From the NCBI RefSeq assembly GCF_000379085.1, contig NZ_KB905379.1:242677-306676 (forward strand): 64,000 bases of DNA, written 5' to 3'. Position numbers and translations under genes: made by a program. A model generated the notes under the pieces. It ran no database searches. It saw only the letters and a program-made list of their open reading frames with translations, and was not told the origin of the DNA. The DNA comes from Halomicrobium katesii DSM 19301 (GTDB taxonomy: Archaea; Halobacteriota; Halobacteria; Halobacteriales; Haloarculaceae). Numbering within the stretch: the stretch's first letter is position 1; every line of letters starts with the position of its first letter. Shown piece by piece: positions 1 through 64,000 of this stretch.

Positions 1-1042
1 GAGGTCACGACGGAGACGTTGTACGAGGTCCTCGCCGGCGCCAGCGCCGGCGGGACCTCGATCAACCACGTCTGCGAAACGACTGACGACTCGCCGCACG
101 CCAATACCGTCCGTGGATATCTCACCGATCAGTTCGACCTTGACTCTGTTGAGGCGGTCGGAGACACGCTCCTGCAACGGGATGCTCTTGAAACACTGCC
201 GATCGATCGGTGGAGGTCGTCGCCGACCTCCACCTCGATCCCCTACTACGGCGACGAAGATGAGACAGAGGCGTTGTACTCGTCTCAAGCGAAACGCGGA
301 ACAACGACGTTTCACGCCTATGCAACGCTCTATGCGCGGGGTACGCAACAAACGGTACACGCTGGCGGTTCGCCAGCTGGTCGCTGGCGACACCACCAGC
401 GATGTCCTCGCCGAGTTTCTCGAACTCCTCGACGGCCTTGACCTCGGCGTCAAGGCCGTCTACCTGGATCGCGGATTCTACAATAGCACCTGTCTCAGCC
501 TGCTGTACGCGCACAACTACGCTTTCGCCATGCCGATTGTCAAGTGGGGTGAGACGATTCAGAACGAACTTAGCAGCGGCTGGAGCCGCGAGATCGGACA
601 CGATCTCGCCGGCAAGGTGACGTTCCCTGTGTTCATCGACTGCGTCTACCAGCAAGGACGATACGACGAACACGGGGTGGCGCGTCACGGCTACGCCGCT
701 GACGCGCCGTTTATCGACACACCACGAGATGCACGAGAGCACTACAGCAAGCGCTTCGGCATCGAATCGAGCTACCGATTAGCCAAGCAGAGCCTCGCGT
801 TCACCAGTTCTGAGGATGCTGGTCTGCGACTGGTGATGTTTGTGGTGAGCCTGCTGCTCCAGAACAGCTGGCGGTATCTCCACTGGAGGTACGTGGCGGC
901 GCCCCGCCGCGGGGGGCGCCGCCTCTGGCAGTGGTCATTCACGGAATTCTGTGAGATAGTGCTGCGAGCAGCCTGGACAGCGCTCGGTGTGCGCAGGACA
1001 GTTCCAGCAAACCAACCACTCGACGACCGGTTCTTCCGGTAG
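1..1042 (+). pseudogene. ISH3-like IS transposase, frameshifted, 5' end outside window
   Basis: This is a DDE transposase of the haloarchaeal ISH3 type, judged by pattern. The three expected acidic residues are visible: the Asp of a DPYYGDEDET stretch (about 237-260), the Asp of YLDRGFYN (about 460-485) and the Glu of KRFGIESSYR (about 750-780). The reading frame is broken three times. About one base is missing near 210, one extra C sits in the run 240-243, and one extra G sits in the run 338-341. The open frame then continues to the TAG at 1040-1042. All three changes are in short homopolymers, so decay and sequencing error are both possible. The true start lies before base 1, and no terminal inverted repeat could be identified. 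Confidence 0.85.
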
Positions 1043-1087
1043 CTGTCCGCCGATCAGGACAGTGGTCGTGAGTGGCAACACCGTCGC

Positions 1088-1110
1088 GTCGGCGGCGATT
1101 TGCCGCCGAC
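1088..1110. terminator. Hairpin downstream of the transposase
   Basis: A perfect 9-bp inverted repeat (GTCGGCGGC and GCCGCCGAC) is separated by GATTT, 45 bases after the transposase stop. It could end transcription or belong to the right end of the insertion sequence. No T-tract follows immediately, so the role is uncertain. Confidence 0.35.
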
Positions 1111-1149
1111 AGCGACTCCGAATTACCGAGACTCTCCGTCTGTGTCATT

Positions 1150-1723
1150 TTGAGAACTAATTACGCATCGAAAACGCAGATTCACGCTCTAATGGAGCGA
1201 TTAGAGAGTTCTTGATGTGATCGACTGAGTGTCGGTCGGAGTCGTCGCAGTAGTGACATCAGTCAGTTTCTGTGTCGGTGAATACGGAGTCACTGGCATG
1301 TTTATCGCCGACGTCGGAGTCTACGTGACGTTCCTCGGTGGCGTCGTTCTGTTGCTGGCAGAGCGACGCTCGAACGACGGCCGAACCGCGCCGTGACGGT
1401 GCCGTGATACTCCATCGTGCCAGAGCGAAGATGCCCGATCAAAACGTGTGGAAACGGACCGTCAGACTCTACAGTTCGCCGAGCTTCCGGAGCAGCTGGC
1501 CGCGGTACTCCTCCACCTTTTTCCGCGTCGGGTTTCCTCGCTCGCTTCGCTCACTGCGGGAACCCTCGCGTAAAAACGTGGGTGAAAAAACGCTCGATCT
1601 CACTCCGTTCACGGGTCAGTTCGTTCCCCCGTTCACATCGAGGCCCGCCTTCGGCGCGCCTCGCACCGTTCGATCGAGTGAACCGCCTCGCGGGGGCTCG
1701 GCGGATACAGAGGAAGGAGGGCG
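1150..1723. other. Gene-poor spacer with duplicated gene end
   Basis: No convincing gene lies here. The stretch contains G/C-rich hairpin-prone sequence around 1530-1580 and a second copy of the last 45 bases of the neighbouring CBS-domain gene at 1469-1513. A 32-codon open frame at 1298-1396 has no supporting features and was not called. Confidence 0.6.
1469..1513 (-). repeat. Direct repeat of the 3' end of the CBS-domain gene (copy 1)
   Basis: Bases 1469-1513 match 1724-1768 at 44 of 45 positions, including the stop codon, in the same orientation. On the minus strand both copies encode the C-terminal residues EEYRGQLLRKLGEL followed by TAG. About 210 unrelated bases separate the two copies. 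This suggests a past insertion or unequal recombination at the gene end. Confidence 0.85.
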
Positions 1724-2869
1724 CTACAGCTCGCCGAGCTTCCGGAGCAGCTGGCCGCGGTACTCCTCGTCGGCGCGGACGCCTTTCATCTCCAGGACGT
1801 TACGCTGGAGCTTGTCGAGAGCGACGTTGAACGCCGTGTCGGAGCCGTAGCCCTCGCCGGAGCCGGCGGCCTGGCCCTTGTTGGTCCGCAGACGGATCTG
1901 GCACTGGATCAGGGGCGTGCCACGGAGTTTCTCCTTGTGCTCGTGGAAGCGGACGTGGGCGTGCTGGACCTGCATGTCCTGGTACTTGCTGGCCACGTCG
2001 CCGATCTCCTCGCGGATGTCGTCCCGAGAGATCGTGTTGTCCAGGAGGTTAATGTTGGTGATCTGTACGTCCATATGCTCCTCCTCGGTGAACGTCAGCG
2101 CGCGGAGCACGTCCGTCTTGGTGACGATCCCGGCGACCAGCGAGTCGTCGTGGTCTGGGGTGACGACGAGGCCGGCGAAGTCGTTTTCGAGCATCCGCTC
2201 GACGGCATCTCGAACCGAACCGTCGCGAGAGGTCGTCGCGACGGGGCTGTTCATGATGTCGTAGACCGGCAGATCGAGGACGCGGTCGTTCTCGCCGGAG
2301 CGGTCGCCACGCGTCGCCTTGTTCATGTCTCGAACGACGACGTCGACGATGTCGTGGGTCGTGACCATGCCAGAGAGGTCTCCGTCGTCGTCGAGTACGG
2401 GGATACGAGAGATGCTGTGCTTGCGCAGGAGGTTGATCGCTTGCCCGACGTGGGTCTCCTCGGTGATGGTGACGACGTCTTTGGTGTAGATCTGTTCGAC
2501 GGTGAGGGCATCGAGATTCTCCAGGACGGCTTCGAGAATGTCGTCGCCAGTGACGACCCCCCACAGCGAGCCCCCCTCGAAGACCGGTGCGATCTTCGCA
2601 CCGCCCTCGACGAGGACGCGAGCGACTTCGCGGACGTCGTCGTGGCGTTCGACTTTCGGGGCCGACCGCATCATCGCACCTGCCTTGGCGTTGTCCTCGA
2701 CGTGGGACTGGACCAGCTGCTTCTGGGTAATCACACCGGCGTACGCCCCGTCCTCGGTGATGACGATTCCCTTGGGGTTCTCGCGCTCGAAGATCGAGCG
2801 CACTTTGCCGAGGCGGACATCGGCGTCGAGTTCAACAAAATCACTGGTGGCAATATCAGCTATATTCAT
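1724..2869 (-). CDS. Four-CBS-domain protein with HPF/S30AE-like C-terminal domain
   Basis: The 381-residue protein has four consecutive CBS repeats at roughly residues 8-60, 68-120, 125-180 and 205-262. These ligand-sensing modules usually bind adenine nucleotides or related cofactors. Residues about 275-365 form a basic, amphipathic C-terminal domain resembling the ribosome hibernation factor fold (a VQHAHVRFHEHKEKLRG-like strand pattern), which is an inference from pattern. The ATG at 2869 begins MNIADIATSDFVELDAD, a typical CBS start. An in-frame extension up to 3274 overlaps the neighbouring gene and was rejected. The gene diverges from the lycopene-cyclase-domain gene. Its last 45 bases are duplicated downstream. 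A ribosome-silencing or energy-sensing role is plausible but unproven. Confidence 0.88.
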   Translation of the reverse strand: MNIADIATSDFVELDADVRLGKVRSIFERENPKGIVITEDGAYAGVITQKQLVQSHVEDNAKAGAMMRSAPKVERHDDVREVARVLVEGGAKIAPVFEGGSLWGVVTGDDILEAVLENLDALTVEQIYTKDVVTITEETHVGQAINLLRKHSISRIPVLDDDGDLSGMVTTHDIVDVVVRDMNKATRGDRSGENDRVLDLPVYDIMNSPVATTSRDGSVRDAVERMLENDFAGLVVTPDHDDSLVAGIVTKTDVLRALTFTEEEHMDVQITNINLLDNTISRDDIREEIGDVASKYQDMQVQHAHVRFHEHKEKLRGTPLIQCQIRLRTNKGQAAGSGEGYGSDTAFNVALDKLQRNVLEMKGVRADEEYRGQLLRKLGEL

Positions 2870-2995
2870 CGTACTTCCCACTACAGGGGTTCGACGCCAG
2901 AGGTAATCAAAGTTGGTTCCGGTTCCAGCAGCTGAGAACGCTCGTCGGACTCGCTCACCCCCGGAGTTCATTGTGCCAGCGGCCGAATACCCGGC

Positions 2996-3304
2996 GTGCT
3001 CCCGGATATCACCGTCCTCGGTCCGTACACGTACCTCGCGACAGAGATCGTGTGGGGTCTCGTCGCGGCCGGCCTGCTCTGGTACGCCGACGCGGCCCGG
3101 ACCGCTGTCCGAACGATCGCCGTCCTCTATCCGTTCGCGTACGTCTGGGACTGGTACACGCTGGCAGTCGGCGTGTTCGCGATCCCGATGCGAACCGGCG
3201 TCGAACTGCTCGGAATTCCGATCGAGGAACACGTCTTCATGATCGTCGTCCCCGCGATGGTCGTCGGCGCTCACGAGACACTCGCCCGACTCGACGACGA
3301 CTGA
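2996..3304 (+). CDS. Lycopene-cyclase-domain small membrane protein
   Basis: The 102-residue integral membrane protein has about three hydrophobic segments and the motif GIPIEEHVFMIVVPAMV, which resembles the PxE(E) motif of the CrtYc/CrtYd half-domains of lycopene cyclase. A full archaeal cyclase contains two such halves, so this is a single-domain relative. Haloarchaea make C50 bacterioruberin, and some carry such single-domain proteins, so catalytic activity cannot be assumed. The start is GTG at 2996. An ATG alternative within the first 20 codons is absent. The gene stands alone, divergent from the CBS gene. Confidence 0.75.
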   Translation: MLPDITVLGPYTYLATEIVWGLVAAGLLWYADAARTAVRTIAVLYPFAYVWDWYTLAVGVFAIPMRTGVELLGIPIEEHVFMIVVPAMVVGAHETLARLDDD

Positions 3305-3642
3305 CGCTGCCGGCTGTTTGTCTCCGGGCTGTCGCTACCGAGGGAGTGCTATCGTAACGCGCTTTCACAGACGGTGTGAGGCGCAACCGGCGACGACGGC
3401 GACGGCTCGCCGACCACAGCAACGAGACACCGCAGAGCGACTAATATAGTGTTTCTTAAATATCTAGTTATCGTTGGAAAGTGTTCGCCCCTGTCAGTTG
3501 AACGATTACAGAGCTAGCCGGTGTCAAAGCCAGTGCAAAACCGCTCTACCCACTATTTTGTATGTGAACGGTACCCACGACAACGGGTCCACGCAAAGTA
3601 TTAGTGTGGTGCGGGAGTGTTGACACGTAGATCAGTTGAACC
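3305..3642. other. Intergenic region with promoter-like A/T boxes
   Basis: About 340 bases carry no supportable gene. There are A/T-rich, TATA-like stretches around 3445-3470 (TTCTTAAATATCTAG), 3556-3562 and 3597-3604 (AAGTATTA). The last lies about 40-45 bases before the next start codon and is the best promoter candidate for the gene at 3643. Confidence 0.5.
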
Positions 3643-4128
3643 ATGTCCGATACCCCCACTCCCCACATCGAACTCTACGTCCGGTCGCTCGTTCCGGACG
3701 GTGCCCACGAGCGACAGGCGACCGTCATCGAGCGACTCGAAACGCTGGACCAGAACGACGCGATCGAAGACTTCTCCGTCATCGTCTGGGGCAAGCAGGT
3801 GTCCCGGGAGTCGGCGGCCGCCCACACCGAGGAGGGGCGGTACATCCTCAATCGCGTCGCCGAGTTCAAGCAGTGGGCGCTGTCGAACAACGTCTCGCTG
3901 GAGTCGTTCTACCAGACGACCGAGATCTCTTCGGAGATCACCGACGACTACTCGGCGATGATCCTGCCCGTGATGGGACTGGCCGAGTACGCGGGCGGGG
4001 AACTCCAGCACGTGGCTCCCTGTACGAGTGGTGACGTGGTCCACACGATCATGGACCGACTCGAACGCCTGGAAGCCGGCGAACCACCGGCGATCGAGCA
4101 GGAAGCGAGCAACGCCTCGATCGTCTAG
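3643..4128 (+). CDS. Conserved haloarchaeal protein of unknown function (161 aa)
   Basis: This acidic soluble protein has no membrane segment. It begins MSDTPTPHIELYVRSLVPDG and contains a Trp-rich central part (VIVWGKQV, KQWALSNN) and a late APCTSG motif. I recognise the overall pattern as one recurring in halophilic archaea, sometimes annotated as an HTH-domain protein, but I cannot assign a function. Its TAG stop overlaps the TAG of the opposite-strand HTH-10 regulator through a shared CTAG (4125-4128). The two convergent genes are thus tightly packed and could influence one another through transcript overlap. Confidence 0.75.
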   Translation: MSDTPTPHIELYVRSLVPDGAHERQATVIERLETLDQNDAIEDFSVIVWGKQVSRESAAAHTEEGRYILNRVAEFKQWALSNNVSLESFYQTTEISSEITDDYSAMILPVMGLAEYAGGELQHVAPCTSGDVVHTIMDRLERLEAGEPPAIEQEASNASIV

Positions 4129-4844
4129 AGACTGTCGTCAGCGAACTGTTCGACGGCCTTGCCCTCCGCTCGCTGTAACCGATACTGTACCGTCGATCGC
4201 GGTACGTCCAGTCGCTCGCCCAGTTCGCCGACGGTCGTCTCCCGTGGCGTCCGGTAGTATCCCGCGTCGACGGCCGCCTGCAGCGTTCGGCGCTCCTCGA
4301 CGGTGAGGTCGGCGTCGAAGGCATCGTCGCCGCGCCAGCCGTCGATCCCGCCGACGTGGCCCAGCTCGAGCGTCAGTCCGTCTCTGAGGTTTCGCTCGAT
4401 CGCGTCGTACAGCTCGCCGACCGGCGTCGCTTCCGGCATCAGGACCCGCCAGACGTACTCGTCGCCCGATCGTTCCGCGTCGAACAGCACCCCGTCGCCC
4501 ACGTAGTCGACGGCGAGATACGGGATGGAGTGACAGCGGTCGATCTCCTGGCGGCGCGTGTAGACCAGGCGATGCTCCGGGCCGGCGTCCAGAAGCTGGT
4601 ACTCGCGGGTGGACGAACACCGCTCCATGTCCAGACACTCGTTACAGATCGACTCGTCGAGATAGAGATCGTCGAGCCGGTCGAGCACGTCCGACGGCCC
4701 GACGATGCGGTCGATTCGCCACATCGCGTCCGCGTTGGCGAAACAGGCCTGCGAGCGAGCGGAGAGCGACGGAGTCTCGACGAAGAGGTCCATCAGGTCG
4801 TCTGCGCCCGGCTCGTACTGGACCGTGAACTCGAACTCGCGCAT
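4125..4844 (-). CDS. HTH-10 family transcriptional regulator (bacterio-opsin activator type)
   Basis: The 239-residue protein has an N-terminal sensor-like region and a C-terminal helix-turn-helix of the HTH-10 family (residues about 185-235). In that region the pattern LTVEERRTLQAAVDAGYYRTPRE, then GELGERLDVPRSTVQYRLQRAE, is characteristic. Four cysteines around CNECLDMERCSS could bind metal. I chose the ATG at 4844 (MREFEFTVQYEPG) because related proteins start this way. An upstream in-frame start at 4895 would add 17 residues. It probably acts as a local DNA-binding activator, but its target is not evident. It is convergent with the preceding gene. Confidence 0.88.
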   Translation of the reverse strand: MREFEFTVQYEPGADDLMDLFVETPSLSARSQACFANADAMWRIDRIVGPSDVLDRLDDLYLDESICNECLDMERCSSTREYQLLDAGPEHRLVYTRRQEIDRCHSIPYLAVDYVGDGVLFDAERSGDEYVWRVLMPEATPVGELYDAIERNLRDGLTLELGHVGGIDGWRGDDAFDADLTVEERRTLQAAVDAGYYRTPRETTVGELGERLDVPRSTVQYRLQRAEGKAVEQFADDSL

Positions 4845-4924
4845 ACGCGGAGGTCGATTGGCTATCTCCAAGTGGATTTCGTTCCGAGACGCCAAACGAC
4901 AGCCCAGCAGCGGAGAGACGCGGC

Positions 4925-5281
4925 TCAGACCGTGGTCTGCAGGCGTTCGGCGTAGGGACCGACCGTGTCGTCGTCCAGGAGTGTCTCCACGATCGTCTTC
5001 ACGCCGGCTTCGGCGTCGTAGGCGGGCCGCCCTTTCCCCGTCGCCGACGTGGTCCGCTCGGTCGACAGCAGGTCGTCCGCCGCGAGCGATCCCAGGGCAG
5101 ACACGACCTCCTGTCGTTCGACGCCGCCGAACGAATCACGAGCGACCGTATCGAGCTGGTCCTTGATCGTCTCCGTCACCACGTGGGACTGGACGGGCAT
5201 CTCCCCATCGACGGTCAGTTCGGCGACCGCCAGCAGCACGAACTGTTCGAACGGCCGAAGTGAGCTGATCGTCTCGTCCAT
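4925..5281 (-). CDS. Small winged-helix-like protein (118 aa)
   Basis: The protein begins MDETISSLRPFEQFVLLAVAELTV, followed by helices and a short basic turn (TTSATGKGRPAYDAEAG) compatible with a winged-helix DNA-binding fold such as the C-terminal domain of Orc1/Cdc6 or a PadR-like regulator. This is pattern-based only. The ATG at 5281 was chosen over an upstream in-frame codon at 5494 because the extension is low in acidic residues and lacks structure. No operon partner is evident, and it is the last intact gene before the CRISPR array. Confidence 0.6.
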   Translation of the reverse strand: MDETISSLRPFEQFVLLAVAELTVDGEMPVQSHVVTETIKDQLDTVARDSFGGVERQEVVSALGSLAADDLLSTERTTSATGKGRPAYDAEAGVKTIVETLLDDDTVGPYAERLQTTV

Positions 5282-5561
5282 GTGGACACACTCTCGCGGG
5301 CGGCGTATGAAGCTATTGGGACCGTCGATATCGTGCGTGAAAAATTGTGACACAGGGGGCGCACCGCCGTCCAGTGGTGGTTTCTCGAAGCGGTGCCGTC
5401 TATCGACGCGGGTAGATTCCAGACCGGCGAAAGAACCGTCACGCTCGTCGTTGCGAGAAATCAGAGAATGGGTTAGGGCGGCATCAGACCACACCTCGCC
5501 GGTTCCCTTCGGTCGCGAATTCGGGCGGTATACAGCTTCTTACGGGACTCTGTGAGAAACC
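5282..5561. other. Intergenic region without a supportable gene
   Basis: This stretch separates the small winged-helix-like gene from the integrase fragment. A possible promoter for the minus-strand gene lies in the first 50 bases. I see nothing else convincing. Confidence 0.45.
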
Positions 5562-5702
5562 ATGACGACCAACGAAAATGATCTCGAACCGATAGAACCG
5601 ACAACTGCGCGCGACATCTACCTCGACCACAAGCAGACCGAATGTGCGGCTCTATTGAATCGCCATAGGGCAGTCGATTCTATCGGGATAGACGATCAAT
5701 AG
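5562..5702 (+). pseudogene. N-terminal remnant of a tyrosine-recombinase (integrase) gene
   Basis: A 46-codon open frame starts MTTNENDLEPIEPTTARDIY and continues LDHKQTECA. This is the recognisable N-terminal signature of haloarchaeal phage-type integrases (LEPI..P..A...YL.H). After about 28 residues the resemblance ends and a stop follows at 5700-5702, so the core-binding and catalytic domains are gone. It sits about 200 bases from the trailer end of the CRISPR array. I read it as a scar of an integrated element, not a working protein. Confidence 0.55.
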
Positions 5703-5909
5703 TCGGATTTTGACCGGGAGAGCAGTTGACCAGCTGGGGAGTATATCAACGTCACCTGCGATCTGATCGTGTCGATGTCGATTTCCGTGAACGAAATCAA
5801 TCGGATCAGGCCATCGAACACCGGAAAATCGACACTACCCCGACGCTGTCTAGTGATTCAATGGAGCCGAAACCACCGAAGCGTTGCCGCTCGTCGCCAT
5901 GACATTGCT

Positions 5910-8307
5910 ACTTCAACCGCCCAAGGGTCCGTCTGAAACACCGGGAGATACTGGCGGGTGGATGACTTGTCCGTGCTTCAACCGCCCAAGGGTCCGTCTG
6001 AAACCCGACGAGACGGCCGACGACCGGGGCGAGTGGGGCGCTTCAACCGCCCAAGGGTCCGTCTGAAACGTACGGTTGTCTGCATCTGTTCCAGTCGCCC
6101 CTCGCTTCAACCGCCCAAGGGTCCGTCTGAAACCGGGGGAGGACATGGCTGTCTGGCATGTCGGATGCGCTTCAACCGCCCAAGGGTCCGTCTGAAACGA
6201 GGTTTCGCCAGCGACCGAGGGCACACTCTCGTCAGCTTCAACCGCCCAAGGGTCCGTCTGAAACGGTCGATTCTCGGTTTAGAGAGTATCGAGACGACGG
6301 CGCTTCAACCGCCCAAGGGTCCGTCTGAAACTGAACGAATCGCAACGGCACATCCCGGCGATGTTGAGGCTTCAACCGCCCAAGGGTCCGTCTGAAACCC
6401 AGCCTCTCGGTCTGTGCCGAGTCGGGCCACGACCGGCTTCAACCGCCCAAGGGTCCGTCTGAAACGAAGATCGGGAAAAGGACAAGTCCGTTCTTGGACT
6501 TGCTTCAACCGCCCAAGGGTCCGTCTGAAACGTGCATCTACGCGATGAGGTGGCGGATCAGGATCTTGCTTCAACCGCCCAAGGGTCCGTCTGAAACTCC
6601 AGTCGTTGCTCAGGTCTCGCCAGCACTCGGTGTGCTTCAACCGCCCAAGGGTCCGTCTGAAACGGACGAAGCCGAACACGGCCCGTACGCGAAGCGCGGC
6701 TTCAACCGCCCAAGGGTCCGTCTGAAACGATGGCAACCTCCTCGTGCATCGGGATCTCGTCGAGCTTCAACCGCCCAAGGGTCCGTCTGAAACGTTGAGT
6801 GTACCCAATGCTAGGACCAGACGACCACGCTTCAACCGCCCAAGGGTCCGTCTGAAACTCGACGGATCGGAAGTCGCGACAAAGACGGCGAGCGCGCTTC
6901 AACCGCCCAAGGGTCCGTCTGAAACCGGCCAGCAGGACCAACGCTCCGACATCTCCGGTCTGCTTCAACCGCCCAAGGGTCCGTCTGAAACGTCCGAGCT
7001 GATCGCGCTCGTCCGGCACGCTGACATGGCTTCAACCGCCCAAGGGTCCGTCTGAAACGAGCTTGACCGCAAACCCGACGGCGTCGGCTGTCGCTTCAAC
7101 CGCCCAAGGGTCCGTCTGAAACCCGTTCGTCACGCATTAGCGGGATTACCGGTGTAGCTTCAACCGCCCAAGGGTCCGTCTGAAACAGCGGCTCAGAGAC
7201 GACATCTCAGGCAGAGGGTATTGCTTCAACCGCCCAAGGGTCCGTCTGAAACTCCTCGGATTCGTTTCGTCCACCGTTATTGGTACCGGCTTCAACCGCC
7301 CAAGGGTCCGTCTGAAACAAGCCGAGTGCCGACCCTTCGACGGGAATACCAGTTGCTTCAACCGCCCAAGGGTCCGTCTGAAACACGCGCAGCGGCGGAC
7401 TCGACAGCGCGAACTTAGAGCGCTTCAACCGCCCAAGGGTCCGTCTGAAACATAGTCAAAGCAACAGCTAGGACGACGTAGCGCGTCGCTTCAACCGCCC
7501 AAGGGTCCGTCTGAAACGCCGGACACCCTTGGGTAACGGAGGGAGTCACGATGCCTGCTTCAACCGCCCAAGGGTCCGTCTGAAACCGTCCTCGAAGGAG
7601 TCCTTACCGCCCTCGGTTTCGAGCTTCAACCGCCCAAGGGTCCGTCTGAAACCTTGAGGGCCGACTCATCCACCGACTTGCCGCCGTGCTTCAACCGCCC
7701 AAGGGTCCGTCTGAAACGAGAACTTAGTCGGAGTGTGTGAGCGGTGCCATAAGCTTCAACCGCCCAAGGGTCCGTCTGAAACCCGGCCATCGCCCGCTGG
7801 AAGTACTCCCGGTTGCCAGCTTCAACCGCCCAAGGGTCCGTCTGAAACGAGTCGATGGTCGTCCACTGGCTCCGATATCTGTCGCTTCAACCGCCCAAGG
7901 GTCCGTCTGAAACTTGGTCGACCCACCCCTCTGACAGATCGCAATGGTGGCTTCAACCGCCCAAGGGTCCGTCTGAAACGCGATTACGACGCAAGCGGAC
8001 AGGACGCCGAGGAACTGCTTCAACCGCCCAAGGGTCCGTCTGAAACTCGTGGTCCAGATCGAACAGGATCGACGGGCCGGGGCTTCAACCGCCCAAGGGT
8101 CCGTCTGAAACGTAGGCGATCGCCCGAAACTCGGCCCGCGTCAGTTCGCTTCAACCGCCCAAGGGTCCGTCTGAAACCACCGACGGCGACGCGGAGACGT
8201 ACTCGATCCAACAGCTTCAACCGCCCAAGGGTCCGTCTGAAACTCGTCCTCGCCGCCGGAGCCATACGAGCCGTCCTGCTTCAACCGCCCAAGGGTCCGT
8301 CTGAAAC
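5910..8307 (-). CRISPR. CRISPR array: 37 repeats, 36 spacers, no cas genes nearby
   Basis: The array has 37 copies of a 30-bp repeat, which on the plus strand begins GCTTCAACCGCCC and ends CCGTCTGAAAC. They are separated by 36 unique spacers of 34-37 bases plus one of 39 (7518-7556). Every repeat is identical except the first at 5910, whose first base is A instead of G. Read on the minus strand the repeat starts GTTTCAGACGG and ends GGTTGAAGC, so processing would leave the 8-base handle GTTGAAGC seen in haloarchaeal type I-B crRNAs. The array is therefore transcribed leftward, with the degenerate repeat at its trailer end. No cas gene lies anywhere in the window. Effector proteins would have to be encoded elsewhere in the genome. 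Confidence 0.97.
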
Positions 8308-8400
8308 CATGGCCGATTTGGAGGCCATAGCGGCTATCCTGCCGGAACTCACTTTACTATTTCCGTCGACCCGCAATAACCCCTGAACCCCTGGGGGGTC
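8308..8400 (-). promoter_or_regulatory. Probable CRISPR leader and promoter
   Basis: This is the repeat-adjacent stretch at the inferred 5' end of the array. On the minus strand it holds an A/T-rich box (GGAAATAGTAAAG, about 8347-8359), 40-50 bases before the first transcribed repeat. The first 37 bases next to the repeat could also be read as an unfinished spacer without a second repeat. The leader call rests on repeat polarity and the degenerate repeat at the opposite end. Confidence 0.6.
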
Positions 8401-8617
8401 GATGGAACGAGGCCGGCGACGTGGCCGAATCGCTTGCGACGGCGTCGGCGAGCGGCCCGTCGACGAGAGAATCGATCTTCCAGTCACGCTCTCCGTGGGT
8501 ACATTCGCACCACTTACCGAGCCTCATAAACCACGTCTTGACCGGATCGACTACCCTGTGAGTGACGTAGAGACTCTGCAACACGGTGGAACAGTGCGTG
8601 ACCTCCGGAAAGTGCAA
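8357..8617 (-). CDS. Possible small gene or gene remnant upstream of CRISPR leader
   Basis: An 86-codon open frame has a non-random middle part (YVTHRVVDPVKTWFMRLGKW, then CECTHGERDWKIDSLVDG) with cysteine and histidine residues, but no good start codon. A TAG stop sits about ten codons before the first usable TTG (8617). The end overlaps the putative leader. I do not recognise the family. It may be a decayed fragment of a mobile-element protein. Confidence 0.3.
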   Translation of the reverse strand: MHFPEVTHCSTVLQSLYVTHRVVDPVKTWFMRLGKWCECTHGERDWKIDSLVDGPLADAVASDSATSPASFHRPPRGSGVIAGRRK

Positions 8618-8662
8618 ACCCGTATCGAATTGTTCGGTAGCAACAATCTACAATGATCCGTC

Positions 8663-8866
8663 TCAGAACTCGTAGGTGTCGACGCCGTCGGGCAGGTCGT
8701 CCGATGTCGGCTGTCGATCTGGCCGACTCCCGGCGTCGCCCAGACAGGCGGTACAGATGCCGTCGCTCTCGGCGTAGTGGTTCTCACAGACCTGTCTCCC
8801 GCACAGGTCACAGGCGTCCTCGCTGGTCGCGCCCTCACAGATCTCACAGAGTCCGGTGACGCTCAT
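8663..8866 (-). CDS. Small multi-CxxC zinc-binding protein (67 aa)
   Basis: The sequence MSVTGLCEICEGATSEDAC is followed by DLCGRQVCENHYAESDGICTACLG. Together they give three CxxC pairs plus CxxxH-type ligands, the spacing of treble-clef or HIT/B-box zinc fingers that bind two zinc ions. The C-terminal 25 residues are acidic and probably disordered. The ATG at 8866 was preferred because the longer frame upstream runs through non-coding sequence and into the divergent gene. It may mediate protein or nucleic-acid interactions. It is divergent from the J-domain gene with only 60 bases between the start codons, so their promoters overlap. Confidence 0.85.
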   Translation of the reverse strand: MSVTGLCEICEGATSEDACDLCGRQVCENHYAESDGICTACLGDAGSRPDRQPTSDDLPDGVDTYEF

Positions 8867-8926
8867 GTTACTCGATAGCACACCCAGCGGCGAGAGGCTT
8901 ACGGTCGTGGGTCCCGAACCCCGACT

Positions 8927-9487
8927 GTGCAGTACGACCGTCTCACTACGGGGCTGGCAGTCGTGCTCGGTGGACTGACCGTCGTCCTGACGGTGGTGGG
9001 CCTGGTCGAGAGCCCCGCCGTCCTCGTTCTCGCGTCGACGTTCGGCGTGGCGACGTACTTCGTCTACTACCACGCCAGCGGGCGGATGGCCGATCGGATC
9101 TACCGGCGGGTCGAACGGCAGGCCAGGGTCGACGGCGGTCGCCGGCGACGGACCGGCGCTGGTCCACGCGAGGAGTGGGAACCGCCGCGCGACAGTGCGA
9201 GCACGCGCCAGGCAAACAGGGGCGCGCGTGCCCGACAGACCGGCAGTTCGCGGAGACAGCGGGGGCAGCGCCAGCGACGCGAACGACGAGCCCGCGCGCC
9301 GTCGGCGAGCGACGAGATCAGCGCGACAGAGGCCTACAGCCGGCTCGGCCTCGATCCGGGTGCCGATCAGTCTTCGGTCAAGGCCGCGTACCGACAGAAG
9401 GTCAAAGAGGTCCATCCCGACACCGACAGCGGCGACGAGCAGTCGTTCAAACGGGTCAAAGAGGCCTACGAGCGGCTGAACGACTGA
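8927..9487 (+). CDS. Membrane-anchored J-domain (DnaJ-like) protein
   Basis: The 186-residue protein has two N-terminal hydrophobic segments (about residues 8-28 and 30-48), an Arg/Gln-rich basic linker (about 60-125) and a C-terminal J domain (about 132-186) with the HPD motif in KVKEVHPDTDSGD. J domains stimulate the ATPase of Hsp70/DnaK, so this would recruit DnaK to the inner face of the membrane. The basic linker is unusual for a haloarchaeal protein. The start is GTG at 8927, close behind an A/T-poor divergent promoter region. Confidence 0.88.
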   Translation: MQYDRLTTGLAVVLGGLTVVLTVVGLVESPAVLVLASTFGVATYFVYYHASGRMADRIYRRVERQARVDGGRRRRTGAGPREEWEPPRDSASTRQANRGARARQTGSSRRQRGQRQRRERRARAPSASDEISATEAYSRLGLDPGADQSSVKAAYRQKVKEVHPDTDSGDEQSFKRVKEAYERLND

Positions 9488-9521
9488 CCGTAGCGGAGAG
9501 CGTCGGTGCCAGGCCGCCCCC

Positions 9522-10118
9522 TCAGTCGTCGAGCAACACGGCGTCGACGTACTCGGCTGCCGTCTGGCGTGCGGTCGCCAGGCTGTCCTCTCCGTCGAGG
9601 ACAACCGCTCGGGTGCGAGCGCCGTCGACGATCGTCATGAGCGCGCGCGCGACGTGTTCGGAGTCGACCGGCGAGAAGACCCCTTCCCTGACGCCGTGGT
9701 CGATCACCGTCCGGAGCATGTAGCGGACGTACTCGTCGTTTTGCTGGAACCGCTCGCCGAACGTCTCGTTGTAGGGTGCCTGGCTGCGCATCTCCAGCAT
9801 CGCGATCAGCAGATCCTGGTGGTCCTCCGCGTCGGCGATCAACTTATCGATCAGTAAGTCGAGCCGCTGTTCGGGGTCCGTCGTCTCCACGTCGTGGACC
9901 GCCGCCGCGAACTGATCGAGGATGTAGTCCAGAAACGCCGCGAGGAGATCCTCTTTCGTCTCGTAGTGGTAGTGGACGGCGGCAGTCGTCTTGCCGTACT
10001 CCTCCGCGATGCGCTTGATCGTCAGGTCGGCGTAGCCGTGGTCTCGGAGCGCACGGTAGGTCGCGCGCATGATCGCTTCGTCCGACTCCGAGAGTGATCG
10101 GTCCGGCGGTTCGGCCAT
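9522..10118 (-). CDS. TetR-family transcriptional regulator
   Basis: The 198-residue protein has an N-terminal TetR DNA-binding domain (about residues 12-60), including the TIKRIAEEYGKTTAAVHYHY helix-turn-helix and the typical KEDLLAAFLDY continuation. A C-terminal ligand-binding helical domain follows. The ATG at 10118 lies directly after a 15-bp perfect dyad (10120-10134), and a longer frame to 10235 has no domain support. It is divergent from a second TetR gene that leads into a MATE exporter gene. Self-repression and control of the divergent operon are likely but inferred. Confidence 0.93.
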   Translation of the reverse strand: MAEPPDRSLSESDEAIMRATYRALRDHGYADLTIKRIAEEYGKTTAAVHYHYETKEDLLAAFLDYILDQFAAAVHDVETTDPEQRLDLLIDKLIADAEDHQDLLIAMLEMRSQAPYNETFGERFQQNDEYVRYMLRTVIDHGVREGVFSPVDSEHVARALMTIVDGARTRAVVLDGEDSLATARQTAAEYVDAVLLDD

Positions 10119-10119
10119 T

Positions 10120-10134
10120 GCTATAACGTATAGC
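10120..10134. promoter_or_regulatory. Palindromic operator at the start of the first TetR gene
   Basis: A perfect dyad GCTATA-ACG-TATAGC lies one base upstream of the start codon at 10118. Its position over the presumed transcription start suggests autorepression by the TetR protein. Confidence 0.5.
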
Positions 10135-10242
10135 CAGTCCCGCATAACGCTTTTGACCGCCGAACAGTCATCGGTCAGTCTTCGGCCAACCGTCGTCGTC
10201 GTGTCGCCGTGACCGTGGTCATCGTCCGCTTCCAAAGGCTTT

Positions 10243-10256
10243 TGACTAAACAGTCA
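10243..10256. promoter_or_regulatory. Palindromic operator before the second TetR gene
   Basis: The dyad TGACT-AAAC-AGTCA lies about 22-35 bases before the start codon at 10278, within the A/T-rich presumed promoter. TGACT...AGTCA half-sites are common among TetR-type operators, so this is a good candidate binding site. Confidence 0.55.
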
Positions 10257-10277
10257 GTAAGTGAACTATCGACCGAC

Positions 10278-10877
10278 ATGGAGGACGAACCAGCTACCGA
10301 GATTCTACACGCGACGTATCGTGCGCTCTGCGAGTACGGCTACGCGAATCTCACCGTGCAGGACATCGCCGCCGAGGCCGACAGGAGCACCGCCTCTATT
10401 CACTACCACTACGACGACAAAGACCAGCTGTTCGTCGCCTTCCTCGATTATCTGTACGACCGATACACCGAGCGGCTGGCCGAGGCGAGCGGGGACTCGC
10501 CGCGGGACCGGCTCGACGCCCTATTCGACGTGTCGTTCGACGACGGTCCCGACGGCCCACAGCAGGCGTTTCGCACGGCGATGCTGGAAGTGACGGCACA
10601 GGCACCGTACGATGATGCAATTCGTGACCGTCTCGCGGAGTTCGACGAACTGCTGTTCGAACAGCTCCGGGAGACCATCGCGGACGGCATCGAGACGGGC
10701 GCGTTCGACGACCGCGTCGATCCGGCCGTCACGGCGGAGTTTCTGACAGCGACGATCACGGGCGCACACACGCGAGAAGTCGCCGCCGGTGCTCCGTCGG
10801 ACCGTCTGTACGCCACGCTCACCGAGTACACGGAGCGACATCTGCTGGCAGCGGGTTCGACGGGGGTCGCAGACTGA
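10278..10877 (+). CDS. TetR-family regulator cotranscribed with MATE exporter
   Basis: The 199-residue protein has a TetR helix-turn-helix near the N-terminus (LTVQDIAAEADRSTASIHYH, residues about 25-45) and a C-terminal dimerisation and ligand domain. It resembles the divergent TetR protein (for example the HYHY..K.QL..AFLDYL segment), suggesting an old duplication. The ATG at 10278 was chosen because the upstream in-frame region contains the promoter and operator. Its TGA stop overlaps the ATG of the MATE gene (TGATG), which implies translational coupling and makes it the probable local regulator of the exporter. Confidence 0.93.
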   Translation: MEDEPATEILHATYRALCEYGYANLTVQDIAAEADRSTASIHYHYDDKDQLFVAFLDYLYDRYTERLAEASGDSPRDRLDALFDVSFDDGPDGPQQAFRTAMLEVTAQAPYDDAIRDRLAEFDELLFEQLRETIADGIETGAFDDRVDPAVTAEFLTATITGAHTREVAAGAPSDRLYATLTEYTERHLLAAGSTGVAD

Positions 10878-12376
10878 TGAGGCTCCTCGACCGGATCCGG
10901 GCGCTGTTCAAGGGACCCGAGGAGTTCGACCTCACCTCGGGGAGCATCGGCAAACCCCTCTTTTTCCTGTCGATGCCGATCGTGATCACGAACCTCTTCC
11001 AGACGGCCTACAACCTCGCAGACACCTTCTGGCTCGGCCAGTACAGCACGGACGCGCTGGCCGCGATTAGCTTCGCGTTCCCGATGGTGTTCCTGCTCAT
11101 CTCGCTGGGCATGGGCATCTCCGTCGCCGGGAGCGTGCTCGTCGCTCAGTACACGGGTGCCGACGAGGAGCGAGAGGCGGAGTACGCGGCCTCACAGACG
11201 GTGACCTTCGCGGCTATCGCGTCGGTCGTGCTCGGCGTCGTGGGCTTCTTCGCCGTCGAGGCGTTCCTCGGCGTGATGGGGGCGTCCGCGGACGTGTTGC
11301 CCCTGGCGACGAGCTACATGGAAGTGATCTCGCTCGGACTGCTCTTCATGTTCGGCTTCGCCGTGTTCATCGCGCTCATGCGGGGCTACGGCGACACCAT
11401 CACCCCGATGGTGGTGATGTTCGGGTCGGTGGTGCTCAACATCGTCATCGACCCGTTCCTGATCTTCGGCTTCGAGAGCAATCCGCTGTTCTCGATGCTC
11501 GGCCTCGGCGAGCTCGAAGCGACGCTGCTGGCGGCGACGGGCTACACGGGCTCGGGCATCACCGGCGCGGCCATCGCGACGATCTTCTCGCGGGCGGTCG
11601 CACTCGTCGTCGGCCTCGCGATCATGTTCCGTGGCACGCGGGGCGTCCAGATCCACCTCGGCGACATGGTGCCCGATCTCGACTACCTCCCGCGGCTCGT
11701 CCGGATCGGCCTGCCGGCGTCGGTCGAGGGGATGGGGCGAGCGCTGTCGATGAACCTCCTGCTGTTCATCGTCGCGTTCTTCCCCGACGCCGTCGTCGCC
11801 GCCTACGGCATCGGGACGCGCGTGTTCTCGGTGATCTTCCTGCCGGCGATCGCCGTCGCCCGCGGCGTCGAGACGATGACCGGCCAGAACATGGGCGCGG
11901 ACAAACCCGACCGGGCACAGCGAGCGACCGGGCTCGCCGCGACGGTCCTCTTCGGCGTGCTCTCGGCCGCGGGGATCCTCGTCTTCTTCGTCGCCGCACC
12001 CATCGCCGACGTGTTCACGACCGATCCCGAAGTCGTCGCCGTCGCGACGCAGTTCCTGCGCTACGTCGCGCTGACCTTCGGCTTCATCGGGATCATGCGA
12101 GCGTACACGGGGAGTTTCCGCGGGGCCGGCAAGACGCTCACCGCCGCCGCGATCTCCGTGCTGATGCTCGGGGTCGTCCGGTTCCCCATCGCGTGGTTCG
12201 CGGCCGGCGAGATCGGCGAGACCGGGATTTGGCTCTCCTTCGCGATCTCGAACGTCGCCGGTGCGGTGATCGCCTACGGCTGGTATCGTCGCGGGACGTG
12301 GCGCGACAACGACCTCACCGAGGACGGAATCGACCTCGACGACGCGGGGATGGAGCCCGCGACGACGGACGACTGA
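10877..12376 (+). CDS. MATE-family multidrug/Na+ antiporter
   Basis: The 499-residue membrane protein has about 12 transmembrane segments in two homologous MatE halves (about residues 25-190 and 255-420). The pattern ITNLFQTAYNLADTFWLGQY at the start of the first half is typical of NorM/DinF-like exporters, which expel cationic drugs or metabolites in exchange for Na+ or H+. The C-terminal 30 residues are acidic and cytoplasmic. The start codon overlaps the stop of the TetR gene. Two bases separate it from the next gene, so the operon probably continues. Confidence 0.95.
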   Translation: MRLLDRIRALFKGPEEFDLTSGSIGKPLFFLSMPIVITNLFQTAYNLADTFWLGQYSTDALAAISFAFPMVFLLISLGMGISVAGSVLVAQYTGADEEREAEYAASQTVTFAAIASVVLGVVGFFAVEAFLGVMGASADVLPLATSYMEVISLGLLFMFGFAVFIALMRGYGDTITPMVVMFGSVVLNIVIDPFLIFGFESNPLFSMLGLGELEATLLAATGYTGSGITGAAIATIFSRAVALVVGLAIMFRGTRGVQIHLGDMVPDLDYLPRLVRIGLPASVEGMGRALSMNLLLFIVAFFPDAVVAAYGIGTRVFSVIFLPAIAVARGVETMTGQNMGADKPDRAQRATGLAATVLFGVLSAAGILVFFVAAPIADVFTTDPEVVAVATQFLRYVALTFGFIGIMRAYTGSFRGAGKTLTAAAISVLMLGVVRFPIAWFAAGEIGETGIWLSFAISNVAGAVIAYGWYRRGTWRDNDLTEDGIDLDDAGMEPATTDD

Positions 12377-12378
12377 CC

Positions 12379-13158
12379 ATGGTCGACGGACGTGTCCCAA
12401 CCGACCACGGGGCGGAGATCGAGCGTCGCCTGGCCGCCCTCGTAGACGCGCGCGACGATCACCTCCCGTCGCGAGTGTCTCCGGTCCTCGATGACCGGTG
12501 GTACGGCGAACTGCTGGTGCGGTCGTACGCGTCGATCGCCGACGAGCCGACGGCCGAGACGGCGCTCTCGGGGGCAGTGGCCGTCGAGTTGCTGCGAGAG
12601 TACTGTCACCGCCGGGGCGATCTCCTCGGCCATATCTCGGACGACGACCTCGGGGCGGGGGATCGGACGGCGTCGTTACTGGCGGGCGATTTCCTCTACT
12701 CGGTGGCGTACTCGGAGCTGCTGGCCGTCGACGCCGACCGCTGTCGCGACTGCGTCGAGACGATGCTCGACGCATCACAGCGCATCGTCGAGACGGTCGC
12801 CGACGACGCGACTGCCCAGTCCGCGCGCTCGGTGATCGAGGGCACGGCCGGGGCACTCGGTGGCGGTGCCGCCGCCGTCGGCGCGGCGATCGGTGGGCTC
12901 GACGACCGGTCTCGGGACCGTCTCGAAGCGTTCGGCCGGACCCTCGCGGCCGGACGAGCAGCCAGGTGGACGCTCGCCCTCGACGCCGACTGCGGGCTCG
13001 CGTACCACGTCGACTGCCACGGGCTCGCCCGGTACGCGGAGGAGCAGCTGGCGCTGGCCGACAGGCAGTGTCGAGCGCTCGCGCCCCTCGCCGAGACGGC
13101 GCGCCTGCGCCCGTCGTTCGAGGCGATCGAGGACGGACCCACGCCCACCCGTCCGTAA
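12379..13158 (+). CDS. Polyprenyl-synthetase-like protein lacking Asp-rich motifs
   Basis: The 259-residue helical protein has a middle part (SLLAGDFLYSVAYSELL) and a later GTAGALGGGAAAVGAAIGG region recalling the trans-isoprenyl diphosphate synthase fold. However, I do not find the two DDxxD metal-binding motifs, so a catalytic role is doubtful. It may be a regulatory or degenerate homologue. The ATG at 12379 follows the MATE stop by two bases, so the gene is probably cotranscribed with it. The longer frame from 12193 runs inside the MATE gene and was rejected. Confidence 0.6.
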   Translation: MVDGRVPTDHGAEIERRLAALVDARDDHLPSRVSPVLDDRWYGELLVRSYASIADEPTAETALSGAVAVELLREYCHRRGDLLGHISDDDLGAGDRTASLLAGDFLYSVAYSELLAVDADRCRDCVETMLDASQRIVETVADDATAQSARSVIEGTAGALGGGAAAVGAAIGGLDDRSRDRLEAFGRTLAAGRAARWTLALDADCGLAYHVDCHGLARYAEEQLALADRQCRALAPLAETARLRPSFEAIEDGPTPTRP

Positions 13159-13189
13159 CGGACATACCGATCGCCGACCGAGCGATCGT

Positions 13190-13867
13190 ATGCAGGAGAC
13201 ACCGCCGCTGGTCGTCGACGTCGACGGAACGCTGACCGGACCGGACCAGGCAGTCGCGCCCCGTGCGATGACGGTCCTCGCAGAGTGGCCGGCTCCGGTC
13301 GTCGTGGCCACGGGCAAGGCGTTCCCGTTCCCGGTCGCGCTCTGTCAGTTCGTCGGCATCGAGCCGTGCGTGATCGCGGAGAACGGCGGCGTCGTCTTCG
13401 TCGGCGAGAGCGACGAACTGGTGTTCGGCGGTGATCCGGAGGCCGTCGACGCCTTCGTCGCGGCGTATCGCGAGCGGGGACACTCGCTCGGCTGGGGGAG
13501 CGTGGACCTGGCGAACCGCTGGCGCGAGACGGAGATCGCCGTCTCGCTGGACCAGCCCCGGGAACCGTTAGACGAACTGGCCCAGACCCACGGGCTAACC
13601 GTCATCGACACGGGCTACGCCTACCACGTCAAGTCTCCGGGCGTCGACAAGGGGACGGGGCTGCGGGCGGTCGCCGAGGAACTCGGGCACGTACCGGAGG
13701 ACTTTCTCGCGGTCGGCGACTCGATCAACGACGTCGCGACGTTCGAACTGGCCGGCGAGAGCGTCGCCGTCGCCAACGCGGACGAACACGCGGCCGCGGC
13801 GGCCGACCGCCGGACCGACGCCCGGTACGCCGCGGGGTTCCTCGAAGCGGTCGAGCCGTATCGGTGA
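13190..13867 (+). CDS. pgp: Phosphoglycolate phosphatase, archaeal HAD type
   Basis: The 225-residue HAD-superfamily hydrolase has motif I VVDVDGTLT (nucleophile Asp9, acid Asp11), a Lys in the KSPGVDKGTGL region and the late motif GDSINDVATF. This layout with an inserted cap matches the archaeal phosphoglycolate phosphatase group, which turns 2-phosphoglycolate into glycolate. Related sugar phosphatases have the same fold, so the substrate is inferred. It lies 31 bases after the previous gene and may share its transcript. The ATG is at 13190. Confidence 0.85.
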   Translation: MQETPPLVVDVDGTLTGPDQAVAPRAMTVLAEWPAPVVVATGKAFPFPVALCQFVGIEPCVIAENGGVVFVGESDELVFGGDPEAVDAFVAAYRERGHSLGWGSVDLANRWRETEIAVSLDQPREPLDELAQTHGLTVIDTGYAYHVKSPGVDKGTGLRAVAEELGHVPEDFLAVGDSINDVATFELAGESVAVANADEHAAAAADRRTDARYAAGFLEAVEPYR

Positions 13868-13886
13868 ACGCGATCGATCCGGCGGT

Positions 13887-15041
13887 TCAATCGTCGTCCG
13901 TCGCTGCGGAACGGTCGAGCTGTCCGGTCGTGGCACGGCCCCAGTCGAACCGTCGCTGGAAGTACAGCGCGACGTTGACCAGCGCGAGCAGGACCGGCAC
14001 CTCGATGAGCGGGCCGACGACGGTCGCGAACGCGACGCCCGAGCCGACGCCGAAGACCGCGACGGCGACCGCGATCGCCAGTTCGAAGTTGTTCGAGGCG
14101 GCGGTGAAGCCGATCGCCGTCGTCGTCGAGTAGTCCGCCCCGATGCCCCGTCCCATGCCGAAGCTCACGAGGAACATCACGACGAAGTAGATCGTCAGCG
14201 GCACCGCGATCAGCAACACGTCGCCCGGCGACGCGACGATGGCACCGCCCTGCGTGGCGAACATCACGACGACCGTAAAGAGCAGCGCGACCAGTGTCAG
14301 CGGATCGATCCTCGGGACGAACTCCGCCTCGTACCACGCTTCGCTCTTGACGCGGGTCCCCACGTAGCGGCTCAGGAACCCGGCCGCAAAGGGAATCCCG
14401 AGGAAGACGACGATCGCCTCGAACACCTGCATCGGCGTGATGTCGAAGGTCGTGATGCCGGCGACCAGCGACTCCATGCCCAGCACCGGCGGGAGGAAGA
14501 GCGCGAAAAACCAGACGTAGACGCCGTAGGTGACGATCTGGAAGAGGCTGTTGAACGCGACCAGTCCCGTCACGTACTCGGTCGACCCCTCCGCGAGTTC
14601 GTTCCAGACCAGTACCATCGCGATACAGCGGGCCATCCCGATGAACACGAGCCCGAGGAAGTACTCGGGGCGGGCGGGCAGTCCCGGAACGAGACCGCTG
14701 AAAAAGATCACGGCGAGTCCGAACATCAGCGTCGGACCGATCAGCCAGTTCTGGACGAGGCTCAGCCCGAGTACGCGCCAGTTGCTGAAGACGGTCCGGA
14801 GCTGCGAGTAGTCGGCCTTGGCCAGCGGCGGGTACATCATCAGGATCAGGCCGATCTCGACGAGGTGGAGGTTCTGGATCGGCTGGGTCACCGAGGGCGC
14901 GACGTACCCGAGGCCGACGCCGATCGCCATCGCGCCGAAGATCCAGACGGTGAGGTACTTGTCGAGCACGTCCATCGACCGTGGGTCGCCACAGCTCTCA
15001 CACTCGCAGTCCGGCCCGTGGTCGTGTTCGGCGGTGCTCAT
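13887..15041 (-). CDS. acr3: ACR3-family arsenite efflux permease
   Basis: The 384-residue protein has about 10 transmembrane segments and the ACR3 signature around residues 125-145 (FIGMARCIAMVLVWNELA), including the conserved Cys that binds arsenite. It exports As(III) driven by the membrane potential. The N-terminal 20 residues hold a C.CESCG cluster that could pre-bind metalloid. The start overlaps the stop of arsC by four bases (ATGA, 15038-15041). It is the last gene of the arsR-arsC-acr3 operon. Confidence 0.96.
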   Translation of the reverse strand: MSTAEHDHGPDCECESCGDPRSMDVLDKYLTVWIFGAMAIGVGLGYVAPSVTQPIQNLHLVEIGLILMMYPPLAKADYSQLRTVFSNWRVLGLSLVQNWLIGPTLMFGLAVIFFSGLVPGLPARPEYFLGLVFIGMARCIAMVLVWNELAEGSTEYVTGLVAFNSLFQIVTYGVYVWFFALFLPPVLGMESLVAGITTFDITPMQVFEAIVVFLGIPFAAGFLSRYVGTRVKSEAWYEAEFVPRIDPLTLVALLFTVVVMFATQGGAIVASPGDVLLIAVPLTIYFVVMFLVSFGMGRGIGADYSTTTAIGFTAASNNFELAIAVAVAVFGVGSGVAFATVVGPLIEVPVLLALVNVALYFQRRFDWGRATTGQLDRSAATDDD

Positions 15042-15460
15042 CGATCGAGCGTCTCCTCGATTTCGTCGAACAGGGCAACGACCCGATCTTCGATCTCGTC
15101 GCGGATCGCACGCACCGCGTCGAGGTCCTGTCCGTCCGGATCGTCCAGCGCCCAGTCGCGCACGTCGACCGTGGCGTCGAGATCGAGCGTCGAACAGCCC
15201 ATCGTCGCGACGTGATCGCAGGCGTCCAGTTCGGCGGTCGAGATCTCGCGCGGTGTCCGGTCCGAGATGTCGATGCCGATCTCGTCCATCACGTCGATCA
15301 CCTCCTCGTGGACGTGGTCGGCCGGATGAGTCCCCCCGGTACGGATCTCGACGACGTCACCGAGGTTCCGACGGTCGCGCTCGCGCTCGGCGAACGCCGT
15401 CGACATCTGCGAGCGGCCGGCGTTCTGGACACAGACGAACGCGAGCCGAACGTCGGCCAT
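15038..15460 (-). CDS. arsC: Arsenate reductase, low-molecular-weight phosphatase type
   Basis: The 140-residue protein has the P-loop CVQNAGR at residues 10-16 (nucleophile Cys10, Arg16) of the low-molecular-weight tyrosine phosphatase family used by thioredoxin-linked arsenate reductases. A second Cys lies at CDHVATMGC. It reduces arsenate to arsenite for export by the ACR3 pump encoded next. The start codon overlaps the ArsR stop (TGATG at 15458-15462). An alternative role as a protein phosphatase is unlikely given the operon. Confidence 0.94.
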   Translation of the reverse strand: MADVRLAFVCVQNAGRSQMSTAFAERERDRRNLGDVVEIRTGGTHPADHVHEEVIDVMDEIGIDISDRTPREISTAELDACDHVATMGCSTLDLDATVDVRDWALDDPDGQDLDAVRAIRDEIEDRVVALFDEIEETLDR

Positions 15461-15855
15461 CAGGCCTCACCTCGCGTCTCGTCCAGCGCCGACAGGAGTG
15501 CCGCCGTCCGCGCTGTCGCCTCGTAGTAGCGCCAGGTCCCGTCCTTGCGTCGGCTGACGAGCCCCGCCTCTCGGAGGTCCGACAGCGCGTGACTGATCGC
15601 GCTCTCGCTGACGTCGACGACCGGACTGATCTCACAGACGCAGAGTTCGTCCTCGGCGGCCGACAGCAGCCGTGCGATCCTGTAGCGGGTGTCGTTGCTT
15701 AGCGTTGCCAGTGCCGCCAGATCGGCCTCGGGATCCGACGGGATCGTCGCTGCGTGCGATTCGATCGATTCGACGCGGTCCTCGATGTCGCCGTCACAGC
15801 ACTCGCCGAGTTCCCGCGTGAGGAGTCGCTCCAGTCGCTCAGATTGTTCGGCCAT
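15460..15855 (-). CDS. arsR: ArsR-family metalloregulator
   Basis: The 131-residue winged-helix repressor has ELCVCEI at the start of the recognition region, the Cys-x-Cys As(III)/Sb(III) site of classical ArsR proteins, followed by SAISHALSDLREAGLV. Extra cysteines (GECCDG) lie near the N-terminus. I chose the ATG at 15855 because a TATA-like box (15882-15890) sits 27-35 bases upstream, fitting a leaderless transcript. The in-frame ATG at 15885 falls inside that box. It heads the arsenic operon and probably represses it until arsenite binds. Confidence 0.93.
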   Translation of the reverse strand: MAEQSERLERLLTRELGECCDGDIEDRVESIESHAATIPSDPEADLAALATLSNDTRYRIARLLSAAEDELCVCEISPVVDVSESAISHALSDLREAGLVSRRKDGTWRYYEATARTAALLSALDETRGEA

Positions 15856-15881
15856 CGCTATTTGCTTGATTGCACAACCAT

Positions 15882-15890
15882 TCATATAAT
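15882..15890 (-). promoter_or_regulatory. TATA box of the arsenic operon
   Basis: TTATATGAA on the minus strand is centred about 31 bases before the chosen ArsR start codon, the usual archaeal distance for a leaderless message. Confidence 0.65.
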
Positions 15891-15904
15891 GGTGGCGGAT
15901 CCGC

Positions 15905-16110
15905 GCGCCGGCCGGGCCGTGTGGGTGTCGATACGTGGGCAGGGCCTGTTCACCGCTCCGTCCAGGTGTCGGTGCGTGGGCTGGACCTGTTCGCCGGACC
16001 GTGTGGGTGTCGGTGAGACTGTTTGCTGGACTGTATCGGTTCGCCGGGCTGTGCGGGTATCGATGCGTGGGCTATGCCGGTTCGCTGGTGTGTGTCGGTC
16101 AGCCGGTGGG
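15905..16110. repeat. Degenerate 41-50-bp tandem repeats rich in GTG
   Basis: Four to five imperfect units share the pattern CCGTGTGGGTGTCGRT.CGTGGGC..G.CCTGTTCRCC, with TTCGCCGG junctions. They fill most of the spacer between arsR and the GTPase gene and leave several frames open by chance. No coding feature is apparent in them. Confidence 0.6.
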
Positions 16111-16216
16111 TCCCGGCTGGTGGCCACTTTCGTTCCACCGTCGGCGAGTACCAGACTGTCGCCTCCGGACCGCTATTGACCGCTCAGGTGGGATACGTCC
16201 CCGTACCCGGGGAAGG

Positions 16217-16224
16217 TTTTTATT
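16217..16224 (+). promoter_or_regulatory. TATA box for GTPase gene
   Basis: TTTTTATT lies 23-30 bases before the ATG at 16247, as expected for a leaderless haloarchaeal transcript. Confidence 0.65.
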
Positions 16225-16246
16225 CTGTGGTCCGTTACCCCGTCGC

Positions 16247-17947
16247 ATGAGCCCCGACCAAGCCGTGCTCCGCCGTGCGATCGAGCGCGGTGAACAGGAG
16301 GGCGGCAGCGTCGAGTTCAAAGAGCGGCTCACCGAAGACCTCCACCTCGCCGAGGGTCGGCTGGAGAGCCTCGCCGCACAGTTGCGCCACCGCGTCCTCT
16401 CCGGTGACGGGGAGGCAACCTACGTCGTCGGCGTCACGGACGACGGCGGGCTCGCCGGGATCTCCCCGGAGGCGTTCTCCGAGTCGATGGACGTGCTTTC
16501 GCTGCTGGCCGACGAGGCCGGCGCACACATCGATGCCGTCCAGACCTGGGGGATCGACAGCGCGTCGCAGACGACCGACGCGGACGGTGCCTCGGTGACG
16601 ACAGACACGGAATCGGAGGGAGCTTCGGCGACGGCAGACACGGACACAGACACCGCGCCAGAGGGTATCGTCGGCGTCGCGACGATCCGTGAGGGTGCCG
16701 TGCTGGAGGACGACGACCACATCGTCGTCGGCACCGCGGGCCACGTCGACCACGGGAAGTCGACGCTGGTGGGCACGCTCGTCACCGGGAGCGCCGACGA
16801 CGGTGAGGGAAGCACTCGCTCGTATCTGGACGTGCAGCCCCACGAGGTCGAACGCGGCCTGTCGGCCGACCTCTCCTACGGCGTCTACGGCTTCGAGGAC
16901 GACGAGCCGGTCCGCATGGACAACCCCGACCGCAAGGACGATCGGGCACGCGTCGTCGAGGAGTCCGACCGCCTCGTCAGCTTCGTCGACACCGTCGGTC
17001 ACGAGCCGTGGCTTCGGACCACCATTCGGGGTCTCGTCGGGCAGAAGCTCGACTACGGTCTGCTGACCGTGGCAGCCGACGACGGACCGACCAAGACGAC
17101 CAGAGAGCACCTGGGCATCCTGCTCGCGACGGAACTGCCGACGATCGTCGCCATCACGAAGGCCGACCTCGTCGACGACGAGCGCGTCGCCGAGGTCGAA
17201 CGGGAGGTCGAACGAGCGCTGCGAGACGTGGACAAGACCCCGTTGCGCGTCGAGCGCCACGGCGTCGACGCCGCGATCGAAGAGATCTCCGAGACCGTCG
17301 TTCCCGTCGTGACGACGAGCGCTGTCACGATGGACGGGATGGACCAGCTCGACGCGATGTTCGAGCGCCTCCCCAAGACCGCCGGCGAGAGCGGCGCGTT
17401 CCGGATGTACGTCGATCGCAGCTACAACGTTCAGGGCGTCGGCGCGGTCGCCTCCGGGACGATCAAGTCGGGCGTGGTCGAGGCCGGCGACGAGTTGCTG
17501 CTGGGACCGATGCCCGACGGCACCTTCCGCGAGGTCGAAGTCCGATCGATCGAGATGCACTACCACCGCGTCGACGAGGCCAAAGCCGGCCGCATCGTCG
17601 GCATCGCACTCAAGGGCGTCACCGAGCCCGCGCTCGAACGGGGGATGGTTCTGCTCCCCCGCGATGCCGACCCGGACCCGGTCAGGGAGTTCGAGGCGGA
17701 GGTGATGGTGCTCAACCACCCGACGCGAATCGGCGACGGCTACGAGCCGGTCGTCCACGTCGAGACGATCAGCGAGGCCGCCCAGTTCTTCCCGACCGAC
17801 GGCCAGCTGTTGCCCGGCGACAGCGGCGAGGCGACGGTCCGGTTCAAGTTCCGCTCGTACCTCGTCGAGGAAGGCCAGCGGTTCGTCTTCCGCGAAGGCC
17901 GATCGAAAGGTGTCGGGACGATCACCAGCGTCGAGACGGACGACTGA
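16247..17947 (+). CDS. GTPBP1-type translational GTPase
   Basis: The 566-residue EF-Tu/EF-1alpha-like GTPase has G1 GTAGHVDHGKST (about residue 165), G3 DTVGHEPW (about 250) and G4 TKAD (about 305). Two beta-barrel domains follow (about 375-566). The first 160 residues form a distinct domain with an acidic Thr/Asp-rich linker (TDTESEGASATADTDTDT). Eukaryotic relatives GTPBP1/2 act in ribosome rescue and mRNA decay, so a translation-surveillance role is plausible, but the archaeal function is not established. The ATG at 16247 fits a TATA box 23-30 bases upstream. The longer open frame crosses the repeats. Confidence 0.9.
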   Translation: MSPDQAVLRRAIERGEQEGGSVEFKERLTEDLHLAEGRLESLAAQLRHRVLSGDGEATYVVGVTDDGGLAGISPEAFSESMDVLSLLADEAGAHIDAVQTWGIDSASQTTDADGASVTTDTESEGASATADTDTDTAPEGIVGVATIREGAVLEDDDHIVVGTAGHVDHGKSTLVGTLVTGSADDGEGSTRSYLDVQPHEVERGLSADLSYGVYGFEDDEPVRMDNPDRKDDRARVVEESDRLVSFVDTVGHEPWLRTTIRGLVGQKLDYGLLTVAADDGPTKTTREHLGILLATELPTIVAITKADLVDDERVAEVEREVERALRDVDKTPLRVERHGVDAAIEEISETVVPVVTTSAVTMDGMDQLDAMFERLPKTAGESGAFRMYVDRSYNVQGVGAVASGTIKSGVVEAGDELLLGPMPDGTFREVEVRSIEMHYHRVDEAKAGRIVGIALKGVTEPALERGMVLLPRDADPDPVREFEAEVMVLNHPTRIGDGYEPVVHVETISEAAQFFPTDGQLLPGDSGEATVRFKFRSYLVEEGQRFVFREGRSKGVGTITSVETDD

Positions 17948-17950
17948 CGG

Positions 17951-17990
17951 CGGCGTCGGACTGCGGCGTCGGACTGCGGCGTCGGACTGC
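17951..17990. repeat. Short tandem repeat (13-bp unit)
   Basis: Three copies of CGGCGTCGGACTG stand directly after the GTPase stop codon. They are likely slippage-generated, with no evident function. Confidence 0.75.
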
Positions 17991-18007
17991 GGCGTGAGGT
18001 GAGAACG

Positions 18008-18036
18008 GAGAGTGAGAGGAAGTTTCGAGTGCTTTT
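18008..18036 (+). repeat. ORB-like box 1
   Basis: The core TTTCGAGTGCTTTT (18023-18036) is preceded by the purine stretch GAGAGTGAGAGGAAG. The same core, with a C or T at the end, recurs at five other places around the orc1/cdc6 gene. Confidence 0.65.
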
Positions 18037-18066
18037 GCGAGTGGTGGGGTGGTGGGGTGGAGTAGA

Positions 18067-18147
18067 GTGATGGGGTGGGAGTAACGGGGTGGAATAGAAT
18101 GATGGGGTGGGAGTAACGAGGTGGAATAGAGTGATGGAGTGAAGTGG
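18067..18147. repeat. 32-bp purine-rich tandem repeat
   Basis: Two and a half units of about 32 bases begin GTGATGGGGTGGGAGTAACG and end with GGTGGAATAGA. The strand is extremely G/A-rich. It lies between two origin-box-like repeats, so it may be part of the same replication region. Confidence 0.7.
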
Positions 18148-18176
18148 TAGAGAGAGAGGAGGTTTCGAGTGCTTTT
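18148..18176 (+). repeat. ORB-like box 2
   Basis: The core TTTCGAGTGCTTTT (18163-18176) is again preceded by a purine run (GAGAGAGAGGAGG), in the same orientation as box 1. It lies downstream of orc1/cdc6. Confidence 0.65.
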
Positions 18177-18218
18177 CGCTGTGTAGATGGGGGTGGGTGC
18201 GGAGTCGATACTGACTCA

Positions 18219-18295
18219 TGCTGCCGGCTGTAACTGTTTCGAGACATTCCGACCACGGGGTCGCGAAATGCTGTACAGACGTACAGCCGGCAGTC
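18219..18295. mobile_element. Palindromic MITE-like element, subfamily II, copy 1
   Basis: This 77-bp element has inverted ends, TGCTGCCGGCTGTAA on the left and TACAGCCGGCAGTC on the right, and an interior including CATTTCGCGACCCC (minus strand). It is flanked on both sides by TCA (18216-18218 and 18296-18298). The right-hand TCA is the reverse complement of the orc1/cdc6 TGA stop, so the element ends exactly at that gene. A second copy, in the opposite orientation by its interior, is at 60257-60334. It could also serve as a terminator hairpin. Confidence 0.75.
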
Positions 18296-19501
18296 TCAGG
18301 ACTCTCCGGCCACGTCTTCGATGTCCTCGCGGGTGTCGAAGACCAGTTCCGGATCGAGATCGTCGAGTTCGAACTCGTAGTACTGGCCGCCGCTGAGACC
18401 CTCGTTGCGTTCGTAGCGCTTGAGGAACCCGAGCATCCGCAGGTCCGAGAGATGGCTGTGGACGCTCCGGACGGTCGTCAGCGGTTCGTTCGCCCACGAT
18501 TCGGCGACGTTCTGGTAGAGCTCGTAAATTTCCTTTGCACGGGCGGGCGTCTCGCCGTCGTCTTCGAGATGAGCCAGCGTCTCCAGCACCAGCTGTGCGT
18601 GGGTCGTCTGATCGCGGATCTTGTCGCTGAGACGCCCGCGCTGGACGCGCTCTCGGGCGCGTTCGATGTGTTCGTCAGTCACCCGAAACTCGCCCTGGTT
18701 CTCGGCGACCTCCGCTCCGACGCGTAGCAGGTCGATCGCCTGCCGGGCGTTCCCCATGTCGCGAGCGGCCAGCGCGGCGGCCATCGCGATCGCCGACGAG
18801 TCGTAACCGTCGTCTTTCAGTGCGTTCTCCGCACGCTCTTCGAGAATTGCGCGGAGTTCGTCGGCCGAGTACGGCGAGAAGGAGATCTCCGTCTCCATCA
18901 GCGTGTCTTTGACCTTCGCCGAGAGCTGCTGGCGGAAGGTGTAGTTGTTCGAGATGCCGATGACGCCCACGCGCGAGTCAGTGATGTGGCCGATCGAACG
19001 CGCTCGCGGGAGCTCGTACAACAGCGTGTCCACGTCGTCGAGGTGGTCGATCTCGTCGAAGACGACCAGGTGGGTCCCGCCGGTCGTGTCCAGTTCCTCG
19101 TACAGCGCTCCGAAGGCGTCGCCGGTTCCGAGCCCGCGCTTGGGGAACGTCTCCCCGTCCGGCCCGCGGAGGTCGTTGACGAGCGCTCGCACGACCATGA
19201 ACACCGTCTTGCCGTTGCAGTTCTGCTCGTGGACGTGGAGCGCGTCGGCCTCCGGACGCTGCTGGATCTCCTCGGTCAGCGCGTCCATCATGTAGTTCGT
19301 CACCGCCGTCTTCCCGAGCCCGGCTTTCCCGTAGAGGAAGATGTTCTGGGGACTCCGGCCGAACAGCACGTCCTTAAGCGCGTTGCGGTACTCCTCGATC
19401 TCTTCGTCGCGTTCGAGGATCTCGTCGGGCTGGTAGTCCTCGGTCAGGACACTTTTGTCTGCGAAGATAGTGTCCGTAATCGCATCGAAGGGACCACCCA
19501 T
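18296..19501 (-). CDS. orc1/cdc6: Orc1/Cdc6 replication initiator
   Basis: The 401-residue AAA+ ATPase has Walker A GKAGLGKTA (about residue 60), Walker B VVFDEIDHL (about 148), sensor motifs (GISNN) and a C-terminal winged-helix domain (about 310-395) that binds origin DNA. I chose the ATG at 19501 (MGGPFDAIT), since a TATA-like GGTTTATG (19530-19537, minus strand) lies 29-36 bases upstream. A TTG at 19516 would add five residues. Repeated TTTCGAGTGCTTTY boxes flank the gene on both sides, so it probably serves an adjacent origin. Haloarchaea carry several paralogues, and I cannot tell which number this one is. Confidence 0.95.
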   Translation of the reverse strand: MGGPFDAITDTIFADKSVLTEDYQPDEILERDEEIEEYRNALKDVLFGRSPQNIFLYGKAGLGKTAVTNYMMDALTEEIQQRPEADALHVHEQNCNGKTVFMVVRALVNDLRGPDGETFPKRGLGTGDAFGALYEELDTTGGTHLVVFDEIDHLDDVDTLLYELPRARSIGHITDSRVGVIGISNNYTFRQQLSAKVKDTLMETEISFSPYSADELRAILEERAENALKDDGYDSSAIAMAAALAARDMGNARQAIDLLRVGAEVAENQGEFRVTDEHIERARERVQRGRLSDKIRDQTTHAQLVLETLAHLEDDGETPARAKEIYELYQNVAESWANEPLTTVRSVHSHLSDLRMLGFLKRYERNEGLSGGQYYEFELDDLDPELVFDTREDIEDVAGES

Positions 19502-19676
19502 CGTTAGTTTGGTCAAACCGTGGCCATCACATAAACCTTACTTCATGTGTTTCTCTCGTTTCTCGTGCTTCAGAAGGTTGCCAGCGTGGCGACGACCACC
19601 GTTTCCGATTTCGTCTTTCTCAGTGCGAACTTCCCACACGCCCGTCTCTCGCTTTTTCCTCGCACCGCACTCACGT

Positions 19677-19705
19677 GAAAGCACTCGAAAGCTACTCTCT
19701 CTTTC
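19677..19705 (-). repeat. ORB-like box 3
   Basis: GAAAGCACTCGAAA is followed by GCTACTCTCTCTTTC, which is the core TTTCGAGTGCTTTC with its purine tail on the minus strand. Confidence 0.65.
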
Positions 19706-19909
19706 TTTCTCTCAGTGGTCGACTGGCCCCCGACACGACGAACACCGTTCTATGGACGCCGACGATCACGACGAAGCGTCAATGACTACGAGCCGTCGTC
19801 GATTCCGAACCGTCAATGACCACGCCCGGTCGACGATCACGACCTGTCGACACTGTCTACACACTCCCTCGCCCGCTGCTCCGTATCTCCCCACCCCTCA
19901 TTCGCAACC

Positions 19910-19938
19910 GAAAGCACTCGAAATCCCCTCTCACTCTC
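19910..19938 (-). repeat. ORB-like box 4
   Basis: GAAAGCACTCGAAA is followed by TCCCCTCTCACTCTC. On the minus strand it matches box 1 almost completely, with GAGAGTGAGAGG before the core. Confidence 0.7.
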
Positions 19939-19982
19939 TACTGACTCGCCCGTTCGCCGTCTCGGTCGCTCTCCAGAGTGGG

Positions 19983-19996
19983 TTTCGAGTGCTTTC
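19983..19996 (+). repeat. ORB-like box 5
   Basis: TTTCGAGTGCTTTC lies 60 bases from box 4 and is in inverted orientation to it. A weaker copy (GTTTCGTGTGCTTCC) follows at 20035-20049. Confidence 0.65.
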
Positions 19997-20116
19997 CACG
20001 CGACTGCGCCGGCCTGTCGGGTGTGGGAGAGTACGTTTCGTGTGCTTCCCGACAACGACTCACACGACGCGAGCGGGACCGTCCAGACGGGCCGTCACTG
20101 CCAGCCAGCTCGCCGA

Positions 20117-20605
20117 TCAGTCCGTCGCCCGGTACTGCCCGTCGGCCTCAGACACCAGCCCGAACGTCTGGGCCCACCCGAGCAACCGCCCTCCCCGTTC
20201 GTGCCACTCGGCCTCCCAGTCTTCGTAGCGGTTCCGTTCCCACCGGGGAATCTCCTCTCGGATGGCAGTAAAGACCGCTTCGGGCGTCCGTGGCTCCGTC
20301 GCCACACACTCCAGCACCTCTCGGGCACCGAAGACCCGCTCTCGGAAGGCTTCGGCCAGTTCCTCGTCGCTCGGCGCGTCACGCACCCGGTGGAATCCGC
20401 GGTCGGTCTCGGCGACGAGGCCCAGCGCCTGCATGAACGTCAGGTACTCCCGCGCTTCGTCTCGCGACGTGACCGCAGTTCCGTCCCGCACCCGCGTACA
20501 GCAGTCCTCGACGCTGCCGGGGACCAGCGGGAGCGTCTCGGCGGCCGCTCGGAGGAAGCGCACCGAGCGGACCTGCGGGACGATCTTGTACCGGAGGTCC
20601 GACAT
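20117..20605 (-). CDS. Conserved winged-helix-like protein next to mch (162 aa)
   Basis: The soluble, mostly helical protein begins MSDLRYKIVPQVRSVRFLRA. It contains two stretches resembling winged-helix units (about residues 30-80 and 100-155, both with a LGLV..T/SEADRG-type wing). I do not recognise a named family. It lies four bases downstream of mch and is probably cotranscribed with it, so it could regulate C1 metabolism or the replication neighbour. There is no membrane segment or catalytic motif. Confidence 0.65.
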   Translation of the reverse strand: MSDLRYKIVPQVRSVRFLRAAAETLPLVPGSVEDCCTRVRDGTAVTSRDEAREYLTFMQALGLVAETDRGFHRVRDAPSDEELAEAFRERVFGAREVLECVATEPRTPEAVFTAIREEIPRWERNRYEDWEAEWHERGGRLLGWAQTFGLVSEADGQYRATD

Positions 20606-20609
20606 CCGC

Positions 20610-21542
20610 TCAGAGTCCGAAGCTCTCGGCCAGTACGTCCTCGTGGGTGTCGCCGAAGACGTGGGTCTCGCCGCCGACCACGTCGACGGTCACCTGGGCC
20701 GGCGCAAACACTTCGACGGGGAGCTCGCTGAAGTCCCAGTCGGCGTCATCGAAGGTCTCGGCCAGCGGCGTCCCGTACTCTTCGCCCGCGATCGAGGTGA
20801 CCTCCTCAAAGCGGTCGAACTCCTCTTCGACGGTGAGGTGGACCCGTCCGCCGTAGGCCAACGCGTCGGTCGTCCGGGCGATGGCGGCCGCCTCGCTGTC
20901 GGCGACGGATGCGACCGGCGCGGAGCCGGTCGCCGAGAGGATCGAGATGGGATCGTAACCAAGCTCTGACAGCCGGAAGGCGGCCAGCTCGGCCGCCCGT
21001 GCCGCCGCGACGACGCTGCCCGTGACGCTGGCCGTCGCGTAGACCGGGAGGAAGACGGCCGTCTCGGGGACGCCGGTCCGCTCGGCGACGTGGCCGGCCA
21101 CGTCCTGCTCCGGTAGCTCGTCGGCCTCGATCGTCAACACGGCGAAGTCCGCGGCGTCGTGATAGCCCACGCGGCTGTAGATCTCCTCTTCGGCCACCAG
21201 CGCGCGGGCGGGGCCGCTGCCCAGCCCCTCGAAGCCGCCGACGCTGAGCTCCCAGCCGCCTTTCTGGGAGCACAGCAGCCCCAGTGCGGGATGGTCGGTC
21301 GACAGTTCGACGTGGGTCAGCGGCGCGTCCGCGACGCTCGACAGCTTCGTCTGGACGGTCGCCAGCCCGGCCGTCTGTATCTCGGCCGCGAGCAGCCCCG
21401 CCTCGACGGCACCGGGAACGTCGACACCGAAATCGAGCACCGCGGCGTCGCCCTCCAGCGCGTGGACGGCGATCGTCAGTTCGTCGGCGAAGTCGATCGC
21501 CTCGTCGACGAGCTCCGTCGCCATCCGATTGAGACTCTCCAT
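20610..21542 (-). CDS. mch: Methenyltetrahydromethanopterin cyclohydrolase
   Basis: The 310-residue protein matches Mch along its length, with the conserved start MESLNRMATELVDEAIDFAD and motifs such as SILSATGSAPVA and AYGGRVHLTVE. In methanogens it opens the methenyl ring of tetrahydromethanopterin. Halophiles retain Mch for C1-folate-type metabolism, presumably with tetrahydrofolate (inference from the family). The ATG at 21542 was preferred to the GTG at 21548. The gene precedes the winged-helix-like gene on the same strand. Confidence 0.93.
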   Translation of the reverse strand: MESLNRMATELVDEAIDFADELTIAVHALEGDAAVLDFGVDVPGAVEAGLLAAEIQTAGLATVQTKLSSVADAPLTHVELSTDHPALGLLCSQKGGWELSVGGFEGLGSGPARALVAEEEIYSRVGYHDAADFAVLTIEADELPEQDVAGHVAERTGVPETAVFLPVYATASVTGSVVAAARAAELAAFRLSELGYDPISILSATGSAPVASVADSEAAAIARTTDALAYGGRVHLTVEEEFDRFEEVTSIAGEEYGTPLAETFDDADWDFSELPVEVFAPAQVTVDVVGGETHVFGDTHEDVLAESFGL

Positions 21543-21600
21543 ACCCACCGCTTGGCTCTCCCTGCCCTAAGACTGTTCGTGTTCGACTGGGGATCTGTAA

Positions 21601-21807
21601 TCACGTCACGACGAGATACACGCCCGCCGCGGCCAGGACGAGTCCGGCGACGCGTCCCAGCGTCTCGTTGATCTGGACCTCGTCGCCGCCGGCACCCAGA
21701 TAGAGGTACCGCTGCTGGAGTTTCCCCATCGCCACCGGCTTGATCGCCCAGACGACGCCGAGTACCACGCAAAACGCCCCGAACGCGACGGTCAGCCACG
21801 ATTGCAT
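21601..21807 (-). CDS. Small two-helix membrane protein
   Basis: The 68-residue protein has an N-terminal hydrophobic segment (WLTVAFGAFCVVLGVVWAI), a short polar loop and a second hydrophobic segment at the C-terminus (GLVLAAAGVYLVVT). It is similar in layout to small DUF6199-type membrane proteins. Its function is unknown. The ATG at 21807 was chosen over the GTG at 21813. Confidence 0.65.
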   Translation of the reverse strand: MQSWLTVAFGAFCVVLGVVWAIKPVAMGKLQQRYLYLGAGGDEVQINETLGRVAGLVLAAAGVYLVVT

Positions 21808-21835
21808 GCCCACACCTGTGTCGGCCGTCGTGAAA

Positions 21836-22150
21836 TCAGTCGCGGTCGCTCCGGGCCGCCCGACCGAGGTGCTCCTCGACGGCGGTCACCTTGTCGGCGG
21901 CCTCCTGGTCGATGGTCCGCTTGTCGTCTATCTTCAGGAAGGTCTCGACGCGATCGGCCTCGACTGCCTCGTGGGCGGCGTGTGCCGCGTCGAACAGCTC
22001 CTTGCTGTCCTGGGCTTCGATGATCGTGCCCATCGGCGTCGTCTCGTAGGACACGTCGAACGGTTCCAGCGCGGCGACGGCGTCGGCGACGTACGACGCC
22101 ATGCTCTCTTCGACGACCGGTGCGACCGAGAGGAACGCGATACAGGTCAT
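21836..22150 (-). CDS. MTH1187/YkoF-type thiamine-binding protein
   Basis: The 104-residue protein has the ferredoxin-like pattern of the MTH1187 family: MTCIAFLSVAPVVEESMASYVADAV, then FDVSYETTPMGTIIEA. Related proteins form tetramers and bind thiamine or its precursors, perhaps as vitamin buffers. The full family length is present. It stands alone with its own upstream region. Confidence 0.85.
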   Translation of the reverse strand: MTCIAFLSVAPVVEESMASYVADAVAALEPFDVSYETTPMGTIIEAQDSKELFDAAHAAHEAVEADRVETFLKIDDKRTIDQEAADKVTAVEEHLGRAARSDRD

Positions 22151-22480
22151 GCTGGTAGCTGACGGTTCGACGCACCGCCCCTTAGATCACGCGGTGGCAA
22201 CACTCCACGCGACCGAGACTACCACGTGACCGGGACCACCTCGCCACTGGGACGACTACGCGACCGAGACTACCACGCGACCGCAGGAGGTGGCGGTACC
22301 GTTCGGAATACGGAGCACTCCCTCTAACACCGTCGCCGACTCCGCCCATCTCCGCCTCACCGTTGCCGACTCCATGTTTTTCTCGACCGTGTACGACCTC
22401 AGTCAGTGACGAGTGGGCGCTGTATCGACGCCCCGTACCGTTCCAATAAGTATAGGTTATTGGGCACGAAAGTCGCCCCC
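22151..22480. repeat. Intergenic region with a 20-bp direct repeat
   Basis: ACGCGACCGAGACTACCACG occurs at 22207-22226 and again at 22258-22277, with similarity continuing about six bases further. A related GTCGCCGACTCC / GTTGCCGACTCC pair lies near 22330-22375. No gene is supportable. The last 40 bases contain the promoter of the response regulator. Confidence 0.65.
22447..22456 (+). promoter_or_regulatory. TATA box of the response-regulator gene
   Basis: TAAGTATAGG is centred about 30 bases before the GTG at 22481 and supports that leaderless start over the upstream in-frame codons. Confidence 0.65.
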
Positions 22481-23041
22481 GTGAGGGGTGTCTCAGACGA
22501 CGTTTCGGTGCTCGTCCTCGAAGACGAGACCGAACTACTGGACGCGTACGTCAACGGGCTCGAAGACGAGTACGACGTGTACGCAGCCGAGACCGCGGCG
22601 ACCGCGACGGACCACGTGGACGGTCTCGGCGACGATCTCGACGTGGCCCTCCTCGATCGCCGGCTCCCCGAACGGTCCGGCGACGACGTTCTGAAGTACA
22701 TCCAGTCGGCACCCATCGACTGTCGAACGGCTATGGTGACCGCCGTCGACCCGTCGCTCGACATCATCGACATGGGGTTCGACGACTACGTGGTCAAACC
22801 GGTCACGCCGTCCGACCTTCGGACGGTGATCGACGGACTGTTGAAACTAGAAGCGTACGACGACGTCTACCAGACGTTGAGCGAGAAACGCGTCAAGCGG
22901 GGCGTCCTCTCGGCCGAACTGTCTCGGACGGAGCTCGAACGCAGCGAGGAGTTCGCCGCGCTACAGTCCGAGATTGCCGATCTCGAAGCCCAACTCGAAT
23001 CGATCGAGTCGGAGATCGACGACGAGGCCCTCCCGCACTGA
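22481..23041 (+). CDS. HalX-type response regulator
   Basis: The 186-residue protein has an N-terminal receiver domain with the acidic pair Glu14-Asp15, phospho-acceptor Asp59 in ALLDRRLP and a Lys in VVKPV. A C-terminal HalX domain (about 125-186) follows, with coiled-coil character (LQSEIADLEAQLESIESEID). HalX regulators are a haloarchaeal class whose output mode is not well known. They lack a clear helix-turn-helix. No cognate kinase is adjacent. The GTG start is set by the TATA box. Confidence 0.9.
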   Translation: MRGVSDDVSVLVLEDETELLDAYVNGLEDEYDVYAAETAATATDHVDGLGDDLDVALLDRRLPERSGDDVLKYIQSAPIDCRTAMVTAVDPSLDIIDMGFDDYVVKPVTPSDLRTVIDGLLKLEAYDDVYQTLSEKRVKRGVLSAELSRTELERSEEFAALQSEIADLEAQLESIESEIDDEALPH

Positions 23042-23050
23042 TCGCGCCGA

Positions 23051-24199
23051 TCAGGTCGGCGGGCTGGAGATCTCGTCGTTCATGTCGAGTCGGCGGTTGT
23101 GGACTGCTTCGCCCGACCGTCCGTCGAAGAGGTGGATCGTCTCTTCGGGAATCGAGACGGTGACACGATCACCGACGGCAGCCTGCTGGAGGCCGTCGAT
23201 CGTCGCGATGAACGTCTCGCCCTCCGGTGCGCTCTCGAACCGGAGATACACCGTGTTCTCGTCGCCCATCGGCTCGACGACCTCGACGACCGCCGAGTAG
23301 GTGTGACTGCCCGACTCGTCGGTGCCAACTTCGACGTCCTCGGGGCGGACGCCGAGCGTGACGTTTCGGGTCTCGCCCACGTCGTCGAGCGTCGACTGAG
23401 AGAGGGGATACTCGAACCGCGAACCGACGAGTGTGTCGCCGTCCCGTTCCATGTCGAAGAAGTTCATCGACGGATCGCCGATGAAGCCGGCGACGAACTG
23501 GTTGGCCGGCTCGTGGTAACACTCCAGCGGCGTCGCCACCTGCTGGAGCTTCCCGTCGTTGAGGATGGCGATGCGGTCGCCCATCGTCATGGCCTCGGTC
23601 TGGTCGTGGGTGACGTACATCGTCGTCACGTCCAGTTCGGCCTGCAAGCGCTGGAGCTCCGTCCGCATCTGGGAGCGCAGCTTGGCGTCGAGGTTGCTGA
23701 GCGGCTCGTCCATCAGGAACACCTCCGGATCTCGGACGATCGCTCGGCCGAGCGCGACGCGCTGTTGCTGGCCACCAGAGAGCTCCGAGGGTTTGCGATC
23801 CAGCAGCTCCGCGATACCCATCGTCTCTGCGGCGTCGTGGACCCGCTCTTCGATCTCGTCGTCCGGGAGCGTCGTCGACTCCTCCAGGCCGAACGCCATG
23901 TTCTCCGCCACGGTCATGTGGGGGTACAGCGCGTACGACTGGAACACCATCGCGATGTCGCGATTCTGGGGTTTCTCGTCGTTGACGACCCGTCCGTCAA
24001 GGCGGATATTGCCGCTGGTCACCGTCTCCAGCCCGGCGACCATCCGCAGGGTCGTCGACTTGCCACAGCCGGAGGGGCCGACGACGACGATGAACTCGCC
24101 GTCGTCCATCTGGATGTCGACGTTGTCGACTGCGACGATCTCGCCTTCTTCGCCGTCCTGGAACACCTTCGTCAGTCGGTCGAGTTCGAGCGTTCCCAT
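23051..24199 (-). CDS. Sugar-type ABC transporter ATP-binding protein (MalK/UgpC-like)
   Basis: The 382-residue ATPase has Walker A GPSGCGKST (about residue 40), signature LSGGQQQR (about 140), Walker B VFLMDEPLSNLD and the H-loop THDQ. A C-terminal TOBE/MD regulatory domain (about 240-370) is typical of the MalK/UgpC group. It energises the permease pair encoded upstream on the same strand. The 102-base gap to the permease gene is the largest within the operon. Confidence 0.95.
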   Translation of the reverse strand: MGTLELDRLTKVFQDGEEGEIVAVDNVDIQMDDGEFIVVVGPSGCGKSTTLRMVAGLETVTSGNIRLDGRVVNDEKPQNRDIAMVFQSYALYPHMTVAENMAFGLEESTTLPDDEIEERVHDAAETMGIAELLDRKPSELSGGQQQRVALGRAIVRDPEVFLMDEPLSNLDAKLRSQMRTELQRLQAELDVTTMYVTHDQTEAMTMGDRIAILNDGKLQQVATPLECYHEPANQFVAGFIGDPSMNFFDMERDGDTLVGSRFEYPLSQSTLDDVGETRNVTLGVRPEDVEVGTDESGSHTYSAVVEVVEPMGDENTVYLRFESAPEGETFIATIDGLQQAAVGDRVTVSIPEETIHLFDGRSGEAVHNRRLDMNDEISSPPT

Positions 24200-24301
24200 C
24201 CTATCGCCCCCCGGAAGCGACGGTACAGTTCTCGTGCGATACGTTTCGTCGACTGTGTGACTGATGTCGAATCATGAGTTCCTGCTGGCTGGTGCGTCTG
24301 G

Positions 24302-25246
24302 TCATGTCGCCACCCCTTCGGCGAACTCTTCGCCGAACATGATGTACACCGCGAGCGTCGGCAAGGCGGCGATGAACGCACCCGCCATCCGAAGCGCGAA
24401 GTCCTGTCCTTCGAGTGACTGTCCCAGGCCCGCGAGGATCAACACGATCGGTGCGGCCGTACTGGACTCGGTCTGGACCAACACGAGCGTGAACAGCAGG
24501 TCGTTCCAGATCTGGGTGAACTGATAGATCAGAACGACGGCGAACATCGGTCCCGATAGCGGGAGGACGATCCGGCGATAGACGCGCCGGATCGACGCGC
24601 CGTCGAGCCGTGCCGCTTCGATCATCTCCTCGCTCATGTTCTTGTAGTACGATCGGAACAGCACCGTACAGATCGGGAGCCCGTAGGCGACGTGTGTGAC
24701 GATGAGCTCGACGACGCCGGTGTAGTCCGAGCTGATCCCGAGTGCCCACACGAAGCCGAGTGCCTCCTGCAGTGGCACCATCGACCAGAACTGCGAGAGC
24801 GGCACGAGCACGGCCTGATAGGGGATGAAGATCCCCGCGACGAACAGCGCGAGGATCGGTGCCTTGTACTTGGGCTTCCAGTTCGACTGCGTGATTCCGT
24901 AGGCTGCGAAGCTGCCCAGCAACGCGGAGATGACCGTCGCCGGCACCGCGTACAGCGCGCTGTTGACGAGCCCGCGCGCGAGCGCGTCGAACGCGGTCTG
25001 CCACTTCGCGAGCGTGAACACCTCCGGCGTCGGCGGTGCGAACGGGAGCGTTCCGCTGACGCCGGTGCTGGTCTTGAACGAGGTGACCAGTCCCGACTCG
25101 ATCGGGATCAGGAAGAACGCAAGGATCGCGAGCAGCCCGAGGTACAGCGCGACGCGATAGGCGTCGATCTCTGCGAGCAGTCCCGCTGGCTGGTCCGATC
25201 CCGCCGCCGATACAGCGCCACCGTCCGTCCGTGTCTCGTCGCTCAT
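24302..25246 (-). CDS. Sugar-type ABC permease (MalG-like)
   Basis: The 314-residue protein has an N-terminal cytoplasmic acidic tail and six transmembrane segments. The EAA coupling loop is MIEAARLDGASIRRVYRRIV (about residues 205-225). It forms the membrane channel with the preceding permease. Its start overlaps the end of that gene by four bases (25243-25246), which indicates coupled translation. Confidence 0.94.
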   Translation of the reverse strand: MSDETRTDGGAVSAAGSDQPAGLLAEIDAYRVALYLGLLAILAFFLIPIESGLVTSFKTSTGVSGTLPFAPPTPEVFTLAKWQTAFDALARGLVNSALYAVPATVISALLGSFAAYGITQSNWKPKYKAPILALFVAGIFIPYQAVLVPLSQFWSMVPLQEALGFVWALGISSDYTGVVELIVTHVAYGLPICTVLFRSYYKNMSEEMIEAARLDGASIRRVYRRIVLPLSGPMFAVVLIYQFTQIWNDLLFTLVLVQTESSTAAPIVLILAGLGQSLEGQDFALRMAGAFIAALPTLAVYIMFGEEFAEGVAT

Positions 25247-26229
25247 AGGTGTCCCTCCTTGTACTGGTAGTAGAGGTACGGGCCGACGATGCTCAGTGCC
25301 ATCAGGAACAGCATGATCGCGATCGCCGACGAGTACGCCCAGTTGAGGTTCGCGTACGCCTCACGGACCATCTTGGTCGCGAGGATGTCGGCCCCGTTCG
25401 GTGGTCGGTAACCGCCGACCAGCGAGTACAGGAAGTCGAAGGCCTTCAGCGCGAACACCATCAGGACGACCGAGGCGCTGATCGTCGATCCCTTCAGCTG
25501 TGGGATGATGACGCGCCAGTACATCCGCAGCGTCGACGCGCCGTCGACCTTGGCCGCCTCGTAGTGCTCGTCCGGAATCGCGCGCAACCCGGCGAGGTAG
25601 ACGACCATCGCATAGCCCGCGAACTGCCACATCAGCGCGAACACGACCGCCCAGAGAACGATATTTGGGCTACCGATCCAGTCGACTCGGTCGAGGCCGA
25701 CCGACGTGAGCACGATGTTGATGACGCCGTTGTTGAAGTTGTACATCCACGCCCAGAACTGGGCGGTCACCACGAACGAGAGGCTCATCGGGAGCAGGTA
25801 GATCGTCCGGAAGGTGTTCTCGAATCGGATGTTCCGATCGATCAGGATTGCGAGCCCGAGCCCGATCGCCAGCGTCACGAGCGTGAACCCGATCAGGAGC
25901 ACGAACGTGTTGACCGCGGCGTCGACGAAGCCGCTGTCGCTCAGCGCTCGGGCGTACATCTCCAGGTCCAGATCGCTGTAGTCCGGCGTTCCGAACCCCT
26001 GGAAGTCCGTCAGCGAGATCATGACGTTCCAGATGATCGCGCCGTAGACGAACAGCCCCACCAGCAGGAACGGCGGGAGCCAGAACTGCGAGGACTCGAC
26101 GAAGTCGCTGCCGAACCGCTCGTTCAGCTTGGTGATCGGCCCGAATCCGGTCTGTTGTTGTTCTTCGACGACCCCGCCGTCGGTGACTGCGTCGCCACTC
26201 TCCTCGGTGTCGTCGTTATGCGATGCCAT
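25243..26229 (-). CDS. Sugar-type ABC permease (MalF-like)
   Basis: The 328-residue protein has about six transmembrane segments after a 55-residue polar N-terminal tail. The EAA loop is YEAAKVDGASTLRMYWRVII (about residues 220-240). The ATG at 26229 (MASHNDD) was chosen; an in-frame GTG at 26241 would add four residues. It is the second gene of the importer operon, after the binding protein. Confidence 0.93.
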   Translation of the reverse strand: MASHNDDTEESGDAVTDGGVVEEQQQTGFGPITKLNERFGSDFVESSQFWLPPFLLVGLFVYGAIIWNVMISLTDFQGFGTPDYSDLDLEMYARALSDSGFVDAAVNTFVLLIGFTLVTLAIGLGLAILIDRNIRFENTFRTIYLLPMSLSFVVTAQFWAWMYNFNNGVINIVLTSVGLDRVDWIGSPNIVLWAVVFALMWQFAGYAMVVYLAGLRAIPDEHYEAAKVDGASTLRMYWRVIIPQLKGSTISASVVLMVFALKAFDFLYSLVGGYRPPNGADILATKMVREAYANLNWAYSSAIAIMLFLMALSIVGPYLYYQYKEGHL

Positions 26230-26282
26230 GTCTCTCACCACCTGTCGAAACCGCCGAAATCCGGTCGCTCATTGGACCGGAA

Positions 26283-27632
26283 TCAGTTGGAGACCGCGTC
26301 GATGAAGCCGCTGGTCGCCGCCTCGACGTTGTACGGTCCCGAGAACTCGCTGGAGATCACGTCGTTCAGCGTCGACATCGTCTCTGAGTCGACACCCAGA
26401 CCGTGCTGGAGGTTCGGGGGCCGCTCCTCGGCGTTGGCGAAGTCCTCCTGGGTCTCCTGGAGGTACGGACCGAACGCGCTCATGTCCACGTCCGTCCGGG
26501 TCGGGATCGATCCCTTGTACTGGTTGAACGCGACCTGTGCGGCCTCGCTCCCGGCGAAGGCCATGAACGTGTCCGTCTTCTCCGGGGTCGGGTTGTTCGA
26601 CGGGTAGAGGAACGAGTCGAAGTGGAGCATGTACATCCCCTCGGAGCCGGGGTACGTCTTGAAGCCCCAGTCCTCGTCGTACTCGAAGTCCTCGGCGTTG
26701 CGGAAGGCACCGGCCGCCCAGTTGCCCTGGTGGATGAAGGCGGCGTTGCCCTCGATGATGTTCTGGTTGGACTCCGTCAGACCGATCGAGGACGCGTCGT
26801 CGTTGATGTAGTTCTCGAGGATCTCGGCGACCGACTCGAAGGCCGACTGAACGGCGGCCTCGTCGGGACTGCCCTCGATGAAGTTCATGTACGGGTCGTA
26901 TCCTTCCTTCCCGAGCATGGTCGACGCCCACAGCTGGGTCGTCGTCCAGGTCCCACTCATACCGTGGGTCATCGGCACCGCGTCGGTCTCGGTCGCGACC
27001 GTCTCCAGTGCGTCGATCAGGGCCGAGACGCTGGTCAGCGAATCGGGATCGACGCCCGCCTCCTCGACGACCGAGGTGTTGTAGAACAGGCAGTTCAGTC
27101 GGTGGGAACCCAGTGGCACGGCTCGGAACGCACCGTTGTACTGGTGGAGATCGACCGCTTCCTGGACCATCACGTCCTCGAAGCCCTCTTCTTCCCACAC
27201 GCTGTCGGCCTCGCCCAGCACGCCCTCGTAGCGCTGGAGGTTCTTGCCGGGCCAGTTGGCGAAGGAACTCGGCGGGTTGTTGTTCTGCAGCCGATTGGCG
27301 ACGACTGCGTCGAGGTTCTGGTTCCCGCCCCCACCGATGGGGTTGAACTCGTGTTCCATATCGGGGTACTCCTCTTCGAACGCCTCGACGAGTGCTTCGG
27401 CCGCCGCTGCACCGTCGCCGCCGGTCCAGCCGTGAAGCACTTCGAGTGGGTCCCCGCTGCTGTCGCCGCCGTCACTGCCGTCACTGCCGTCGGTGTTCTC
27501 ACTGCCGCCGTCGCCGCCGTCGCCGCCGTCACCACCGCCGTCCCCGCTACAGCCAGCGAGGCCGATCAGTGTTGCCGCTCCTGTCGCTTCAACGAACCGC
27601 CGCCGCGAAAGTCGGTCACTATCGTCAGTCAT
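26283..27632 (-). CDS. Sugar-type ABC substrate-binding lipoprotein with Tat signal
   Basis: The 449-residue extracellular binding protein starts MTDDSDRLSRRRFVEATGAA. It has a twin-arginine (Tat) signal and a lipobox LAGC near residue 30, then a Gly/Asp-rich tether (residues about 32-60) and a family 1 solute-binding domain. Lipid-anchored Tat export is usual in haloarchaea. The substrate is probably a sugar or oligosaccharide, but the exact ligand cannot be told. It heads the operon with the two permeases and the ATPase. A strong TATA-like stretch lies upstream. Confidence 0.94.
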   Translation of the reverse strand: MTDDSDRLSRRRFVEATGAATLIGLAGCSGDGGGDGGDGGDGGSENTDGSDGSDGGDSSGDPLEVLHGWTGGDGAAAAEALVEAFEEEYPDMEHEFNPIGGGGNQNLDAVVANRLQNNNPPSSFANWPGKNLQRYEGVLGEADSVWEEEGFEDVMVQEAVDLHQYNGAFRAVPLGSHRLNCLFYNTSVVEEAGVDPDSLTSVSALIDALETVATETDAVPMTHGMSGTWTTTQLWASTMLGKEGYDPYMNFIEGSPDEAAVQSAFESVAEILENYINDDASSIGLTESNQNIIEGNAAFIHQGNWAAGAFRNAEDFEYDEDWGFKTYPGSEGMYMLHFDSFLYPSNNPTPEKTDTFMAFAGSEAAQVAFNQYKGSIPTRTDVDMSAFGPYLQETQEDFANAEERPPNLQHGLGVDSETMSTLNDVISSEFSGPYNVEAATSGFIDAVSN

Positions 27633-27662
27633 GGTACTCCATGATAGGGAATGATCGATTGC

Positions 27663-27673
27663 CATATATATTT
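27663..27673 (-). promoter_or_regulatory. TATA box of the ABC importer operon
   Basis: AAATATATATG on the minus strand is 31-41 bases before the binding-protein start codon, allowing a very short 5' leader. Confidence 0.7.
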
Positions 27674-27812
27674 GTCCCTCTGAGCGAAACCATTCTTACC
27701 GAAATTTCCTCACTTAGTTCTGTTTACTATTGCGAACAAACTGTGTGTCGACAGCCGACCAGAACGATCGAAGACCGATGGGCATACGGCGGTCCACGCG
27801 GTGATCGTACCC

Positions 27813-28472
27813 ATGCGCCCCTCGACGACCGCCGCAACGTACCCCATCGCTGGCGACGCGCGTGAGCGGCCGCTGCTCGCCGTGTGGCTGTCGCTCGCTC
27901 TCTCGTTCGTCGTCCCAGCCGTCCCACTGCTCCCGGTCGTCGGCTACGTCGTCCGTGTCCTGACGGCCAGCGAACGGGGTGACTCTCTTCCCCCGTTTCT
28001 CGCGGACGGTCGAACCCTCCTCCGGCAGTCCGTCGGCGGGTCGATCCTCTGTCTGTTCTTCCTCGGGCTACCCCTCGCCGCCCTGCTCGTGACGGTGTAC
28101 GGCGTCGTCACGCTGGACGCCAGCGCGGGCGACCTTCCGACCGGTCGCATTCTCGCCGGTTCGACGGCGACGCTGTGTATCGGCCTGCTGGGGCTCTACT
28201 TGCTCCCGATCGCGCTGACGGTGTACGGCCAGACGGGGTCGCTCCGGCAGGCGTTCTCCATCGCCTCGTTTCGATCGATCGGCGGCCACGGCGCGTACTT
28301 CTTCGGCTGGACGCTCGGCTTCGTCGCGCTTACTGTCACGCTCGGCATCGGAGGATCGCTCCTCACGTTCTCCCGCGCCGGGCCCCTCCTCGGGGCGTTC
28401 GTCTTCGCCTACGGATTCCTCGTCGCCGCGTACCTGTGGGGGCGTGCGATCGCCCGCGCACGCCGACGCTGA
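27813..28472 (+). CDS. DUF4013-type membrane protein
   Basis: The 219-residue protein has about five hydrophobic segments. It starts with a polar stretch (AATYPIAGDARERP) and has a central GDSLPPF motif in a loop (about residues 55-62) typical of DUF4013 proteins. The function of this archaeal and bacterial family is unknown. The ATG at 27813 was chosen; a GTG at 27801 is possible. It stands alone, divergent from the importer operon. Confidence 0.8.
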   Translation: MRPSTTAATYPIAGDARERPLLAVWLSLALSFVVPAVPLLPVVGYVVRVLTASERGDSLPPFLADGRTLLRQSVGGSILCLFFLGLPLAALLVTVYGVVTLDASAGDLPTGRILAGSTATLCIGLLGLYLLPIALTVYGQTGSLRQAFSIASFRSIGGHGAYFFGWTLGFVALTVTLGIGGSLLTFSRAGPLLGAFVFAYGFLVAAYLWGRAIARARRR

Positions 28473-28596
28473 CCGCTGACACACGACGACAGGGTATTTC
28501 TATATAGTGAACGGCACTCCGGGCCGACAGTGTCACGGCCCCGCTCTCGGGGTCGCCCGAGGACGAGTCTGTGAACGGCGACCGCCTGTGGTCGCC

Positions 28597-29935
28597 TCAC
28601 TCCGCGCCCTCGGTATCCGCCGGCTGGTGCAATCCGACGACGACGCGGGTCCCGCCGAACCGACTCTCTTCGACGCGGAGGTCCCCACCGGAGCTACGGA
28701 CGATCCAGCGGGTCAGCCACAGTCCCATCCCGCTACTGTGTGATACGGACGGTTGTAGGAATTTACCGGTGAGCGTCTCCCCCGTGGCGACGCTCACCGG
28801 TAAGCAACTACAACTTTCCGTATGAGAGCGCGCTCTCGGTGTCCTGTGTCAGTACGTCTCGTTCGACGGCGGGGAGTCCGGGGCCGTCGTCCGCGATCGC
28901 CAGCGACACGTCGTGGGCTGGGTCCCGTGGATTCCGGGACACCTCGACGTGGACGCTGGGATCGTCGCCGTCGTTGTGCTCGACCGCGTTTTCGAGCAGG
29001 TTCTCGACCGCGTACGGGAGCAGCTCGTGACCCCTGACGACGGTCGCGGTCGGCCCCGTCGTCGTGACCGTTGCCGCCGGCCAGTCGAGTTCCAGTCGCT
29101 CTCTGTTGTCGTCCAGTATCGACGACAGCTCGAACGTGGTCCTGTCCTCCTCATCGCCACAGTCACGCAGCCGCTCGATGTGGCGTGCCGTCTCGCTGAG
29201 CTCGGTGACGTTGTCGATCCGGCGCTCGATCGCGTCGACGTGATCGCTTGCTTCGGGCACCGCCTCGGCGAGCGCTTCGAGGTGCCCCCGCATCACGGTC
29301 ACGTCGTTTCGGATGTTGTGTCGCAACACTCGATTGAGCACACTGAGCCGTTGCTCGCGCGTCTTCTGCTCGGTGATGTCGGTCGTGACGAACGTCGCGC
29401 CGGTGAACTGGCCGTCGCTGGTGTACAGCGGTCCCGCCCACACTCGAACGTCCAGTATCGCGCCGTCGCTGTCGCGGTGCCGCGTTTCGACGCCGGTGAA
29501 CTGTTCGCCCGCTTCGAGCCGGCGACACCACGACTCGACGGTTTCCGGCGTGTCGGCCACGGTCTGGGAGTAAGGCCGACCCACGACTTCGGACTCCGCC
29601 CAGCCGAACATCGACTCGGCACCCGCGTTCCAGAGCTGTATCGCGCCCTCGCTGTCGACGACCACGATCGCGACCGGTGCGACCTCGACGACGGAGACGA
29701 ACCGACTCACCAGATATTCGATCGTCGTGGTGAGGACCTCCATCTCCTCCTCGGTGGTCAGGTGTTCCCGGAGAACAGTGACGAGGTCGACGACGAGCTG
29801 ATCGACCAGCTCGTCGCGATCCGTCGAGGCGTTGGACTGGTACGTGCTCAACAAGAGCTGCTGGACCTCAGTGTAGCCCTCGGTTCCGAGGACGTTGAAC
29901 AGCGCGCCGACGAGTTGCTCTGCGCTCCGACCCAT
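28597..29935 (-). pseudogene. PAS-containing sensor histidine kinase split by a palindromic element
   Basis: The frame from the ATG at 29935 encodes an N-terminal helical region (1-85), a PAS domain (about 86-200), a dimerisation helix with the His box LNRVLRHNIRNDV (about 215), the N box ENLLENAVEHND and G1 DDGPGLP of the ATPase domain. It then stops at 28808 after SALSYGKL. The missing G2 end (SHSSGMGLWLTRWIVRSSGG, to TGA at 28597) continues beyond a 79-bp palindromic element. Removing the element and one flanking TCA restores an uninterrupted frame. The truncated protein lacks the G2 box and is probably inactive. A DtxR-like palindrome covers the start codon region. Confidence 0.85.
28744..28822. 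mobile_element. Palindromic MITE-like element, subfamily I, copy 1 (in kinase gene)
   Basis: The 79-bp element begins TACGGACGGTTGTAGG and ends CTACAACTTTCCGTA, with an internal stem ACCGGTGAGCGTC / GACGCTCACCGGT. It is flanked by TGA on both sides (28741-28743, 28823-28825), and the reconstructed uninterrupted gene has only one such triplet. That fits a 3-bp target duplication. It is 77 of 79 bases identical to the reverse complement of the copy at 49652-49730. Confidence 0.85.
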
Positions 29936-29950
29936 TTAGGCAAGCCTAAA
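29935..29950. promoter_or_regulatory. DtxR/IdeR-like palindrome at the kinase start
   Basis: TTTAGGC-AA-GCCTAAA is a perfect 7-bp dyad immediately upstream of the start codon. TTAGG...CCTAA sites are bound by DtxR-family metal-dependent repressors, including iron regulators of haloarchaea, so iron or manganese control is suggested but not shown. Confidence 0.55.
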
Positions 29951-30165
29951 AAACAGTGGTGTAAAGAGGTTCCGGACAACAGTTCCCGCCGGACGGTGAC
30001 AGTAGCGCTCGCGTCCGCGGGCCGCGTGCGGTGGGCACTCGCCGGCTACGCCCGTGCGACATACGAAGAGCTACTCACACTCGAAGGACGAGCTGCGATG
30101 TCTCTCTTTCGAGAGACGAGCACACGCTACGCGGTGCTCGTCGGTTTGTGTTCGCGCCAGAACAA

Positions 30166-30236
30166 TGCGGTGGGGGGGATTTGAACCCCCGTTAGGACCG
30201 TGGCAGGGTCCTGTGATACCACTACACTACCACCGC
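30166..30236 (-). tRNA. tRNA-Gly (GCC)
   Basis: The 71-nt tRNA reads on the minus strand from GCGGTGGTAGTGTAGTGG to the 3' end CCCCCCACCGCA. The acceptor stem GCGGTGG/CCACCGC, the T arm with GGTTCAAATCC and the anticodon loop CTGCCAC (anticodon GCC) all fit. No intron and no encoded CCA are present. An A/T-rich run follows the 5' flank. Confidence 0.97.
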
Positions 30237-30351
30237 GGGTGAGTGCATTTTGATGTGGCGGGGGTGAAGAATAAAAGGCTTCCGAATTGGAGCCATAACC
30301 GTGGGAGGGCGACCCGAACGATACCCTCACACACCGGGGTCCCGTCTCGCG

Positions 30352-30660
30352 TTACGGGCTCCCGCCGACGACGAGCCACTGGTAGGTGAGACTGCCGATG
30401 CCGAGCATCACTATTCCCATGATGACGGTGCCGATAGCTATCCCCAGATTGAGGACACGGTACGGCAGGGCGTGGTCGCGCTCGAAGTCCTCTCGCTCGT
30501 AGATTTTCCTGAGCCCGGCGACGCAGACGAAGACCACGACCAGCGCATTGATGACGAGAAAGTTGTCCCACATTCCCGCGATCACGAGGTTGGCGAGAAT
30601 CGTGAGGCTCCCCAGCAGTGCCAACCCACCGCCGAGGAGGTAGAGTTGTCGCGTCAGCAC
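30352..30660 (-). CDS. Small membrane protein of unknown function (102 aa)
   Basis: The protein has three hydrophobic segments (about residues 7-30, 34-52 and 72-95) separated by a charged loop KIYEREDFERDH, which carries most of the polarity. I do not recognise a family. It stands alone between the tRNA and the ribosomal operon on the opposite strand. The ATG at 30660 is the only reasonable start. Confidence 0.65.
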   Translation of the reverse strand: MLTRQLYLLGGGLALLGSLTILANLVIAGMWDNFLVINALVVVFVCVAGLRKIYEREDFERDHALPYRVLNLGIAIGTVIMGIVMLGIGSLTYQWLVVGGSP

Positions 30661-30833
30661 GTGTCACAGTACCGATGGTGCCCGGATATATCCACCGTCG
30701 GAGCGTCCGTGGCGACAGCTGTCTGATCCCGCTCCAGTCCTTCCCAGTCGCATGGAACGTAGTCACGTGGAATCGCCAGGTAACGACCATCTAGGGCCGT
30801 GTGAACGCTTCTCATCGCGCGCGTGAAGCGGAC

Positions 30834-30842
30834 TCTTTTTAA
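30834..30842 (+). promoter_or_regulatory. Probable promoter of the S10/spc operon
   Basis: CTTTTTAAG lies about 58-66 bases before the first start codon. It would give a leader of roughly 30-35 bases, longer than the usual leaderless pattern and room for leader-based control. Confidence 0.5.
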
Positions 30843-30899
30843 GGATGGCTGGGGGATGTATCGGCACAGTCTAGTGGCGCGACGTGGAAGCGTTCCGGT

Positions 30900-31748
30900 A
30901 TGACGACTAGCGTACTCGTGCCGTCTTCCCTCGTCCGGGAAGCCGAGGACAGACGCGAGGCGACTCGCAAGCTGGGATACGTGGCCCGCGCGGCCGTCGT
31001 GTTCCAGGTCGATCGGCTGACGATCTTCCCCGATCCAGCGGGAGCGGGGAAGTGGGAAGACGGGTTCGTCGAAACCGTCTTGCGGTACGCCGCGACGCCG
31101 CCGTACCTCCGAAAAGAGGTCTGGGGCAAGCGGAACGAACTGGAGTACGTCGGCGTCTTACCGCCGCTCCGCGTCCGTTCACAGACCGGCTCCGGATCTG
31201 AGGGTTCGGGGTCGTTAAGACAGGGAATCGTGACCGAGGTCGGAGCTGATGGGCGCGTTCGGGTCAATTGCGGACTGCAACACCCGATCTCTCTCCCGGT
31301 ACCTTCCGCGATGGAAGTGCCCGGCGAGGGGGAGCGCGTCACCGTCAGGGTCTCTTCGCGACGGCCAGTCCGCGCAAAGCTCGTCGACGAGCCCCTCACC
31401 GGGTACGTCGTCGACACCGCGGACGTGGATACGGCACTCGAACGGTCCGACGCCGGGTTCGCCATCGCCGCATCGCGGTATGGTGAGGAACTCGGCGTCG
31501 ACCGGCTCGGCCAACTGGTCGAGCGCCGGGACGACGCGGGCCACATGACAGTGGCCTTCGGCGCTCCGGAGCGCGGGTTGCCAGCGATATTCGGATTGGA
31601 CCCGGACGACGCCGTCCCAGACGGCACAGGTGACGACGACGCCGGGTTCGACCTTTGGCTGAATACGGTTCCAAACCAGGGAAGCGAGGTCGTGCGAACC
31701 GAAGAAGCGATGTTCGCCACCCTCGCTTCGCTGACCCTCACGGAGTAG
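30900..31748 (+). CDS. Putative SPOUT RNA methyltransferase at the head of the S10 operon
   Basis: The 282-residue protein has an N-terminal VLVPSSLVREAEDRREATRKLG motif followed by a deep-knot methyltransferase pattern, interrupted by an inserted OB-like segment (residues about 105-170). This is the layout of the archaeal/eukaryotic PF02598 family of putative rRNA uridine methyltransferases. The C-terminal AFGAPERGLPAIFG is likely part of the cofactor knot. It precedes uL3 by three bases, so it is made together with ribosomal proteins and probably modifies rRNA. Confidence 0.85.
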   Translation: MTTSVLVPSSLVREAEDRREATRKLGYVARAAVVFQVDRLTIFPDPAGAGKWEDGFVETVLRYAATPPYLRKEVWGKRNELEYVGVLPPLRVRSQTGSGSEGSGSLRQGIVTEVGADGRVRVNCGLQHPISLPVPSAMEVPGEGERVTVRVSSRRPVRAKLVDEPLTGYVVDTADVDTALERSDAGFAIAASRYGEELGVDRLGQLVERRDDAGHMTVAFGAPERGLPAIFGLDPDDAVPDGTGDDDAGFDLWLNTVPNQGSEVVRTEEAMFATLASLTLTE

Positions 31749-31751
31749 ACC

Positions 31752-32768
31752 ATGCCACAACCAAGCAGACCACGCAAAGGCTCGCTGGGCTACGGCCCGC
31801 GTACGCGAGCGGCGAACGAAACGCCGCGCTTCAACAGCTGGCCGTCCGACGACGGCCAGGCTGGTCTCCAGGGGTTCGCCGGCTACAAGGCGGGAATGAC
31901 ACACGTCACTCTCGTCAACGACGAACCCAACTCCCCACGCGAGGGGATGGAAGAGACCGTCCCGGTGACGGTCGTGGAGACGCCGCCAGTGCGCGCCGTG
32001 GCAGTCCGAGCCTACGAAGACACGCCGTACGGCAAGCGTCCGCTCACGGAAGTCTGGACCGACGAGTTCCACTCGGAACTCGATCGCGCTCTGGACCTTC
32101 CCGAGGGCCACGACGCCGATGCCGCAGAGGAACAGGTACGCGACGCACTCGACGCCGGTGACATCGCGGACGTGCGCGTCGTCACGCACACGGTCCCCGA
32201 CGAACTGGCCAACGTGCCGAAAAAGAAGCCCGACGTGATGGAGACGCGAGTCGGCGGTGGCTCGCTGAGCGACCGATTCGAGCACGCGCTCGAACTGGTC
32301 GACGACGGCGGCGAACACGCCATGAACGACGTGTTCCGCGCCGGTGAGTACACCGACATCGCGGCCGTCACCAAGGGGAAAGGCACCCAGGGCCCCGTCA
32401 AGCGATGGGGCGTCCAGAAGCGGAAGGGCAAGCACGCCCGCCAGGGCTGGCGACGACGGATCGGCAACCTCGGTCCGTGGAACCCCTCCCGGGTCCGCTC
32501 GACGGTGCCCCAGCAGGGCCAGACCGGCTACCACCAGCGAACCGAGCTCAACAAGCGCCTCATCGACATCGGCGACGGCGACGACGCCAGCGTCGACGGC
32601 GGCTTCGTCAACTACGGCGAGGTCGACGGGCCGTACACGCTCGTCAAGGGCTCGGTCCCCGGTCCGGACCAGCGCCTCGTGCGCTTCCGACCGGCAGTGC
32701 GTCCGAACGACCAGCCGCGCCTCGACCCAGAGGTGCGCTTCGTCTCGACGCAGTCGAATCAGGGATAA
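31752..32768 (+). CDS. rpl3: 50S ribosomal protein uL3
   Basis: The 338-residue archaeal-length uL3 begins MPQPSRPRKGSLGYGPRTRA. The central loop TKGKGTQGPVKRWGVQKRKG is the extension that reaches the peptidyl-transferase centre. The N-terminal beta barrel and C-terminal tail are intact. It is the first ribosomal gene of the operon; the next start follows by three bases. Confidence 0.97.
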   Translation: MPQPSRPRKGSLGYGPRTRAANETPRFNSWPSDDGQAGLQGFAGYKAGMTHVTLVNDEPNSPREGMEETVPVTVVETPPVRAVAVRAYEDTPYGKRPLTEVWTDEFHSELDRALDLPEGHDADAAEEQVRDALDAGDIADVRVVTHTVPDELANVPKKKPDVMETRVGGGSLSDRFEHALELVDDGGEHAMNDVFRAGEYTDIAAVTKGKGTQGPVKRWGVQKRKGKHARQGWRRRIGNLGPWNPSRVRSTVPQQGQTGYHQRTELNKRLIDIGDGDDASVDGGFVNYGEVDGPYTLVKGSVPGPDQRLVRFRPAVRPNDQPRLDPEVRFVSTQSNQG

Positions 32769-32771
32769 CAC

Positions 32772-33515
32772 ATGCAGGCAACAATCTACGACCTGGACGG
32801 TAACGCAGGCGACGAGGTCGATCTGCCCGCGGTCTTCGAGACCACGGTCCGACCCGATCTCATCGCCAGTGCAGTGCGTGCCCAACAGGCAAACCGGAAG
32901 CAGGACTACGGGTCCGACGAGTACGCGGGACTGCGAACGCCTGCCGAGTCGTTCGGTAGCGGTCGCGGGATGGCCCACGTTCCCCGAGAGGGGGGCCAGG
33001 CACGGCGCGTCCCCCAGGCAGTCGGGGGCCGACCGGCCCACCCGCCGAAGGCCGAGAAGGACCGATCGCTGACGATCAACGACAAGGAGCGCAAGCTCGC
33101 GACGCGCTCGGCCATCGCTGCGACGGCCGACAGCGAACTCGTCGCCGAGCGCGGTCACGAGTTCGACGACGATCTCGAACTCCCGCTCGTCGTCGACGAC
33201 TCCTTCGAGGACCTCCAGAAGACCCAGGCCGTCGTCGACACGCTCGAATCGCTCGGCGTTCACGCCGACATCGAGCGCGCCGACGACACGAAGATCAAGG
33301 CCGGCAAGGGCTCCGCCCGCGGGCGGAAGTACCGTCGTCCCTCCTCGATTCTATTCGTCACCAGCGAGGAGCCGTCGAAGGCGGCTCGCAACCTCGCCGG
33401 TGCCGACGTGACCAGCGCGCGCGAGGTCAACGCAGAGGACCTCGCACCGGGCACCGCGCCCGGTCGGCTCACGATCTGGACAGAGAGCGCACTCGCGGAG
33501 GTGTCCGAGCGATGA
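32772..33515 (+). CDS. rpl4: 50S ribosomal protein uL4
   Basis: The 247-residue uL4 (L4e in archaeal nomenclature) has the long internal loop with GRGMAHVPREGGQARRVPQA that lines the peptide exit tunnel, and the late KGSARGRKYRRPSSILFV motif. It overlaps the uL23 start by four bases (33512-33515). Confidence 0.97.
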   Translation: MQATIYDLDGNAGDEVDLPAVFETTVRPDLIASAVRAQQANRKQDYGSDEYAGLRTPAESFGSGRGMAHVPREGGQARRVPQAVGGRPAHPPKAEKDRSLTINDKERKLATRSAIAATADSELVAERGHEFDDDLELPLVVDDSFEDLQKTQAVVDTLESLGVHADIERADDTKIKAGKGSARGRKYRRPSSILFVTSEEPSKAARNLAGADVTSAREVNAEDLAPGTAPGRLTIWTESALAEVSER

Positions 33516-33769
33516 CGTGGGACGTGATCAAGTATCCGCACGTGACCGAGAAGGCCATGAACGACATGGACTTCCAGAACAAGCTGCAGTTCGCCGTCGA
33601 CTCCGCGGCCTCGAAGCCCGAGGTCGCCGACGCGGTCGAACAGCAGTACGACGTCACCGTCGAAGCGGTCACGACGCAGAACGCGATGGACGGCGAAAAG
33701 AAGGCCGTCGTTCGCCTCTCCGAGGACGACGACGCCCAGGAAGTCGCCTCCAGGATTGGGGTGTTCTAA
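33512..33769 (+). CDS. rpl23: 50S ribosomal protein uL23
   Basis: The 85-residue protein is the short archaeal form. It contains the family core IKYPHVTEKAMNDMDFQNKL, and its tunnel-exit surface binds SRP and other nascent-chain factors. It is translationally coupled to uL4 through an ATGA overlap. Confidence 0.96.
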   Translation: MTWDVIKYPHVTEKAMNDMDFQNKLQFAVDSAASKPEVADAVEQQYDVTVEAVTTQNAMDGEKKAVVRLSEDDDAQEVASRIGVF

Positions 33770-33771
33770 CG

Positions 33772-34539
33772 ATGGGACGACGAATTCAGGGACAACGACG
33801 CGGTCGCGGGACGTCCACGTTCCGGGCTCCCTCGCACCGCTACAAGGCAGACCTGCAGCACCGTAACGTCGAAGACGGCGATGTCGTCTCCGGCACGGTC
33901 GTCGACATCGAGCACGATCCCGCCCGCTCGGCACCCGTCGCGGCCGTCGAGTTCGAGGACAGCGAGGGACAGAGTCCCTCGGGCAGCCGGACGCAGTCCG
34001 GCGACGGCGACCGACGCCTCGTGCTCGCGCCCGAGGGCGTGGGCGTCGGTGATCGGATGCAGGTGGGTGTCTCCGCGGCCATCGAGCCCGGCAACACCCT
34101 CCCGCTCGCCGAGATCCCGGAAGGGGTCCCGGTGTGCAACGTCGAGGCCAACCAGGGCGACGGCGGTCGATTCGCCCGGGCCTCCGGCGTCAGCGCACAG
34201 CTGATGACCCACGACCGCAACGTCGCGGTCGTGAAGCTCCCCTCGGGAGCTGTCAAGCGGCTCGACCCGCAGTGTCGTGCCACCATCGGCGTCGTCGCCG
34301 GTGGCGGCCGCACCGAGAAGCCGATGGTCAAAGCCGGCAACAAGCACCACAAGATGAAAGCGCGAGGGACCAAGTGGCCCAACGTCCGCGGTGTCGCGAT
34401 GAACGCCGTCGATCACCCGTTCGGTGGCGGCGGCCGACAGCACCCCGGCAAGCCCAAGTCCATCTCGCGTAACGCCCCGCCGGGTCGAAAGGTCGGCGAC
34501 ATTTCCTCGAAGCGAACCGGTCGAGGTGGCAACGAATGA
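33772..34539 (+). CDS. rpl2: 50S ribosomal protein uL2
   Basis: The 255-residue uL2 begins [20 protein letters not shown]. It carries the conserved [20 protein letters not shown] loop near the peptidyl-transferase centre. A short acidic/Ser insertion ([16 protein letters not shown], residues about 64-80) is less usual. The ATG at 33772 follows the uL23 stop by two bases. It overlaps uS19 by four bases. Confidence 0.97.
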
Positions 34540-34958
34540 GTTCAGGATATCAGACTGGCCAGGAGGGTGACTTCACCTATCGTGGCCACACGCTCGACGA
34601 GCTGCAGGAGCTGTCGCTCGACGAGGTTGCGGAACTGCTCCCCGCTCGCCAGCGGCGAAGTATCACACGCGGTCTGACCGACGAGCAACAGAAGCTGCTC
34701 GAGGAGGCCCGCGACGCAGCGCCCGAGGAGACGGCGAACAACCCGATCCGAACCCACCTGCGGGATATGCCGATCCTGCCGGAGTTCGTCGATCTGACCT
34801 TCGCCGTCCACAACGGGCAGAGCTTCGAGCGCGTGCAGGTCGAGCCCGAGATGATCGGTCACTATCTCGGCGAGTTCCAGCTCACTCGGAAGTCGGTCGA
34901 ACACGGTCAGGCCGGCATCGGGGCGACCCGCTCCTCGAAGTTCGTACCGCTCAAGTAA
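34536..34958 (+). CDS. rps19: 30S ribosomal protein uS19
   Basis: The 140-residue archaeal uS19 contains [20 protein letters not shown] and the C-terminal [20 protein letters not shown] segment that contacts the head of the small subunit. The N-terminal extension (about 35 residues) is normal for archaea. It overlaps uL2 by ATGA. Confidence 0.96.
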
Positions 34959-34961
34959 ATC

Positions 34962-35423
34962 ATGGGAATCAGCTACTCAGTCGACGCCGACCCGGACACG
35001 ACGGCGAAAGCGATGCTCCGGGAGCGGCAGATGAGCCACAAGCACAGCAAGGCTATCGCTCGGGAGATAAAGGGCATGACGGCCGACGACGCGGTCTCGT
35101 ACCTCGAAGACGTGATCGCGGAGAAGCAGTCGGTCCCGTTCAAGTCCCACAACTCGGGCGTCGGCCACCGCAACGACATCGACGGCTGGGACGCCGGTCG
35201 CTACCCCGAGAAGGCCAGCGAAGCGTTCCTCGACCTGCTGGAAAACGCAGTCGGGAACGCGGACCACCAGGGCTTCGACGGCGGGTCCATGGAGATCATG
35301 CACGTCGCCGCCCACAAGGTCGGCGAACAGCAGGGTCGCCAGCCCCGCGCGATGGGCCGGGCATCTGCCTGGAACAGTCCGCAGGTCGACGTCGAACTGA
35401 TCTTAGAGGAGGTCGACGAATAA
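34962..35423 (+). CDS. rpl22: 50S ribosomal protein uL22
   Basis: The 153-residue uL22 contains MLRERQMSHKHSKAIAREIK and the beta-hairpin region that lines the exit tunnel (GRQPRAMGRASAWNSPQVDV). Its TAA overlaps the uS3 ATG by one base (35423). Confidence 0.96.
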   Translation: MGISYSVDADPDTTAKAMLRERQMSHKHSKAIAREIKGMTADDAVSYLEDVIAEKQSVPFKSHNSGVGHRNDIDGWDAGRYPEKASEAFLDLLENAVGNADHQGFDGGSMEIMHVAAHKVGEQQGRQPRAMGRASAWNSPQVDVELILEEVDE

Positions 35424-36376
35424 TGGCAGACGAACAGCAGTTCATCGAAGACGGACTTCAGAGGACCCAGATCGACGAGTTCTTCGCAGACGAACTCGGT
35501 CGTGCCGGCTACGGCGGCATGGACGTCGCCAAGACGCCGATGGGGACCCAGATCGTGCTCGAAGCCGAGAAACCCGGTATGGTGATCGGCAAGGGTGGGA
35601 AGAACATCCGGAAGATCACTACCACACTCGAAGAGGAGTTCGGCCTCGAAGATCCGCAGGTCGACGTCCAGGAAGTCGAGGAGCCAGACCTCAACGCCCG
35701 CATCGTCGCGGACCGTCTGGGCAACGCCCTCGAACGCGGCTGGTACTTCCGCAAGGCCGGTCACACCACGATCGACCGGATCATGGAAGCAGGCGCGAAG
35801 GGCGCAGAGATCGTCCTCTCCGGAAAGGTCACGGGTGCACGCTCGCGCGTGGAGAAGTTCAACCGCGGCTACATCAAGCACAACGGTGAGCCCGCGGAGA
35901 ACATCGTCGACAGCGGCGTCGGCGTCGCCGTGATGAAACTCGGTACCATCGGTGTCCGAGTGAAGATCATCCCGCCGGAAGCGGAACTCCCCGACGACTT
36001 CGAGATCTACGAAGACGTCGAGGTCGAGGACTACGTCGCCGACACCGACGGCGAGTCCGTCGAGGAACTCCTCGAAGGCGAGCCCGAAGGCGAGGACGCT
36101 GCCGCCGAGCACGGCGCGCAGGCCCCCGCCGACGAGGACGCGGACGAGGACGAACTCGTCGAAGACGTCGACGAGGAGGTCGTCGAGGAAACGACAGACG
36201 ACTTCGACGAGGTCGAGACACCCTCCGACGAGGACGCCGACGTCGACATCGACGACGTCGAGGAGTCCATCGAGGAGGACCTCGACGAGGACACCGCCGA
36301 AGAGGCCGAAGAGCTGATGGACGAGATGGACGGTGCGGACTCGTCCGCAGACGGCGAGGAGGGTGACGACGAATGA
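35423..36376 (+). CDS. rps3: 30S ribosomal protein uS3 with long acidic tail
   Basis: The 317-residue uS3 has the type II KH domain with the GxxG loop [13 protein letters not shown] (about residue 55) and a C-terminal domain to about residue 205. A roughly 110-residue Asp/Glu-rich tail follows, including [17 protein letters not shown]. Long acidic extensions help keep ribosomal proteins soluble in high salt, and this is among the longest here. The uL29 ATG overlaps its stop. Confidence 0.96.
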
Positions 36377-36579
36377 CCGTCATCCACGTCGAGGAGGTCC
36401 GCGACATGACGGCCGCCGAGCGCGAGTCGGAACTCGAAGACCTCAAGACGGAACTGCTCAACGCCCGCGCCGTCCAGGCGGCGGGTGGGGCACCCGAGAA
36501 TCCGGGTCGCATCGGCGAGCTGCGGAAGGCCATCGCCCGGATCAAGACGATCCAGACCGAAGAAGGGGACCTCGAATGA
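36373..36579 (+). CDS. rpl29: 50S ribosomal protein uL29
   Basis: The 68-residue two-helix protein [20 protein letters not shown], continuing [16 protein letters not shown], has the usual archaeal length. It overlaps uS3 at its start and a 40-codon frame at its end (ATGA). Confidence 0.95.
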
Positions 36580-36698
36580 GGTCCGACGGGTCGAAGAGCG
36601 CGGATCGACGTTCCGCGGACGGTCGCGCGGCTTCGCCGCGAGACAGCTGTCTGACCCGTGAGACGTGCGGCGTTGCGGACGAAGAGGACTCCGAATGA
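36576..36698 (+). CDS. 40-codon open frame between uL29 and rnp1
   Basis: The frame starts with an ATG overlapping the uL29 stop (ATGA) and ends with a TGA overlapping the rnp1 ATG. It therefore behaves like a coupled operon gene. Its product [20 protein letters not shown] is Arg/Ser-rich at first, has two cysteines in the middle and ends in an acidic tail (ADEEDSE). No family is recognised. In many related operons uL29 and rnp1 are directly adjacent, so this may be an inserted stretch read through by chance. Coding status is open. Confidence 0.4.
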
Positions 36699-37000
36699 TG
36701 CCACTGACACCCGAAACCCTCCCACGACACGAACTCGCCGGCCTCGACGTCGAGGTCGTCGCAGCGGCGAATCCCGACGCGATCGGTATCGCCGGGACCG
36801 TCGTCACCGAGACGACGAAGACGCTGGGTGTCGAGGGGACCGATCGGGTGTGGCACGTGCCGAAGGACGCGGCGACGTTCCGGTTCGACCTCCCGGCCGA
36901 GGGCGACTCCGAGTCGCAGTCGGTCCGGGTTCGCGGTTCGAACCTGGTCGCCCGCCCCGCTCGACGCACGGAAGCGACAGGTGATTCCAAATGGCGCTAG
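36695..37000 (+). CDS. rnp1: RNase P protein component 1 (Rpp29/Pop4)
   Basis: The 101-residue protein (100 if the second of two tandem ATGs is used) has the Sm-like beta-barrel pattern [20 protein letters not shown], then [15 protein letters not shown] and [11 protein letters not shown]. It binds RNase P RNA and helps process tRNA 5' ends. It is placed, as is usual in archaea, between uL29 and uS17. It overlaps uS17 by 10 bases. Confidence 0.93.
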
Positions 37001-37317
37001 GACTGAACGTACAGGAACCGGACGAGGCCTGTGCCGACGATAACTGCCCGTTCCACGGCACACTGAGTGTCCGCGGGCAGACGATCGAAGGCGAGGTCGC
37101 GTCCACTGACATGGAGAAGACCGTCGTCGTCGAACGCGAGTACGACGTGAAGGTGCCCAAGTACGACCGGCTGATGAAGCGACGCAGCCGCGTACCGGCT
37201 CACGCACCCGACTGTCTCGACCTCGCGGTCGGCGACACGGTCACGATCGCAGAGTGTCGACCGCTCTCGAAGACGAAAAGCCACGTTGTCGTTGCAATCG
37301 AGGAGGGTGACGACTGA
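36991..37317 (+). CDS. rps17: 30S ribosomal protein uS17
   Basis: The 108-residue archaeal uS17 contains [20 protein letters not shown] and [20 protein letters not shown], an OB-fold binding 16S rRNA. Its stop overlaps the uL14 ATG by one base. Confidence 0.96.
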
Positions 37318-37715
37318 TGGAGGCCCTGAAAGCAGACGTGACGCAGGGTCTCGAGAAGGGCTCGCTGATCACGTGTGCCGACAACACGGGCGCACGCGAG
37401 CTGCGAGTCATCAGCGTCTCGGGCTACTCCGGGACGAAGAACCGTCATCCGAAGGCCGGGATCGGTGACAAGATCACCGTCTCGGTCACGAAGGGGACGC
37501 CGGAGATGCGTCGGCAGGTGCTGGAGGCCGTCGTGGTCCGCCAGCGCAAGCCGATCCGCCGTCCGGACGGCACCCGCGTCAAGTTCGAAGACAACGCGGC
37601 CGTCATCATCAACGAGAACGAAGAACCCCAGGGCTCGGAGATCAAGGGCCCGATCGCTCGCGAGGTCGCCGAACGGTTCGGCTCCATCGCGAGCACGGCG
37701 ACGATGATCGTATAG
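37317..37715 (+). CDS. rpl14: 50S ribosomal protein uL14
   Basis: The 132-residue uL14 has [20 protein letters not shown] and [20 protein letters not shown], which form its conserved rRNA-binding barrel and subunit-interface surface. It is full length. Confidence 0.97.
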
Positions 37716-37716
37716 C

Positions 37717-38079
37717 ATGACACGACAACCATCCAAACAGCGCAAGAACGCACGGCGTGCCCCGCTTCACGAGAAGCAAAAGCAGGTGCGAGCGACGCTG
37801 GCCGACGACCTCCGCGAGGAGTACGACCAGCGATCCGTTCGCGTCAACGCGGGCGACACCGTCGAAGTGCTGCGCGGCGACTACGCAGGCGAAGAGGGCG
37901 AAGTCGTCGAGGTCGACCTCGACGACGCCGCCATCTACGTCGAGGATGTGACCGTCGCGGCAGCCGACGGCGAGGACGTTCCACGCCCGCTCGACGCGAG
38001 CAACGTTCGCGTCACGGAGCTGGATCTCGACGACGACCGCCGCGAGGCGCGCCTCGAATCCGAGGAGGACAGCGCATGA
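37717..38079 (+). CDS. rpl24: 50S ribosomal protein uL24
   Basis: The 120-residue uL24 contains the KOW motif [20 protein letters not shown] (about residues 43-62) and an acidic C-terminal tail. It sits near the tunnel exit. It overlaps eS4 by four bases. Confidence 0.96.
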
Positions 38080-38870
38080 GCAACCATCAGAAACGACTAT
38101 CGGTCCCGAAGAGTTGGCCGGTCGAGCGCAAGACCGAGACGTTCACCGTAAAGGCAGACGCTGGTCCCCACGGCGAAGCAGGAGTCCCCCTCCTGATCGT
38201 CCTGCGGGACGTGCTGGGCTACGCGGACTCCCGCAAGGAAGCCCGCTACGCCCTCAACAACGACAGCGTCCTGATCAACGGAAAGGCCGTCTCCGACGAG
38301 GAACGCCCGGTCGGGATGTTCGACATCCTGGCGTTCGTCGAGCGAGACGAGTACTACCGCGTGTTCCCCGGCGAGGGCGGTCGGCTGGCGCTGACCCCCA
38401 TCGACGAGGACAGCGCACAGTCCAAGCTGGGCAAGATCGTCGGCAAGCGAGCGGTCAGCGGCGATCAGATCCAGCTGACGCTGCACGACGGCCAGACGCT
38501 CCTGGTCGAGGAAGACACCGACTACGACGGTGGCGACTCCATCGTCGTCGCCAACGAGGACAGCGAGTCTCAGGGCGACTCGGACAGTTCGAGCGGCGAC
38601 GAGCCCCGAGAAGGCGAGATCGTCGCTCACTTCGAGTACGAAGCGGGCGCGCTGGTCACCGCCGTCGACGGCGCACACGCCGGTGAGATCGGCGAGATCG
38701 ACGAGATTCAGGTCACGCCGGGGAGCTCCTCGAACAACGTGCTCGTCGAGCAGACCGACGGCGACGGCTTCGAGACCGTCGAAGAGTACGTCGTCGTCAT
38801 CGACGAGAACTTCGTCGACGAGGACGCCGAGGACGCGGCCGCACAGGACGACGGAGGTGACGACGAATGA
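38076..38870 (+). CDS. rps4e: 30S ribosomal protein eS4
   Basis: The 264-residue archaeal eS4 has an S4-type RNA-binding domain (about residues 40-105), a central domain and a C-terminal KOW region ([15 protein letters not shown]). An acidic Ser-rich insertion ([15 protein letters not shown], about residue 165) and an acidic tail lengthen the protein; these look like halophilic adaptations. It overlaps uL5 by ATGA. Confidence 0.95.
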
Positions 38871-39394
38871 GCTCCGAGACCGACGCCGGCTTCCACGAGA
38901 TGCGCGAGCCCCGCGTCGAGAAGGTCGTCGTCCACATGGGCGTCGGCCAGGGTGGTCGCGAACTCCAGGAAGGCGAGGAGATTCTCGCCGAGATCGCGGG
39001 CCAGCAGCCGGTCCGGACGGTCGCACAGAACACCGTCGGCGAGTTCGAGATCCGCCAGGGCGACCCCATCGGTGCGAAGGTGACCCTGCGGGCCGACGAC
39101 GCCCAGAAGTTCCTCGAAACTGCGCTCCCGCTGACGGAGCTGTCAGTTTCGCAGTTCGACGACACCGGCAACTTCAGCTTCGGTGTCGCGGAACACACCG
39201 ACTTCCCGAGTCAGGAGTACGACCCGCAGATCGGGATCTACGGGCTGGACGTGACGGTCAACCTCGTCCGCCCCGGCTACCGCGTGGCCAAGCGCGACAA
39301 GGCTTCGCGATCGATCCCGTCCAGCCATCGACTCGACGCCGACGACGCCGCTGCCTACGTCGAGTCGACCTTCGACGTGGAGGTGAGCGAATGA
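38867..39394 (+). CDS. rpl5: 50S ribosomal protein uL5
   Basis: The 175-residue uL5 contains [20 protein letters not shown] and [20 protein letters not shown]. It binds 5S rRNA and contacts the P-site tRNA. It is full length and overlaps uS14 by four bases. Confidence 0.96.
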
Positions 39395-39564
39395 GCGAAA
39401 GCGAATCAGAAACAGAGGCCGAGGAATCGGTCCCGACCGGACAGCTCGAGGCGTGCCAGCGATGCGGTCGCGAGCAGGGTCTCGTCGGCAAGTACGACAT
39501 CTGGCTGTGTCGCCAGTGCTTCCGAGAGATCTCTCGGGGCATGGGATTCAAGAAGTACAGCTAA
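39391..39564 (+). CDS. rps14: 30S ribosomal protein uS14, zinc-binding form
   Basis: The 57-residue protein has a 14-residue acidic Ser/Glu N-terminus, then [20 protein letters not shown] and [16 protein letters not shown]. The two CxxC pairs hold one zinc ion. It overlaps uL5 by ATGA. It was easy to miss because longer frames surround it. Confidence 0.96.
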
Positions 39565-39566
39565 CT

Positions 39567-39959
39567 ATGACAGGAAACGACCCACTCGCCAACGCGCTGT
39601 CGGCGCTCGACAACGCCGAGAGCGTCGGCCACCTCGAACAGACAGTACAGCCCGCTTCGAACGAGATCGGCAGCGTACTCGAGGTCTTCTACGACCGCGG
39701 GTACATCGACGGCTTCCAGTTCGTCGACGACGGCAAAGCCGGCTCCTTCGAGATCGAACTGAAAGGTGCCATCAACGAATGTGGCCCGGTCAAGCCCCGC
39801 TACACCGCGGGCGCAGACGAGTTCGAAAAGTGGGAGAAACGATTCCTCCCCGCCCGTGACTACGGGACGCTCGTCGTGACCACCAGCCACGGCATCATGA
39901 GCCACTACGAGGCCCGCGAAGAGGGCATCGGTGGCCAGGTCATCGCATACGTCTACTAA
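39567..39959 (+). CDS. rps8: 30S ribosomal protein uS8
   Basis: The 130-residue uS8 begins MTGNDPLANALSALDNAESV and has the C-terminal TTSHGIMSHYEAREEGIGGQ core that binds helix 21 of 16S rRNA. The ATG at 39567 lies two bases after the uS14 stop. uL6 follows by two bases. Confidence 0.96.
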   Translation: MTGNDPLANALSALDNAESVGHLEQTVQPASNEIGSVLEVFYDRGYIDGFQFVDDGKAGSFEIELKGAINECGPVKPRYTAGADEFEKWEKRFLPARDYGTLVVTTSHGIMSHYEAREEGIGGQVIAYVY

Positions 39960-39961
39960 CA

Positions 39962-40498
39962 ATGCCAGAAGTAACACTCGCAATTCCAGACGAGGCAAGC
40001 GCGGAGCAGGACCACCTCGACCTCACGGTCGAGGGGCCCAACGGCTCCGTCACACGGCGACTCTGGTATCCGGACATCGACGTCTCCGTTCAGGACGGTA
40101 GCGTCGTCATCGCCTCCGAGGAATCGGACGCGAAGACGCGCTCGACGATCGGGACGTTCGAGAGCCACGTCGAGAACATGTTCCACGGCGTCACCGAAGG
40201 GTGGGAGTACGAGATGGAAGTCTTCTACTCTCACTTCCCGATGCAGGTCGAAGTCGAAGACGGTGACGTCGTCATCGAGAACTTCCTCGGCGAGCGAGCG
40301 CCCCGACGCGCTCCCATCCACGGCGACACCGACGTGTCCGTCGACGGAGAGGAACTCACCCTCTCCGGCCCGGACATCGAGGCCGTGGGCCAGACAGCCG
40401 CAGACATCGAACAGCTCACACGCGTCAACGACAAGGACGTCCGCGTGTTCCAGGACGGCGTGTACATCACGAACAAGCCGAACCGAGGTGACGCCTGA
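39962..40498 (+). CDS. rpl6: 50S ribosomal protein uL6
   Basis: The 178-residue protein has the two repeated alpha-beta domains of uL6, with [20 protein letters not shown] and [20 protein letters not shown]. It lies near the factor-binding site. Its stop overlaps the eL32 ATG by one base. Confidence 0.96.
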
Positions 40499-41220
40499 TG
40501 GTAGACGACGAAGACGCAACCGAGCAGGGCGACGACGAACTCACCGAACTGACCGACATCAGCGGCGTCGGCGACTCGAAAGCAGAGGCCCTCCGAGAGG
40601 CCGGCTTCGAGACCGTCGACGACGTTCGCGGTGCCGACCAGTCCCAGCTCGCAAACGTCTCGGGCGTCGGCAACGCGCTCGCCGCTCGGATCAAGGCCGA
40701 CGTCGGCAGCCTCGAAGTCGCCGACGACACTGAGGCCGAGGTCGAGGAAGAGGAGACCGACGAGTCCGACGAGGACGTCGAGACGGAACTCCGCCCTCGC
40801 GGCCTGGTCGACAAGACGCCGACCCTCGACGACGAGGAAGAACGGCTCCTCACCCAGCGCGACCGGGTCGGCAAGCCTCAGTTCAACGCACAGGACCACC
40901 ACAAGAAAAAGCGGATCCCGACCTCTTGGCGCGCGCCGCGTGGCAAGCTCTCGAAGCAGCGCCGCGGCATCAAGGGCAAGGGCGACAAAGTCGAAGCCGG
41001 CTTCCGCTCGCCCACGGCGGTGCGAGGCAAGCACCCGTCGGGCTTCGAGGAAGTGTACGTCCACAACGTGGACGACCTCGAGGGCGTCGACGGTGACCGC
41101 GAAGCCGTCCGAATCGCCTCGAAGGTCGGCGCTCGCAAGCGCGAGCGCATCGAAGAGGTCGCCGAGGACGAGGGTATCCGCGTACTCAACCCCACCTACG
41201 AGGAGGTACAAGTCGAATGA
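40498..41220 (+). CDS. rpl32e: 50S ribosomal protein eL32 with helix-hairpin-helix extension
   Basis: The 240-residue protein has the eL32 core (about residues 120-240: [20 protein letters not shown]). It is preceded by an acidic tail and a helix-hairpin-helix pair ([20 protein letters not shown] and [20 protein letters not shown]). The HhH extension is a haloarchaeal feature and could contact rRNA or DNA. It overlaps eL19 by ATGA. Confidence 0.95.
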
Positions 41221-41666
41221 CGGACCTGACAGCACAGAAGCGACTCGCAGCAGACATCCTCGACGTCGGCGAGAACAAGGTCTGGTTCGATCCCGAACGC
41301 CAGTCCGACCTCGCAGACGCCATCACGCGTGACGACGTCCGCGAGATGATCGACGAGGGTGCCATTCAGGCGAAAGACGCCCAGGGCAACTCGCGCGGTC
41401 AGGCGCGAGCACGCCAGGAGAAGCGAGCGTACGGCCACCAGAAGGGAGCGGGTTCCCGGAAGGGGAAAGCCGGCGCACGACAGAACGAGAAAAAGGACTG
41501 GTCGTCGCGCATCCGAGCCCAGCGAAACTGGCTCAAAGAGCAGCGCGACGACGGCCAACTCGACAGTTCGCAGTACCGCGACCTGTACGATCAGGCGGCC
41601 GGCGGCGAGTTCGACAGCGTCGCCGACCTGCAACGATACGTCGAAGCAAACTACGGTGACGAATAA
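41217..41666 (+). CDS. rpl19e: 50S ribosomal protein eL19
   Basis: The 149-residue archaeal eL19 contains [20 protein letters not shown] and basic long-helix segments ([20 protein letters not shown]). It overlaps uL18 by one base. Confidence 0.96.
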
Positions 41667-42226
41667 TGGCAACAGGACCACGATACAAGGTGCCGATGCG
41701 GCGCCGCCGTGAGGCACGAACGGACTACCATCAGCGGTTGCGCCTGTTGAAATCTGGCAAGCCCCGTCTCGTTGCTCGAAAGAGCAACAAGCACGTCAGG
41801 GCGCAGCTGGTGACGCTCGGCCCCGACGGAGACGAGACCCTCGCTGCAGCACAGTCGCAGGACCTACAGGAGTTCGGCTGGGAGGCACCGACGGGCAACC
41901 TGCCCGCCGCGTACCTCACCGGTCTGCTCGCGGGTCTGCGAGCGATCGAGAACGGCGTCGAGGAGGCGGTCCTCGACATCGGGCTCAACAGCCCGACGCC
42001 GGGCAGCAAGGTCTTTGCGGTACAGGAAGGTGCAATCGACGCTGGGCTCGAAATCCCCCACAACGACAGTGTGCTCGCCGACTGGCAGCGAACCCGCGGC
42101 TCTCACATCGCGGAGTACGCCGAGTCGCTCGACGAGGACCTCTACGGTCGGGACTTCGACGCCACCGAGCTGCCGGAGCACTTCGACGAGCTCCGGGAGA
42201 CACTGCTGGAGGCAGATGAACTATGA
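41666..42226 (+). CDS. rpl18: 50S ribosomal protein uL18
   Basis: The 186-residue uL18 begins [20 protein letters not shown] and binds 5S rRNA together with uL5. The acidic C-terminus is normal for archaea. It overlaps uS5 by ATGA. Confidence 0.96.
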
Positions 42227-42855
42227 GTAACGGATGGAACCCACGAACGCGGCTGGGCAAACAGGTCGCCAACGGCGAGATCGACTCGATGCAGGAGGCG
42301 CTGAACTCTGGCCTGCCGCTCAAGGAACCGGAAATTGTCGACCAGCTCGTCCCCGATCTGGAGGACGAGGTCCTGGACATCAACATGGTCCAGCGGATGA
42401 CCGACTCCGGACGCCGGGTCAAGTTCCGCTGTGTCGTCGTCGTGGGCAACCGCGACGGGCTCGTCGGCTACGCCGAGGGACGTGACGACCAGGTCGGCGG
42501 TGCGATCCAGAAGGCGATCGAGGTCGGCAAGCTCAACCTCATCGACATCTCCCGTGGCTGCGGTTCCTGGGAGTGTGGCTGTGGCCGTCCCCACACGGTC
42601 GCGCTGCGCACGACCGGCAAAGCCGGGAGCGTCGAGGTCGAGCTCCAGCCCGCACCGCGTGGGCTGGGCCTGGCGGGCGGAGAGACCGTCCGCAAGGTGC
42701 TCGAACTCGCCGGTATCGAAGACATCTGGACCCGCTCGTCGGGCAACACGCGAACGACCGTGAACTTCGCGAAGGCTACCTTCAACGCCCTGCAGAACAC
42801 GGCCGAGGCTCGCGTGCCCGAACGTACCTTCGAGAAGCGTGAGGTGATCGAATGA
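42223..42855 (+). CDS. rps5: 30S ribosomal protein uS5
   Basis: The 210-residue archaeal uS5 has the double-stranded-RNA-type domain [20 protein letters not shown] and the cysteine-rich loop [16 protein letters not shown]. It guards decoding accuracy. It overlaps uL30 by four bases. Confidence 0.96.
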
Positions 42856-43316
42856 AGGCACTTGTTCAGCTCCGCGGTGAGGTCGACATGAGCGAGGAGG
42901 TATCGGACACGCTGGAGATGCTCAACATCCACGGCGTGAACCACTGCGTGCTGGTCCCCGAGACGGACACCTACCGTGGCATGGTGACGAAGGTCAACGA
43001 CTTCGTCGCCCACGGTCAGCCGAGCGTCGACGTCGTCGAGACGCTGCTCGCAAAGCGAGCCGAACCCCTCGAAGGGTCGGCCGACGTCGACGACGAGTGG
43101 ATCGCCGAGCACACCGACTACGACGACCTCGGTGCGCTCGCGCAGGCCCTCGTCGACGAGGAGACGACGCTCCGCGACGAGGGGCTCTCCCCGACGCTCC
43201 GTCTGCACCCGCCCCGTGGCGGCCACGACGGGCTCAAACACGCCGCTACCGAGAGCGGCCAGCTCGGGAAGCACGACTCCGAGCAGATCGATCAGCTACT
43301 GGAGGCGATGCGATAA
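42852..43316 (+). CDS. rpl30: 50S ribosomal protein uL30
   Basis: The 154-residue uL30 has [20 protein letters not shown] and a C-terminal [20 protein letters not shown]. The length fits the archaeal long form. Its last base is the first base of uL15. Confidence 0.95.
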
Positions 43317-43810
43317 TGACGAGTAAGAAACGACGACAACGAGGTTCGCGCACCCACGGCGGCGGCTCCCACAAGAACCGCCGCGGTGCCGGTCACCGCG
43401 GTGGCCGCGGTCGTGCCGGGCGCGACAAACACGAGTTCCACAACTACGAACCGATCGGCAAGAGCGGCTTCAAGCGACCCCAGAAGGTCAAAGAGGAGAT
43501 CGCCGAGGTCGAGGTCCGCGAGCTCGACGAGGACGCTGCACTGCTGGCGGCCGAGGGCGTCGCGGAAGCGACCGACGGCGGCTACCGCATCGACGCCCGC
43601 GAGGTCGTCGACGAGGACGCCGACGCGGTGAAGGTCCTCGGTGCCGGCCAGGTCCGAAACGAGCTCGAACTGGTCGCCGACGCCTTCTCCGACGGCGCTC
43701 GCGAGAAGGTCGAGGCCGCCGGTGGGAGCGTCGAGCTGACCGAGCTCGGCGAGGAGCGCGCACAAGCCAAGGCTGAAGACGACGAAGACGAAGCAACCGA
43801 CGAGGAGTAA
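43316..43810 (+). CDS. rpl15: 50S ribosomal protein uL15
   Basis: The 164-residue protein has the Gly/Arg-rich N-terminus RRQRGSRTHGGGSHKNRRGA, a uL15 core with VKVLGAGQV and an acidic tail (AEDDEDEATDEE). The ATG at 43316 was taken, since the longer frame lies within uL30. secY follows by one base. Confidence 0.96.
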   Translation: MTSKKRRQRGSRTHGGGSHKNRRGAGHRGGRGRAGRDKHEFHNYEPIGKSGFKRPQKVKEEIAEVEVRELDEDAALLAAEGVAEATDGGYRIDAREVVDEDADAVKVLGAGQVRNELELVADAFSDGAREKVEAAGGSVELTELGEERAQAKAEDDEDEATDEE

Positions 43811-43811
43811 C

Positions 43812-45326
43812 ATGAGCTGGAAGGACACCGCCGAACCGGTCCTCGTTCGCATGCCCGCCGTCCGCCGGCCGGAGGGGCACGTCCCCTTCAAGCGGAAGCT
43901 GGCCTGGACAGCCGGGGTGCTCGTGCTGTATTTCTTCCTGACCAACGTGATGCTGTTCGGGCTCGACATCGGCTCGGACTCGGCCCCACTGGGTCGATTC
44001 TCGTCGATCCTGGCGTCTGGTCAGGGTTCGATCATGCAGCTCGGTATCGGGCCGATCGTCACGGCCAGCATCGTGTTGCAGCTGCTCGGCGGTGCCGACC
44101 TGCTCGGACTCGACACGCAGAACAACCCTCGTGACCAGATCCTCTACCAGGGGCTCCAGAAGCTGCTGGTACTCGTGATGATCTTCCTCACGGGGCTACC
44201 GATGGTCTTTGCCGGCGGCTTCCTACCGCCGACATCGGTGAATCTGTTCGGGATGTCTCTGAGCGCCGGGGCCACTTCGTGGCTCATCTTCGCTCAGATC
44301 GCCGTCGGTGGCGTCCTCATCCTCTACATGGACGAGATCATCTCCAAGTGGGGGGTCGGGAGCGGGATCGGCCTGTTCATCATTGCCGGCGTCAGCCAGC
44401 AGCTGATCGGTGGTCTGTTCGCGCACCCGATCTTCGGGAGCCCCCAGGGCGAACTCGGGTTCTTCCCGACCTGGTTCCAGATCATCACCGGCAACATCCC
44501 GATCGGACCCGTCCTGCAGGCCGACGGACTCCAGGAGCTGCTGATCGGTGAGGGCCAGATTATCGCGCTCCTGACGACGATCCTCATCTTCGTCGTGGTC
44601 GTCTACGCGGAGTCGGTCCGCGTCGAGATCCCGCTGTCGAACGCGCGGGTCAAGGGCGCTCGCGGTCGCTTCCCGGTGAAGCTCATCTACGCCAGCGTCC
44701 TGCCGATGATCCTCGTCCGCGCGCTGCAGGCCAACATCCAGTTCCTCGGCCGGATTCTGGTGTCCCAGACCGGCCAGAACGGCGTCATCTCGCTGTTCGG
44801 CATGGAACTGCCGTGGCTCGGCGTCTACTCGATCTCGCAGGGGAGTCCCGCCAATCCGACCGGCGGGCTCTTCTACTACCTGTCGCCGATCTACGCGCCA
44901 CAGGACTGGATGTGGTGGGCCTACTCGACGCAGGACGCGCTCAACGTGCTCCTGCGGGTCGGCGTCGACCTGACGTTCATGGTGATCGGCGGCGCGATCT
45001 TCGCCATCTTCTGGGTGGAGACCACCGACATGGGGCCGGAAGCGACGGCCCAGCAGATCCACAACTCCGGGATGCAGATCCCCGGCTTCCGACAGAACGT
45101 CGGCGTCGTCGAGAAGGTGCTCGAACGCTACATTCCGCAGGTCACCGTCATCGGCGGTGCCCTCGTCGGGCTGCTCGCCGTGATGGCGAACATGCTGGGT
45201 ACCGTCGGAGGCGTCTCCGGTACCGGGCTGCTGCTGACGGTCTCGATCACGTACAAGCTGTACGAGGAGATCGCAGAGGAGCAGCTCATGGAGATGCACC
45301 CGATGATGCGCCAGATGTTCGGGTAA
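43812..45326 (+). CDS. secY: Protein translocase subunit SecY
   Basis: The 504-residue membrane protein has ten predicted transmembrane helices, forming the Sec61alpha/SecY channel for unfolded proteins and membrane-protein insertion. Conserved parts include the plug region (about residues 60-75) and the cytoplasmic loop VRVEIPLSNARVKGARGRFP. The N-terminal amphipathic helix (SWKDTAEPVLVRMPAVRRPE) is normal. It closes the S10/spc operon. The adenylate kinase gene often found next is absent, and a palindromic element follows instead. Confidence 0.97.
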   Translation: MSWKDTAEPVLVRMPAVRRPEGHVPFKRKLAWTAGVLVLYFFLTNVMLFGLDIGSDSAPLGRFSSILASGQGSIMQLGIGPIVTASIVLQLLGGADLLGLDTQNNPRDQILYQGLQKLLVLVMIFLTGLPMVFAGGFLPPTSVNLFGMSLSAGATSWLIFAQIAVGGVLILYMDEIISKWGVGSGIGLFIIAGVSQQLIGGLFAHPIFGSPQGELGFFPTWFQIITGNIPIGPVLQADGLQELLIGEGQIIALLTTILIFVVVVYAESVRVEIPLSNARVKGARGRFPVKLIYASVLPMILVRALQANIQFLGRILVSQTGQNGVISLFGMELPWLGVYSISQGSPANPTGGLFYYLSPIYAPQDWMWWAYSTQDALNVLLRVGVDLTFMVIGGAIFAIFWVETTDMGPEATAQQIHNSGMQIPGFRQNVGVVEKVLERYIPQVTVIGGALVGLLAVMANMLGTVGGVSGTGLLLTVSITYKLYEEIAEEQLMEMHPMMRQMFG

Positions 45327-45435
45327 CTCTCACACGCTTCTGTCGACGCCCCGGCTCTGGGGCGATCTTTCTCGCCGAACACGAATAGCTCCGCCAATAT
45401 CTCGGAGAGGTGTCGCCACGGGACGTGGCGACTGA

Positions 45436-45515
45436 TACGGACGGTTGTAGGCGTTTACCCAGTCGACCGCACGATGGCGTGCGGTCGATCTGGTAAAGAC
45501 CTACAACTTTCCGTA
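45436..45515. mobile_element. Palindromic MITE-like element, subfamily I, copy 2
   Basis: The 80-bp element has outer ends TACGGACGGTTGTAGG / CCTACAACTTTCCGTA and an interior stem CAGTCGACCGCACG / CGTGCGGTCGATCTG. TGA stands on both sides (45433-45435, 45516-45518). It is 77/80 identical to the copy at 50809-50888 in the same orientation. It lies in the spacer after secY. Confidence 0.85.
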
Positions 45516-45594
45516 TGAACCGTTCTCCGCGGCAGCGGAGCGTTCGCGGTTCGTCTACCAGTACCTATTTGTCGAACGTTGGCAACGAGATGCT

Positions 45595-46089
45595 ATGGGA
45601 CAGGCAGACGTTACGTGTACGAAGTGTGGGACTGCGTTCCAGGTCGACACTCGCTACTTTCAGATATACGGCGAGGAGCCGTTCTGTCAGGACTGCCTGA
45701 TCCACACGGAGTGCCAGTCCTGTGGCCGTGGGCTGCGTCTCCAGCCGTCGCGGTATCAGGAACTCGGTGGCGATCCGGTCGTCTGTACTGACTGTGATGG
45801 AGGGCAGCCCGCAGTATCCACTTCGCAGACTTCGACGAGTGGAGCGCCTTCGACACGATCCTCGGCAAGTGGGACGTCTTCGACGCAGACTTCCACCAGT
45901 GGGACGTTCTGGTCTGGCCTGAGCATCGGCGAGAAGATCGTCTTCCCGATCCTGCTGGCTGGATTCGTCGGGATGGTCGCTCTCGCACTTCTGGCGAACG
46001 CGAACGGCGGCGAGTTCGCGTCGCCGGCCATCGGCGGCGTCGGATTCTTGCTGTTCTGGTTGTACCGCCGGGGCAAGAAGAACCGTTGA
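45595..46089 (+). CDS. Zinc-ribbon membrane protein
   Basis: The 164-residue protein has four CxxC pairs in its first 70 residues (CTKCGTAF, CQDCLIHTECQSCG, CTDCDGG), suggesting two zinc ribbons. A Ser/Thr-rich linker (STSQTSTSGAPSTRSSASGT) and two C-terminal transmembrane segments (about 110-135 and 140-158) follow, ending in a basic tail. The function is unknown; a membrane-tethered sensor or adaptor is possible. A TATA-like ACCTATTT lies about 30 bases upstream of the ATG. Confidence 0.75.
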   Translation: MGQADVTCTKCGTAFQVDTRYFQIYGEEPFCQDCLIHTECQSCGRGLRLQPSRYQELGGDPVVCTDCDGGQPAVSTSQTSTSGAPSTRSSASGTSSTQTSTSGTFWSGLSIGEKIVFPILLAGFVGMVALALLANANGGEFASPAIGGVGFLLFWLYRRGKKNR

Positions 46090-46198
46090 GGGTGTATCTA
46101 TGGGTTGGTGTGGGGGTCTCGTAGGTATTTGCCCCGGATTGGTCGGGAACGTGGATGCGGCCACACCTTTTTCGCGGTTCGGGACTGTACGCCTCGAC

Positions 46199-46723
46199 AT
46201 GGAGGCGTTCGTCGCCGAGAACCTCGACTACTACGCGGAGACGCAGGGTGTGTTGCCCGAACGGCTCGACGCCTTCGGCGAGACGTACCGCGAGCAGGGG
46301 TACCTGACCCGCGACCAGCTCTACGAGATCGCCTACGAGTCCTCGACGCGCAGCGCCTACCACGTCGAGTCGAACCCGGACGAGCGCTGCCGGGAGGTGA
46401 CCCGCAACGTCCGGGCTGTCGACGGTGACTTCTCGAAGATCCAGTTGCTCACTGGGCTCAGCGGCTTCAAAGCCCCGACTGCGTCGTGCGTGCTCGCCGC
46501 GCTCGACGGCGACCGCCACGCCGTCGTCGACACGCGCGTCTGGGCGTCCCTGGAGCGGACGGGGTACCTGGAGGGGCGCACGGAGTCGTTCGACGCGGCC
46601 GACTACGTGACGATGATCGAGCCGATCAGAGCCATCGCCGGGGAGACGGGGTATCGACCGGTCGAGGTCGGCTACGCGCTGTTCGCCCACGACGACCGCG
46701 TCCGCGAGGGGACGCTCCACTGA
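46199..46723 (+). CDS. Possible HhH-GPD-like protein of unknown function (174 aa)
   Basis: The helical protein has a middle segment LLTGLSGFKAPTASCVLAAL followed by DRHAVVDTRVWASLERTGYL. This recalls the helix-hairpin-helix and substrate-pocket region of endonuclease III/AlkA glycosylases (LPGVG..TA..VL...VDTHV). No iron-sulfur cysteines and no clear catalytic Lys are seen. The resemblance is suggestive only. The ATG at 46199 was chosen, and the upstream frame lacks structure. It is convergent with cbiP. Confidence 0.5.
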   Translation: MEAFVAENLDYYAETQGVLPERLDAFGETYREQGYLTRDQLYEIAYESSTRSAYHVESNPDERCREVTRNVRAVDGDFSKIQLLTGLSGFKAPTASCVLAALDGDRHAVVDTRVWASLERTGYLEGRTESFDAADYVTMIEPIRAIAGETGYRPVEVGYALFAHDDRVREGTLH

Positions 46724-46730
46724 CCGGCGA

Positions 46731-48227
46731 TCACGACTCGGAGCGGTCTGCCGGGAGATCGAGGGCGGACAGCTCGAGTTCGCGGACCAGCGCCGCGGCG
46801 TCGTCGAACGGCGTCTGGACCGACCGCTCGCTGCTGGGCCTGGTCCGGTCGGCGTGTGCGTACACCGCGTCGACGAACGCCGACCGAATCTGCTCGTTCT
46901 CGAAGAGGCCGTGGAGATAGGTGCCGAGCACGTCCTGGGTCGCGGCGCTGTCGGGTCCGAGTGGCCGGTGGGCCGACGCTGCGACGCTCGTCTCCCCCAT
47001 GTGGATCTCGTAGCCCGACGCGGTCCCGCTCGCGCCGTCGATGGGGCCGACGCCGTCGACCGCGACGCTGACCTGCTCGACGCGTTTGGTCTCGCTGAAT
47101 CGGGTTTCGACCGGGAGGCGGCCGACGCCCGCGACGGTCTCCGCGTCGCCGGTGCCTTCGACGCTGGCGTTCGTGATCCGCTCGCCCAGCAGCTGGTAGC
47201 CGCCACAGAGTCCGACGATCGGGCCGGAAAACGTCCGGATGGCCTCGTCGAGGCCGGCCTCACACAGCGCCAGCAGGTCGTCGACGGTGTTTTTCGTGCC
47301 GGGGAGGACGAGTCCCTCGATCCGGTCCAGCGTCCCATCGAGTGGGAGGTAGGCGACCCGGACGCCGGGCACGGCGGCCAGCGGTTCGAGGTCGGTGAAA
47401 TTCGAGATGTGGGGCAGTCGGGGGACGCCGACCGTGACGGTCGCCGCTTCCGGGACGCCGTCGTCGGCACCGACGACGGCCCGCTGGTCTCGGTCGGGCA
47501 GCGAGAGGCTGTCTTCCGCCGGCAGGCCGGGATCGTCGTAGGGGAGCACGCCGAGGACCGGGACGCCGGTCCGGGCTTCGAGTTCGTCGATGCCGTCTTC
47601 GAGGAGCGTCGGGTCGCCCCGGAACTTCGTGATCGCGACTCCGGCGACCCGCTCTCGGATGGCCTCCGGCGCGAGTTCGAGCGTCCCGTAGAGGCTGGCG
47701 AAGACGCCCCCTCGCTCGATATCCCCGAGCAAGAGGACGCTGGCGTCTGTAACGCGGGCGGTTTCGACGTTGGCGAGGTCCCGGTCCTGAAGGTTGATCT
47801 CGGCGGCGCTGCCGGCTCCCTCGGCGACGATCACGCTGTACTCGTCTCTCAGTCGCTCGTAGGCGTCTCTGGCCGCGCTGCGAGCGCGCTCCCAGTGGTC
47901 GTCGTAGTAGGTCCGGGCCTCGTAGTGACCGACCGCCTCGCCGTCGATCACGAGCTGGCTCTCCCCGTCACCACGGGGCTTCAGCAGGACCGGATTCGCG
48001 TCCGTCGTCGGCGTGATCCCGGCGGCGCGGGCCTGGACGTACTGCGAGACGCCGATCTCGCCCCAGTCGCCGTCGGGCGTCGGCACCGCGCGGGCGTTGT
48101 TGCTCATGTTCTGGGCTTTGAACGGCGCGACGGAGACGCCCCGGTCCGCCAGCAGTCGGCACAGTCCCGCGACGACGGTGCTCTTGCCGACGTGACTCGC
48201 GGTTCCGGCGACGAGGATCGTCGTCAT
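46731..48227 (-). CDS. cbiP: Cobyric acid synthase
   Basis: The 498-residue protein has the N-terminal ATPase domain of CbiP/CobQ ([20 protein letters not shown], residues about 8-27; [10 protein letters not shown]) and a C-terminal class I glutamine amidotransferase-like domain with nucleophile Cys in [10 protein letters not shown] (about residue 345). It amidates adenosylcobyrinic diamide at b, d, e and g. The ATG at 48227 overlaps the cbiA stop by four bases, so the two are coupled. The longer frame to 48584 lies inside cbiA. Confidence 0.96.
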
Positions 48228-49522
48228 ATGGCGTCGAGGAAGCGATCGAAGGCACCGCTCTCGGGGTGGCAGTGGCAGTACGTGCCCAGCGTTCGATACT
48301 CCGTGAGGCCGTCGCTCCCGTCCGCGATCCCGTCGCCCCGCGCTACGTCGAACGCGAAGGTGGCGTCTCGACCGACGGTCGCACTGGAGTAGTGAAACTC
48401 GTGGCCGCGTCGGCGCTGTCCCGCGCCGGCCGTGAGCGTGTCTCTCTCGGCGGCCAGCTCGACGTGGTCGAGCGCCTGATAGCGGTCGTGCATCGTGACC
48501 GTCGCGGGGAGGACGCCGGCCATCGAGTGAGTGTCGCCGTCGGTCGTCGTCAGCGTCTCGGCCAGCGCCATCAGCCCACCGCACTCGCCGTAGACGGGGA
48601 GCCCGTCGGCCGCTCGGCGGGCGAGCGTATCGAGCGCGGGGCTGTCTGCCAGCGCGTCGCCGCGGCGTTCCGGATAGCCGCCGGGGAGGTAGACGCCGTC
48701 GCAGTCGGGCAGCGGGTCGTCCGCCGTCGGAGCGAACGTCGTCACGTCGGCCCGCTGGCGGAGGCGCTCGACGGTGGCCGGGTAGTAGAACTGGAACGCC
48801 GCGTCACGGGCGACGGCGACGCGCTTCTCCGTCGCTGGGCCCGCCGGCTCGGGGTCCGGTCGGGGCGGCGCAGTGGCGATCTCAGCGAGGCGCTCCGTGC
48901 GCAGGTGCGCTCCGGCCTCGGCGAGCGCCGCCGCTTCGAGCGGTGCCTCCGCGCCCATGTGGAGCCCGAGGTGGCGATCCGGGATCTCCAGGTCCTCTCG
49001 GGGCGGGATGCGACCGAAGTACTCGATGCCCTCGGGCAACGCCTCGCGGATGCCGTCGGCGTGACGACCGCCGTGGGCGCGCTGGGCGATCACGCCCGCG
49101 ACGTCGATCTCGCGGCCGATCGACGCGGCGTACCGCTGGAACCCCAGCGCCGTCGCGGCGACGCTCTCCATCCCGGCCTTCGCGTCGACGACGAGGACGA
49201 CCGGCAGCGCCAGCGTCTCTGCGACCATCGCCGTACTCGAACAATCGCCGTCGTACAGCCCCATGACGCCCTCGACGACGCAGATGTCGCCCTCGCCCCG
49301 ATAGTAGTTGCGCCGGAGCCCGGTCTCGCCTTCGAGCCACCGGTCGAGCGTGCGCGATGGACGACCGGCAACGTGCTCGTGATGGCTGGGATCGATGAAG
49401 TCGGGGCCGGCCTTCGCCGGCTGGACCGCGTAGCCGGCGTCGTCGAGCGCCCGAATCGTGGCCAGCGTCGCGACGGTCTTGCCGACGCCCGAACTCGTTC
49501 CGCCCAGGACGAACCCGTTCAT
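48224..49522 (-). CDS. cbiA: Cobyrinic acid a,c-diamide synthase
   Basis: The 432-residue protein has the deviant P-loop GTSSGVGKT (residues about 8-16), the [12 protein letters not shown] motif and a glutaminase-like C-terminal domain with Cys in [11 protein letters not shown] (about residue 325). It performs the first two amidations (a and c) in the anaerobic cobalamin pathway. It is the first gene of a cbiA-cbiP pair with its own promoter region and a small dyad (ACTGA...TCAGT, 49559-49574) upstream. Confidence 0.96.
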
Positions 49523-49651
49523 CTGTCTGGTAGCACCAATACACTGTAGTTAGCACAAACTGACTTTAATCAGTCGATGTCGGCTCCTGGTGTCTGATCG
49601 GCGCGGACCTCGTTCGGGGCGACCCGAACGGCGATCGCCGCTCCCCACTGA

Positions 49652-49730
49652 TACGGAAAGTTGTAGTTACTTACCGGTGAGCGTCGCCACGGGGTAGACG
49701 CTCACCGGTAAATTCCTACAACCGTCCGTA
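49652..49730. mobile_element. Palindromic MITE-like element, subfamily I, copy 3
   Basis: The 79-bp element is in inverted orientation relative to the copy in the kinase gene and matches its reverse complement at 77 of 79 bases. Its ends are TACGGAAAGTTGTAG / CTACAACCGTCCGTA. TGA flanks both sides (49649-49651, 49731-49733). It sits in the cbiA-cbiX spacer. Confidence 0.85.
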
Positions 49731-49979
49731 TGAGACGAGCGCGTCCCCAGCGATCAGCACACTTTAATTTGGCCCGGTGTGTCCTTTCGGCCAGGCTGCC
49801 AGCCGCCCGCTCACGTGACTCTCGACGGGCGTCGGGACACGCGTCCGCTACCACAGTTCGATCGATCGGGCGGCTTTGTCACGCACTGGCGGCGCTGTCG
49901 AGTGGCCGTGTACCAGCGCGATCGCGCTGACCACAACTTATTTGATCCTTCCATCCATCGACAATAGCAAGCACAATTG

Positions 49980-50005
49980 GTGTAGTACAACTACACTTGT
50001 ACTAC
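49980..50005. promoter_or_regulatory. Nested palindromic operator before cbiX
   Basis: Two perfect dyads overlap: GTGTAGT-ACA-ACTACAC (49980-49996) and GTAGTACAA-CTACAC-TTGTACTAC (49982-50005). The site ends 14 bases before the cbiX start codon, so a bound protein would block transcription or translation start. A metal-dependent regulator is the natural guess for a cobalt-chelatase gene. Confidence 0.6.
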
Positions 50006-50019
50006 CCTCTCCTCAACAG

Positions 50020-50808
50020 ATGACTTCCGACGCACTCCTCCTCATCGGCCGGCGCACGACACACGCTCAGGCGACGTTCGAGACCCACGCGGCTCGCCTC
50101 GAAGACCGCGGCTTCGTCGACGAGGTTCACGTGTGTACTTTCGAGAGCGAGCCGATCCGCGAACTCCGCGATCAGTTCGAAGCGGTCTCGGCCGATCGGG
50201 TGTTCGCGGTGCCGATGTGTGTCGCCCACTCCTACGCGACGCTGGACGACCTCCCGGCCGCGCTCACGCACGTCTCCGGAGACGTGCGCTACTGTGAACC
50301 CCTCGGTGAGAGCCCGGTGGTGACGGAGGTGCTGCGAAGCCGTGCCACCGACGCGATGCCCGCCACGGAGCCCACTTCGCTGGCGCTCGTCGGTTTCGGC
50401 AGCAGCTCGAAGCCCCACCACAGACAGACGGCGGAGTACCACGCCGCCCGCATCGCCGAGCAGTCGGCCTACGACGAGGTCGAGACCTGCTATCTCCTCC
50501 AGAACCCGACCGTCGAATGCGTCCGCTACAACCTCCGCAACGAACGCGCCGTCGCCGTGCCGCTCTTTTTCACGCGGAGCGAGGCCACGGAGCGACGGAT
50601 TCCCGAGGCCCTCGAACTGGACCGCGGCGGAATCGAGTACGCCGAACCGCTGGGCGAGCACCCGCGGATCACCGACGCCATCCGCGCGGCGGTCGAGCAA
50701 CAGCGCGTCCTGGCCGACGGCGACGCCGCGACGCCGACGGCCTCGACGGCCCAGCCCAGGCCGGTCGCCACCGACGGCGACGGGCGCTCCACGCCGCCGG
50801 ACAACTGA
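50020..50808 (+). CDS. cbiX: Sirohydrochlorin cobaltochelatase, two-domain CbiX
   Basis: The 262-residue protein has two CbiX domains in tandem: residues about 4-112 (LLLIGRRTTHAQATFETHAA, VPMCVAHS) and about 120-235 (LALVGFGSSSKPHHRQTAEY, VAVPLFFTRSE). In the first domain the metal-ligand His of GHGS is replaced, but HAQ/AHS histidines remain. It inserts Co2+ into sirohydrochlorin, the first committed step of anaerobic cobalamin synthesis. The ATG at 50020 follows the palindromic operator. Its TGA stop is also the left flank of a palindromic element. A second CbiX (fused to ferredoxin) lies at 61995. Confidence 0.88.
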   Translation: MTSDALLLIGRRTTHAQATFETHAARLEDRGFVDEVHVCTFESEPIRELRDQFEAVSADRVFAVPMCVAHSYATLDDLPAALTHVSGDVRYCEPLGESPVVTEVLRSRATDAMPATEPTSLALVGFGSSSKPHHRQTAEYHAARIAEQSAYDEVETCYLLQNPTVECVRYNLRNERAVAVPLFFTRSEATERRIPEALELDRGGIEYAEPLGEHPRITDAIRAAVEQQRVLADGDAATPTASTAQPRPVATDGDGRSTPPDN

Positions 50809-50888
50809 TACGGACGGTTGTAGGCGTCTACCCAGTCGACCGCACGACGGCGTGCGGTCGATCTGGTAAAGACCTACAACTCTCCGTA
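50809..50888. mobile_element. Palindromic MITE-like element, subfamily I, copy 4
   Basis: The 80-bp element is 77/80 identical to copy 2. Its flanking TGA triplets are 50806-50808, which is the cbiX stop codon itself, and 50889-50891. Ends and internal stem are as in copy 2. It may form the hairpin that ends cbiX transcription. Confidence 0.85.
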
Positions 50889-50969
50889 TGACACCGCCGC
50901 TTACGGCGCGACGGCTCCGACCCTGGTGACGCTCGCGCAGAAATAGCGGAGACGGCGGTGACGACCCGC

Positions 50970-51728
50970 CTACTCCGTTCGCACGGCCAGCACGGAGAGA
51001 TCGGAGAACGGCGTCGCGTCCGGACCGCTGCCCCCGGCGTGGTTCGCCAGTTCGCCGAGCGTCGTCGTCGTCTGCGCCTCCTCGTCGTGGGTCAGGTGCT
51101 CGAAGACGAGCGCCGCCAGCGACGGGTCCGCGCCCGCGTCGAGCAGTTCGGCGGCGATATCGCCGGGCATCCAGTCGTAGGGCCGGGGCAACACCAGCAG
51201 GTGCCGCCGGCCGGCGTCGGCGCGCAACCGATCGAGGTCGGGCGTCACGTCGCCGCTCCTGTGCAGCGTGACGAACGTCGTCGCCTCCATCGGCGTGCGC
51301 GCACGGCTGGCGGCGACCTGGAGCGAGGAGACGCCGGGAACGATGGTGACCGGGCGGTCGACCGCCCGCTGGACCTTCCCGACGAACTGGTAGCCCGAGT
51401 GGTTGGGATCGCCCATCAACAGCGCCGTCCCGGACTCGCCGTCGGCCACGCGCTCCGCGAAGCGATCGAGCGTCTCGCTCTCGTCCCGGTAGCCACAGGT
51501 CAGCGCGTCGCCCTCGATCACCTCGCCGACGAACTCGACGACGGTCTCGAAGCCGACGACCACGTCGGCCTCGCGGATCGCGCGCTCACCCCGCGGCGTG
51601 AGGTAGTCGGGGTTGCCCGGACCGATGCCGACCGCGGAGACGGGATCGGCGGGCGACTCGACTTCCGGCGTCGCCGCGGCGAACGCGGCCGGGTCCGGCC
51701 CCGAATCGAGGTCGTAGTCGTCGCTCAT
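50970..51728 (-). CDS. cbiE: Cobalt-precorrin-7 (C5)-methyltransferase
   Basis: The 252-residue protein has the tetrapyrrole methylase pattern: VGIGPGNPDYLTPRGERAIR (residues about 32-51), GDPNHSGYQ and the IVPGVSSLQVAASR loop that binds S-adenosylmethionine. The sequence order fits CbiE, which methylates C5 of the corrin ring. It has a 28-residue acidic N-terminal extension. Its start overlaps the cbiC stop by four bases (51725-51728). Confidence 0.85.
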   Translation of the reverse strand: MSDDYDLDSGPDPAAFAAATPEVESPADPVSAVGIGPGNPDYLTPRGERAIREADVVVGFETVVEFVGEVIEGDALTCGYRDESETLDRFAERVADGESGTALLMGDPNHSGYQFVGKVQRAVDRPVTIVPGVSSLQVAASRARTPMEATTFVTLHRSGDVTPDLDRLRADAGRRHLLVLPRPYDWMPGDIAAELLDAGADPSLAALVFEHLTHDEEAQTTTTLGELANHAGGSGPDATPFSDLSVLAVRTE

Positions 51729-52570
51729 TCGTCGCCGCTCTCCCCGCTCGATCGTTCGGCGGATTCGCTCGCCCCGCCTCGCGGGTCACTTCGTTCCCCG
51801 CTCGGTCGGCCTGCGGGTGAGCTCTCGATCGAGAGCTCACCCGCACGCACGTCGCTTGCGACGTGGACCAGTTCGTTCGCCAGCCCCGCCGCCAGGCCGC
51901 TGCCACCGCGTCGGCCGACGTTGGTGATCGTCGGGACGCCGTGCTCGGCGGCCACCTCCCGCAGGCGCGTGCGGCTCTCCGCGGCCTTGACGAAGCCCAC
52001 GGGCGTCGCGACGACGACGGCGGGTCGAGTGCCGTCCTCGATGCAGTCGGCCAGCGCCAGCGCGGCGGTCGGGGCGTTGCCGACGACGGCGATCGCGTCC
52101 TCGTAGACGCCCTCGCTGTCGAGTTCGAGCACCGAGGCGGCGGTTCTGGTCATACCGGTCTCGGCCGCCAGTTCGGCCCCGTTGCCGATCGCCTTCCGGA
52201 CCGGGCAGTCGTGCCCGCGCCCGGTGATCCCCTCCTTGACCATCGTGATGTCGGTGACGATCGGTCGCTCGTCGAGGACCGCTCGCGCGCCCGCACGGAC
52301 GGGTTCGGAGTCGTCGGTGCTAGTGAACCGCATCAGGTGCTGAAACTCGGGGTCGCCGGTGGCGTGGACCGACTTCTGTCGGATCCGATCCGCGAGCGTC
52401 TCGTCCGGCACGATCTCGCGCACGCGGTCCATGCTCGTCTCGGCGATCTCCATCGCGTTCGCGGTGGTCGCGCCGAGGTCGGCGTACTCCTCGAAGGCGT
52501 CGCGCTCCTCGTCGGCGGCTGGGTCGCCCTCGTCTCGCGACTCCTCCGGCGTCGCGCCGTCAGTCGTCAT
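51725..52570 (-). CDS. cbiC: Cobalt-precorrin-8 methylmutase
   Basis: The 281-residue protein has the CbiC/CobH core with VHATGDPEFQHLMRF (catalytic His expected here), ITDITMVKEGI-like and VVATPVGFVKAAESR segments. It moves a methyl group from C11 to C12. The last 45 residues, after HVASDVRAGELSIESSPAG, are Ser/Glu-rich and outside the family core. They are encoded by a stretch containing a 34-bp perfect palindrome, so the tail may be an acquired addition. The ATG at 52570 overlaps the end of cobN. Confidence 0.93.
   Translation of the reverse strand: MTTDGATPEESRDEGDPAADEERDAFEEYADLGATTANAMEIAETSMDRVREIVPDETLADRIRQKSVHATGDPEFQHLMRFTSTDDSEPVRAGARAVLDERPIVTDITMVKEGITGRGHDCPVRKAIGNGAELAAETGMTRTAASVLELDSEGVYEDAIAVVGNAPTAALALADCIEDGTRPAVVVATPVGFVKAAESRTRLREVAAEHGVPTITNVGRRGGSGLAAGLANELVHVASDVRAGELSIESSPAGRPSGERSDPRGGASESAERSSGESGDE
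51812..51845. repeat. 34-bp perfect palindrome inside cbiC
   Basis: The sequence from TGCGGGTGAGCTCTCGA is followed immediately by its exact reverse complement to 51845, with no loop. It lies in the codons for the C-terminal extension of CbiC. It could form a cruciform or be the footprint of a small inserted element. Confidence 0.85.
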
Positions 52571-55500
52571 CGCCGGGCACCTCCTGGCCGGCTTCGCCGC
52601 CGGCACGCGCCTCGATGTCGCCGTCGACCCGCAGATTCAGATCGCGGAGTCGATCGGCCGTCTCGTCGTCGGCGTCCCAGAGGCCGCGGTCGATCGCCTC
52701 CAGTAGCGTGTCGGTGATACTCTCCAGTGCCCACGGGTTCACGTCCCGGAGCCACTCCTGTCGCTCCTCGTCGAAGGCGTACTGCTCGGCCACGTCGTCC
52801 CAGAGGCGGTCGCTGACGACGCCCGTCGTCGCGTCCCAGCCCAGCACCACGTCGACCGTCGTCGAGAGGTCGCCGGCTCCCTTGTAGTCGTGCTCTTCCA
52901 TGCTGTCGAGCCACTCGGGGTTGAGCACGCGGGCTCGCATGGCCTTGCGGACCTTCTCCTCGTTGGTGTAGACGGAGACGTTGTCCGGATCGCTGGAGTC
53001 GCCGACGTACGACGCGGGCTCCTCGCCCGCGATCTCGGAGACGGCGGTGATGAAGCCGCCGTGGAAGGCGTACCAGTCGGAGCTGTCGAACTCGTCTTGC
53101 TCGGCCGTGTCTTCGATCTTCACCGTGGCGTCGACGCTTCCCAGACGCCGCTCGAAGGAGGCGTGGGCTTCCGTCGTCGTCCCGCGACTGCCCAGCGCGT
53201 AGCCGCCCCACTGGACGTACACGTCCGCGAGGTCCGAGCGGTCCTCCCAGTTGCCCTCGTCGACGGCCTTGTTCGTCCCCGCGCCGTAGCCGCCGGGGCG
53301 GGTCGTGAACACGCGGTGTTTCGCCTGCTTTTCCGGGTTCTCGACGCCCTGCTCGTCGAGTTCCTCGGTGGCTTCCTCGACGTGTTTCTTGACGTAGTTC
53401 GACTCGTGTGGCTCGTCCAGCTCGACCACGGCGTCGACGGCGTCGTGGATCACGCTCGCGGCCTGCGGGAACGCGTCACGGAACAGTCCCGAGACGCGCG
53501 TCGTCACGTCGACGCGCGGTCGTCCGAGCTCGTCCAGCGGGATCGGTTCCACGTCGTCGATTCGACCGGCGTCGGTCCAGCGCGGTTCGACGCCCAGCAG
53601 CGCGAGCACCTGCGCGATCGTCTCGCCTCGGGTTCTGACGGTCGGCGTCCCCCACGCGACGACGCCGATCTCCTCGGGGTAGTCGTCGTGTTCGTCGTGG
53701 TGGCGCGCGAGCGTCTGCTCTGCGACCTCGCTGCCGACCTGCCAGGCGCTCTTTGCGGGCACTTTGCGCGGATCGAGCGTGTAGAAGTTCCGGCCCGTCG
53801 GCAGCAGGTCGACGCCGCCCCGAGTCGGCGCGCCACTGCCACCCGGCGGGACGTACTCGCCGGCCAGCGCGTCAGCGGTTCGGGGAATCTCCTCGGCGGC
53901 ACCTTGCACGCGGGGCTGGACCTCTTCGCAGACGAACGCCAGTGCCGCCCGCAGCTCGTCGTGTGCGCCCGACTTCGCCCGGGCGTCGCCGAGCGGGTCG
54001 ATGTCGACCACGAGGAGGTTCATGTTCAGTTCCTCGTCGGGACCCGCTTCGACGTTCGACTCCGGGAGGTCGAACTCGTGTTCGGCGAGGGTCTCCACGA
54101 GGTCGATGCTCGTCTCGTACACCTCGTCTGCCGCTTCCGACAGCGTCATTCCCAGCCGTTCGTCGTAGACGCCGGGCTCGTCGAGCATCCGCTGGTAGTC
54201 GACGCCCAGCACGCCCGCGACGCTCTCACGGAGGCTCGGGCCGCCGGGGTTCTCCAGCCGAGTGAGCGCGACGAGGTACTCGACGAGGCGGTCGTCGGTC
54301 GGGGGCTCGCCCATCGTGTGCAGCCCCATCCGGATCTGGGTCGTCTTCACGTCTGTGAGATACTCGTGGACCCGTTCGACCAGCTCGTCGATGTCGACGG
54401 CGTCCCCGTCGACCGCTCCTTCGGCGAGCGTGGTCCCTGCTTCGTCGGGACCCCGCACGTCGGCTTTCTCGTCAACTGTCCCCGTGATACCGAGTTCCAC
54501 CGCCAGATCCAGCTCCGCCACTTTCTCGCGCAACAGCGATTCGAGGTGCTCGCCGTCGTCGGCGCGGGCGTCTTCCATGCCCGCCTCGCGGTACTGGTCG
54601 GCCAGTTCCTCCAGTTCCGCCAGTTCGTCGTAGGTGCCGGCGTTGCTCATGACCGGCGTGAGGTAGTCCACGACGGCGGCGTAGGAGCGGCGCTTTGCCT
54701 GTGTTCCCTCGCCGGGGTTGTTGACGATGTAGGGGTAGACGTTCGGGATGTCGTCGATCAGCTGGTCTGGGGCGCTCGCGCCGTTCAGGCCGACGGTCTT
54801 GCCCGGCAGCCACTCCAGGCTGCCGTGGGTGCCGAGGTGGACGACGGCGTCGGCCTCGAACGCCTCGCGCAGCCAGCTGTAGAAGGCCACGTAGTCGTGG
54901 GGCGGCTGGAGATCCGAGTCGTGGTACACCTTCGCGGGATCCATGCCGAAGCCACGCGGCGGCTGGACCGTCACGAGGACGTTTCCGAACTCGACGCCGG
55001 GGATGGCGAAGGGTCGGTCCGGTGGGTCGCCCCACTCCTCGCGAACGGCGTCCCGAAACCGCTCGTCGGTCTCGGCGAAGTAGTCGTCGTACTCGTCGGT
55101 CGACACCACGTCGACGCTCAGCTCTCGCACGTCTTCGGGCGCGACCCAGCGGTCGTCGAGCGTGAGTTGCCGTGTGAGCCGCTCGACGAGCGCCTGGCCG
55201 CTGTCGGGCATCGTCGTCCCCGTGTCGTACCCGCGCTCGTCGAGCTCGTCGAGCAGATTGACCGTGCTCTCGGGGCTGTCGAGGCCGAACGCGGTGCCGA
55301 TGCCGTCGTCGCTGGGCGGGTAGTTGTGGAGGACGACGGCGACTCGCTTGTCCTCGTTCGGCGCGTGTCGCAGGCGCGCCCAGTTGACCGCCAGCCGCGC
55401 GACGTGGTCGACCCGGTCGTCGATCGGGAAGTGCTGCTTGGGCGCGGTGCCGATGCCGGCCTCGTCGTCGGTGCGTTCCTTGCCGCTGATCGGGTGCGTG

Positions 55501-56468
55501 ACGACGTTGCCGTCGAACTCCGGCAGCGCGACCGAGAGGGCGAGTTCGAAGCCCATCACGCCGGTGTCGCTGCTCTCGTACCGGGATCGGGAGCGCATCG
55601 TCGTCACGGTCTGGAGCACCGGAACGCCCAGCCTGTCGAGGAACACGGCCTGGGCGTCGTCGCCCTCGTCGTCGGCGTCCCGGCCCCGCTCGTCCATCGA
55701 CAGCGAGAACATGAACGACGAGCAGACGGCGTCGACGACCGGATCGCCTGCGGGCCGGGCGCTGGGACCGTCCTCGCTGGCGAGGAGCCACTCCTCGGTC
55801 ACGCGCTCTGCGTCCCACTGTTCGTCGGTGTCGGTCGCCGGGTTGCAGAAGATCGGCAGGGCGTCGGCCCCCTGTGCCTCGATCGCCCTGACCTGTGCGT
55901 CGACGTAGCGGGTGTTCTCGTGTGTCCAGTGGGACTCGTAGAACCACACGGCGACGGTCGGGCGGTCGGCGTCGAACGTCGCGACGAGTTCGGCGTACGA
56001 CGCGCCCGGATGGTCCGGGTGGTAGACGCCCTCCGTCGGGAGGTCCACCGGGTCGTCGTACGGGCGGTCGACGCCGCCGTACTCGTCGACGAGAAAGCGG
56101 ATGCAGTTGGCGACGTTGCTGGTGCCGCCCCGTTCGAGGTAGTCGTACACTCGGTCGCGGTCCGTCGCGGCGACGGACGTGTCCTCGATCGCGTAGGCGT
56201 CGCCGGTCGACTTGACGACCAGGGGCACGCCAGCGTCTTCCAGTTGGGCGACCGCGTGGTCGTAGCCCGGCATGCTGTCTTCGGCACCGTGGAGCCAGAA
56301 AACGGCCGCGGTCGCGTCCGATATCTCGTCGAGGAACTCGTCGACATCGCTCTGGTCCTCCAGGTCGCTCTCCGAGCGGACCACCAGCTCCGCGTCGACT
56401 CGCGACGCGGCTCGCTGGACTGCCCCGAGCTCGTTCTCCGTCGCCGTGTACAGGGCGATCGTTGGCAT
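52560..56468 (-). CDS. cobN: Cobaltochelatase large subunit CobN
   Basis: The 1302-residue CobN/ChlH-family protein spans the family length, with features such as GTHGSLEWLPGKTVGL (about residue 560), the LPTGRNFYTLDPRKVP segment (about 890) and WDDVAEQYAFDEE (about 1240). In aerobic pathways CobN-CobS-CobT inserts cobalt into hydrogenobyrinate diamide; archaea often have CobN besides CbiX. The partner subunit may be the ChlI/ChlD fusion encoded divergently. The ATG at 56468 fits the compact divergent promoter. The C-terminus overlaps the cbiC start by 11 bases. Confidence 0.94.
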   Translation of the reverse strand: MPTIALYTATENELGAVQRAASRVDAELVVRSESDLEDQSDVDEFLDEISDATAAVFWLHGAEDSMPGYDHAVAQLEDAGVPLVVKSTGDAYAIEDTSVAATDRDRVYDYLERGGTSNVANCIRFLVDEYGGVDRPYDDPVDLPTEGVYHPDHPGASYAELVATFDADRPTVAVWFYESHWTHENTRYVDAQVRAIEAQGADALPIFCNPATDTDEQWDAERVTEEWLLASEDGPSARPAGDPVVDAVCSSFMFSLSMDERGRDADDEGDDAQAVFLDRLGVPVLQTVTTMRSRSRYESSDTGVMGFELALSVALPEFDGNVVTHPISGKERTDDEAGIGTAPKQHFPIDDRVDHVARLAVNWARLRHAPNEDKRVAVVLHNYPPSDDGIGTAFGLDSPESTVNLLDELDERGYDTGTTMPDSGQALVERLTRQLTLDDRWVAPEDVRELSVDVVSTDEYDDYFAETDERFRDAVREEWGDPPDRPFAIPGVEFGNVLVTVQPPRGFGMDPAKVYHDSDLQPPHDYVAFYSWLREAFEADAVVHLGTHGSLEWLPGKTVGLNGASAPDQLIDDIPNVYPYIVNNPGEGTQAKRRSYAAVVDYLTPVMSNAGTYDELAELEELADQYREAGMEDARADDGEHLESLLREKVAELDLAVELGITGTVDEKADVRGPDEAGTTLAEGAVDGDAVDIDELVERVHEYLTDVKTTQIRMGLHTMGEPPTDDRLVEYLVALTRLENPGGPSLRESVAGVLGVDYQRMLDEPGVYDERLGMTLSEAADEVYETSIDLVETLAEHEFDLPESNVEAGPDEELNMNLLVVDIDPLGDARAKSGAHDELRAALAFVCEEVQPRVQGAAEEIPRTADALAGEYVPPGGSGAPTRGGVDLLPTGRNFYTLDPRKVPAKSAWQVGSEVAEQTLARHHDEHDDYPEEIGVVAWGTPTVRTRGETIAQVLALLGVEPRWTDAGRIDDVEPIPLDELGRPRVDVTTRVSGLFRDAFPQAASVIHDAVDAVVELDEPHESNYVKKHVEEATEELDEQGVENPEKQAKHRVFTTRPGGYGAGTNKAVDEGNWEDRSDLADVYVQWGGYALGSRGTTTEAHASFERRLGSVDATVKIEDTAEQDEFDSSDWYAFHGGFITAVSEIAGEEPASYVGDSSDPDNVSVYTNEEKVRKAMRARVLNPEWLDSMEEHDYKGAGDLSTTVDVVLGWDATTGVVSDRLWDDVAEQYAFDEERQEWLRDVNPWALESITDTLLEAIDRGLWDADDETADRLRDLNLRVDGDIEARAGGEAGQEVPGDDD

Positions 56469-56502
56469 AATATTGTTAAACCTCCATTGTCCTAATACAA
56501 GC
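56469..56502. promoter_or_regulatory. Compact divergent promoter of cobN and the chelatase subunit
   Basis: Only 34 bases separate the two start codons. An A/T box on each strand (TAATATTGTT for the plus gene, TTGTATTAGG for the minus gene) sits about 25-35 bases from its start codon, and the two boxes lie within each other's leader. Both messages are probably leaderless and coordinately controlled. Confidence 0.65.
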
Positions 56503-58689
56503 ATGATTGATTTCGGTGGCGGCAAAAAAGCTTCGCCCGGGCGGGCGGGCGAACTCGGGTTCGCCGACATCGTGGGTCAGGCGGAACTCAAAGAGGCGCT
56601 GTTGACCGTCGCGGCCAACGACGACCTCGACGGACTGCTGATTCAGGGCGAGAAGGGGACCGGCAAGTCGACGGCGGTGCGGGCGCTCGCGGCGTTGCTC
56701 CCCGACCAGACCGCCGTCGCCGACTGCCCGTACGGCTGTCCGCCCGACGAGCCCGACCGCCAGTGTGAGGACTGTCGCGAGCGGACCGACCCGCCGACCG
56801 AGCAGCGCCCGGTCCCGCTCGTGACCCTCCCGCTCGGCGCGACCCGCGAGCGCGTCGTCGGCACGCTCTCGGTCGCCGACGCGCTCGCTGGCGACTACGA
56901 GTTCGACCCCGGACTGCTGGCGCGAGCGAACCGTGGCATCCTCTACGTCGACGAGGTGAATCTGCTGGACGACCACCTCGTCGACGTGTTGCTCGACGCC
57001 GCAGCCAGCGGGACCAACCGCGTCGAGCGCGACGGCGTGAGCGTCGCCCACCCCGCCGACTTCACGCTCGTCGGGACGATGAACCCCGAAGAGGGCGAAC
57101 TACGCCCGCAGCTACGGGACCGCTTCGCGCTCCAGGCGACCGTCACGGGTGCCGACGACCTCGACGACCGGGTCGCGATCATCGAGCAGGCGCTTGCAGA
57201 CGGCGACGACGGCGACCGGCGGGCCGACGTTCCAGACGACGAGCGACGGACACGGCTCCGCGAGGCCCGAGCGGGGCTGTCGGCAGTGACGCTGCCCCCA
57301 GAGTTCACCACCGAGATCGCCGAACTGTGCCGCGACGCGGGCGTCGACGGCCACCGCGCGGACATCGCGACGGCCCGCGCCGCCCGCACCCTCGCGGCAC
57401 TCGACGACCGCGCGAAGGTCCTCGAATCCGACGTACGGCGGGCGGCCGCTATGGCCCTGCCCCACCGACTCCGCTCGCGTCCCTTCGAAGACGAGCCAGA
57501 CGCCTCGGAGCTGCTGGACGACCACTTCGACGACGAGAGCGGCGGCGACGGCGAGTCCGAGCGAGACGAGACCGAAGCCGACGCGGAGGGCGACGGCGAC
57601 CAGAGTGAGGCCGATGGGGAGGGCGGTGACGACGCCGACGGCGACACCGCCGACGAGGAGAGCGGGGACGACACCGCGGACGAAGAGAGTGCAGGAGACA
57701 CGCCGGACGGCGACGACGAGGGGCAGACACGGCAGCCGGCGGCCGACGACGGCGGAGACGACGCCCCGTCACCGCCGCCCGACTCCGAAGCCGTCGACGC
57801 CGGGGAGGACTCTGGCGAGGCCGAGCGCGGCGAGGACGAGTCCGACGGCGGCGAGAGCGACGAACGGACCGAGGGGACGCCGCTGGTGCCCGGCCAGTCC
57901 CCCACGCCCGTCGGCGAGAGCGACGCGCCCGACCTCAGTGCGCCCGAGGTCGTCGCCGAGGGTCGGGCCGCCAGCGGACGCGGGTCGGTCGCTCCCGCCG
58001 TCGACGGGGAGGGTGCGCGGGTCAGAACCCAGCGCGCGAACTCGGACCGCCAGATCGACGCCGCGGCCTCGGTCCGGGCCGCGACCGCACGAGGCGGCTC
58101 CGGCGTCGAGTCTCGCGACCTCCGCCAGTCGGTCCGGGAACGGGACAGCGCCGTGCTCGTGGTCTTCGCCGTCGACGCGAGCGCGTCGATGCGGCCGGCG
58201 ATGCGGGCCGCGAAGGGGACGGTACTGGAACTCCTGAAAGACGCCTACCAGGAACGCGACGAGGTCGCGTTCGTGACCTTCGCCGGTGAGGGGGCCGACG
58301 TGCTCTTGCCGCCGACCGACAGCGTCACGCTCGCGGCCAGACACCTCAAAGACCTCCCGACGGGGGATCGAACGCCGCTGCCGGCGGGACTGCGCGCTGC
58401 CGGCGACGTGATCCGGCGAGCCGATCCGGCCGCCAGCGTCGTCGTCCTCGTGACCGACGGGCGCGCCAACGTCGCCGACGGGAGCCCGATCGAGGAGACG
58501 CGCGACGCGGCCCGCTGGATCGCCGCGCGCGGAAGTTCCGTCGTGGTCGTCGACGCCGGGGACGACGGCGACACCGGCCTCACGGGGCTGATCGCCGACG
58601 AGACCGACGGCCGGCGTGTGCCCCTGGACGCGCTCTCGGCCGAACGGATCGACGCCGCCGCCGGAGCCGCCAGAGCAAACGAGATTTAA
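56503..58689 (+). CDS. Fused ChlI/ChlD-type chelatase ATPase subunit
   Basis: The 728-residue protein has an N-terminal AAA+ ChlI/BchI domain (about residues 20-330: GEKGTGKSTAVRALAALLPD, LYVDEVNLLDDHLVDVLLDA). A long acidic Asp/Glu/Ser-rich linker (about 345-470) and a C-terminal von Willebrand A domain follow, with the MIDAS motif DASASM (about 555) and LVTDGRANV. Such fusions power metal insertion by CobN/ChlH-type subunits. It is divergent from cobN, with which it most likely forms the cobaltochelatase. A magnesium-chelatase role is unlikely in an archaeon without chlorophyll. Confidence 0.92.
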   Translation: MIDFGGGKKASPGRAGELGFADIVGQAELKEALLTVAANDDLDGLLIQGEKGTGKSTAVRALAALLPDQTAVADCPYGCPPDEPDRQCEDCRERTDPPTEQRPVPLVTLPLGATRERVVGTLSVADALAGDYEFDPGLLARANRGILYVDEVNLLDDHLVDVLLDAAASGTNRVERDGVSVAHPADFTLVGTMNPEEGELRPQLRDRFALQATVTGADDLDDRVAIIEQALADGDDGDRRADVPDDERRTRLREARAGLSAVTLPPEFTTEIAELCRDAGVDGHRADIATARAARTLAALDDRAKVLESDVRRAAAMALPHRLRSRPFEDEPDASELLDDHFDDESGGDGESERDETEADAEGDGDQSEADGEGGDDADGDTADEESGDDTADEESAGDTPDGDDEGQTRQPAADDGGDDAPSPPPDSEAVDAGEDSGEAERGEDESDGGESDERTEGTPLVPGQSPTPVGESDAPDLSAPEVVAEGRAASGRGSVAPAVDGEGARVRTQRANSDRQIDAAASVRAATARGGSGVESRDLRQSVRERDSAVLVVFAVDASASMRPAMRAAKGTVLELLKDAYQERDEVAFVTFAGEGADVLLPPTDSVTLAARHLKDLPTGDRTPLPAGLRAAGDVIRRADPAASVVVLVTDGRANVADGSPIEETRDAARWIAARGSSVVVVDAGDDGDTGLTGLIADETDGRRVPLDALSAERIDAAAGAARANEI

Positions 58690-58740
58690 CAGAGACGAAA
58701 GCTTTACAATCTAGTTTGTACTTATCCACTCGTGGTTTCA

Positions 58741-58929
58741 ATGACGACTGCTACCGACACCGTCTCGGGTCGCGTCGCACAGGCACAGACGGAACTGACT
58801 CCGACACAGTTACTCGCCGGCATCGCGCTCGTGGCCGCGCTGGGCTTCGCGCTGGTCTTCCTCCAGGCACCGATGGCCCACGACTCGATGCACAACTTCC
58901 GACACGCCGCCGGGGTCGTCTGTCACTGA
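58741..58929 (+). CDS. cbtB: Cobalt transporter subunit CbtB
   Basis: The 62-residue protein has one transmembrane segment (about residues 25-43) and the C-terminal motif HDSMHNFRHAAGVVCH, with His and Cys typical of CbtB. Such His-rich ends bind cobalt. It forms a presumed B12-related cobalt importer with CbtA, whose gene starts two bases after its stop. The ATG is at 58741. Confidence 0.93.
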   Translation: MTTATDTVSGRVAQAQTELTPTQLLAGIALVAALGFALVFLQAPMAHDSMHNFRHAAGVVCH

Positions 58930-58931
58930 TC

Positions 58932-59855
58932 ATGCTCGCCGACTACATTCTTCGCGGCGCGAAAGCGGGACTGGTCGCCGGCCTGCTGTTCGGGCTACTC
59001 GTGGCCCTGGTCGCCAATCCGCTCGTCGCCGCGGCCGACACGCACGGCCACGCCGATGCCGGAACGTCCGGTGAACACGCTGAGGAAGGGCATGCCGAGG
59101 AGGGCCATGCCGAGGAGGGTCACGCTGAGGAAGGGCATGCCGAGGAGGGTCACGCTGAGGAAGGCCACGCTGAGGAGGGCCACGCTGACGAAGACCACGC
59201 CGAGGAAGGCCACGCTGACGAAGACCACGCCGAGGAAGGCCACGCCGAGGCCGGTGGTCACCACGAGAGCGCCGTCTCGGCGACGGTGACGAACGTCGTG
59301 AGCGTCGGTGCCAGCGTGCTGTGGGGCCTGCTGCTCGGGACGGTCGTCTTCGGCGTCGCCGGCTACGTCCTCGAACCGATCGTTCCCGGCGAGGGTGCCG
59401 TCCAGAGCGCGCTGCTCGCGGTCGGTGGCTTCGTCACCGTCTCCGGCGCGCCGTGGCTCCTCCTCCCGCCGTCGCTTCCGGGCGTCGAACGCGCCATTCC
59501 GACGGACACCGGCATGGTGCTCTACGCCGGCATGATGGTCGCTGGCGCGGTCGTCTGCCTGCTGTCTGCGGTGTGCTACGACCGACTTCGCGACCGGTAC
59601 GGTCGCCTCGCGGCAGGGACCGTAGCGATGGCACCGTTCGCGCTGCTCGTCGCAGTGGGCACGCTCACGCCCTTCGGACCGGCGACCGGCTCGCTCTCTC
59701 CGGCGCTGGCCGACGGGCTGCTCGGAACGGTCGTCTTCGGCCAGCTCCTCCTGTGGACGGCTCTCGCAGCGACACACGCGCGACTGGGCGGCGACGATGC
59801 GTCTCGATCGGCGACGCCGTCCGCACGGACAGACGCCGCCCTCAGTGCGGACTGA
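58932..59855 (+). CDS. cbtA: Cobalt transporter subunit CbtA with long His/Glu repeat
   Basis: The 307-residue protein has an N-terminal transmembrane segment (about 10-32), a His-Glu-rich loop (residues about 46-115), then about four to five further membrane segments. The loop holds 12 pentapeptide units, mostly HAEEG with two HADED, encoded by 15-bp tandem repeats (59076-59255). Each unit could help chelate Co2+ outside the membrane. CbtA is a cobalt transporter component associated with cobalamin loci. The stop overlaps the next ATG (TGATG). Confidence 0.93.
   Translation: MLADYILRGAKAGLVAGLLFGLLVALVANPLVAAADTHGHADAGTSGEHAEEGHAEEGHAEEGHAEEGHAEEGHAEEGHAEEGHADEDHAEEGHADEDHAEEGHAEAGGHHESAVSATVTNVVSVGASVLWGLLLGTVVFGVAGYVLEPIVPGEGAVQSALLAVGGFVTVSGAPWLLLPPSLPGVERAIPTDTGMVLYAGMMVAGAVVCLLSAVCYDRLRDRYGRLAAGTVAMAPFALLVAVGTLTPFGPATGSLSPALADGLLGTVVFGQLLLWTALAATHARLGGDDASRSATPSARTDAALSAD
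59076..59255 (+). repeat. 15-bp tandem repeat within cbtA (12 units)
   Basis: Units such as CATGCCGAGGAGGGC and CACGCTGAGGAAGGC encode His-Ala-Glu/Asp-Glu-Gly/Asp. Synonymous bases vary between units, so the repeat is maintained at the protein level as well as by slippage. Copy number may differ among strains. Confidence 0.9.
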
Positions 59856-60193
59856 TGGAGGAGCGCACGGCCGAGGTCCACGAGCGGGGCTTCTCCGATC
59901 ACGTGCTCGTCTGTACGAACGGCCGAGAGAGCGAGCACGCCTGCTGTGGCGAGGCCGGCGGCGAGGCGGTCTTCGACGCCGTCGTCGAGTGGCTCCGCGA
60001 GCGCGACCTGCTGTGGTCGCGCGTCTACGTCGCCGAGACGGGCTGTCTCGGACTCTGTAGCGCCGACGGCGCGGCGATCGCGGTCCACCCTCGGAGCAGT
60101 TGGTACTCGGACGTGCGACCCGACGACGTGGCCGCGCTGCTGGCCGAGGAGTTCGGTCCCGACGGGTCCCGGCTCGGCGTCACTGTCGACTGA
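59855..60193 (+). CDS. Thioredoxin-like 2Fe-2S ferredoxin
   Basis: The 112-residue protein has HVLVCTNGRESEHACCGEAG (Cys20 and the following Cys pair) and a later ETGCLGLCSADGAAIAVHP. This is the four-cysteine spacing of thioredoxin-fold 2Fe-2S ferredoxins found in cobalamin clusters and in NuoE-like proteins. It could supply electrons to keep cobalt or a precorrin reduced. It is coupled to cbtA by TGATG. A related domain is fused to the CbiX at 61995. Confidence 0.88.
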   Translation: MEERTAEVHERGFSDHVLVCTNGRESEHACCGEAGGEAVFDAVVEWLRERDLLWSRVYVAETGCLGLCSADGAAIAVHPRSSWYSDVRPDDVAALLAEEFGPDGSRLGVTVD

Positions 60194-60256
60194 CAGTCCG
60201 TGACCGATTTTGCCATCGCGAATAGCTTCACCCGACCGGTGTGACGAGACTTCTCA

Positions 60257-60334
60257 TACTACCGGCTGTAAATCTGTACATCATTTCGCGACCCCGGGCT
60301 GGCGAATATCTGCACGAAGTTACAGCCGGCAGTA
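60257..60334. mobile_element. Palindromic MITE-like element, subfamily II, copy 2
   Basis: The 78-bp element has ends TACTACCGGCTGTAAA and TTACAGCCGGCAGTA and an interior including CATTTCGCGACCCC. TCA flanks both sides (60254-60256, 60335-60337). It aligns along its whole length with the reverse complement of the copy at 18219-18295. It shares the outer pattern TAC..CCGG.TGTAA with the subfamily I ends TACGGACGGTTGTAGG. Confidence 0.75.
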
Positions 60335-60371
60335 TCACCGACCGCGTGTCGCGGAGAAACTGCCGAGCGGG

Positions 60372-61634
60372 CTACCGGCCCTGTGAACTCCTCGCCGACT
60401 GGCTTCTCGGCGCACGATCGACGAGAAGACGATACGCACCGTGCTCGGTGCCGTCGTCGTGGTAGACGACGGGCTCCTCGACGGCGACGACGCGGTCTCC
60501 GTCGGCCGCGACCGCCGTGACGATGCCGTCGGTCTTGCGGCTCGCTACCGGGCCGTCCCGGGCCGACAGCACCCGCAGGCCGTGACAGTCGGCATCGCGC
60601 GTCCGGAAGTGCTGTGCGCCCGGCACGACTACGTGGTGGTCCGCGACGGCGATCTCGCCGGCAAACCCGCCTACGTCGGCCGACCACCGACGTTGGCCCT
60701 CCGGTCCGTAGCCGAAGGCGGTGTGTTCCGCGGGGTGGAGGGCGTCGGTCTCGCGGCCGTCGACGGCGTAGGTGTTGCCGGTGACGAAGACGGACGCTCC
60801 GTTGCTGGCGGCGACGTGGTTCGGGTACGCGTACAGCGTCTCGTCGCCGACCGTCGTCCGTGTCGCCAGCTCGGCGCGCCACCGGACGGTGCCGCCGTCG
60901 TCGAGGCGGTAGCCACAGTAGTCGCCGTGACTCGCGACGAGGGCACCGTCCTCGACGAGCGCGACGTCACCGACCCGGCGCTGTCCGTCGCTGTCGGGGT
61001 CCCACTGCCAGTGGCTCGTCCCGCGTTCGGCGTCGAGCACGACGAGGCCCCGCTGGTGGCTGCCGGGACAGCGGTTGTACGCGACCGCGAGGCGGTCGTC
61101 TCGCCGATCGAGGCTGATCGGCGACGCGTCGGCCTCGAACTGCCAGCGTCGCGTCCCGTCGTCGGCGAACGCGGAGACGACGCTTCGAAACGAGCGGCGG
61201 TCGCCGTCGCGCTCGTAGCGGCGGGCGGCGACGTACGCGCGGTCCTCGTCGGTCACGATGTCTGCGACGAACGGCAAGAAGAACCGCGTCTCTCTCTGTG
61301 GCTCGCCGATCTCTGCCGCCGTCGCGTGCTGCCAGCGCCGTCGACCCGTCGCCGCCTCGTAGCACCGCACCCGCCCGTCCGGGCCTCGCTCACCGGCGAG
61401 GACCGCGTCGCCGAACGCCGCGAGCGCGACCACGGCGGCGTCCGCTCCCTCGCGGTCCGCGCGCCACTGCTCTGTCAGGGTGGCGTGATCGAACGCGATC
61501 ACGTCGCCCGTCGCCGTCCCGACGACGACCAGTTCACCCGTCAGCGCGACTGCCGAGCGCCGGCCCGCGTGGCGCGACCGCGCCGGAGACGGTTCGCCGA
61601 GGCCGACCGACCGTGGCTTCGGCCGCTCACTCAT
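60372..61634 (-). CDS. PQQ-like beta-propeller protein in the cobalamin locus
   Basis: The 420-residue protein has repeated blades of the PQQ/WD type: VVVGTATGDVIAFDHATLTE, RCYEAATGRRRWQ, VSAFADDGTRRWQFEA, VVLDAERGTSHWQWDPDSDG. No signal peptide or membrane segment is present, so it appears cytoplasmic. It may be a scaffold or bind a tetrapyrrole, but that is speculation. It overlaps the DUF3209 gene by eight bases and is last in the minus-strand cobalamin operon. Confidence 0.75.
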   Translation of the reverse strand: MSERPKPRSVGLGEPSPARSRHAGRRSAVALTGELVVVGTATGDVIAFDHATLTEQWRADREGADAAVVALAAFGDAVLAGERGPDGRVRCYEAATGRRRWQHATAAEIGEPQRETRFFLPFVADIVTDEDRAYVAARRYERDGDRRSFRSVVSAFADDGTRRWQFEADASPISLDRRDDRLAVAYNRCPGSHQRGLVVLDAERGTSHWQWDPDSDGQRRVGDVALVEDGALVASHGDYCGYRLDDGGTVRWRAELATRTTVGDETLYAYPNHVAASNGASVFVTGNTYAVDGRETDALHPAEHTAFGYGPEGQRRWSADVGGFAGEIAVADHHVVVPGAQHFRTRDADCHGLRVLSARDGPVASRKTDGIVTAVAADGDRVVAVEEPVVYHDDGTEHGAYRLLVDRAPRSQSARSSQGR

Positions 61635-61998
61635 CGACCGGGAAGGCTTCGTGGAGCACGTCGTGGGCCTCGCCTAGCCCGTCGAGGACGCTCTCACCCT
61701 GGCTCGTCAGCCGGTGGACCGCCCGCTCGGCGTCCCGGACCGCGACGAGTCGCCCCCGCATGTAGTCGTACTCCTGACTGTCCGGGTCGGCCTCGGCGAT
61801 CTCGGCTTCGAGATCGACCAGCGCCGCGTCGAGGTGGCGTTCGATGGCCGAGAGCGACTGGGCCTCTGCCAGGGCCTCGATCGGGCCGTCGAGCTCGCCT
61901 TCAAGTTCTTTTTCCGCGTGCTCGCGCGCGTGTTCGTCTTCGCTTCCCAGTACGTTCATCAGTCCGAGTCGGAGCGCTTCGATTTCGTAGCAGCTCAT
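61627..61998 (-). CDS. DUF3209 family protein
   Basis: The 123-residue acidic helical protein starts MSCYEIEALRLGLMNVLGSE and contains a long coiled region (LDAALVDLEAEIAEADPDSQ). The family recurs beside cobalamin genes in haloarchaea but has no known function. Its start overlaps the stop of the CbiX-ferredoxin gene by four bases and its end overlaps the propeller gene, so all three are coupled. Confidence 0.82.
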   Translation of the reverse strand: MSCYEIEALRLGLMNVLGSEDEHAREHAEKELEGELDGPIEALAEAQSLSAIERHLDAALVDLEAEIAEADPDSQEYDYMRGRLVAVRDAERAVHRLTSQGESVLDGLGEAHDVLHEAFPVDE

Positions 61999-63227
61999 TG
62001 TGAGAGTGTTTGATCGACGAGTTCTGAGACGATGCGGTCACGGTCGAGGTGCGAGGAGACGATCCGCTCGGCGTCGTCCTCGCCGACGCCGCCGTACCAG
62101 ACGCCGTCGGGGTAGACGGCGACCATCGGCCCCTCGCCACAGCGACCGAGACACGAGGAGCGGGTCACGCGGGCGTCACAGGCCTCCGAGTCGCGTTCGG
62201 CCTGCCGGAGCCGCTCCAGGACGGCGGCCGAGCCGTCGGCCGCGCAGGTCTGGTTCGTACAGACGGCGACGTGTTTCTCCGGGGCGTCGTGTGCGTGGGG
62301 TTCGTCGTCGACGTTCTCGCGGTCGGCGTGGGTCTCCTGGTGGGTCAGCGCCCGGAGCATCGCGCGCGCGCCGCCCACGTCTTCCTCGTAGCCGTCGAGT
62401 TCGACCTTGTACTTGCAGGTGTCACAGGACATCTCGACGCTGTCGGTGCGGGCCTCCTGCCAGCGGTCGCCCAGCACGTCCAGCAGCCGCGAGTCCGTCC
62501 CGAGGGGGTCGCCGGCCGCGGCGTCGACGTAGGGGTACTCCTCGTCGAACGCGTCGGCGCGGTCTCGAATCCGCTGGGTGAGGACCCCGTCGCCGAGCAT
62601 GTACGGGAGGACGACGACGCCGTCCGGTCGCCGCTTGGCGACCGTGTGCAGCGTGTCCTCCAGGAGCGGTTCGGTCACGCCGATGAAGCCCGTCTCGACG
62701 TGGTCGAACGCGCGCCCCTCGTACAGCAGGCGCGCCAGTTTGTGCGCGTCGCTGTTGGCGTCGGGGTCGCTGGAGCCCCGCGCACAGAGGACGACCGTCA
62801 GGTCGTCGGCCGTGCGGTCGAGTCCGAGTTCCGCCTCGACCGCCGCCGCGCGATCGTCCAGCAGGTCCACGATCGCCGGGTGGACGCCGAGGTGTGCCCC
62901 GTTGTGGATCGTCAGATCGGGATGGGCAGAGCGGGCCTGCTCGACCGCCAGCGGCACGTCGTTCTTGACGTGGCTCGCGGCGAAGAGCGAGAGCTGGACG
63001 ACGGTGACCCGCGAGACCGACGCCGCCAGTCCCGCGATGGCCGCCTCGATCGAGGGCTCGGCGAGTTCGAGAAAGCCCGCGTCGGTCGGCACGCCGAGGC
63101 GCTCCTCGACGGCCGCGGCCAGCTCCCGGACCTGTTCGTTCGACTTCTCGCGTCGAGAGCCGTGCCCGACCAGCAGGACGGCCTCGTCGTCGAGCGAGAC
63201 CGGCGTCGCGGCGGCGTCGGCGGTCAT
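61995..63227 (-). CDS. cbiX: CbiX cobaltochelatase fused to a C-terminal 2Fe-2S ferredoxin domain
   Basis: The 410-residue protein has two CbiX domains (about residues 15-125: VLLVGHGSRREKSNEQVREL; about 140-255: VVLCARGSSDPDANSDAHKL), then a short Cys-containing linker (CDTCKYKVELDGYEED). The thioredoxin-like ferredoxin domain follows (about 315-400: VAVCTNQTCAADGSAAVLER, SSCLGRCGEGPMVAVYPDG). GHGS includes the metal-binding His missing from the first domain of the other CbiX. Fusion with ferredoxin suggests redox coupling of cobalt insertion. The ATG at 63227 overlaps the next gene's stop by four bases. Confidence 0.92.
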   Translation of the reverse strand: MTADAAATPVSLDDEAVLLVGHGSRREKSNEQVRELAAAVEERLGVPTDAGFLELAEPSIEAAIAGLAASVSRVTVVQLSLFAASHVKNDVPLAVEQARSAHPDLTIHNGAHLGVHPAIVDLLDDRAAAVEAELGLDRTADDLTVVLCARGSSDPDANSDAHKLARLLYEGRAFDHVETGFIGVTEPLLEDTLHTVAKRRPDGVVVLPYMLGDGVLTQRIRDRADAFDEEYPYVDAAAGDPLGTDSRLLDVLGDRWQEARTDSVEMSCDTCKYKVELDGYEEDVGGARAMLRALTHQETHADRENVDDEPHAHDAPEKHVAVCTNQTCAADGSAAVLERLRQAERDSEACDARVTRSSCLGRCGEGPMVAVYPDGVWYGGVGEDDAERIVSSHLDRDRIVSELVDQTLSQ

Positions 63228-63937
63228 TCTAACGCCCCCACGTCGCTCCCGGTCGCGCGTTCGACGCTGCGCCGGAGCTTCTGGCGGCGCTGGGCCGAGT
63301 AGAGCCCCGTCTCGTCGCTGCCGGCGTACACCCACTCGGCCAACGCCGCCACGTCGGCGTCGTCGGCGAGCCCGAACCAGTAGCCCCCCGAGGACGTCTC
63401 CGAGCGGTCGTCCGTCGGCAGCGTCGGCGCTGCCTCGGCGAGCAGCGACTGGATCGTCGCCAGCAGCCGCTCGTCGTCGTGGACGAACGAGACCCCGACC
63501 GACCCGGCGGACTCGCGGAAACAGACCGTCCCGCAGGCCTCCAGCAGGCCACGCACCAGCGCCGCTCGCTCCTCGCTGAAGGCGTCGAAGCGGTAGCCAC
63601 CGGGCTGGCCGTCCAGCGGGAGACCGAGGGCCGCGCTCGCTCGGTCCGCGGGCGGGCCGAACACCCGTAGCTCGTAGGCGTCCTCGTACCGGACGATCGA
63701 GGCGTCGTGGGCCGACTCGCGCTCGGCGACGCGGTGGTCGCGGTCGGTGCGATCGGCACCCGCCACCGCCGCCAGCGCGTTCGCGGCCGTCTCGTCGCCC
63801 GCCCTGACGGTCACGCAGTCCGCGGTGAGATCGCCGTCTCCGGCGACCCGGCCCCAGAAGTACGCCGTTCCGGGCGTGACCGTCAGCAGGTCCTCGGCGG
63901 CTCTCGGCGTCGCCCTCGCGCTGTCGGCGTCACTCAT
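63224..63937 (-). CDS. Cobalamin-locus protein with LAGLIDADG-like repeats (237 aa)
   Basis: The protein has two similar halves. Residues about 20-65 (GTAYFWGRVAGDGDLTADCV) and about 110-165 (AFSEERAALVRGLLEACGTV) each resemble the helix-strand unit of LAGLIDADG or WhiA-type folds (G.L.GDG.L). The catalytic Asp/Glu pattern is only partly kept, so nuclease activity is doubtful. It lies in the minus-strand cobalamin operon between a ferredoxin gene and cbiX and is coupled to both. A role in corrin synthesis is suggested by context only. Confidence 0.6.
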   Translation of the reverse strand: MSDADSARATPRAAEDLLTVTPGTAYFWGRVAGDGDLTADCVTVRAGDETAANALAAVAGADRTDRDHRVAERESAHDASIVRYEDAYELRVFGPPADRASAALGLPLDGQPGGYRFDAFSEERAALVRGLLEACGTVCFRESAGSVGVSFVHDDERLLATIQSLLAEAAPTLPTDDRSETSSGGYWFGLADDADVAALAEWVYAGSDETGLYSAQRRQKLRRSVERATGSDVGALE

Positions 63938-64000
63938 CGCTCCCCTCCGACACCGAGATCGCGTCGACCGGACAGGCGGCCGCGGCCTGTCGAGCCGCCT
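63930..64000 (-). CDS. C-terminal end of a 4Fe-4S ferredoxin (partial)
   Basis: In the minus strand the last 23 codons before a TGA at 63930-63932 read AARQAAAACPVDAISVSEGS then DE. This contains the CPVDAI motif of bacterial-type ferredoxins. The rest lies beyond the window edge. Its stop overlaps the next gene's start by eight bases (ATGAGTGA), so it belongs to the same operon and may donate electrons in cobalamin synthesis. Confidence 0.75.
   Translation of the reverse strand, partial: AARQAAAACPVDAISVSEGSDE

Follow-up and report, generated by a model that had tools for sequence, protein, structure and literature searches.

A palindromic element splits a histidine kinase gene

A sensor histidine kinase gene of Halomicrobium is split by a 79-bp palindromic, non-autonomous element of subfamily B (positions 28744–28822 of the window, i.e., the whole 64-kb stretch of DNA analysed), which is likely a MITE moved in trans by an IS630-like DDE transposase, with duplication of T(G/C)A at the target and the kinase cut off as a result. 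The element inserts with a 3-bp target duplication, is present at some sites and absent at others in comparison with a close relative, and keeps its structure across the family. Disruption of the kinase is one ordinary consequence of mini-transposon activity; more interesting than the local event is the order-wide family, for which an IS630-like driver is plausible.

The truncated kinase (28808–29935, minus strand, 375 residues) contains PAS, HisKA and HATPase_c domains, the last up to profile position 58, and ends in ...TESALSYGKL*, of which the last codons and the stop are supplied by the element. The severed 3' part of the gene (28597–28743, minus strand) keeps an intact frame and carries the G2 motif HSSGMGLWLTRW and the C-terminus. 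The contig with this gene is the second of the genome (643,614 bp). Between them lies the element, an inverted repeat that forms a hairpin and has an identical copy elsewhere; its flanks read TGA at 28741–28743 (left copy of the target duplication) and TGA at 28823–28825 (right copy). Joining the sequence that ends at 28743 to that beginning at 28826 gives one open frame of 418 residues (...TESALSHSSGMGLWLTRW...). The earlier note held that an unbroken frame returns once the element and one triplet are deleted. Removal of these 82 bp does have this effect, with no gap relative to four orthologues; deletion of the 79-bp element alone, with the triplet kept twice, would leave one residue more than the orthologues have.

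These intact orthologues, from Haloferax larsenii (L121), Hfx. elongans (L122), Salinibaculum litoreum (L123) and Haloarcula salina (L124), lie outside the genus, and the allele comparison is made at 51–55% identity. All four cross the junction without a gap or interruption and align with the severed part through G2 to the C-terminus, including the downstream ~45–50 codons, which bears out the proposal that the kinase gene was intact before the insertion. A close orthologue was looked for in other genomes of the genus and none was found, so the gene is accessory, and this is the one point in favour of the reading that the kinase never had a tail in this lineage and that the downstream ORF is chance or a separate gene. 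We give that reading a negligible probability, since the joined flanks match the four orthologues through G2, no orthologue sharing the interruption was found among them, and the Pfam HATPase_c match climbs from 30.7 bits in the truncated kinase (profile positions 8–58 of 111) to 54.3 bits in the rejoined one (8–108 of 111).

The gain in profile coverage also supports the earlier note's statement that the ATPase domain has lost its G2 part. Stop codons within the element end the kinase after 375 residues, the G2 half of the domain is gone, and the truncated kinase is probably inactive. The junction had been placed across a missing G2 box; HSSGMGLW, in the severed tail, is the G2 motif itself, and the element sits just upstream of it. 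A second copy at 2021470–2021554 of contig C1 matches the kinase copy at 100% identity, which suggests that the insertion at 28744–28822 is recent.

The element duplicates a 3-bp target

This Halomicrobium genome (G000) has at least 83 copies of the element, and 83 distinct ones were read with their flanks. Both flanking triplets are identical in 76 of the 83 (TGA in 42, TCA in 34); among the other seven, one has TCA on one side and TGA on the other, and six have one base altered in one flank. The middle base of the triplet agrees between the two flanks in 76 copies and disagrees in one, and a variable base that is shared in this manner shows that the triplet is a duplicated 3-bp target and does not belong to the element as a constant part. 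The same match of the variable base in both flanks speaks against an IS605-derived PATE or REP element inserted next to a fixed oligonucleotide.

Comparison with the relative G001, covering 80 stretches (about 1.6 Mb), yields 27 cleanly comparable sites, 14 occupied and 13 empty. Every one of the 13 empty sites retains exactly one T(G/C)A triplet, within flanks that are mostly 96–100% identical (lowest 90%), and each may represent either a gain in G000 or a loss in G001. These empty sites rule out a TA duplication for the MITE. Together with the gap-free joined flanks of the kinase and the matching triplets across the genome, they agree with the earlier claim of insertion with a 3-bp duplication.

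A full-length hairpin

The arms of the palindrome in the kinase gene (28743–28780 and 28786–28823) are 82% complementary, and 28744–28822 folds as single-stranded DNA with –30.8 kcal/mol (z = –9.2 against 200 shuffles). The element has no gene of its own. Its ends are 15-bp terminal inverted repeats, TACGGANNGTTGTAG, and sequence blocks of the element include GTTGTAG (the middle of the end, positions 9–15) and TTTACCGG. Across loci the size is 66–81 bp; subfamilies vary in the core while the length stays at 77–81 bp. Pairing of the arms reaches 81% in the family, compared with 29–45% in slid controls, and 102 cells are altered on both sides, compared with 54 in shuffles. Such compensatory changes may reflect selection on the hairpin or template-switch correction between the arms. 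We note that, in alignment A2, columns 16–19 form a short, conserved and mostly unpaired patch inside the paired arms in nearly all subfamilies. A search of Rfam gave only a sub-threshold family match, which scored 17 bits where the gathering score is 180.

Copies in the genome and spread across haloarchaea

The window holds four copies. In addition to the kinase copy, they are a subfamily A copy of 80 bp at 45436–45515, whose orthologous site in G001 is empty (L025), an inverted subfamily B copy at 49652–49730, and a subfamily A copy at 50809–50888, which lies exactly at a TGA stop codon and is common to G001 (L058); all three are flanked by TGA/TGA. A strict pattern requiring both 15-bp ends finds 72 copies in the genome, each of which, being palindromic, matches on both strands. 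In G001, which lacks the IS630-like element described below (E<=1e-30), exact ends are about half as numerous as in G000 (45/45 versus 87/90), a point in favour of that element as the mobiliser. At L008 (1501–1662, G000:C1), two elements stand back to back with one TCA in common, the second inserted into the duplication of the first and missing from G001.

Of 392 haloarchaeal genomes from 95 sampled genera, 173 genomes in 52 genera contain relatives of the element according to a covariance model (R1), counted among the matches listed (up to 12 per genome), with both strands of the palindrome matching and E-values that are rough. Of the 392 genomes of the order, 35 contain the end motif TSATACGGANNGTTGTAG, and its reversed control gives no matches; among about 50 such loci that were read, almost all are palindromes of 66–81 bp, and the remainder are truncated or decayed copies. 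On plasmids, the real matches are confined to Halomicrobium (H. mukohataei pHmuk01 and Halomicrobium sp. LC1Hm), with a weak one in Salinirubellus; matches in Klebsiella and Raoultella plasmids are chance stretches of traI. Viral contigs gave 21 single end-motif matches, none of them an ~80-bp palindrome. A literature search, with ISfinder and most subscription papers outside its scope, returned no earlier description of the element.

Enrichment at TGA stop codons

The context around the duplicated triplet follows a symmetric preference, S-W-Y-T(G/C)A-R-W-S; the literature search found no paper on a PIF-type target motif. With stop-codon placement called by a purpose-made codon-model gene caller trained on Halomicrobium, 40 of the 72 noncoding copies (about 55%) sit exactly on a TGA stop codon, where 12.8% of noncoding T(G/C)A sites, or 13.6% after weighting by the motif, would be expected (p = 7e-17). 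Among all T(G/C)A sites, coding ones included, these stop codons make up near 3%. Copies are 4.3 times as dense on stops as on T(G/C)A sites up to 60 nt downstream of them (p = 1e-5). Of 44 copies examined in other genera, 23 lie on stops, though the codon model is the Halomicrobium-trained one. Since the duplication rebuilds TGA, insertion at a stop codon leaves the gene intact; the kinase insertion, being intragenic, does not.

Copies shared with G001 lie on stops more often than polymorphic ones (12 of 14 versus 6 of 13, p = 0.046), a difference that makes both an insertion preference and later selection likely contributors to the bias. Full IS copies with a 3-bp duplication lie on stops in only 2 of 17 cases, which favours selection.

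An IS630-like clade as candidate mobiliser

The mobiliser is probably an IS630-like clade, the best candidate on the evidence of end sequences and target duplications. Its first member (L339, nested) was found by a scan for pairs of T(G/C)A-TACGG...CCGTA-T(G/C)A. Full-length copies of 1142 bp are present in this genome (L343, L389, L390 and L392), and relatives occur in other genomes (L358, L372 and L395), with lengths of 1106–1150 bp and inverted-repeat ends. Two frames encode OrfA, with HTH domains (HTH_32/33/29), and OrfB, with a DDE_3 domain (8.8e-34). One derivative, L341 (9546–10303, G000:C1), is a non-autonomous intermediate of 758 bp, which has lost internal sequence, keeps both of its ends and is flanked by TCA/TCA. 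DDE_Tnp_1 insertion sequences were rejected as mobilisers (30 of 37 matches inspected, ends unrelated); at two loci, L351 near 8884 and L090 near 2570 (G000:C1), a DDE_Tnp_1 insertion sequence with ends CTCAGCTTTGAACGTT has apparently inserted into a copy of the palindromic element.

The right ends of the IS630-like elements have TACGG at positions 1–5 in common with the MITE, and those of L358 and L372 also share TTTACCGGTGAT at 19–30, at the same offset as in the MITE; TTTACC(G/A)G occurs at one offset in both the clade and the MITE. The right end of L358, TACGGTCGTGCGTTAGTTTTTACCGGTGAT, scores 15.4 with the MITE profile, where the background averages –48.7 (sd 12.4); of 748,800 positions just 27 reach this score, and most of them are MITE copies or remnants. 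The left ends, and the right ends of the genome's own full-length copies, score much lower. GTTGTAG (MITE positions 9–15) is absent from the IS630 ends found, and this gap, together with the lower-scoring ends, means that the MITE did not arise from these IS copies by simple deletion.

IS630 elements normally duplicate TA. Ends could be resolved in 22 IS copies, and the duplication is 3 bp long in 17 of them (T(G/C)A in 15, TTA in two) and TA in two; one of the last two, L380, belongs to a more distant, ~42%-identical haloarchaeal IS630 group. A non-TA duplication is unusual for IS630, and TAA and TAAA duplications are on record for Fot and Fot-like pogo elements (PMC7386202). One IS copy, L389 (1054–2195, G000:C1), is bounded by TGA at one end and TCA at the other. 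The sequences next to it lie far apart in G001, which suggests recombination between IS copies and means that L389 offers no direct IS empty site.

Under the preferred explanation, an IS630-like DDE transposase would act in trans on the ~80-bp hairpin element and would cut a T(G/C)A target in the context S-W-Y-T(G/C)A-R-W-S with a 3-nt stagger. Repair after insertion would leave one triplet on each side, and the copy at 28744–28822 would in this way have terminated the kinase at 375 residues. Tentatively, the account can be extended to an order-wide family of haloarchaeal hairpin mini-transposons, driven by an IS630 clade whose duplication changed from TA to T(G/C)A and entering genes preferentially at TGA stops, where the duplication rebuilds the stop and a dense genome is packed without breaking genes; the kinase would then be one miss. 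We regard this wider scheme as possible rather than probable.

Alternative explanations

The element could be a mobile mini-element whose mobiliser is another transposase, the IS630 resemblance being partial or convergent, and would then be akin to the Haloquadratum SMRs, themselves without a known mobiliser. No autonomous element with full 15-bp ends is present in the genome or among the matches read from the 392 genomes, those inspected being ~66–81 bp palindromes or truncated copies, and the MITE family (173 of 392 genomes) is far wider than the IS clade, close relatives of which occur in only about 16 of 293 genomes. G001 and G003 carry MITEs without this IS at E<=1e-30, so mobilisers besides the present IS, or lost ones, must exist. 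We nevertheless hold another transposase to be unlikely, because the IS630 clade agrees with the MITE in its 3-bp T-N-A duplication and in the offset of TTTACC(G/A)G, and because SMRs are reported to lack target duplications (PMC3119063). Movement as a single strand by a hairpin-recognising IS200/IS605 (Y1) transposase, as for a REP- or PATE-like element, would fit the whole-length hairpin, the compensatory changes and the conserved unpaired patch, yet is highly improbable, given that the middle bases of the flanks agree in 76 copies against one and that empty sites keep one triplet, as a staggered-cut duplication does; IS605-type elements make no duplication (PMC3119063).

A different possibility is that the hairpin persists because it serves the ends of genes, in mRNA 3'-end formation or termination, with mobility secondary. 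The conserved palindrome, the 40 of 72 noncoding copies exactly on TGA stops and the excess of shared copies on stops speak for such a role. We consider it rather improbable, as the element is mobile and also lies inside genes, the kinase included, and as a duplication that rebuilds the stop is harmless and explains retention without function.

Comparison with known systems

Short palindromes in high copy number, often near gene 3' ends, are known in bacteria as REP/BIME elements with RAYT transposases; unlike these, the present element has a 3-bp target duplication. It resembles MITEs in being short, without an ORF, bounded by terminal inverted repeats, flanked by a target duplication and present in high copy number, with ends that partly resemble a transposon in the same genome. 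It differs from them in being palindromic over its whole length, nearly fixed at 78–80 bp and found in 52 of 95 sampled genera, and in matching a parent transposon in part only. By its size, repeats and duplication the element qualifies as a MITE, and its link to a parent is partial. The candidate mobiliser, in turn, is like the IS630 family in its HTH and DDE_3 domains in two frames and its ends TA(C/G)NG...TTTACC, and unlike it in duplicating 3-bp T-N-A rather than TA (17/22 versus 2/22). If the IS630-like link is true, the length of the target duplication has changed in a group of which TA is the usual hallmark.

Among archaeal elements already described, the MITEs, PATEs and SMRs of Haloquadratum come closest (PMC3119063). 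The SMRs are likewise haloarchaeal, 80–110 bp long, non-coding, bounded by inverted repeats and without a clear parent, but SMR-A and SMR-B are reported to make no target duplications, and SMR-A to target IS605/PATE palindromes (PMC3119063). The 3-bp duplication made by the present element excludes its identity with either SMRs or PATEs.

One split gene thus opens the activity of mini-transposons across archaeal genomes to testing, through an element that is abundant, widespread, different between very close species and marked by an unusual T(G/C)A duplication that regenerates TGA stops. Annotators should be aware that a haloarchaeal protein with a truncated C-terminus and a last stretch such as ...YGKL* may be an artefact of element insertion. 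Finally, a 1116-bp cassette with MITE-like ends of ~22 bp and TGA/TGA flanks (L353, 1381–2501, G000:C2) has inserted precisely at the stop codon of what reads, by its sequence, as a fumarylacetoacetase-like gene. The cassette encodes a DUF7509 protein and a regulator of ArsR/MarR type without a transposase, and may be a gene-carrying version of the element.
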